Source: Spirochaetaceae bacterium (lineage in GTDB: Bacteria > Spirochaetota > Spirochaetia > Treponematales > Breznakiellaceae). Taken from it: a stretch of DNA of 26,219 nt. Positions 1-26,219 of the stretch are shown here, one piece after another. The first letter of the stretch is position 1. Each line of letters starts with the position of its first letter. The notes under the pieces are model-generated. The model searched no databases. It was not told the origin of the DNA and saw nothing but the letters and a program-made list of their open reading frames with translations. The position numbers and the translations under genes are program-made. The stretch is taken from NCBI GenBank assembly GCA_031255315.1, contig JAIRSS010000042.1, positions 1 to 26,219 on the forward strand. The letters are read 5' to 3'.

Positions 1-81
1 GCTGGGCCACACGTTCAGCGCGGAACCGGTATGTATGGAGGCAAGAACCAGCCCGATTCGCGTTGCCGCCGGTTTTTCCAT
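1..81 (-). CDS. N-terminal fragment of a LacI/periplasmic-binding-like sensor protein (runs off the left edge)
   Basis: On the minus strand an ATG at 81 opens 27 codons that run off the window. The peptide includes RIGLVLASIHTGSALNVW, which resembles the first beta-strand and loop of LacI-type/periplasmic binding folds used as sensor domains, often fused to GGDEF domains, in treponemes. That resemblance is recalled, not searched. The start is uncertain. There is no Shine-Dalgarno sequence, a -10-like TATACA (93-98) lies 11 nt upstream, and the frame stays open further upstream. It could be a transcriptional regulator or a diguanylate cyclase sensor; the C-terminal part that would decide this is outside the window. 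Confidence 0.4.
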   Translation of the reverse strand, partial: MEKPAATRIGLVLASIHTGSALNVWPS

Positions 82-153
82 AGTAACGACAGTGTATACG
101 CCGCGAATTTTTCTTGCAAGCGCCGAAGGACCGTCAATAACGGGCGAATCGTT

Positions 154-475
154 CACCTTGTCGTACTACGCTTTGAACCCGGTTTTTTCGTATTCACGAA
201 GGGGACCCCGGTTCTGCCGGCGTTATAATGCCTCAGGCACCCCTCGCGTCGTCCTGAAACCTGTGCGGGGGGTATTGGACGCCAATGCCGCGCCGGTCGA
301 ACGGCGAAGCGTCCGTTTGGACCAGTTCCCCAACCTCCGCCCGTCTCTCCCGCATCGTCCGCCGTTCACCCGCGCTCCGGCATGTTTGGCGGGAGGTACT
401 GCCACCGGCAATATTTACCGGATGCCGCCTGGGGTTCCCGTGAACGACCGCCCCGCCGCTCTGTTCCCCCACCAT
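154..475 (-). pseudogene. Decayed transposase relic (ISNCY-like catalytic-core fragment)
   Basis: No intact gene covers 82-552. On the minus strand one frame (about 475-236) contains VGELVQTDASPFD followed by FQDDARG. This resembles the first catalytic-Asp and DDAT-type strands of DDE transposases of the ISNCY type (pattern GELVQIDxSxFDW...xxDDATG). After a stop and a frame change, a second frame (about 200-154) contains PFVNTKKPGSKR, which resembles the next conserved block. About 30 residues are missing between the two and stops interrupt both frames, so this is a remnant. The family name is recalled from sequence patterns. The plus-strand open frame at 35-502 appears to be the shadow of this relic. 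Confidence 0.42.
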
Positions 476-498
476 CTGCTTTTTGGCTGGATTGTTGA

Positions 499-525
499 TT
501 AAGGCAACGCGCTCTGTTGCCTTAA
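499..525 (+). terminator. Hairpin, possible rho-independent terminator
   Basis: A perfect 10-bp inverted repeat, TTAAGGCAAC / GTTGCCTTAA, encloses a 7-nt loop and is followed on the plus strand by TTTGGTTTTT. It insulates the gene starting at 553 from upstream rightward transcription. Its right arm also contains a weak -35-like TTGCCT (517-522) for that gene. Confidence 0.45.
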
Positions 526-552
526 TTTGGTTTTTACTGCATACTTAAATTA

Positions 553-1950
553 ATGGCGGACGTACTTGAATATCATCAGAAAATCGCAGCGGCCCTTGCG
601 GAATACCGTCAGTGGCTGGAAAAATCCGAATTACCTAAACTAAAGGATGAACTTCGTACTTTCCATGTTGCGTTTTATTCTCTTTTTTCGTTGTTCCTCA
701 AACGAAGAATTATTAATGAGGATCCCTACAAACAGGATGTAAAGATTGCGGACATTGCGGTTCCCGATACAAGCCCTTTTCCGGAGACTGAACGGGTAGC
801 CAAGCTGAGTATACGGCTTGCCCAATTTGACAATCAGCTTGATTTCCTGGTGAATTTTTATCAAATCAGCCTGGATTCGCTTTCTATTGAGAAAGTTAGA
901 CGAATCCTGGGGTTGATCAAGTATATAGACTGGGTTCATTTTACCATAGACGCAAAAACCTCCGCGAATACCAAGGCTATGGTCGCAACGGTTGCTCAGG
1001 CGCGGCAGGGGGCGGATTCTTTAGCCGCCAATATCATCAACCAGGCGTTGACCTCTTTATCCCGGGCCTCCGGCGCTATCGCGGGGCACCTAAAAGAAGT
1101 GGTCGGGTATAACCGGGAAAATTACAAGATGGAACTGCGGAACAAAGTAACCCGCATCATGCCGCCAGGAGAGGCGGCCCAAATAGCGGCGGTTAAGAGG
1201 AAATTCAGCGCCGTTATGCCCGGCAAACTTTTCTACCCTGACCTTGTGGAAGAGCTTATACGGGAAGATTATTCAAAGGATGGTGAAAATCTTCGGGCGC
1301 AGGCCCTCCAGAAGCTGACGATTCCTAACAACAAAGTACAAACCGCGAAGCCCAGCGTTTCTTTTAAGACTGTTTTGATAGAGGGTCTCGTTGCTATAGG
1401 GGGCGCCGGATCGAGCCTCGCCGAGATAGCTCCCAAGGTGGCCGAAAACGTCGAGCTTTTAGAAAACCAGCGGAAGAGTTTGGGGGAAAAAATCCGGCTG
1501 CTGCTCCAACGGATGTTGAACAAGGAACCCGCCCCTGTTATTTATACGGTTGAATATGTTGATCCCGCCCGGGGCGTAAAAGTCAAGGAAACCGTGAATT
1601 TCAACGTTTTAAAATTTACGATACATCAAAAAATCACCGCCCTTCAAGCTGTCAGCAACCAGGGAACCGGCGCGTCCAAACTTGCGGGCATGGAAGACGC
1701 CCGGCTGCTTGGCCTGCTGGAACGGCATATCCGGGATGTTCAATCGCTGCATAAGACCCTGTCCGGCCTGGATGATTTCTTTAAATCCACGGTAAGCACG
1801 GAAGACCGGAGCAAGGTTAAAGGGATCAAGCCCGAATTGGGAGTTATAAAAAACGCGATCGTCAACGCGAACCGCAAACGATATGAATACAGCACCCAAA
1901 AAGAAGAAGAGGACCAGTTCAAACGCCTGGGAATTAGTTCCGATATTTAG
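553..1950 (+). CDS. Conserved-looking helical protein of unknown function
   Basis: A 465-aa protein with no signal peptide, no membrane segment and no catalytic motif I recognise. It is largely alpha-helical and charged, and is probably cytoplasmic. An Ala/Gly-rich helical stretch (about residues 270-290) precedes a long heptad-like region (about 290-320), and the C-terminus is very rich in Lys and Glu. It is first in a two-gene unit with the substrate-binding lipoprotein gene: its stop codon overlaps the AGGAGG of the next gene, so the two are co-transcribed. There is no Shine-Dalgarno sequence before its ATG, while a -10-like TACTTA (542-547) ends 5 nt upstream, suggesting a leaderless mRNA. 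The length and codon regularity make it a real gene; I assign no function. Confidence 0.85.
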   Translation: MADVLEYHQKIAAALAEYRQWLEKSELPKLKDELRTFHVAFYSLFSLFLKRRIINEDPYKQDVKIADIAVPDTSPFPETERVAKLSIRLAQFDNQLDFLVNFYQISLDSLSIEKVRRILGLIKYIDWVHFTIDAKTSANTKAMVATVAQARQGADSLAANIINQALTSLSRASGAIAGHLKEVVGYNRENYKMELRNKVTRIMPPGEAAQIAAVKRKFSAVMPGKLFYPDLVEELIREDYSKDGENLRAQALQKLTIPNNKVQTAKPSVSFKTVLIEGLVAIGGAGSSLAEIAPKVAENVELLENQRKSLGEKIRLLLQRMLNKEPAPVIYTVEYVDPARGVKVKETVNFNVLKFTIHQKITALQAVSNQGTGASKLAGMEDARLLGLLERHIRDVQSLHKTLSGLDDFFKSTVSTEDRSKVKGIKPELGVIKNAIVNANRKRYEYSTQKEEEDQFKRLGISSDI

Positions 1951-1961
1951 GAGGATCCATG
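1949..1961 (+). promoter_or_regulatory. Strong Shine-Dalgarno embedded in the upstream stop codon
   Basis: AGGAGG at 1949-1954 overlaps the TAG stop (1948-1950) of the preceding gene and sits 4 nt before the ATG at 1959. It fixes the start of the substrate-binding protein and implies coupled translation. Confidence 0.75.
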
Positions 1962-3674
1962 AAACGGACTTTCGGAAGCGCCATCTTTATTGTTATGACG
2001 GTCGGCCTAATCTCGTGCGCCGGGAATCCTCCTCCTTCTCCAGATGCAATCCCGCCTGCGGCTGAAGATGAGGGGACTCTGTTCGCGGAACCCCGGCCCG
2101 ACATCACAAACCGGGACGAACTCACGGTGGTCTTTTTCAGCGAAGAACCGGAGCTGGATTTTCGGAAATCCTATTTTGCCAGTGAGGCCCAGATTTTTAC
2201 CGCTTTATACGAAGGTCTTTTTTCCTATCATCCATTCACCATGGAGCCTGTTCCCGCCATGGCCGAGAAATGGGAGCTTTCGGATGATAAAAAAGAATGG
2301 ACTTTTACCTTGCGGGAAGGGGCCAAATACTGGAACGGGGACGAGGTTCGTTCCGAAGATTTCCGCGCCGCCTGGCTTTCTCTGTTGTCCCCCGCACGGG
2401 AATCCCCCTATTCCTCCCTCTTTGACATCATAATTGGGGCGAACGATTACCGTACCGGGCGGCTTTCCAACGCTGACGCGGTGGGGATAGAAACGCCGGA
2501 CAGCCGGACCCTGGTAGTGCGGCTCAACTCTCCGGCGTCTTTTTTTCCGGCCATGCTCTGCCATCATTCCTTCAGCCCCATCCATCCTTCCATGATCAAT
2601 CAGGAGGACTGGTCCGGCCCCGGCGCGCCGCCTGTGTCCAACGGGCCTTTTTATATCACTGAACGGCAAGAAAACACCCTCATCATGGAGAAAAACCCGT
2701 ATTATTGGGATGCGTCTCAGGTAGCTCTCAACAAACTCACTTTCCGGTACACAGAGGATCGGGACGAAAGTACGTCTTACTGGAATTCCGGGGAAGCCCG
2801 GTGGGTTGCGGGGGACATAAATATTGACGCCCTAACGGACCGAAGCGGCATCATAGTGAACGCCTTGTTTGCCACTCATTACTATTTTATACGAGCCGCC
2901 GCCCCCCCCTGGAACGATCACCGGGTACGCAGGGCGCTTTCTATTTCTCTGCCGTGGGAGCAGATGAGGGAAGGTTTCCATCTGCCGGCCAAGACGTTGA
3001 TCTACCGGCTGCCGGGCTACCCGGAGGTTGCGGGTTTTGAGGAACCCGATGTGGAAGACGCAAAGCGGCTTTTAGCCGACGCGGGCTATCCCGGCGGGAA
3101 GGGCCTCCCGGAACTGGTGATACGCCTGACCCCGTCTCCGGACGCGGCCCGGATCGGGGGCCTCATGGCCGCCGCGTGGATGCAGGAACTGGGGTTGACT
3201 GTAAAGATTGACGTGGTCCCCTACGGTCAATACTTCCGGTCCCTGAAAGAGAATGATTACGAGGTGGGGTTTTCCACCTGGATAGGAGATTTTGCGGACC
3301 CTTACACCTTCCTTCAGATGTGGCGGAGGGATTCCAACCTGAACGACGCCCGGTTTGACGATCCTGAGTATGAGGCCCTTATAGACCGGTCCATGACTGA
3401 AGACGGGGAAAAACGCTGGAAAACTCTGGCGGAAGCGGAAAAACTGCTCCTGGACCGGGGAGCGGTCCTGCCAATTTCCTTTAGCTCCGCCCTTAACATG
3501 GTGGATACGGGCGAATTGGAGGGCTGGTTCCCCAATGCGCTGGACATTCATCCCTTTAAGTATCTGGCGTTCAAGGCTTTCAGGCCCCTGCCGGGAATCG
3601 CCGGGGGAGCGGATTTCCCGCCGGGTTACCCTGCCGGTTATTCCCCGGCGTCCGTTGCCGCGCCGGGGCGGTAG
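1959..3674 (+). CDS. Peptide-type ABC transporter substrate-binding lipoprotein (SBP family 5, OppA/DppA-like)
   Basis: A 571-aa extracytoplasmic solute-binding protein of the oligopeptide/dipeptide family (SBP_bac_5). The N-terminus has basic residues, a hydrophobic segment and lipobox LISC with lipidated Cys20. Family hallmarks include the block LYEGLFSYHPFTMEPVPAMA, then WTFTLREGAKYWNGDEV with the characteristic W-x-F-x-L-R pattern, and the later YYWDASQVALNKLTFRY. It should capture peptides or similar solutes and hand them to an Opp-type permease. No permease or ATPase gene is nearby, so it is an orphan receptor here. The C-terminal 30 residues are Pro/Gly-rich and unlike the rest of the family. 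It is co-transcribed with the unknown 465-aa protein. The substrate cannot be read from the sequence. Confidence 0.92.
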   Translation: MKRTFGSAIFIVMTVGLISCAGNPPPSPDAIPPAAEDEGTLFAEPRPDITNRDELTVVFFSEEPELDFRKSYFASEAQIFTALYEGLFSYHPFTMEPVPAMAEKWELSDDKKEWTFTLREGAKYWNGDEVRSEDFRAAWLSLLSPARESPYSSLFDIIIGANDYRTGRLSNADAVGIETPDSRTLVVRLNSPASFFPAMLCHHSFSPIHPSMINQEDWSGPGAPPVSNGPFYITERQENTLIMEKNPYYWDASQVALNKLTFRYTEDRDESTSYWNSGEARWVAGDINIDALTDRSGIIVNALFATHYYFIRAAAPPWNDHRVRRALSISLPWEQMREGFHLPAKTLIYRLPGYPEVAGFEEPDVEDAKRLLADAGYPGGKGLPELVIRLTPSPDAARIGGLMAAAWMQELGLTVKIDVVPYGQYFRSLKENDYEVGFSTWIGDFADPYTFLQMWRRDSNLNDARFDDPEYEALIDRSMTEDGEKRWKTLAEAEKLLLDRGAVLPISFSSALNMVDTGELEGWFPNALDIHPFKYLAFKAFRPLPGIAGGADFPPGYPAGYSPASVAAPGR

Positions 3675-3695
3675 CTTAAAATTAGGTTTTGTGAG

Positions 3696-3701
3696 TATAT
3701 T
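3696..3701 (+). promoter_or_regulatory. Candidate -10 box of a leaderless carD transcript
   Basis: TATATT lies 7 nt before the ATG at 3709, with no Shine-Dalgarno sequence between them. No good -35 hexamer is seen; TAGCTT at 3672-3677 is a poor match at 18 bp spacing. The placement puts the expected transcription start at or next to the start codon. Confidence 0.4.
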
Positions 3702-3708
3702 ATTAGCA

Positions 3709-4221
3709 ATGGACAATGCGGTCATGGAGATTCAGCCCCTGTTTTTTGTGGGCCAGCGAGTTGTATATCCCAGCCAGGGCGTGGGAATTATTAATGCTAT
3801 CGAAACTAAAGAATTCAAGAGTAAAGCAATTCTGTACTATATGATTTATCTTGAAGTTTCTGATATGACCATCATGGTCCCCGTTGAAAAGGCGGAAGAG
3901 CTGGGTATCCGGGCCATTGTTCCCCAGGATGAAGCTGAAAAAGCGCTGGACATGATCGGCGAAGATTACGAGCCTATTCCTTCGGATTGGAAGCTCCGGT
4001 ATCAGATGAATTTGGATCTGCTGAAAAAGGGCAGCGTTATGGACATCGCCTCTATTGTGCGGTCCCTCTATCACCGGAGCAAAGTCAAAGAATTACCCAT
4101 TTTGGAGCGGAAACTGTATGATAACGCCTTGAAACTGCTGGAAGACGAAATCGCCTATTCCCTTCAAAAGCCGAAAGAAGAGGCGGAAACCCTGATCTTT
4201 GCCCGCCTCGAAGCAAAATAA
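3709..4221 (+). CDS. carD: CarD-like transcriptional regulator (CarD/CdnL family)
   Basis: A 170-aa protein. The N-terminal RNA-polymerase-interaction (Tudor-like) domain starts FFVGQRVVYPSQGVGIINAI, the CarD/TRCF pattern. A helical C-terminal domain follows, including DWKLRYQMNLDLLKKGS and VRSLYHRSKVKELPILERKL, where family members contact upstream DNA at the -10 junction. CarD binds the RNA polymerase beta subunit and stabilises open complexes, often affecting rRNA and housekeeping promoters. I chose the ATG at 3709 because the family starts there. The frame stays open upstream to 3535 inside the previous gene, and GTG 3691 and ATG 3724 are alternatives. Thirteen bases separate it from ispD. 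Confidence 0.93.
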   Translation: MDNAVMEIQPLFFVGQRVVYPSQGVGIINAIETKEFKSKAILYYMIYLEVSDMTIMVPVEKAEELGIRAIVPQDEAEKALDMIGEDYEPIPSDWKLRYQMNLDLLKKGSVMDIASIVRSLYHRSKVKELPILERKLYDNALKLLEDEIAYSLQKPKEEAETLIFARLEAK

Positions 4222-4234
4222 TTCGAGCTTTCCC

Positions 4235-4981
4235 ATGAAAAGCGTCGCAGCCCCCCCGTATATTGCCGCGATCATCACCGCAGCCGGGTCTTCCCGCCGC
4301 ATGGGGGGGCTCAAAAAGGAATACCGCCCCCTGGTTCCGGCGCGGCCCGGCCCCGGCGGCGAACCGCACTCCGTCCTGGGCGCGGCGGTCATGGCGTTTG
4401 CCGGTTCCCCGCGTATCGGTCTTATCGTTGTTACCGTCCCCGAGGATCCGGCGTCCGGTGAAGAAGCGGCCCGCGCCTCCCTCCCTTCCTCCCTCATTGC
4501 GAGCGGCCAATCCCTGTACCCTCCGGTCCGCTTTGTACGGGGAGGCCCCACGCGCCGGTCCTCCGTCCATAGGGCTCTTGTTTTTCTTGGATCGTGGAAC
4601 CCGGCGTATGTGCTCATCCATGACGGCGCCCGGCCCTGGGTGGATGAGGACCTCATTGAACGGACTATAGACGCCGTTATGCAGCGCCAGGCGGTAATCC
4701 CCCTGCTCCCCATTACCGAGACTCCTAAAGAAGTGGACGGCGAGGGATTCATCACCCGCCACCTCATCCGCTCCCAGATTGGAACCGCCCAAACTCCGCA
4801 GGGCTTTGCCTATCCCGCCATACTCCAGGCCCATGAACAGGCCGCCCTCCGGGAGGATCGGGACGGGCGGGACTATACTGATGATGCGGAAGTCTGGGGC
4901 GAATTCCAGGGGCCGGTGGCGGCCATCCCCGGCTCCCCGGCCAACCGGAAGATCACCTTTCCGGAGGACCTTGCCCTATGA
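4235..4981 (+). CDS. ispD: 2-C-methyl-D-erythritol 4-phosphate cytidylyltransferase
   Basis: A 248-aa IspD of the MEP isoprenoid pathway, which joins CTP and methylerythritol phosphate to form CDP-methylerythritol. The nucleotide-binding loop AAGSSRRMGGLKKEY (residues 16-30) matches the AAGxGxRMxxxxPKQ pattern, although the usual Pro-Lys-Gln is Lys-Lys-Glu here. Later motifs are VLIHDGARPWV, TAQTPQGF, YTDDAEVWGEF and KITFPEDLAL, all typical. I prefer the ATG at 4235; an in-frame ATG at 4199 would overlap carD by 23 bases and add 12 residues unlike the family. The stop overlaps the ispF start (ATGA), so the two MEP enzymes are translationally coupled. Confidence 0.93.
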   Translation: MKSVAAPPYIAAIITAAGSSRRMGGLKKEYRPLVPARPGPGGEPHSVLGAAVMAFAGSPRIGLIVVTVPEDPASGEEAARASLPSSLIASGQSLYPPVRFVRGGPTRRSSVHRALVFLGSWNPAYVLIHDGARPWVDEDLIERTIDAVMQRQAVIPLLPITETPKEVDGEGFITRHLIRSQIGTAQTPQGFAYPAILQAHEQAALREDRDGRDYTDDAEVWGEFQGPVAAIPGSPANRKITFPEDLAL

Positions 4982-5490
4982 TCCGTACCGGCTTGGGCTG
5001 GGATATTCACCGCCTGGTACACGGACGCCGTTTTCTTCTGGGAGGTGTTGAAATTCCCTCGGAAACGGGCGAACTTGGACATTCCGATGGGGATGTCCTG
5101 GCCCACGCGGTTGCCGACGCCCTCCTGGGAGCCGCCGCTCTTGGCGACATCGGGGAGCTTTATCCGCCGTCAGACTCCGCGTGGAAAGACGCCGATTCCT
5201 TAGTTTTACTCCGTTCCGCCTATGAGAAGGCGCTGGCTGCGGGCTGGCGGCTGGTCAACCTGGATTGCGTGGTTATTTGTGAAACGCCCCGCATTCTCCC
5301 ATACCGGGAGGCTGTCCGCGCGTCTCTGGCTAACGTGCTGGAAATGGACGCCGGAGCCGTCTTTATCAAGGGGAAAACCGCTGAGGGCTTGGGGCCGGTG
5401 GGCGAAGGTTTGGCTGTGGAAGCCCTGGCCGCGGCCCTGCTGGAACGGATGGACGAACCATCCGGCGCGATCTGCGGTCGCCGTGTATGA
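4978..5490 (+). CDS. ispF: 2-C-methyl-D-erythritol 2,4-cyclodiphosphate synthase
   Basis: A 170-aa IspF of normal length. It cyclises CDP-methylerythritol 2-phosphate with loss of CMP. The metal-binding residues Asp9 and His11 lie in GLGWDIHRL, and His43 lies in GHSDGDVLAHAVADALLGAA, the family signature. LGDIGELYPPSD and IKGKTAEGLGPVGEGLA complete the pattern. It overlaps ispD by 4 bases (ATGA) and its own stop overlaps the next start in the same way. No ispE is seen here, so the intermediate kinase must be encoded elsewhere. Confidence 0.95.
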   Translation: MIRTGLGWDIHRLVHGRRFLLGGVEIPSETGELGHSDGDVLAHAVADALLGAAALGDIGELYPPSDSAWKDADSLVLLRSAYEKALAAGWRLVNLDCVVICETPRILPYREAVRASLANVLEMDAGAVFIKGKTAEGLGPVGEGLAVEALAAALLERMDEPSGAICGRRV

Positions 5491-6257
5491 AAGACAAACA
5501 AACCGCCTCCCCCAGGCCGCCGGCCCCGGAGTCGGCGGTTTCCGGGGCCGATGTTCCGTGGGAGGCGGGGTTCGCCGCCCGGGAAGCGTGGTCTGCCCGG
5601 CAGGAAGGGAAGAAAAACCGGGGAAACGGCGGAGCCGCCGGCAAGTCCGCCGGACCCTCGGTAAGCGCCATAGCCGGACTGTACCGCCGGGATCCCTGGG
5701 CGGTGTTGGCGTCCACTATTCTAAGCCTCCGCACCAAGGACGAGGTAACGTTAGCCGCTTCAGAACGGCTTCTGAAAAAAGCGCCTACACCGGCGGCCTT
5801 GCTTTCCCTGGGGGAGGAAGAAATTACCCGGCTTGTCTATCCCGTGGGTTTTTACCGGACCAAAGCGGCAAATCTTGTGAAAATTGCCCGTATCCTTCTG
5901 GAACAGGAGGGCGGCCGGGTCCCGGCGGACATGGACGCGCTGCTGGCCCTGCCGGGGGTGGGGCGGAAGACCGCCAACCTGGTTCTCTCCGAGGCTTTCG
6001 GCATAGACGCCGTCTGTGTGGATATTCACGTTCACCGTATCTCCAACCGTATGGGCTGGTTCGGCCCGGAAGGAACATCCGCTCCGGACAAAACCGAAGC
6101 CGCTCTGCGCGCCATCCTCCCGAAAAAATACTGGAGGCGGATCAACATGTTTCTGGTCCGGTACGGCCAAACAATATGCCGGCCTATCAGTCCGCATTGC
6201 TCCCGGTGCGTCGTCAGCGCCTGGTGTTCAAAAGCCGGGGTAGGCAAGTCGCGGTAA
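5487..6257 (+). CDS. nth: Endonuclease III (DNA glycosylase/AP lyase)
   Basis: A 256-aa base-excision repair enzyme that removes oxidised pyrimidines. The helix-hairpin-helix LPGVGRKTANLVLSEAFG contains catalytic Lys161, and VDIHVHRISNRMG contains catalytic Asp179. The iron-sulfur ligands C231-x6-C238-x2-C241-x5-C247 are all present. The first 55 or so residues are a Pro/Ala/Gly-rich extension absent from the roughly 211-aa Escherichia coli enzyme; an internal start is possible, but ATG 5487 makes an ATGA overlap with ispF. It is the last gene of the carD-ispD-ispF-nth run. Confidence 0.93.
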   Translation: MKDKQTASPRPPAPESAVSGADVPWEAGFAAREAWSARQEGKKNRGNGGAAGKSAGPSVSAIAGLYRRDPWAVLASTILSLRTKDEVTLAASERLLKKAPTPAALLSLGEEEITRLVYPVGFYRTKAANLVKIARILLEQEGGRVPADMDALLALPGVGRKTANLVLSEAFGIDAVCVDIHVHRISNRMGWFGPEGTSAPDKTEAALRAILPKKYWRRINMFLVRYGQTICRPISPHCSRCVVSAWCSKAGVGKSR

Positions 6258-6450
6258 GGACCCCGCGATAACGCGCCGCCTCCGGGCAGAACAATCGGCG
6301 CCGGCCCCGCTATCCCGGCGGATATAAGGCGCCCCGTTTACAAAATATCATAAATCAGATACAGACAAGACTTTTTAATGTGTTGACGGCGGAGCGCCCA
6401 CTTCTCCACTTATGGCACAACCCGGCTTGTCAAAATTACAGGTCTTTTTG

Positions 6451-6480
6451 TTGCGGACTGGAAAAACCTCCCCGTATACT
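6451..6480 (+). promoter_or_regulatory. Sigma70-like promoter of the PTS cluster
   Basis: TTGCGG (6451-6456), 18 bp, TATACT (6475-6480), followed by AGGAGG 6 nt before the mtlA ATG. The 246-bp intergenic region also contains TTGACG (6383-6388) without a good -10 partner. I see no clear operator or terminator in 6258-6450. Confidence 0.55.
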
Positions 6481-6503
6481 GATCCTACTATTAGGAGGCA
6501 ACT

Positions 6504-7919
6504 ATGAAACAAGCTATTCAAAAAGCCGGACGTTTTCTGAGTGCAATGGTAATGCCCAATATCGGCGCGTTTATCGCCTGGGGCTTCATTACCGCGCTGT
6601 TCATCCCGACGGGGTGGACCCCCAACGAAAAACTGGGCGAGATGGTGGGGCCCATGCTCAGTTATCTGCTTCCCCTGTTGATAGGGTATACCGGAGGCCG
6701 CGCGGTGGGCGGCATCAGAGGCGGCGTGGTCGGCTCCATTGCGACAATGGGGGTCATTATGGGCGCCGATGTACCGATGTTCCTGGGCGCGATGCTCATG
6801 GGACCTCTGGGCGGCCTGGTGATCAAAAAGATCGACGCATCCCTGGAGGACAAGATCCCCGCGGGCTTCGAGATGTTGATCAACAACTTCTCCGCTGGTA
6901 TCGCCGGGGCTGTCCTGGCGGTTATCGCCTACCTGGGAATCAGCCCGCTGGCCCAGGGCATCAACAACGCTCTGGGCGCGGGGGTTGGCTGGCTGGTTGA
7001 CAACCGGCTTCTGCCCCTTACCTCAATCCTGGTGGAACCCGCTAAGGTGCTGTTCCTCAACAACGCGATAAACCACGGCGTATTTACTCCTCTGGGAGCC
7101 CAGCAGGCGGCGGATGTGGGTAGATCTATCTTCTACATGATAGAATCCAACCCCGGCCCCGGACTCGGCCTGTTGACGGCCTATATGCTGGTTGGCAAAG
7201 GCAGCGCGAAAGACAGCGCGCCGGGCGCCATCATCATTCACTTCCTTGGGGGAATTCATGAAATCTACTTCCCCTACGTCCTGATGAACCCGATCCTCAT
7301 CCTGGCTATGATAGGCGGCGGCGCGGCGGGCGTGCTTACCCTGGTTCTGTTTGGCGGCGGGCTTATCGGCGCGGCCTCTCCGGGGAGCATCTTCGCGGAA
7401 ATGATGATGACCCCCAAGGGCGCTCATCTTCCCAACCTGCTGGGAATCGCGGTTGGCGCGGGCGTATCCTTCATGCTTTCCATGGCGCTGCTGAAAGCCT
7501 TTGGCAAAGATGAGGCGGATTTAAGTACTGCCCGGGATTCGATCAAGGCGATGAAAGCCGAATCGAAGGGCGTATCGGTTGGAGAAACCAGTCTTGCCGG
7601 CGGCGTTAAACAAACGGTCGCTCCGGCGGTTTCTTCGGGAGTAACCAAGATTGTATTCGCCTGCGACGCCGGTATGGGCTCAAGCGCGATGGGGGCGACC
7701 AAACTGCGGAAGAAACTAGCCGCCGCGGGCCTTGGCGACATTACGGTGGTGCATTCCCCGGTAAGCGAAGTCCCCTCAGACGCACAGGTCATCGTCTGCC
7801 ATGTGGAACTGAAAGAGCGGGCGGCGGCGGCGAACCCGGCGGCGGCCCTGGTGGCGATTCGGGACTTCCTGAACGCGCCTGAATACGATGAACTGATACA
7901 GCGCTTGCAAAAGAAATAA
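6504..7919 (+). CDS. mtlA: PTS mannitol-type permease, EIICB
   Basis: A 471-aa membrane transporter that imports and phosphorylates its sugar. The EIIC domain (about residues 1-335) carries the mannitol-family motifs NNAINHGVFTPLG (186-198) and GGIHEIYFPY (249-258), whose Glu253 contributes to sugar binding. A linker leads to a cytosolic EIIB domain with phosphocysteine Cys387 in FACDAGMGSSAMGA. There is no EIIA domain; that part is a separate gene at 10452. A strong AGGAGG precedes the start. The class is clear. The substrate could be mannitol or another hexitol or hexose, because the accompanying kinase gene points to a fructose 1-phosphate step (see findings). Confidence 0.93.
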   Translation: MKQAIQKAGRFLSAMVMPNIGAFIAWGFITALFIPTGWTPNEKLGEMVGPMLSYLLPLLIGYTGGRAVGGIRGGVVGSIATMGVIMGADVPMFLGAMLMGPLGGLVIKKIDASLEDKIPAGFEMLINNFSAGIAGAVLAVIAYLGISPLAQGINNALGAGVGWLVDNRLLPLTSILVEPAKVLFLNNAINHGVFTPLGAQQAADVGRSIFYMIESNPGPGLGLLTAYMLVGKGSAKDSAPGAIIIHFLGGIHEIYFPYVLMNPILILAMIGGGAAGVLTLVLFGGGLIGAASPGSIFAEMMMTPKGAHLPNLLGIAVGAGVSFMLSMALLKAFGKDEADLSTARDSIKAMKAESKGVSVGETSLAGGVKQTVAPAVSSGVTKIVFACDAGMGSSAMGATKLRKKLAAAGLGDITVVHSPVSEVPSDAQVIVCHVELKERAAAANPAAALVAIRDFLNAPEYDELIQRLQKK

Positions 7920-7945
7920 GGGTGTGAAGGCCCTGGGGAGTTTTT

Positions 7946-8206
7946 ATGCGGGAACTTGAACATACTATTAACGATCCGGATGGGATTCACGCCCGGCCGG
8001 CGGGACTTTTTGTAAAAGAAATGCAGAAGTTCACGAGTAGGATAACCGTCCACCGGGGAGAAGACGAGGGGGTGGACGGCAAAAAGCTAATCTCCCTGAT
8101 GAAGCTGCGGCTCAAATGCGGCCAGACGTTTACCGTCAAGGCGGAAGGGGCCGATGAGGATGCGGCCATAGAAGCGGCCCGGGTTTTCTTAACCAGCAAC
8201 TTGTAA
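7946..8206 (+). CDS. ptsH: PTS phosphocarrier protein HPr
   Basis: An 86-aa HPr that carries phosphate from Enzyme I to EIIA. The active-site His15 lies in DGIHARPAGLF. Ser50, in KKLISLMKL, occupies the place of regulatory Ser46, but the context resembles the enteric SLFKL pattern more than the firmicute SIMGV one. No HPr kinase gene is in the window, so Ser phosphorylation cannot be inferred. A GGGGAG stretch precedes the ATG. The next gene, the regulator, begins 4 nt after the stop. Confidence 0.93.
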   Translation: MRELEHTINDPDGIHARPAGLFVKEMQKFTSRITVHRGEDEGVDGKKLISLMKLRLKCGQTFTVKAEGADEDAAIEAARVFLTSNL

Positions 8207-8210
8207 ACCA

Positions 8211-10241
8211 GTGAGCATCCGGGATCGCCTGTCTGTATTTTCGCCCCGCATCGTGCGGTTGCTGGATTTGCTGATTCGCCAGGATGAGCCGGTAAGTGTT
8301 GATTCCATGGCCGCCGCGCTGGAAAGCAGCCGGCGGACCGTGTTTCGGGACCTGGAGGCGATTGAACGATCGCTGGATCAGGTACGGCTGGTTTCCGTTC
8401 CGGGGCGGGGCATACGGATAGAGTGCGATGAGGGGGTCAGGCGCGAGCTTGCCGCCCTGCTGGATAAAGAGCCCCTTCAGCCGGTGAACCGCCGGCTGAG
8501 GATCCGCCGCTTGATGCTGGAAGTCCTTGCCAACAGCGGATCGGTGCAAAAGCTGTTCTTTTATTCGGACAGCTTGGGGGTAAGCGAGTCAACGGTGAGT
8601 AATGATCTTGACGCCATTGACCCGCTGTTGAAAGAATACGCCATCACCCTGGTTCGGCGGCCTGGCCAGGGGGTATATGCGGAAGGAGCGGAGGAGGATA
8701 TACGGGCGGCCATTCGGGAAGCTCTGATGCGGGAGGGCCAGAGCTGTCTCTCCTATACCCGGAACACCGGGTATCCCGGCAACGACATTGAAGAAGGGGT
8801 GGCGGAAGCGCTGGAACGGCACAGTCTGGAATTCGACTGGATGACGGCGGAATCCCTTCAGATGTTCGCCGTGTATCTGATGGTGATGATCCGGCGGGTT
8901 GCCGACGGCGCCCTGTTGCAGGAAGGGCCGTCTTCCGCCGGATCATTCCAGGACCGGCTTGCGGAGCGCCTCATCCGGACCCTGGAGGAGCGGTTCGCCG
9001 TTACCCTTCCCCCGGAAGAACACAACGGCGTCGCCCTGTGCATTCAGGCGTGCCGTTCAAAACAGGACAGCCCTTTGCAGGTTGAAACCTCGGAGGAGCG
9101 GGAGCGCATCAGCGCCCTCACTGTCCGGATCATCGAGCGGTTCGACCCTGCCCTTGCGCCGGTATTGCTGACAAACGAGATGCTGGTCCAGGGGATCAAC
9201 CGGCATTTGCTGTCCGCGCTAACCCGGCTTGGGCGGAAACTGGTCCTGCCGGATTTTCTGGACGGCCAGTTGGAAAGTCAATATCCTGAAATCTACGAAA
9301 AAAGCCGCCGGGGAGCCGAGGCCCTGAGCGAGTATATGGGGCGGTCGGTGCCCCCAGGGGAAGTGTCGTTAATTGCGATACATTTTCTTGCGGCTCTTTC
9401 CGCCATGGACGAGAAAAACATCCGCCGGAGGGTATTGACCGCCGGTGTTGTCTGCGCCGCCGGTATCGGTATGGCCTATATGCTTGCCTCCCAGGTGCGG
9501 AAGCGGTTTAAGGGGGAGTTGGAAATTGATATATGCGGCTGGAATGATCAATGGGAAAAGACGGATTTTCTTATCTCCACCATTCCCCTGGAAAACGCCG
9601 GGAGGCCGGTGATTCTGGTCCACGCGCTGCTTACCGAGGAAGATTATCAGAAAATAGGGGAGATCATTACCGCCCGTGCGTTCGTGGGAAAAAATGTTCC
9701 GGTTCAAAACCGGAAGCCCTTGACGGCCCGGCTGGAACGGGTTATCGCGGTGCTGGGTCAGGTCTTCGTGGCCCTGTCAGTCTTCCGCGTCGAGCGTGTT
9801 CCGGCGGACTGCGCCTTTGAGGACCTGGCCCGCGCCGCGGCGGCCTTTGTGGAAGACGAGGCGGGAGCGCGGATCGTGTACCGGGACCTTCTGGACCGGG
9901 AAGCGGTGGTAAGCCAGATAATAGAAGAAATGAAAATCGTGTTGCTCCACGCCAAAAGCGCCGGGGCCGCCGCGCCGGTTTTCGGGCTTATTACGCCGGA
10001 GGGGGGAGTGTTTCTAAACAAATACTTCCGGGGGGCGCAAAGCTGCCTGCTCATGCTCATCCCCCATGACTGTACGCCGGATCTGACGGGGATTATGGGA
10101 ACCATCAGCAGCGCCCTGATCGACACCCCCGCCTTGCCGGAGGCGGTACGCGCCGGGGACGGCCCCGCGGTTAAGGCTCTGATGGAGGGGGAACTTGCCG
10201 AGGCGCTTACCCAATACTGCGCCGGAAAATTGAACGGCTGA
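8211..10241 (+). CDS. mtlR: MtlR/BglG-type PRD transcriptional activator of the PTS cluster
   Basis: A 676-aa regulator with a GTG start. Domain order: two HTH segments (about residues 31-52 and 111-137), PRD1 (about 190-285), PRD2 (about 300-400), an EIIB-like domain (about 408-495) and a C-terminal EIIA-mannitol-like domain (about 525-672). Candidate phosphosites are His332 and His391 in PRD2, Cys415 in VVCAAGIGM, and His580 in LLHAKSAG. They are spaced like the known His342, His399, Cys419 and His599 of Bacillus subtilis MtlR. PRD1 has no histidine in the expected helices. There is no Shine-Dalgarno sequence; the GTG 4 nt after the ptsH stop implies translational coupling. It should sense PTS phosphorylation state and activate this operon. 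Confidence 0.88.
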   Translation: MSIRDRLSVFSPRIVRLLDLLIRQDEPVSVDSMAAALESSRRTVFRDLEAIERSLDQVRLVSVPGRGIRIECDEGVRRELAALLDKEPLQPVNRRLRIRRLMLEVLANSGSVQKLFFYSDSLGVSESTVSNDLDAIDPLLKEYAITLVRRPGQGVYAEGAEEDIRAAIREALMREGQSCLSYTRNTGYPGNDIEEGVAEALERHSLEFDWMTAESLQMFAVYLMVMIRRVADGALLQEGPSSAGSFQDRLAERLIRTLEERFAVTLPPEEHNGVALCIQACRSKQDSPLQVETSEERERISALTVRIIERFDPALAPVLLTNEMLVQGINRHLLSALTRLGRKLVLPDFLDGQLESQYPEIYEKSRRGAEALSEYMGRSVPPGEVSLIAIHFLAALSAMDEKNIRRRVLTAGVVCAAGIGMAYMLASQVRKRFKGELEIDICGWNDQWEKTDFLISTIPLENAGRPVILVHALLTEEDYQKIGEIITARAFVGKNVPVQNRKPLTARLERVIAVLGQVFVALSVFRVERVPADCAFEDLARAAAAFVEDEAGARIVYRDLLDREAVVSQIIEEMKIVLLHAKSAGAAAPVFGLITPEGGVFLNKYFRGAQSCLLMLIPHDCTPDLTGIMGTISSALIDTPALPEAVRAGDGPAVKALMEGELAEALTQYCAGKLNG

Positions 10242-10367
10242 AGGGCGGGTTGCGGGATCGGGGAACCGTGAACCCCGGCGGCGAAGAAAGAAAAAAACGG
10301 ACGGCCAGCCCCCGCTGTTTGGGCTGCTGGTTCCGCCGTTTCAGCAGGCCGGCCCTGTATGGGGGCG

Positions 10368-10403
10368 GTTATCAGAAGAGCCTGTTCCACAACTTCAGTT
10401 TTG
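10368..10403. repeat. Near-perfect palindromic hairpin between regulator and EIIA genes
   Basis: GAGCCTGTTCCA (10368-10379) pairs with TGGAACAGCCTC (10392-10403) with one mismatch, and the stem continues inward as AACT/AGTT. No T-run follows. It sits in a 210-bp non-coding gap with a second hairpin nearby (CCAGCCC...GGGCTGCTGG, about 10305-10330). It may be a dispersed palindromic repeat or an mRNA processing or stabilising structure inside the operon. Confidence 0.55.
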
Positions 10404-10451
10404 GAACAGCCTCAGAATATTCGGTTATATCGAAATTGCGGAGGAAACCAA

Positions 10452-10904
10452 ATGGCGACAGATTTACCCATGCTCAAGATTGAGAACATTATCCTAAACC
10501 TGCCCCCGGAGGACCGGGAAGCAGTGATACGCCGGTGTGGGCGTATGCTGGTTGATTCAGGCTATGCGAACGAACGGTACATTGAGGGAATGGTGCAACG
10601 GGACAATTCGTTCAGTACCGGCATAGGAAACTACATTGCCCTGCCCCACGGCGAAAAAGAATACAAAGACGATATCCTTTCCACCGGGATCGTGGTTCTC
10701 GCCTACCCGGACGGCATAGACTGGCACGATACGAAGGTCTACCTGGTCATCGGCATAGCCGCGCGGGGAGACGAACACCTGGATATTATGGGAAACATCG
10801 TTGACAACCTTGAGACCGGGGAAGATGTAATTGCCCTTGTCAAGGCGGCGGATCAAAAGGCGGTGTACGACATGCTCTGCGGGCCGGGGGCGGGGAATTC
10901 ATGA
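10452..10904 (+). CDS. mtlF: PTS mannitol-type EIIA component
   Basis: A 150-aa cytosolic EIIA that passes phosphate from HPr to the EIIB domain of the permease. The active His66 lies in GIGNYIALPHGEKEYKDDI, and VVLAYPDGIDW is also typical of EIIA-mannitol. I chose ATG 10452 because GGAGG lies about 8 nt upstream and the protein then has family length; the frame is open back to 10359. The stop overlaps the kinase start by 4 bases (ATGA). Because it is unfused, the system resembles firmicute MtlA/MtlF rather than the single-chain enterobacterial MtlA. Confidence 0.93.
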   Translation: MATDLPMLKIENIILNLPPEDREAVIRRCGRMLVDSGYANERYIEGMVQRDNSFSTGIGNYIALPHGEKEYKDDILSTGIVVLAYPDGIDWHDTKVYLVIGIAARGDEHLDIMGNIVDNLETGEDVIALVKAADQKAVYDMLCGPGAGNS

Positions 10905-11851
10905 TTGTTACGGTTACGTTGAATCCTGCGTTGGACAAAACCGCCGCTGTTGACGTGATGCGGCCCAACGCCCTTAACCGGCTGCGGGATATAACCGTAG
11001 ACGCCGGGGGTAAAGGAGTCAACGTTTCAGATATGATAAAGGCCCTGGGGGGCCGTACTCTGGCCGCCGGTTTCGCCGGGGGATACGTGGGGGACGAGCT
11101 TTTAGCCCGCATTACGGAGCGGGGGATTGAGCATGACTTTGTGCGTATCAAAGCGATGACCCGGATTAATCTGAAGGTAATGGACGCCGGCGGGCGGCTT
11201 ACGGAACTAAACGAGCCGGGGCCGGTGATTCTGAGCGAAGAGTGGGAGGCCCTGGAAAAAAAACTTTCCAGCCTGGCCGCGCCGGAAAACATCTTTGTGT
11301 TGTCCGGCAGCCTGCCCCGGGGGATTCCGGCGGATACCTACCAACGACTCTGCGTCGCCCTGCGTTCCGCCGGAGCGCGGGTTTTTGTCGACGCCGACGG
11401 GGAGGCTCTCCGCCTCGCGCTGGAAGCGCCCCCGGACTATATCAAGCCCAACCGCTATGAGCTGCTTCAGTATTTCGGCGTGGAAAACGAGGGGGGGGAA
11501 TGCGCGGGAGACCGAATAGACGCATACCTGACCGGCCTTTTACGGCGGCTCCTTGACCGGGGGGTCTCCCTGGCGGCCCTCTCGCTGGGGCCGGAGGGGG
11601 CCTTGTTTGTCAGCCCGGAAGCCGCCTGGCGCGCCGGCGCTCTGGCGGTACCGGTACGGTCCACCGTGGGCGCCGGGGACTGCATGGTGGGCGCCCTGGC
11701 CTTTGGGATAGAGCAGGGGTTCCCCCTGGAACGCTGCCTGGCCCTGTCCCTGGCGGCTTCCGCAGGGGCGGTTGCCGCCGACGGCACCCAGGCGCCGTCG
11801 GCTTCGGTCGTTGAAGAATTGGTAAAAGACGTACACTTACGCCGTCTGTGA
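10901..11851 (+). CDS. 1-phosphofructokinase-type sugar phosphate kinase (PfkB family, FruK/LacC-like)
   Basis: A 316-aa ribokinase/PfkB-fold kinase. It begins MIVTVTLNPALDKT, with the TLNPALD start typical of FruK, LacC and PfkB. GGKGVNVS (36-43) is the first PfkB signature, SGSLPRG (135-141) the mid motif, KPNRYEL (182-188) precedes the ATP site, and STVGAGDCMVGAL contains catalytic Asp260. It most likely phosphorylates fructose 1-phosphate to fructose 1,6-bisphosphate; tagatose 6-phosphate or fructose 6-phosphate are alternatives within this family. It overlaps the EIIA gene by 4 bases, so it takes the product made by this PTS or by an enzyme acting just after it. Confidence 0.85.
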   Translation: MIVTVTLNPALDKTAAVDVMRPNALNRLRDITVDAGGKGVNVSDMIKALGGRTLAAGFAGGYVGDELLARITERGIEHDFVRIKAMTRINLKVMDAGGRLTELNEPGPVILSEEWEALEKKLSSLAAPENIFVLSGSLPRGIPADTYQRLCVALRSAGARVFVDADGEALRLALEAPPDYIKPNRYELLQYFGVENEGGECAGDRIDAYLTGLLRRLLDRGVSLAALSLGPEGALFVSPEAAWRAGALAVPVRSTVGAGDCMVGALAFGIEQGFPLERCLALSLAASAGAVAADGTQAPSASVVEELVKDVHLRRL

Positions 11852-11926
11852 AAGATCAGGCGGATATGCAATTACAGCGCTCCGGCGGTCTCATGACAGA
11901 CCGGCGGCATACAGAGGAGGCGTATA

Positions 11927-13561
11927 ATGATTACATTGCGGGGAAAAGGAGTAAGTAAGGGGATCGCTGTTGGAAAGCTGGTTTTCTTTGAGCCGTCGTC
12001 TACAACGGTCGAGAAAAAGAGCATCAGCGACCCTGTGGGGGAAATAGAGCGGTTCAACGCGGCCCGGCAAACCGCGGGCGAACAGCTTGATGAGCTTTCA
12101 GCCACGATGGTGGAAAAGATCGGCGAAAAGAACGCCCTGCTCTTTGAAATCCACCGGATGATGCTTGACGATCCCGATTTCTGCGATCCTATTGTCAAAA
12201 TTATCGAAACCCAGCGGCTCTGCGCGGAATATGCCGTTATGGAAGCGGGAACCCAGTTGGCCCGGGAATTCGCCGAAATGGATGATGAATACATGAGCGA
12301 GCGGGCGGCGGACGTGCGGGATGTGGCGAACCGGGTTATTGAGATTCTTTCGGGAACCCAGCAGCAGATTACCGCAGGCCCTGAACCGGTTGTTCTGGCG
12401 GCCCGGGATTTTAGCCCCAGCGAAACCGCGCAGTTTGACCGTTCCAAGGTTCTCGCCCTGGTTTCCCAGCAGGGGGCCGCTAATTCCCACACGGCTATTT
12501 TTGCCCGGACGATGGGGATTCCGGCAATCATCGGCCTGGGGGCGTCTCTTTCTCCGGGGCTTGCGGGCAAGCTGGCCGCCCTGGACGGGGAAACCGGGGA
12601 ACTCTGCCTGGACCCGGACCCGGAGACCCAGGAAGGCTTTGAAACAAAACAAAAACGGTTCCTGGACGAGCGGCAGGAACTGGAACAGTTCCGGGGAAAG
12701 CCCACTGTTTCAAAAGACGGACGGAAAATAAAGCTCTACGCCAACATCGGCTCGGTTACGGATGTGGAAGCGGCTCTTTCCGCCGATGCGGAAGGGATAG
12801 GCCTGTTCCGCAGCGAATTCCTCTACCTGGGCCGGGACGATTACCCTGCGGAGGACATTCAGTATGAAAGCTACCGTAAGGCGGCGGAATTGATGGGCGG
12901 CAGGCAGGTTATTATCCGTACCCTGGATATAGGCGCGGATAAACAGGCGGGGTATTTCGAACTCCCCCAAGAGGAAAATCCCGCCCTGGGCATGAGAGCC
13001 ATCCGGATCTGTCTGACGCGCCCCCCGCTTTTCAAAACCCAGCTCCGGGCGATTTACCGGGCCTCAGCCCACGGCAATGTGGCCATAATGTTTCCCATGA
13101 TCAACACCGTGAAGGAACTACAGCAGGCAAAGGCCATCGCCGCCGAAGCTCGTGAGGAACTGCGGGCGGAGAAAATTCCCTTTAATGAGGAAACCCCCAT
13201 CGGCATCATGATCGAAACCCCGGCGGCGGCGGTTACAAGCGATCTGCTTGCGGTGGAAGCGGATTTTTTCAGTATAGGCACCAACGATCTTACCCAGTAC
13301 TCCCTGGCGGTGGACCGGCAAAACGAGACGATCAGCGAATTCTGCGACACCCATCATGAGGCGATCCTGCGGTTTATCCGTATGACCGTGGAAAACGCCC
13401 ACCGGGCGGGAATATGGGCCGGGATATGCGGAATGCTCGGGGCGGACAAGACTCTTACCGCCGCCTTCCTGGAGATGGGGCTTGACGAACTTTCGGTAGA
13501 GCCTTCCTATGTGCTTCCCCTGCGCGCCTGTATTGCTGGTTGTGAACTCGGCGGTTCGTGA
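11927..13561 (+). CDS. ptsI: PTS Enzyme I (phosphoenolpyruvate-protein phosphotransferase)
   Basis: A 544-aa Enzyme I that takes phosphate from PEP and gives it to HPr. Phospho-His188 lies in GAANSHTAIFARTMGIPA; the family usually has GGxTSHxAI, so Thr is Asn here. PEP-binding motifs GIGLFRSEFLYLGRD and FFSIGTNDLTQYSLAVDR are intact. Catalytic Cys501 is in ICGMLGAD, where most members have CGExAGD. A strong GAGGAGG precedes the ATG, and a small hairpin (GGTCT/AGACC, 11887-11902) lies just upstream. It is the last gene of the PTS cluster and makes the locus self-sufficient for the relay. Confidence 0.93.
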   Translation: MITLRGKGVSKGIAVGKLVFFEPSSTTVEKKSISDPVGEIERFNAARQTAGEQLDELSATMVEKIGEKNALLFEIHRMMLDDPDFCDPIVKIIETQRLCAEYAVMEAGTQLAREFAEMDDEYMSERAADVRDVANRVIEILSGTQQQITAGPEPVVLAARDFSPSETAQFDRSKVLALVSQQGAANSHTAIFARTMGIPAIIGLGASLSPGLAGKLAALDGETGELCLDPDPETQEGFETKQKRFLDERQELEQFRGKPTVSKDGRKIKLYANIGSVTDVEAALSADAEGIGLFRSEFLYLGRDDYPAEDIQYESYRKAAELMGGRQVIIRTLDIGADKQAGYFELPQEENPALGMRAIRICLTRPPLFKTQLRAIYRASAHGNVAIMFPMINTVKELQQAKAIAAEAREELRAEKIPFNEETPIGIMIETPAAAVTSDLLAVEADFFSIGTNDLTQYSLAVDRQNETISEFCDTHHEAILRFIRMTVENAHRAGIWAGICGMLGADKTLTAAFLEMGLDELSVEPSYVLPLRACIAGCELGGS

Positions 13562-13581
13562 ACCCGCCTCACGTATTTCAC

Positions 13582-13685
13582 CTGAGGACCCGTATGGTAT
13601 ATGCGGCGGGCATACCGCGGCGCGTCTTCTTTTTTTGCGCGGGTCCTCAGCCTGAACGGGAAAAGCCTCTCCCGTTCAGGCTTTT
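13582..13685 (+). terminator. Tandem hairpins ending the PTS cluster, the second a rho-independent terminator
   Basis: The first structure has an 11-bp stem, CTGAGGACCCG (13582-13592) with CGGGTCCTCAG (13640-13650), and a structured interior containing a T-run. The second has a perfect 12-bp stem, GCCTGAACGGGA (13650-13661) with TCCCGTTCAGGC (13670-13681), followed by TTTT. They share base 13650. The pair lies between ptsI and def and should stop transcription. Confidence 0.7.
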
Positions 13686-13720
13686 CCCGCACGCTCTTTT
13701 TGGATACTATTAACCGCATA

Positions 13721-14206
13721 ATGGATATATTAATCCTTGGAAATGAGCTTTTACGGCAGAAGGCGGAAACGATCCGGCCCATAGACGTTTCGTATAAGAA
13801 GATAGCCCAGGACATGCTTGAGGCTTTGCATGAAGGCAAGGGAGTCGGGCTTGCGGGGCCACAGGTTGGACTTATGAAGCGGATCTTTGTGGTTCATGTT
13901 GCCGACGATATGCCCAGGGTATTCATCAATCCTTCAATTATCGAAACTTCCCAGGACCTCGCGAAATACGAGGAAGGCTGTCTTTCCATCCCCGGACTTT
14001 GGGCTGAGGTGATCCGGCCTTCCCGTGTGCGGGTTCAGGCGTGGAACGAGCGGGGGCGGCCTTTTACCCTGGACGCATCGGGGATTCTGGCGCGGGTGGT
14101 GCTCCATGAATACGACCATCTGGAAGGGCTTCTCTTTATCGATCGCCTTTCCGCGCCAAAACGGAACAGGATTTTGACAAAATTTGAAAAAAGGCGGCGC
14201 GCCTAG
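13721..14206 (+). CDS. def: Peptide deformylase
   Basis: A 161-aa metalloenzyme that removes the formyl group from nascent proteins. All three motifs are present: GVGLAGPQVG (41-50; the usual GxGxAAxQ has Gly for the second Ala), EEGCLS (84-89) with metal ligand Cys87, and HEYDH (129-133) with two His ligands and catalytic Glu130. The frame is open back to 13601, but the family starts at MDILILGNE, so I chose ATG 13721. There is no Shine-Dalgarno sequence; a -10-like TACTAT (13705-13710) ends 10 nt upstream. The stop abuts the fmt start, so the deformylase and the formyltransferase that makes its substrate group are coupled. Confidence 0.95.
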   Translation: MDILILGNELLRQKAETIRPIDVSYKKIAQDMLEALHEGKGVGLAGPQVGLMKRIFVVHVADDMPRVFINPSIIETSQDLAKYEEGCLSIPGLWAEVIRPSRVRVQAWNERGRPFTLDASGILARVVLHEYDHLEGLLFIDRLSAPKRNRILTKFEKRRRA

Positions 14207-15208
14207 ATGCTGACGACTGTAGGGGCGCGTATTCGCGTGCTTTTTGCGGGAAGCCCGGAAATAGCGGCGCCGTCTTTGGAAGCCCTTACCGCCCCCGGCA
14301 TGGAGGAGGCGTGTGAAGTTGTAGGGGTGCTCACCAACCCGGATACCCCCAAAGGACGGCGCGGAACACCGGGACCCACCGCGGTGGGGGCCGCTGGGGA
14401 GACGCTTTCGGCGGTTCTGCGGGAACAGGGGAAAGCCCCGTTCCCCGTGCTGAAACCGGAGAAGCTCAACGGGGAGGCGCGGGAAGCGGTTGCGGCCCTG
14501 AAGCCGGACCTCCTGGTTTCCTTCGCCTACGGCAGAATCTTTGGCCCTAAGTTCCTGGGCCTGTTTCCCCAGGGAGGGATCAACATACACCCGTCGCTGC
14601 TTCCCAAATACCGGGGGCCTGCCCCTATTCAGGCGGCTATTTTGAACCGGGATGCCGAGACGGGGATCAGCATACAGCGTATTGCGCTTCAAATGGATGC
14701 CGGAGACATCCTGATCCAGGAGCGGTTCCCTTTAACGGGCCGGGAAACCGCCGGTTCATTAGGCGGGATCGCCGCCCAAAAAAGCGCGGTTCTGCTTACG
14801 TCTCTTATCCGGGAACTCGCCGGGGGCGGGGCCGCCGGAACTCCCCAGGACCACGAGCGGGCGGTGTACTGCCGCCTTTTAAACAAGGAAGACGGGCGCA
14901 TAGACTGGAACGCGGACGCCTGGGAAATAGATGCGAGGATTAGGGCCTTTACGCCCTGGCCGCTCTGTCTGACCCGTCATGGAGAAGCGGACCTCTACAT
15001 CCTGGAGGGCCGGCCCTGGGAACCGGCGGAACCATCAGTGGAACCGCCGGGAACCGTACTGGGCGTAGACAAAAGCCGGGGTATATTGATACAAACAGGG
15101 AAGGGGATTTATGCGGCGGAACGGTTGCAGTACCGTACCAGGAAAGCTCTGGACTGGCGTTCTTTTTTAAATGGCGCTCCGGGATTTACCGGTTCCCGGT
15201 TAACCTGA
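14207..15208 (+). CDS. fmt: Methionyl-tRNA formyltransferase
   Basis: A 333-aa enzyme that formylates initiator Met-tRNA using 10-formyltetrahydrofolate. The catalytic region INIHPSLLPKYRGPAPIQAA has Asn126 and His128, and MDAGDIL (163-169) supplies the Asp. SFAYGRIFG and the SLLPKYRG signature are typical. The C-terminal domain (about 215-325) matches the OB-like tRNA-binding half (RIDWNADAWEIDARIRAFTPWP). The ATG follows the def stop with no gap and has no Shine-Dalgarno sequence of its own. Residues 1-8 may be an extension before the Rossmann strand IRVLFAGSPEIA. Confidence 0.95.
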   Translation: MLTTVGARIRVLFAGSPEIAAPSLEALTAPGMEEACEVVGVLTNPDTPKGRRGTPGPTAVGAAGETLSAVLREQGKAPFPVLKPEKLNGEAREAVAALKPDLLVSFAYGRIFGPKFLGLFPQGGINIHPSLLPKYRGPAPIQAAILNRDAETGISIQRIALQMDAGDILIQERFPLTGRETAGSLGGIAAQKSAVLLTSLIRELAGGGAAGTPQDHERAVYCRLLNKEDGRIDWNADAWEIDARIRAFTPWPLCLTRHGEADLYILEGRPWEPAEPSVEPPGTVLGVDKSRGILIQTGKGIYAAERLQYRTRKALDWRSFLNGAPGFTGSRLT

Positions 15209-15258
15209 TACGGGGGCGCTTGGAAGGGAAGTGATAGAAGACAACCGTCCCAGAAGAA

Positions 15259-15272
15259 CCCGCGTGCGCGGG
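15259..15272. repeat. GC-rich hairpin upstream of the PASTA gene
   Basis: CCCGCG/CGCGGG with a 2-nt loop lies in the 104-bp gap after fmt and is followed by a purine-rich stretch without a T-run. It could be a weak terminator or a leader structure. Confidence 0.35.
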
Positions 15273-15312
15273 GAAACTTGAAAACGAGGTTTAAATTCCT
15301 CTCAGAGGTGTT

Positions 15313-16383
15313 ATGTCGAAATTCAGAAAATTGAGCCGGGATTCCTTTGCAGTGCACATTGCGGGCCGTCTGAGGACGTTTATTTTCCTGGGCATAGGTA
15401 TGCTCTGTATTATGGGGACAGCCGCCGTTGTGGTCTTTTTTATAGCGCTTAGAGGAGCCGAGGAGACAATGGTACCCAATGTACAGAACAAGGAACTTAC
15501 CGCCGCCCTGCTGGAATTACAGGTCAAGGAATTGTACCCCCGGATCCAACTGCGGTATTCCCAGTCGAATATGGAAAAAGGACTCATCCTGGAGCAGGAC
15601 CCCCAGCCAGGGACTATCGTCAAGGCGGGCCGCCGTATCCGTCTGGTGGTAAGCCAGGGCGCGGTGATCAATACAATAGAAAACTACCGGGGCAGAAATC
15701 TCGACGAAGTGAAGCTGGATCTAAGAACCCTGTTTGCCTTGGCCGCCAGCGCCGCCGGCGAGGATCAGCCGCTCTTGTCCCTGAAAGAGCCTCCCATGTA
15801 CGAATACTCCTCCGAACCGGCGGGAACCATATTGCAGCAACGGCCCGCGCCGGGGACCGCTGTTTCAGGTCCTACCACGCTGGAATTCGTGGTCAGCCGG
15901 GGGCCTGAACAGCTTACGATTACCGTGCCGGATTTTACAGGGCTTACGGTTTCCAGGGTGCTGGAGCAAATTCAGCAGAGGGGGATCAATTTTCTCTTTG
16001 AATTACGGCCGGTCCGGGGGAATGAACCGGCGGGGATAGCGGTTTACCAGGACCCTCCGGCCCAGACGGTCATAGACAAGAAGCGGCCTGTTTCTATTCT
16101 GATAACAGCTCCCCAGGACGGGAGCCTGAATGGTGATGTTTTTGCCCTCTTCTCGCATACACTGCCGGAAAACCCATACCCCCTGCCGGTACGCCTTGAG
16201 GCCCTGCTCCCCAGCGGGGAACGCCGTCTCCTGGTGGAAGTGGAATTCCCCGGAGGCGACTTTACGCTGCCGTATCAACTTCCCCCTGAGTCTACCCTTA
16301 TCCTTTCCACCCTGAACCGGGAACTCTACCGGAAAAATGTGGAGCCGTCACTGGATAACAGTCTGTTACCCCCGGGGTTCTAG
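15313..16383 (+). CDS. Membrane-anchored PASTA-domain protein
   Basis: A 356-aa protein. A basic N-terminus (1-21) is cytoplasmic, one membrane helix spans about 22-46, and the rest should be periplasmic. Three PASTA-like repeats follow: about 53-116 (starts VPNV, contains QDPQPGTIVKAG), about 118-197 (contains QRPAPGTAVSG) and about 201-270 (starts VPDFTGLTVSRVLEQI, contains QDPPAQTVIDKK). PASTA domains elsewhere bind peptidoglycan fragments and occur on Ser/Thr kinases and penicillin-binding proteins; this protein has neither catalytic part. The C-terminal 85 residues form an extra domain of beta-strand character. A GAGGTG precedes the ATG. It follows fmt in the same direction and is probably part of that unit. 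Confidence 0.85.
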   Translation: MSKFRKLSRDSFAVHIAGRLRTFIFLGIGMLCIMGTAAVVVFFIALRGAEETMVPNVQNKELTAALLELQVKELYPRIQLRYSQSNMEKGLILEQDPQPGTIVKAGRRIRLVVSQGAVINTIENYRGRNLDEVKLDLRTLFALAASAAGEDQPLLSLKEPPMYEYSSEPAGTILQQRPAPGTAVSGPTTLEFVVSRGPEQLTITVPDFTGLTVSRVLEQIQQRGINFLFELRPVRGNEPAGIAVYQDPPAQTVIDKKRPVSILITAPQDGSLNGDVFALFSHTLPENPYPLPVRLEALLPSGERRLLVEVEFPGGDFTLPYQLPPESTLILSTLNRELYRKNVEPSLDNSLLPPGF

Positions 16384-16427
16384 CAGCCTGTTACGCCGGC
16401 GATTAAGTGTTGCCGGGCGACGGCTGC
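16383..16427. terminator. Nested hairpin between convergent genes
   Basis: Outer arms GCAGCC (16383-16388) and GGCTGC (16422-16427) enclose GCCGGC (16395-16400) pairing with GCCGG (16412-16416). It lies at the convergent ends of the PASTA gene and the TraB-family gene. There is no T-run, so terminator function is a guess from position. Confidence 0.35.
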
Positions 16428-16489
16428 GGCGGGATGAGAAACCCGATGTGTGTGTCCGCAAGAGTCGGGTCCCCGGTACGAAAGGCGGT

Positions 16490-17683
16490 TCATTTCCCCA
16501 ATCCCAATAAACTTGCCAGAGAAGGGATGGCGATGAAGTTCCCTATCGCGCCGCCCAGGGAAGACAGGAAAAATACCAGCAGCGCTTTGGTGATCCGGTT
16601 CCGGTATATCCCTTTAAGGCTGCCTATGTCTTCCGAGATGGTCTCGGCGTCCATGACGCGCGGTTTTCTCATTGATGCTTCCACAACGCCGGAAAAAAGC
16701 CCTACCCCAATGAACGGGTTAAGGGTGGCGATGGGAGCCCCTACAAAGGAAACCAGGATGGACAGAGGATGCCCCAGGGCGATAAGGGTTCCCAGCGCGG
16801 CCAGGGAGCCGTTGAGCATGATCCAGCGGATGAGCATTTCCAGGCTTATCATCGCTCCGGCCCGGAAAAAACCCAGGATGATGAGGGCGGCGATGAGGAG
16901 GGGGAACAGCCACCCGGCGGACTTGGATACGACTGAGGCCGGCGGCACCACGTCCAGATTGGATACGTCGGCGCTCTCCTCTCCCGCGGCGAGCTTTTCC
17001 AGATGGCTCCGGACGCCCTGCAAATGACCCGCGCCTACCACGGCGATCTGTTTTCCTCCGGTTTGGACTCCGCTTTCCCAGATTTTTGCCGCAAGGTAGC
17101 GATCCCGCTCGTCAATGAGGGTTTCCTTTACACGGGGCAAATATTCGGCCAGTTCCGCCATCATACCGTCCAATTCACTGCGGCTTTTCAGCGACTCTAT
17201 CTCCGTTTCGCTGTACTTTTCCGTGACGAAGGCGCTGGACAAGAGGGAGGCCAAAAGCTTGCACTTGCTCCACAGGCCGCAACGGGTCCAGGCCCTGCGG
17301 AGGGTGGTTTGTATTTCCCGGTCGCAGAGAGCGTGGGGTATTCCCAGGTCCCGGGCGGTTTCTATGGCGATCTTCATCTCCTCTCCGGGTTTTACCCCCA
17401 GTTCCTGCCCCATGCGGCGCTGAAAGCCGGAAAGGACCAGGTTCACCATTAGAAGGAAGCCTTTCCCTTCTTTAAACACCTTAACCACATCCAGCTTTTC
17501 CCAGTTTTCCTGTTGGATGATAGAGGCATAGCGGCCGGCGTCAAGTTCAACGCAGACCATACCGGGTTTTCCTTCCCTGATGGCTTGTTCCACTTCGGCT
17601 ATGCTGTCCCGGGAAATGTGGGCGGTCCCGATAAGGATGATCTCCCGTCCGGGGAATTCAATTGTCATTCGGGTATCGTTCAT
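16490..17683 (-). CDS. TraB/PrgY-family membrane protein
   Basis: A 397-aa protein of the TraB/PrgY/GumN family. The N-terminal cytoplasmic domain (about 1-230) has GTAHIS (19-24), VCVELDAGRY (43-52), an ERD motif near residue 192 and VVGAGHLQGV (215-224), the conserved signatures with candidate metal or catalytic His and Glu residues. The C-terminal part has several hydrophobic helices (about 257-275, 283-304, 307-330 and 365-395). PrgY limits mating-pheromone activity in Enterococcus, and the family is suggested to include peptidases; the role here is unknown. A clear AGGAG precedes the ATG, which overlaps the stop of the 77-aa gene upstream (ATGA). Confidence 0.9.
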   Translation of the reverse strand: MNDTRMTIEFPGREIILIGTAHISRDSIAEVEQAIREGKPGMVCVELDAGRYASIIQQENWEKLDVVKVFKEGKGFLLMVNLVLSGFQRRMGQELGVKPGEEMKIAIETARDLGIPHALCDREIQTTLRRAWTRCGLWSKCKLLASLLSSAFVTEKYSETEIESLKSRSELDGMMAELAEYLPRVKETLIDERDRYLAAKIWESGVQTGGKQIAVVGAGHLQGVRSHLEKLAAGEESADVSNLDVVPPASVVSKSAGWLFPLLIAALIILGFFRAGAMISLEMLIRWIMLNGSLAALGTLIALGHPLSILVSFVGAPIATLNPFIGVGLFSGVVEASMRKPRVMDAETISEDIGSLKGIYRNRITKALLVFFLSSLGGAIGNFIAIPSLASLLGLGK

Positions 17684-17913
17684 GAGTTCTCCTGTTCTTT
17701 TGCGGCTGCATCAAATAAACGCTGAAACAATCCGCCTTCGCTGATTGGAAGGCGCGGGTCCCCGCTGCGGACTGAAGCGTGGCGGGTTTCCGCTCCAGTC
17801 GCGACGATGAGGGCTGCCCGGATTTCCCGGAACCTCAGAAAAAATCGTCCGGAATCGACATGACTTCCGGGGAAGACTCTCCGTTGATATGCGGGATAAA
17901 CCTCAGTGGACAT
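17680..17913 (-). CDS. Small protein of unknown function bridging the TPR and TraB genes
   Basis: A 77-aa frame whose ATG lies inside the last codons of the TPR lipoprotein gene (11-base overlap) and whose TGA overlaps the TraB-family ATG (ATGA). Both overlaps, and the lack of any other frame in this gap, favour a real coupled gene. The protein is Arg-rich with no signal peptide or membrane segment; the middle (FLRFREIRAALIVATG) could form a strand and helix. I recognise no family. It might instead be an open spacer kept only by chance. Confidence 0.5.
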   Translation of the reverse strand: MSTEVYPAYQRRVFPGSHVDSGRFFLRFREIRAALIVATGAETRHASVRSGDPRLPISEGGLFQRLFDAAAKEQENS

Positions 17914-19336
17914 TCAAATTTCGCTCTTGCAGGGTCCACTCGTTTATCCGCCATTCCAGCGTACCGGGTCTGCCCATTTCCTTTACCTGAAGGTAGTACC
18001 TGTCCGCCAGCGCCCGGTTGTTGCGGGCGTCGTAGTACAAGGCCAGATAAAACAGCATCTTTTGTTTCATATCCAGATCTCTCTCCCGCTCAATCCGCAT
18101 AGCGACATCACCGTCTCCGGAAAGATCGTAGTAGAGGCGCATCACATACCATTCTAGGGTTTCCCGCTGCACCCGCCTGATGGCGGACTGTAAGAATTGT
18201 TTGAGGTCCTGCGGCGTTCCCGTCCGTATCCAGTTGGCCGCCGCCAGGAGGGCGTAGGCGGTTTCTTGGGGAGCCGCGTTGTAGGCTTCCTGAAAGGCGG
18301 CCCTGGCCTCGCCCCAGGCGCCCCGCCGCATCATCAGCATACCCAAGCCCTCAAACGCGAAGTAATAGGCCGGTTTAAGCCGGATCACGGCCCGATAATC
18401 TTGTTCCGCTCCTGCATAATCCTTTAAATCATCCTTGATCCCGGCGCTGTAGACATAAGCGACGAAATTGTCCGGCCCCAGGCTGATAGCCCGTTGGAAT
18501 TCTTCCAGGGCTTCCGGCTTCCTGCCCATATCCAAGAGGACGGTCCCCCGGTCACAACTTATCCAGTAACTGCCCGGGGCTATTATTTTGGCGGCGTTCA
18601 GGTCCGCCAGGGCCTGGGGCAGAGCGCCTATCTCCCGGTAAAGCCGGGCGCGGCTGCTCCAGGACGCCTCCCACTGGGGATAGAGGGCGACGGCCTTGTT
18701 CAGCAAGGCCTCCGCCTTTTGAGGGTCCCGCTGATAGCGATGAACCTCCGCCCGGCCAACGAGGGCCTCCCCGTATTCGGGATCCGTTTCCAACGCCCGG
18801 TCAAAGTAGGACGCGGCGTTCTTATATGACCGGTTCCCCAGAAACATTGTCCCCAGCGCGGCCAACGCTTCCACATGGCCGGGCTGGATGCTGATGATTT
18901 GCTCCAAAAGCCGCCGTTGTTCCCGCGTCTTCCCTTCAGCGCTCTCGAAGCTGGAAAGAACAAACAACGCGTCCGGGTTTTCGGAATCATTGGAAAGAAC
19001 GGCCTGAACCACAGCCCGCCCCTCCTCAAGCCTTCCCGCGGAAAGCAGGATCGATGCTTTTAACAGTTGAATCCTTGAAGACTCCCGCTCCGGTTCTTCA
19101 ATCTCGTCGAAAAGGGCAATGGCTCCCGCGTGATCGTTTTGTTCCAAAAGAACGGCGACCCTGGTAAGAATGGATTGGGTACTGCCAACGTCTTCGAGCG
19201 GTTCCGGTTCCGCAAACTCCGGTTTTTCGGGCGGCCCTTCTGGAACGCCGGAAACCGGTTGGGGCTGGGTGGAACAGGCGAGTAGCGCCACAATAAAAAG
19301 CAAGCCCGCCATTGAACCCGGTATAATATTCTTCAT
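17903..19336 (-). CDS. TPR-repeat lipoprotein
   Basis: A 477-aa exported lipoprotein: MKN start, hydrophobic stretch and lipobox LLAC with Cys21, followed by a Pro/Glu-rich linker. From about residue 55 to 390 it is a chain of tetratricopeptide repeats, for example HVEALAALGTMFLGNRSYKN, YGEALVGRAEVHRYQRDPQK and YYFAFEGLGMLMMRRGAWGE, so it is a scaffold for protein contacts at the envelope. I prefer ATG 19336 over ATG 19345, because the latter lies inside the -10 box and 19336 sits 7 nt after it, consistent with a leaderless mRNA. It heads the operon with the 77-aa protein and the TraB-family protein. Confidence 0.88.
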   Translation of the reverse strand: MKNIIPGSMAGLLFIVALLACSTQPQPVSGVPEGPPEKPEFAEPEPLEDVGSTQSILTRVAVLLEQNDHAGAIALFDEIEEPERESSRIQLLKASILLSAGRLEEGRAVVQAVLSNDSENPDALFVLSSFESAEGKTREQRRLLEQIISIQPGHVEALAALGTMFLGNRSYKNAASYFDRALETDPEYGEALVGRAEVHRYQRDPQKAEALLNKAVALYPQWEASWSSRARLYREIGALPQALADLNAAKIIAPGSYWISCDRGTVLLDMGRKPEALEEFQRAISLGPDNFVAYVYSAGIKDDLKDYAGAEQDYRAVIRLKPAYYFAFEGLGMLMMRRGAWGEARAAFQEAYNAAPQETAYALLAAANWIRTGTPQDLKQFLQSAIRRVQRETLEWYVMRLYYDLSGDGDVAMRIERERDLDMKQKMLFYLALYYDARNNRALADRYYLQVKEMGRPGTLEWRINEWTLQERNLNVH

Positions 19337-19343
19337 ACTAAAC

Positions 19344-19417
19344 ATAGTATATAATTAAAAAGAAAGCGGCAAGTTGAACAAAGCTCCTTGAATTCTTATT
19401 TATAGATGGACTATTAT
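19344..19417. promoter_or_regulatory. Back-to-back divergent promoters with leaderless geometry
   Basis: Leftward: TTGCCG (minus strand, 19372-19367), 17 bp, TACTAT (19349-19344), then 7 nt to ATG 19336. Rightward: TTGAAT (19388-19393), 18 bp, TATTAT (19412-19417), then 8 nt to ATG 19426. Neither start has a Shine-Dalgarno sequence. The two -35 boxes are only 15 bp apart, so one regulator could control both units. Confidence 0.6.
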
Positions 19418-19425
19418 CTGTAATA

Positions 19426-21267
19426 ATGGTACGAACTGTTTTTCTCCGTATGACGGGGGTGGTTTTTTTATATCTGGGAATCTTTGTAATCCTGGTGATG
19501 ATTCAATTTACCCAGCATCGTGGATTTATCCGGCATATCGGCCCAATGACCGTTTCTGGCCGGTATGGGGAATCTCCTATCCGAACAGCGAACGTGGGCG
19601 GCGAAGCTCCTGCCAGGCGCCCTTTGGCAGGCGGCGTTACCGTCTCATTTGGGGGAATGGAATTCAATCTTCATGATGATGGGGAATTTGTCTTTTTACG
19701 GTATACCGGGGAGAGGGAGGCTCTTTTACCTCAATTTATGAGCGTCTACGGCAATTCTGTGCGTTTCGATTTTGCTGACGGGATGCAGCTTGTTTTTGAC
19801 GTCCTGAGCGCTCTGGACGAAGGGGAGGGGCTGCGGATTACCGGTCAGTTTAAAGAAGAATATGCCGGCCTTGAATTGCCGTACCGGGCCATGCGGACTT
19901 CCCGGATCCGGGATGCGGGGAACGGCCAATTTATCGTTACCGCCGAAAGGACCCAGTATAGTTTCGGTTCGACCCATCTGAACGGTGAACGCCGGGTGTT
20001 GCTTTTAGACGTCAATGAGCGAGTAGCCTATTATCAGGCCGTTCAGGAACGCACGATTCCGGAACAGCAGGGATTTATTCCTGACGATTTCATCCTTGCC
20101 GCAGCCAGGGACAATGTTCTGTATAGTGAGGCGGTAAACCGCTGGCGGGATGAAGCCTATTCCCTTTGGAGTAGAACCGTACGGACTACTGACAATGAAG
20201 ACGTGGTGGTGGCCTATGCCGGAGAATCAGCCAGCCGCGGCGTCTATGAGGATGTTATGGCCAGTATTCCTTCGGCCTTCCTGCGGAGAGCGGCATGGAC
20301 CTATAAGGGAGCGGTGTACCTTGGCCGTCTGGACCTGGGTTTGCGTTCTTTATCTTCTTTTGAGCGGGATGCGGTTGCTCGTCTTTCTTCTCTTGTCTCA
20401 TCCGGCTCGGAAGATGTTTTTCTGGAATCTCATGTTGTAGAATTTTGCGGCATACGGGGCTATGACGAAATCCTTGACGGCATCGCCGAGTTGGCGCTCT
20501 CCCTTGATCCGGCGTACTTTTCTCCCGCCGTCCTCCCTGGGATTTTGGAAGGATATACCGAGTGGAGAATTTATTGTTCCCCGGAAGACAATCCCTTTGA
20601 AAGCCTCGTAGAAAGCGTGTGCCGTATGATGTACGACGGAATGAAGCAGAACTCCGCCGGGGATCGGGTCCTGTATTTTGGGAACGGCCACGCGAATTTG
20701 GAATACAATCTTAGGCTGGGTCTTGCGCTGGATCGGTATGGACGAATTTCGAATCAGGAGACGTGGGGCGCTTTAGGCCGTTCTCTGGTCATTTCGGTCC
20801 TTTCCTTCTTTGAGAACGGCAGTCTTCCGGCAGGGGTAACCATCCCCGAAGCGCAAGCAGGCGAAGAGACTGAACCCCCCGATATTCGTCCTGTCGCAGG
20901 CGAACCCGGACTGGATTTCCTAGCCCTGTATCATCTCTTTCCCTCAGCCGTCCATCCCCATGCCGTCAGCATAGGCGCTCAGGAAAGCGGTGTCTGGGCT
21001 TGGACCGCTTCAGATTCCGTCACGGTTTCCCAGGAGAATAATATTTTGGACATCGCCGTATCCTTTCCGATTGGGGAAACCCACTATATGCTGATTCGGG
21101 GCCTGCGTCCTTTCACCAAGATCCAACTTTACGGCATAGACTACCGGACCGATCCCCGGTTTGAAAGCTATGATTCTTCAGGTTGGTCCTTCTCGTCTTC
21201 GGAACGGACTTTGCTCCTCAAATTGAAGCATCGTTCCCAGGTGGAGCATATCAGAATGTTTTATTAA
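19426..21267 (+). CDS. Large membrane-anchored protein of unknown function
   Basis: A 613-aa protein with one N-terminal membrane helix (about residues 9-28, GVVFLYLGIFVILVMIQF) and no signal-peptidase site. The remainder is probably periplasmic: a beta-rich region (about 60-200, with GGVTVSFGGMEFNLHDDGEF and repeated strand-turn patterns), a helical middle (about 225-475) and a beta-rich C-terminal part (about 530-613). I recognise no catalytic motif. The alternating domains suggest an envelope scaffold or assembly factor. It is divergently transcribed from the TPR lipoprotein operon, sharing an 89-bp promoter region. The start is placed by the promoter, since there is no Shine-Dalgarno sequence. 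Confidence 0.82.
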   Translation: MVRTVFLRMTGVVFLYLGIFVILVMIQFTQHRGFIRHIGPMTVSGRYGESPIRTANVGGEAPARRPLAGGVTVSFGGMEFNLHDDGEFVFLRYTGEREALLPQFMSVYGNSVRFDFADGMQLVFDVLSALDEGEGLRITGQFKEEYAGLELPYRAMRTSRIRDAGNGQFIVTAERTQYSFGSTHLNGERRVLLLDVNERVAYYQAVQERTIPEQQGFIPDDFILAAARDNVLYSEAVNRWRDEAYSLWSRTVRTTDNEDVVVAYAGESASRGVYEDVMASIPSAFLRRAAWTYKGAVYLGRLDLGLRSLSSFERDAVARLSSLVSSGSEDVFLESHVVEFCGIRGYDEILDGIAELALSLDPAYFSPAVLPGILEGYTEWRIYCSPEDNPFESLVESVCRMMYDGMKQNSAGDRVLYFGNGHANLEYNLRLGLALDRYGRISNQETWGALGRSLVISVLSFFENGSLPAGVTIPEAQAGEETEPPDIRPVAGEPGLDFLALYHLFPSAVHPHAVSIGAQESGVWAWTASDSVTVSQENNILDIAVSFPIGETHYMLIRGLRPFTKIQLYGIDYRTDPRFESYDSSGWSFSSSERTLLLKLKHRSQVEHIRMFY

Positions 21268-21292
21268 CCGCCGCTGTTCCGATACTGATTTT

Positions 21293-21928
21293 TTAAGAAA
21301 GCGCAACCGTAACGGCCCGCTTTTTCGGGAGCCAGAAAAGCGGGCCTATTTTCCACCGGAAGGAGAACCCCGCCGCTCCCTGGGCCAGGGGGCGGAATAT
21401 CATGTTTGCCACCGCCGCGGCCCGAAAAGAGAAGACCGGCAGGGGGGCAGGAAGGGACAGCCCGGCTGGAATCCCGTCAGGCGTCAAGGCGGCGCACAGG
21501 ACGGCGAGGGGGAAAGGGTTGCACCCCGTTTCCGCCGGGACGCGAATATCCTGCCAGATACGGCGCGATGGATTCGGATCGAGAACCGGCCCCCAAAACC
21601 GGAGCGCCTCCTCCGCTCCCGGACACGAAACCTCCACCGGTTGTCCCGCAACGAACATCCCGCGTCGTCCTCTGGCCATTGTCATCTTCCCAAGTAAAGC
21701 GGCCAGAGATTTGAGTTCCTGCGCCGCCAGGGGACGGGAAAGACGGGCCAGAGGCGCAACAGAGGGGAAGGACCAGGCCCCCAGAAGCCCGGCGGCAAAG
21801 AGGGAACGGCGGCGGGCGTCCAGAAGACGGCGGCTGTCCCGGTGGGGAACCAGGACCGCAAACCGGAGGAGGTCCGCCTTGCGCTGCGCCCTGGGGCGCT
21901 TTCTATCCGGTTCGGCGTTAAATTTCAC
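21293..21928 (-). CDS. Hypothetical protein
   Basis: A 211-aa protein read from GTG 21928, with an AAGGATG stretch about 8 nt upstream. It is rich in Ala, Arg, Leu and Pro, with no signal peptide. LRFAVLVPHRDSRRLLDARR and GAWSFPSVAPLARLSRPL near the N-terminus, and SFRAAAVANMIFRPL and GFSFRWKIGPLFWLPKKRA near the C-terminus, look like structured segments. I have a vague impression of a treponemal lineage-specific family, not a named one. An 11-bp inverted repeat (GGCCCGCTTTT 21314-21324, AAAAGCGGGCC 21336-21346) lies within its last codons and may terminate the convergent 613-aa gene on the other strand. Confidence 0.65.
   Translation of the reverse strand: MKFNAEPDRKRPRAQRKADLLRFAVLVPHRDSRRLLDARRRSLFAAGLLGAWSFPSVAPLARLSRPLAAQELKSLAALLGKMTMARGRRGMFVAGQPVEVSCPGAEEALRFWGPVLDPNPSRRIWQDIRVPAETGCNPFPLAVLCAALTPDGIPAGLSLPAPLPVFSFRAAAVANMIFRPLAQGAAGFSFRWKIGPLFWLPKKRAVTVALS
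21314..21346 (+). terminator. Possible terminator embedded in the end of the convergent gene
   Basis: A perfect 11-bp inverted repeat, GGCCCGCTTTT / AAAAGCGGGCC, with an 11-nt loop, followed on the plus strand by TATTTT. It lies 46 bases after the stop of the 613-aa gene and inside the last codons of the leftward hypothetical gene. Confidence 0.4.
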
Positions 21929-22267
21929 GATACTTCATCCTTATTGTCCACGCGGCCCTATGTTCATACCGCTCATAACTATACCGTGAGTTCGATGGGA
22001 GGAAAACTCATGTTCAATACGATCATTGCGAGGCGCGCAGCGCTCCGCTGGGCGGCAGAAATCCGGACAAGAGCCTCCCTTCTCCGGATTATACCTGTTG
22101 GTATTTTATACGTGGAAGCACTATATTTATGGGCACCATTTCCCGGCAAAACTTGATTTGACCCAAAATCCCTGAGAATTGATAAAACAGCGGCGCCGCT
22201 GGTGGCGATACAGTCCAATACACCCCTTCCGTGGAATGACATAACGCTATTAAGAAGGTAACGCTTT
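21929..22267. other. Gene-poor 339-bp intergenic stretch
   Basis: It contains one well-placed GGGAGG (21997-22002) before a 48-codon frame (listed separately) and a 14-nt perfect palindrome, CAGCGGCGCCGCTG (22188-22201). No T-tailed terminator for uvrB, RNA gene or longer protein frame is convincing. Both neighbouring genes read leftward. Confidence 0.5.
22010..22156 (+). CDS. Possible small protein (48 aa)
   Basis: An ATG preceded by GGGAGG at a 7-nt spacing opens 48 codons (MFNTIIARRAALRWAAEIRT at the start), with an Arg-rich amphipathic first half and a hydrophobic segment near IPVGILYVEALYLWAPF. It is on the strand opposite to both neighbours. The ribosome-binding site is the only strong evidence; the peptide matches nothing I know and may be fortuitous. 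Confidence 0.22.
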   Translation: MFNTIIARRAALRWAAEIRTRASLLRIIPVGILYVEALYLWAPFPGKT

Positions 22268-24271
22268 TTAGTTCTTGCGGTCCTTGCTTCCTATGTCCTT
22301 GATTTTCTGAATCTCGTCCCGTATCATCGCCGCCTGCTCGAATTCCAGCTTTTTCGCATGTTCCAGCATTTCCGCCTCCAGCGCCGCCACAAGATGCTTG
22401 CGCTGGGCGGGAACCAGGACGTTGTAGGACTTCTTGAGAACCTCTATAGAGGTTGCGGCGGCGGCCTGCTCTTCCGACGCGTGACGGACCAGAATATCGG
22501 CGACGGCCTTTTTCACCGTTGTGGGGGTAATGCCGTGTTCCTGATTATAGGCTGTTTGCACGGAGCGGCGGTATTCGGTTTCGGCGATGGCCGCCCGCAT
22601 GGCGTCGCTTTCCCGGTCGGCGTACATGATCACCTTGCCGGCGGCGTTCCGGGCGGCCCGGCCTATGATCTGGATGAGGCTCGTCAAAGACCGCAGGAAT
22701 CCAATTTTATCAGCGTCCAGGATGGCGATAAACGAGACTTCAGGCAGGTCGATGCCTTCTCGCAGAAGGTTGATCCCCACGAGAATGTCGAAAGCGCCCT
22801 GGCGGAGTTGGGTGAGGATTTCCACCCGCTCTATGGTTTCCACCTCGCTGTGAATATACCGCACTTTCAAGCCCAGACCGGAAAGGTAATCCGTAAGGTC
22901 CTCCGCCATCTTTTTCGTCAAGGTGAGGATGAGAGACCGCTCCCCCGCGTCAATACGCCGGCGAACCTCGGCGTAGATGTCCTCCATCTGGCCTTGTGAA
23001 GGACGCACTTCGATTTCCGGGTCCAAAAGGCCCGTCGGCCTGATAAGCTGCCGGACTACCCGCGCAGACATATCCGTTTCGGTTTTACCCGGCGTAGCGG
23101 AGACGTAAACGGTCGTATCCAGCCGCGCGACAAACTCGTCGTACCGCAGGGGCCGGTTGTCCAGGGCGCAGGGGAGCCGGAACCCGTAGTCCACCAGGCT
23201 TTGTTTGCGGCTGCGATCCCCGGCGTACATGGCTCCAAGCTGAGGCAGGGTTACATGGCTTTCGTCGATAAAGGTAAGATGATGTTTCGGCAGGTAATCA
23301 ATCAGGGTGTCCGGGGCGGCGCCCGGCTTTCTACCCGCCAGGGGAGCGGAATAGTTCTCTATGCCCGGACAGTAGCCCATTTCGGTCAGCATCTCAATGT
23401 CATATTCAACCCTCGTCTTGAGGCGCTCGGCTTCAAGCTGCTTCCCGTTGTTTTTGAGGAATTCGTACCGCCCGGCCAATTCTTCTTTAATATCCGCCAG
23501 CGCGTCGTGAATCATGTCCGCCGGCATGACGAACTGTTTGGCGGGGTAAATCACCGCCCGGTCCAGTTCCTCCAGGATTTCCCCGGAAACCGGATTGAAG
23601 CGCCGTATCCGTTCCACCTTGTCCCAGTCCAGGTCCACCCGGTAGGCTTCTTCCATGTAGGCGGGAAATATTTCCAGCGTATCCCCCCGGCGGCGGAACC
23701 TCCCGCGTTCCAGAACCGCGTCGTTCCGCTCATATTGAAGCTCTACGAAGCGGCGGATCAGGGCGTCCGCGTCCACTGTGTCCCCCCGTGAAAAGGAGGC
23801 GGTCATCTTTCGGTAAACCTCCGGCGTCGCCAGGCCGTAGATGCAGGATACGGTGGCCACGATGATCACATCTTCCCGTTCCATAAGGCTCCGGGTGGCC
23901 GACAAGCGGAGCCGTTCAATTTCATCATTAATTGATGCGTCTTTTTCTATATACAAGTCCCGGCTGGCGACGTAGGCTTCGGGCTGGTAATAATCGTAAT
24001 ACGAAACGAAATACTCCACGGCGTTATGCGGAAAGAACCCCCGGAACTCCCGGTAAAGCTGGGCCGCCAGGGTCTTGTTGTGGCTGATTATCAGGGTGGG
24101 CATTCCGGCAGCCTCGATGATCTTCGCCATCGTAAAGGTCTTGCCGGAACCGGTAACCCCCTGGAGGGTTTGGAACCGATCCCCGGCGCGGATTCCTGCG
24201 GCCAACGCGGCAATGGCCTCGCCTTGATCCCCCGCCGGCTGGAACGGAGATACGACTTCAAACGGACGCAT
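22268..24271 (-). CDS. uvrB: UvrABC system protein B (excinuclease subunit)
   Basis: A 667-aa nucleotide excision repair helicase-like subunit of normal length. Walker A is GVTGSGKT (38-45). The damage-probing beta-hairpin region reads EYFVSYYDYYQPEAYVASRD with IEKDASINDEIERLR. Helicase motifs include FIDESHVTLPQ (DEAD-like), VYVSATPG, VGINLLREGIDLPEVSF and QIIGRAARN. The C-terminal UVR motif (about 625-660, LEAEMLEHAKKLEFEQAAMI) contacts UvrC. There is no Shine-Dalgarno sequence; TTGCCT-17 bp-CATAAT ends 6 nt before ATG 24271. No other uvr genes are nearby. It is the last chromosomal-type gene before the AT-rich repeat-bounded segments. Confidence 0.97.
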   Translation of the reverse strand: MRPFEVVSPFQPAGDQGEAIAALAAGIRAGDRFQTLQGVTGSGKTFTMAKIIEAAGMPTLIISHNKTLAAQLYREFRGFFPHNAVEYFVSYYDYYQPEAYVASRDLYIEKDASINDEIERLRLSATRSLMEREDVIIVATVSCIYGLATPEVYRKMTASFSRGDTVDADALIRRFVELQYERNDAVLERGRFRRRGDTLEIFPAYMEEAYRVDLDWDKVERIRRFNPVSGEILEELDRAVIYPAKQFVMPADMIHDALADIKEELAGRYEFLKNNGKQLEAERLKTRVEYDIEMLTEMGYCPGIENYSAPLAGRKPGAAPDTLIDYLPKHHLTFIDESHVTLPQLGAMYAGDRSRKQSLVDYGFRLPCALDNRPLRYDEFVARLDTTVYVSATPGKTETDMSARVVRQLIRPTGLLDPEIEVRPSQGQMEDIYAEVRRRIDAGERSLILTLTKKMAEDLTDYLSGLGLKVRYIHSEVETIERVEILTQLRQGAFDILVGINLLREGIDLPEVSFIAILDADKIGFLRSLTSLIQIIGRAARNAAGKVIMYADRESDAMRAAIAETEYRRSVQTAYNQEHGITPTTVKKAVADILVRHASEEQAAAATSIEVLKKSYNVLVPAQRKHLVAALEAEMLEHAKKLEFEQAAMIRDEIQKIKDIGSKDRKN

Positions 24272-24277
24272 ACGGGT

Positions 24278-24306
24278 ATTATGCGCGCTATGGCGTACAA
24301 AGGCAA
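24278..24306 (-). promoter_or_regulatory. uvrB promoter, leaderless geometry
   Basis: On the minus strand TTGCCT (24306-24301), 17 bp, CATAAT (24283-24278), then 6 nt to the ATG at 24271. No LexA-like box is obvious. Confidence 0.55.
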
Positions 24307-24382
24307 GCGTATTGAAGCACTTGAAGGTTTGCAGTGAACCTCGCCGGGAATCGGCGCCGAACCGGTCCCGCCGCGGATTTTT

Positions 24383-24548
24383 TTATCCGCCATGTTTTTG
24401 ACATGCCGCGAAAACGGGTAATCGTGATACCCATCCTGCGGGTGGAATATGCTGCGGGATGCGCAGCTGGCCTTGATAAATGGAACCCTGGAGGACCAAA
24501 GGCCCTGGAGCCTATACATACATGTTATGCGAAATGGCGGCTAAGATT
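24383..24548. repeat. Degenerate attC-like structured repeat, copy 1 (left boundary of cassette 1)
   Basis: The right half (about 24436-24548) aligns with copy 2: GGGTGGAAT at the start, a shared GCGCAGC, TGGAACCC and the end GTTATGCGAA (24524-24533). The left half has decayed: the R-box-like GCATAAC is lost, but TTATCCGCCAT (24383-24393) still pairs with ATGGCGGCTAA (24534-24544) with one mismatch. If it is an attC site, its crossover would be at G^TTATGC, 24524. The left arm also overlaps a small hairpin, GCGGAT-T6-ATCCGC (24373-24390). Confidence 0.6.
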
Positions 24549-24570
24549 TTTTGATTTTTTTGAAAAGCTA

Positions 24571-24599
24571 TTGACAAAAATAGAATTTGTCGATAATAT
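24571..24599 (+). promoter_or_regulatory. Consensus promoter of the zinc-ribbon gene
   Basis: TTGACA (24571-24576), 17 bp, TAATAT (24594-24599), with TATAAT overlapping at 24597-24602. AAGAGG follows before ATG 24623. It is a near-perfect sigma70 promoter inside the AT-rich segment. Confidence 0.75.
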
Positions 24600-24622
24600 A
24601 ATATTCGATAAAGAGGAACTAA

Positions 24623-25198
24623 ATGTTCTGTATAAAATGTGGAGAACAATTAACGGTGGAAGTTAAATTTTGTCCTAAATGTGGATATATGGTCAATTAT
24701 TTAGTTGCAGGTAATGATCCTTCTCAGAAAAATGATCAAAGTATTGATCGTACAATGTTACAGTCTGAGCAAATTATTTCCAGTATGCCAAAATCAAAAG
24801 CGTTAAAGCATTTTCGAGTTTTTTCAATTATTACAATGATTTTGATGTCTTGTTGCTTTATATATTCTTTAAGATTTGCTCCTTGGAGTTTTTTACCTTT
24901 ATCAACATTTATATTTTATATTATTTTTTCATTTTGGTTTGCTGTTACCCATTCATTAATTGCAATTATAAAAGGTACAGAGAATAATATAAAAATACTA
25001 AAAATTATGGGGATTTTAGGTTTAGTTTTATATCAAGTAGCTTATATTGTTTTATTAATTATTCGATGGTATACAATAATGTATGATGACAAATTATTTG
25101 CATATATAGCATCGATATCCGCTTTCTTAGCTTTTAGTTACGCAACTGTCTTTGCTTTTGTGGTTATTTCATTTGTGAAATGTAAAGTAAAGAAATAA
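24623..25198 (+). CDS. Zinc-ribbon membrane protein (cassette 1 gene)
   Basis: A 191-aa protein. The N-terminus is a compact zinc ribbon, Cys3-x2-Cys6...Cys17-x2-Cys20 (CIKC and CPKC, as in the zinc_ribbon_2 and DUF zinc-ribbon families). A polar linker (about 28-62) leads to four predicted membrane helices (about 65-83, 90-116, 126-148 and 157-185) and a Lys-rich tail. AAGAGG precedes the ATG. Codon use is extremely AT-rich, unlike the rest of the window, indicating acquisition from elsewhere. It fills a repeat-bounded 849-bp unit (GTTATGC at 24524 to GTTATGC at 25373) with its own promoter. The family is common in firmicutes and the function is unknown; the architecture suggests a small membrane stress or defence-type protein, which is only a guess. 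Confidence 0.85.
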   Translation: MFCIKCGEQLTVEVKFCPKCGYMVNYLVAGNDPSQKNDQSIDRTMLQSEQIISSMPKSKALKHFRVFSIITMILMSCCFIYSLRFAPWSFLPLSTFIFYIIFSFWFAVTHSLIAIIKGTENNIKILKIMGILGLVLYQVAYIVLLIIRWYTIMYDDKLFAYIASISAFLAFSYATVFAFVVISFVKCKVKK

Positions 25199-25222
25199 TA
25201 AAAATTTGTATAAAATAATGGG

Positions 25223-25394
25223 GTACGGCGCAACTTCGCATAACGTTCCGGCTGTATGCGACGGTTTTGCAGCCCTGCAAAACTGTGGGTGGAATGAGCC
25301 GTGGGAGGCGCAGCCGACCTAGGCGAATGGAACCCCGGAGCCGCCGAATGGCGGCGGAGCGCATACAGTCCTGTTATGCGAAGTGGCGGCGTAC
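25223..25394. repeat. Complete attC-like structured repeat, copy 2
   Basis: A 172-bp imperfect palindrome. The outer arms 25223-25244 and 25373-25394 match in 20 of 22 positions and contain R-box-like GCATAAC (25238-25244) and GTTATGC (25373-25379), 142 bp end to end. The inner boxes CTGTATGCG (25252-25260) and CGCATACAG (25360-25368) pair perfectly, separated from the R boxes by short unpaired spacers, as in attC folding. The centre has a perfect 9-bp hairpin, GTTTTGCAG/CTGCAAAAC (25264-25283), and CCGCC/GGCGG. The R boxes deviate from the GTTRRRY consensus at one complementary position. Confidence 0.65.
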
Positions 25395-25398
25395 ACCA

Positions 25399-26010
25399 TT
25401 ATTTTATTATTTCCATTATGTTTTTATTTATACTTTTTTCCAATAATATTTTATTCATGTTTTCTTCAAATATTTTCCACCTGTTTTCTTTTCCAAATTT
25501 GTCATATAACCTTTTTAGATATTCCTCCAATTTCTTATTTTTGTCTTTTAATAATAAATAGGTAAATATTTCCATATATTTATGAAGATAATTTTCCAAT
25601 ATCATCAATTCCATTAAATCATTGGTTGTTTTTATTGTTTTATAAAATCGTTCCTCATGTTCAAGGCCATTTTTTATTTCCAATGCTATCTTTCTAATGT
25701 CTGTTCCTTCCTCAATATCATATCCGGTTTTTGGAAAACAGTCATCCTTTAAATTATAATGTGGTTCGTCATTTTTTGGTTCAGACAATCCAGATTTTCC
25801 CATTATCCTATCAATTTCCTTTGAATAAATTTCTCCATAAATATAAAATTTTGTGTGTCCCCAGCCATTTCTACTGCTTAAATTAAAGTGGATTATAAAT
25901 ATCAAATCATCAACGGTTTTATAAAAATATTGTTTGACCTTTTTATAACCGTAATTTTTCAAAAATGGAGTAATTTCATTTTTCATCATATCATCAAATA
26001 ATTCTTTCAT
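25399..26010 (-). CDS. DUF4304-like protein (cassette 2 gene, reversed orientation)
   Basis: A 203-aa soluble protein. The N-terminus (LFDDMMKNEITPFLKNYGYKK, then QYFYKTVDDLIFIIHFNLSS and KFYIYGEIYS) fits the DUF4304 pattern: a helix ending in LKxxGFKKxG followed by a beta-sheet with an aromatic strand. The C-terminal third is helical and Lys/Glu-rich. AAGGAG precedes the ATG at 26010. Base composition is very AT-rich. DUF4304 members are recurrent as solitary genes in mobile or immunity contexts, but their biochemistry is not established. The gene reads leftward, opposite to the zinc-ribbon gene, and its stop lies 20 bases from the R-box-like GTTATGC of copy 2, so the unit is tightly packed. 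Confidence 0.8.
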   Translation of the reverse strand: MKELFDDMMKNEITPFLKNYGYKKVKQYFYKTVDDLIFIIHFNLSSRNGWGHTKFYIYGEIYSKEIDRIMGKSGLSEPKNDEPHYNLKDDCFPKTGYDIEEGTDIRKIALEIKNGLEHEERFYKTIKTTNDLMELMILENYLHKYMEIFTYLLLKDKNKKLEEYLKRLYDKFGKENRWKIFEENMNKILLEKSINKNIMEIIK

Positions 26011-26028
26011 ATCTCCTTCTTTATTTTT

Positions 26029-26056
26029 ATTATAAAGATATTTTTTATTCTGTCAA
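26029..26056 (-). promoter_or_regulatory. Consensus promoter of the DUF4304-like gene
   Basis: On the minus strand TTGACA (26056-26051), 16 bp, TATAAT (26034-26029), then AAGGAG and the ATG at 26010. Both hexamers are perfect consensus. Confidence 0.75.
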
Positions 26057-26085
26057 GTATTTTCAGTTTTTATATATGCCAACCC

Positions 26086-26219
26086 AATTTAGCCACCATT
26101 TCGCATAACGTTCCGGCTGTATATGACGTTTTTGCAAGCCCGATAAAGGAAACCGTAGGTTTCCAGGGCTTGCAAAAATGTGGGTGGAGCGGAGCGTGGG
26201 AGGCGTAGCCGACCTAGCG
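26086..26219. repeat. attC-like structured repeat, copy 3 (cut by the right edge)
   Basis: The left arm TTTAGCCACCATTTCGCATAAC ends in R-box-like GCATAAC (26103-26109), followed by GTTCCGGCTGTAT as in copy 2. The centre differs in sequence but keeps the fold: TTTTTGCAAGCCC (26129-26141) pairs with GGGCTTGCAAAAA (26166-26178), and GGAAACC (26148-26154) pairs with GGTTTCC (26158-26164). Then GTGGGTGGA and GTGGGAGGCGTAGCCGACCTA follow as in copy 2. The right half lies outside the window. Confidence 0.65.

Follow-up and report, generated by a model that had tools for sequence, protein, structure and literature searches.

An integron-type gene cassette array in a termite-gut spirochaete, most likely served by a tyrosine recombinase without the IntI-specific insertion

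The last two kilobases or so of the 26,219-base stretch analysed here (the window, which is a whole contig of a Spirochaetaceae bacterium of the Breznakiellaceae and ends inside an attC) probably belong to an integron-type array in a spirochaete from a termite gut and would form its distal end, a reading to which we assign a probability of about 85% and which rests on sequence comparison. The UvrB protein, too, points to the Breznakiellaceae as the source family. The recombinase of this array would most likely be an enzyme of about 400 residues that lacks the I2 insertion of integron integrases. In the proposed arrangement, each cassette would consist of one AT-rich gene and one long attC, and the head-to-tail order of the cassettes would come from a site-specific recombinase acting at G^TT, which would link an excised cassette through its attC either to attI or to a further attC; for attC sites of the family described below, named R1, this recombinase would most likely be the IntI-related enzyme of about 400 residues whose gene lies shortly before attI in relatives. 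PMC7790495 describes the I2 helix as something that the capture of cassettes requires and that no other protein has. If integrons occur naturally without this helix, they would demonstrate an alternative route to the recombination of folded attC sites, would give a comparison for the origin of integron integrases from Xer-like enzymes, and would disclose a large, so far unseen pool of mobile genes among the symbionts of termite guts.

Three related structured sites flank two AT-rich one-gene units at the window end, adjoining uvrB (Table 1); the GC content of the units is 0.271 and 0.256, against 0.572 in positions 1-24300. An integron-like array beside uvrB, composed of just such repeats and units, had been proposed in a first-pass annotation of the sequence, and is borne out by the structure of the sites, by their matches to the covariance model R1 and by the tandem arrays found in relatives; the 142-bp length of the complete site and the GTTATGC-to-GTTATGC spacing of 849 bp that it gave were both reproduced. 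GTTATGC occurs in the array at 24524-24530 and 25373-25379 on the plus strand, and at 25238-25244 and 26103-26109 on the minus strand; the whole window holds seven copies against 2.33 expected, three of which lie outside the array. The complete attC forms three arms in its single-strand fold, and none of 200 shuffles equalled it. The site nearest uvrB is degenerate, with an intact R'' (24530-24524), a decayed R' side and a fold z of -4.0. R1, trained on 35 sites of which 34 come from other records, calls three sites at the window end. Rfam gave no match at the gathering threshold in the window, and none at E<=1 in 24300-26219.

Table 1. Features at the uvrB-proximal end of the contig, in window coordinates
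Feature	Position	Strand	Evidence or remark
uvrB, chromosomal flank of array	22268..24271	-	up to 93% identity to family members
Degenerate attC, distal array end beside uvrB	24381..24531	-	R1 23.8 bits, E 2e-5; outside training set
Inverted cassette body	24525..25244	+	A/G position-10 rule holds only in plus-strand reading
Gene in inverted body, 191 aa, N-terminal zinc ribbon (PF13240)	24623..25198	+	Pfam E 1.4e-7
Complete attC	25238..25379	-	R1 139.6 bits (25238-25380; in training set); fold z -5.1/-6.0 (two strands)
Complete attC, boxes	R'' = 25379-25373, R' = 25244-25238	-	cleavage G^TTATGC after 25244
Complete gene cassette, 865 bp	25244..26108	-	own-end complementarity with A/G at position 10; ORF polarity
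Cassette gene, 203 aa, DUF4304 (PF14137, N-terminal part of profile)	25399..26010	-	Pfam E 8.7e-8
Second attC, cut by contig end	26103..26219	-	R1 111.2 bits; outside training set
Second attC, R' side complete	R' = 26109-26103	-	

The polarity of these sites, and with it the boundaries of the cassettes, turned out to be the reverse of what had been annotated. The originally assumed polarity, which is also that of model R1, was dropped on the basis of ORF orientation and of the pairing between cassette ends; it would also have put the recombinase on the wrong side of the array, a conflict that the flipped polarity removes. The 67 intervals examined include 63 with an ORF of at least 80 aa, and the longest ORF runs opposite to the assumed polarity in 62 of these; the complete cassette is therefore placed on the minus strand, beginning with TTATGC at 26108 and having as its final base the G of R' at 25244. 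The start of a cassette is complementary to its own pre-attC end, with 10.9 of 16 positions past the R box matching compared to 5.8 in other pairings (0 of 5000 permutations as good), and R'' matches the cassette's own start box in 60 of 67 cases, as opposed to 10 of 67 for the adjacent R'. This pairing extends over about 16 nt and contains a fixed A/G at position 10, namely A in 63 of 63 cassette starts and G in 62 of 63 ends. In Treponema primitia, one 1,424-bp cassette occurs twice with 99.8% identity between unrelated flanks and ends exactly at G^TT. Judging from these sequences, the ends of the units lie exactly at G^TT. The stop codon of the DUF4304 gene lies about 20 bp from its own attC, and ten homologues of this gene were found besides itself, the longest contigs of which span 796-5,654 bases. 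The unit beside uvrB, which had been read as the complete cassette, is the body of a cassette in inverted orientation; its start signal abuts R'' of the degenerate attC, its end signal abuts R' of the complete attC, and it holds the sole reversed ORF among the 63 intervals.

The array in the window, taken by itself, may no longer be mobile, a dead relic cut off from any integrase, although we regard this as unlikely. The decayed site and the inverted cassette body fit such a reading, as do the situation in two relatives (G072 and G067), in which the main array is far from uvrB, and the uvrB flanks of 20 relatives, about 15 of which span at least 1 kb on that side, and none of which contains an R1 site. 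Against it, what the contig contains of the remaining two sites is intact, and the ends of the complete cassette still pair with each other. The 26,219-base window contains no integrase gene. The strain comparison that had been suggested gave the absence of R1 sites beside uvrB in the 20 relatives but yielded no clean empty site among the 20 uvrB loci, since homology to the window stops near 24314. The earlier idea that the window preserves the left, decayed end of a longer array agrees with the position of the degenerate site, next to uvrB, and with the tandem occurrence of the same sites elsewhere.

The reading of the window end as the tip of an integron-type array gains its main support from relatives. 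The R1 attC family is present in 94 contig stretches, and in 123 of 145 Breznakiellaceae genomes, including T. primitia ZAS-2 and L. azotonutricia, in a scan that scored 18 candidates per genome, so that the site counts per genome are lower bounds. Most sites are 170-182 nt long. In the family alignment, 94.1% of cells are paired (99.4% in the outer helix and 96.6% in the L-box helix), double changes occur in 25 of 43 pairs, and none of 500 shuffles did as well, which describes paired R and L boxes with a variable terminal structure. The L'' arm has one bulged, base-variable position (T17 A13 G4 C1, n=35), and a second or third was not seen in the consensus fold. One complete genome carries 26 same-strand sites about 0.9 kb apart in 39 kb, directly 3' of a recombinase gene.

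This recombinase type was followed in 19 loci. Sites lie downstream in 12 of them; of the other seven, four have 332-721 bp of contig left and three have 2-11 kb. The latter (G032, G025 and G016) are three of the 14 loci in which the downstream sequence reaches at least about 1 kb, and they showed neither an R1 site nor a cassette start in a wider scan. G003, G028, G111 and G018, which have an incomplete gene or little or no contig beyond it, were left out of the attI test. In nine of the 12 loci, the first cassette begins 43-492 bp past the stop codon of the recombinase gene, at a G^TT core that represents attI; attI was located by the complementarity of the first cassette's own ends, which reached 14-16 matches of 17, compared to 6-9 for the second-best cores. 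The remaining three loci gave 11/17 (G155 and G062) and 8/17 (G103). The gene is transcribed toward attI and along the array in G072, G067, G054, G034, G004, G133, G076, G155, G087, G103 and G062. Eight of the nine attI-linked recombinases are IntI-related proteins of about 400 aa without the IntI-specific (I2) insertion. Among proteins of solved structure, V. cholerae IntI4 is the closest to them in sequence; its chain residues 184-239 face about 14 residues of the linked enzymes, and the aligned rows are about 40 aa shorter at the I2 position. Thus the integrases linked to these sites in relatives differ from the IntI with an extra alpha-helix that the first-pass annotation had expected. NCBIfam scores them under the integron-integrase cut-off, and the L. 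azotonutricia recombinase looks defective. A fold model (mean pLDDT 78.5, pTM 0.47) supports a tyrosine-recombinase fold for the linked enzyme and little beyond that, and archaeal XerA and IntI rank about equal in structure comparison. At E<=1e-60, the recombinase is found in 53 of 145 Breznakiellaceae genomes; 48 have both enzyme and sites, 5 the recombinase only, 75 the sites only and 17 neither, a table that is weak evidence, with the site-negative state of G141 and G154 assumed. Sites without a recombinase could reflect draft genomes, lost integrases or trans-acting enzymes.

A housekeeping recombinase such as XerC/XerD might instead move the cassettes while the linked enzyme serves something else. 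Xer-like proteins are indeed present and are fold relatives of the linked enzymes, but the tree separates the latter from Xer as a clade of their own (99/98, with 100/100 for the Xer split), and sites lie downstream of the gene in 12 of the 19 loci, with the first cassette abutting it in nine; we consider this explanation highly improbable. The tree has long branches, draws its canonical IntI from this order only, and does not separate an I2 that was never gained from one that was lost.

It is similarly doubtful in the extreme that these are ordinary integrons, in which the cassettes would be moved by a canonical IntI with I2, either from a gene at another place or in trans from another cell, and the linked I2-less enzyme would be a bystander. 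Such integrases do occur in this order, with 67 of 291 genomes exceeding the TIGR02249 cut-off, and many R1-bearing drafts show no recombinase of the linked type. Yet TIGR02249 exceeded its cut-off in none of 39 genomes and in only 5 of the 145 Breznakiellaceae genomes; R1 sites were found in none of these five, nor in any of 62 canonical-IntI genomes, and by sequence there is no overlap of R1 sites with canonical IntI in the genomes searched. Furthermore, G072 has no TIGR02249 match, G067 and G062 are not among the five matching genomes, and attI lies directly behind the I2-less gene. Finally, terminators or REP/MITE-like repeats between AT-rich genes would also be numerous and highly structured, but exact unit ends, cassette-specific paired ends, a uniform polarity, an attI and clean-ended duplicated units would not be expected of them, and this explanation is scarcely credible.

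For the preferred integron-type array, recombination by the linked enzyme is the most likely reading of the sequences, and its activity and choice of strand are inferred from them. The bottom strand of attC would be the substrate; the long self-complementary ends, together with a lopsided central spacer, may replace the contacts that I2 makes with extra-helical bases, and these replacement contacts would choose the strand and favour integration of a free circle. Position 10 would form an A.C mismatch on the top strand and a G.T pair on the bottom strand. On a more tentative level, which we hold to be somewhat less probable than its opposite, capture may proceed without I2 in a lineage that uses long self-complementary ends and that is either a pre-I2 survivor or the product of secondary loss; such enzymes, including a Bacteroidota-type one, might drive a large hidden class of integrons, recorded as CALIN or missed, with cassettes exchanged among several phyla in termite guts.

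Comparison with known systems places these arrays close to, yet apart from, described integrons. The available part of PMC3607928 (Wu et al. 2013) describes chromosomal integrons in Treponema denticola, T. succinifaciens and T. brennaborense and reports none in termite-gut treponemes, T. primitia ZAS-2 and L. azotonutricia included, a statement that the arrays found here contradict. As in T. denticola-type integrons, the integrase is transcribed toward attI and along the array. In contrast, the integrases of the T. denticola group score above the TIGR02249 cut-off and have the insertion in the aligned rows, their attC sites are 63-132 bp long, and the complementarity of cassette ends stops at the R box, whereas it extends to about 16 nt here; the latter comparison uses eight intervals from a strict pattern (7 and 6 sites in two arrays), some of which may span a missed site. 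The proposed mechanism in outline, the core GTT site, the folded attC, the R and L boxes and the unpaired central spacer are shared with Vibrio and class 1 integrons (IntI, VCR), as far as these are described in the available part of PMC2727003. There, attC sites are given as 57-142 nt, with 9-11 consecutive complementary end nucleotides in most cassettes, unlike the end complementarity with a fixed internal A/G found here, and their IntI has the I2 helix that the linked recombinase lacks. IntegronFinder, according to the available part of PMC9668308, demands the IntI-specific domain, and these arrays are therefore expected to be classed as CALIN, the term for attC clusters with no integrase, although in relatives a recombinase does sit at attI, without the domain searched for. 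The model NF040815 (site-specific tyrosine recombinase/integron integrase, XerA-like) scores four of the recombinases at 206-231 bits, two of which pass its cut-off of 220; its name is generic and silent on cassette arrays. In the literature searched (one library), we found no report of integrons in Breznakiellaceae.

The site pattern is absent from viral contigs. Among the 94 stretches, 64 carry a spirochaete label and 30 another; binning errors are possible in the latter, and several of their sites are located at the ends of contigs. The attI recombinase of one bin labelled Azoarcus (G019) is of Bacteroidota type by its relatives, and a search for this protein in 20 genomes with non-spirochaete labels returned G019 itself and a single 38%-identical protein in G354. 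Some of the non-spirochaete contigs hold genes that fit their label, such as a T9SS-sorting protein (L020) and HrpA (L038).

Beside uvrB, at its right end, the window carries two AT-rich genes and three structured sites that are related to one another, as the first-pass annotation had described. All three sites are detected by R1, a covariance model of the long attC family that was trained on 35 sites, 34 of which come from other records: the complete site scores 139.6 bits (it belongs to the training set), the site cut by the contig end 111.2 bits, and the degenerate site 23.8 bits (E 2e-5). The structure of the family is strongly supported, since paired cells amount to 94.1%, both-sided changes occur in 25 of 43 pairs, none of 500 shuffles equals any of five measures, and sliding the structure by 1–3 columns lowers pairing to 30–44%. 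Reading inward, the R box is followed by a central spacer that is lopsided (4 unpaired nucleotides versus none in the consensus, or 5 versus 1 if a terminal G.U is left uncounted); next come the L box and a terminal part with branches, for which a single fold of the window's complete site gives three arms, two of them present in the consensus. Most sites are 170–182 nt long; the first arm is shortened in the window's complete attC, which measures 142 nt.

R1 was built in the reverse of the real attC polarity, and the longest ORF runs opposite to it in 62 of the 63 intervals between consecutive same-strand sites that contain an ORF of at least 80 aa; four further intervals have no ORF of 60 aa. 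With the polarity flipped, the start of a cassette after the G^TT cleavage core is complementary to that cassette's own end before its attC at 10.9 of 16 positions past the R box (67 cassettes), as opposed to 5.8 of 16 for other ends and 5.9 of 16 for 40 neighbouring pairs in arrays, and 0 of 5000 permutations were as good. Likewise, the outer box R'' is the complement of the start box of its own cassette in 60 of 67 cases, but matches the neighbouring R' in this way in just 10 of 67. When positions are counted on 63 cassettes (three without TTA at the start or end were dropped, together with the inverted window body), the identity of starts to complemented ends is at least 0.87 throughout positions 1–16 save position 10, where it is 0.02. 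At this position, A is found in 63 of 63 starts and G in 62 of 63 complemented ends, giving an A.C mismatch on the top strand and a G.T pair on the bottom strand. In T. primitia, one 1,424-bp cassette is present in two copies (99.8% identical; fetched stretches L139, 7383-8806, and L140, 12259-13682), ending exactly at G^TT between unrelated 200-bp flanks (ungapped identity 0.415 and 0.385).

The earlier claim of cassette units bounded at GTTATGC holds for the existence of array units, but their boundaries had to be redrawn: only one unit is a complete cassette, and the other is an inverted cassette body, flanked by the R' box of the complete attC on one side and the R'' box of the decayed one on the other.

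Features of the window array, with cassette strands and boundaries as re-read here
Feature	Position	Strand	Remarks
Complete cassette	25244-26108	minus	Start at 26108; carries DUF4304 gene
attC of complete cassette	25379-25238	minus	DUF4304 stop codon about 20 bp before attC
Inverted cassette body	24525-25244	plus	Start/end rule obeyed on plus strand only
Decayed attC	24381-24531	minus	R'' adjoins inverted cassette body

ORF 24623-25198 within the inverted body is the only reversed case among the 63 intervals. Paired cassette ends are inverted repeats, and could allow inversion of this body. The tip of the array faces uvrB, and any integrase would be located to the right, past the contig end at 26,219. 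Two members of the spirochaete family to which genome G034 belongs have a UvrB with 93% identity to that of the window. No R1 site is present in the uvrB loci of 20 relatives (with at most 1.5 kb of flank, and less in about five of them), and thus the position of the array beside uvrB looks local to the window's lineage.

The attC family itself is widespread. Within a species-representative collection, 94 contig stretches contain the 20-base sequence from the 5' side of the site, 64 labelled spirochaete and 30 other, although bin labels and contig ends limit a cross-phylum reading; no viral contig searched contains it. Presumably, the bins bearing these sites derive from termite-gut metagenomes. 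R1 detects sites in 36 of 39 genomes containing such stretches (E<=0.001); for the G034 family the figure is 123 of 145 genomes (E<=1e-6). At E<=0.01, R1 has 15 matches in T. primitia ZAS-2 and 6 in L. azotonutricia (Breznakiellaceae by NCBI placement), although Wu et al. (PMC3607928) reported that both lack integrons. Small secondary clusters or single sites are located far from the main array at G072:C1:484332-487680, G062:C1:1688656-1691977 and 3782782 in the latter genome. The attC family is also seen at contig ends in L020 (1-77) and L071 (1-113), which bear the labels Bacteroidales and Alistipes, and L020 encodes a T9SS-sorting protein as well.

The partner that the first-pass annotation expected, an IntI with the extra alpha-helix (I2), is not what accompanies these arrays. 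The canonical IntI profile TIGR02249 exceeds its cut-off in none of the 39 genomes first searched and in 5 of the 145 family genomes, all five without R1 sites; conversely, R1 matches 0 of 62 genomes of the order that have canonical IntI. An empty scan would mean little by itself, but with the stricter filters unchanged the model does match the 123 family genomes. The array-adjacent enzyme is a tyrosine recombinase of ~400 aa without I2, found in 53 of 145 family genomes and not detected in 75 of the 123 site-bearing genomes (both at E<=1e-60). In the complete genome G067 it is followed, within the stretch read, by 26 sites at about 0.9-kb spacing. Among 19 recombinase loci (18 of the ~400-aa type and the Bacteroidota-type locus of G019), 12 are followed on the 3' side by R1 sites of the expected polarity. 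The first cassette at nine of these 12 (eight ~400-aa loci and G019) begins at a G^TT core located 43–492 bp past the stop codon, and it agrees with its own end at 14–16 of 17 positions, while second-best cores reach 6–9; the matches are weaker in G155 and G062 (11 of 17) and G103 (8 of 17). The L. azotonutricia recombinase (L141, G062:C1:1987781-1988536; protein P0031) seems defective: its match is incomplete, and the listed protein lacks an internal stretch.

By sequence, the best solved relative is V. cholerae IntI4 (177.8 bits), followed by XerA-like enzymes (165.6 and 158). IntI4 chain residues 184-239, a segment that holds the IntI-specific insertion, face about 14 residues in the linked recombinase, and alignment with canonical Treponema IntI leaves a ~40-aa gap at the same place. 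Four recombinases score 200–214 against TIGR02249 (cut-off 265) and 206–231 against the generic NF040815 (cut-off 220), which two of the four pass. In a tree that also includes the Bacteroidota-type enzyme, the linked enzymes group in one clade (99/98) and canonical IntI from this order in a second (100/100), with Xer separate from the two (100/100). According to PMC7790495, I2 is needed for cassette capture and occurs in no other protein.

The units and their ends, attI, the polarity, the attC structure and the absence of I2 are read from sequence, and a mechanism can be proposed from them. In the excised circle, cassette-specific pairing of about 16 nt would extend the attC stem; once inserted, the site would be flanked by sequence from different cassettes and the extended pairing would be lost (5.9 of 16), so that integration would be favoured over excision. 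The bottom strand would fold better owing to the fixed G.T/A.C position, and, as there is no I2 for reading extra-helical bases, strand and polarity could be determined by the extended arm together with the lopsided spacer. In Vibrio sites without such bases, the spacer still imposes strand choice, according to PMC2727003, which also reports that most cassettes have 9–11 paired nt at their ends; hence the novelty would lie in the longer pairing and fixed internal mismatch, not in pairing itself. The T. denticola integron is alike in layout, its integrase being transcribed toward attI and along the array. However, in T. denticola-type arrays (8 intervals) complementarity stops at the R box, unlike in the family described here, with own versus other values of 2.4 versus 2.65 and 1.67 versus 1.67 at positions 7–17.

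Two further recombinases were observed. The G019 enzyme (L132, G019:C5, 2995-3876) is a 294-aa Bacteroidota-type recombinase that lacks I2; its gene lies at an attI-like core, and the sites there belong to this attC family. Its bin is labelled Azoarcus, and its relatives at 71–74% include Flavobacteriales and Cyclobacteriaceae enzymes. At E<=1e-60 there are 7,972 candidates, some of which may be integron integrases. The other (L095/L137, G036:C206:350-1222) lies in a 348-aa open frame of a Planctomycetaceae-labelled bin, and matches positions 11-303 of the 315 of TIGR02249 with 124 bits.
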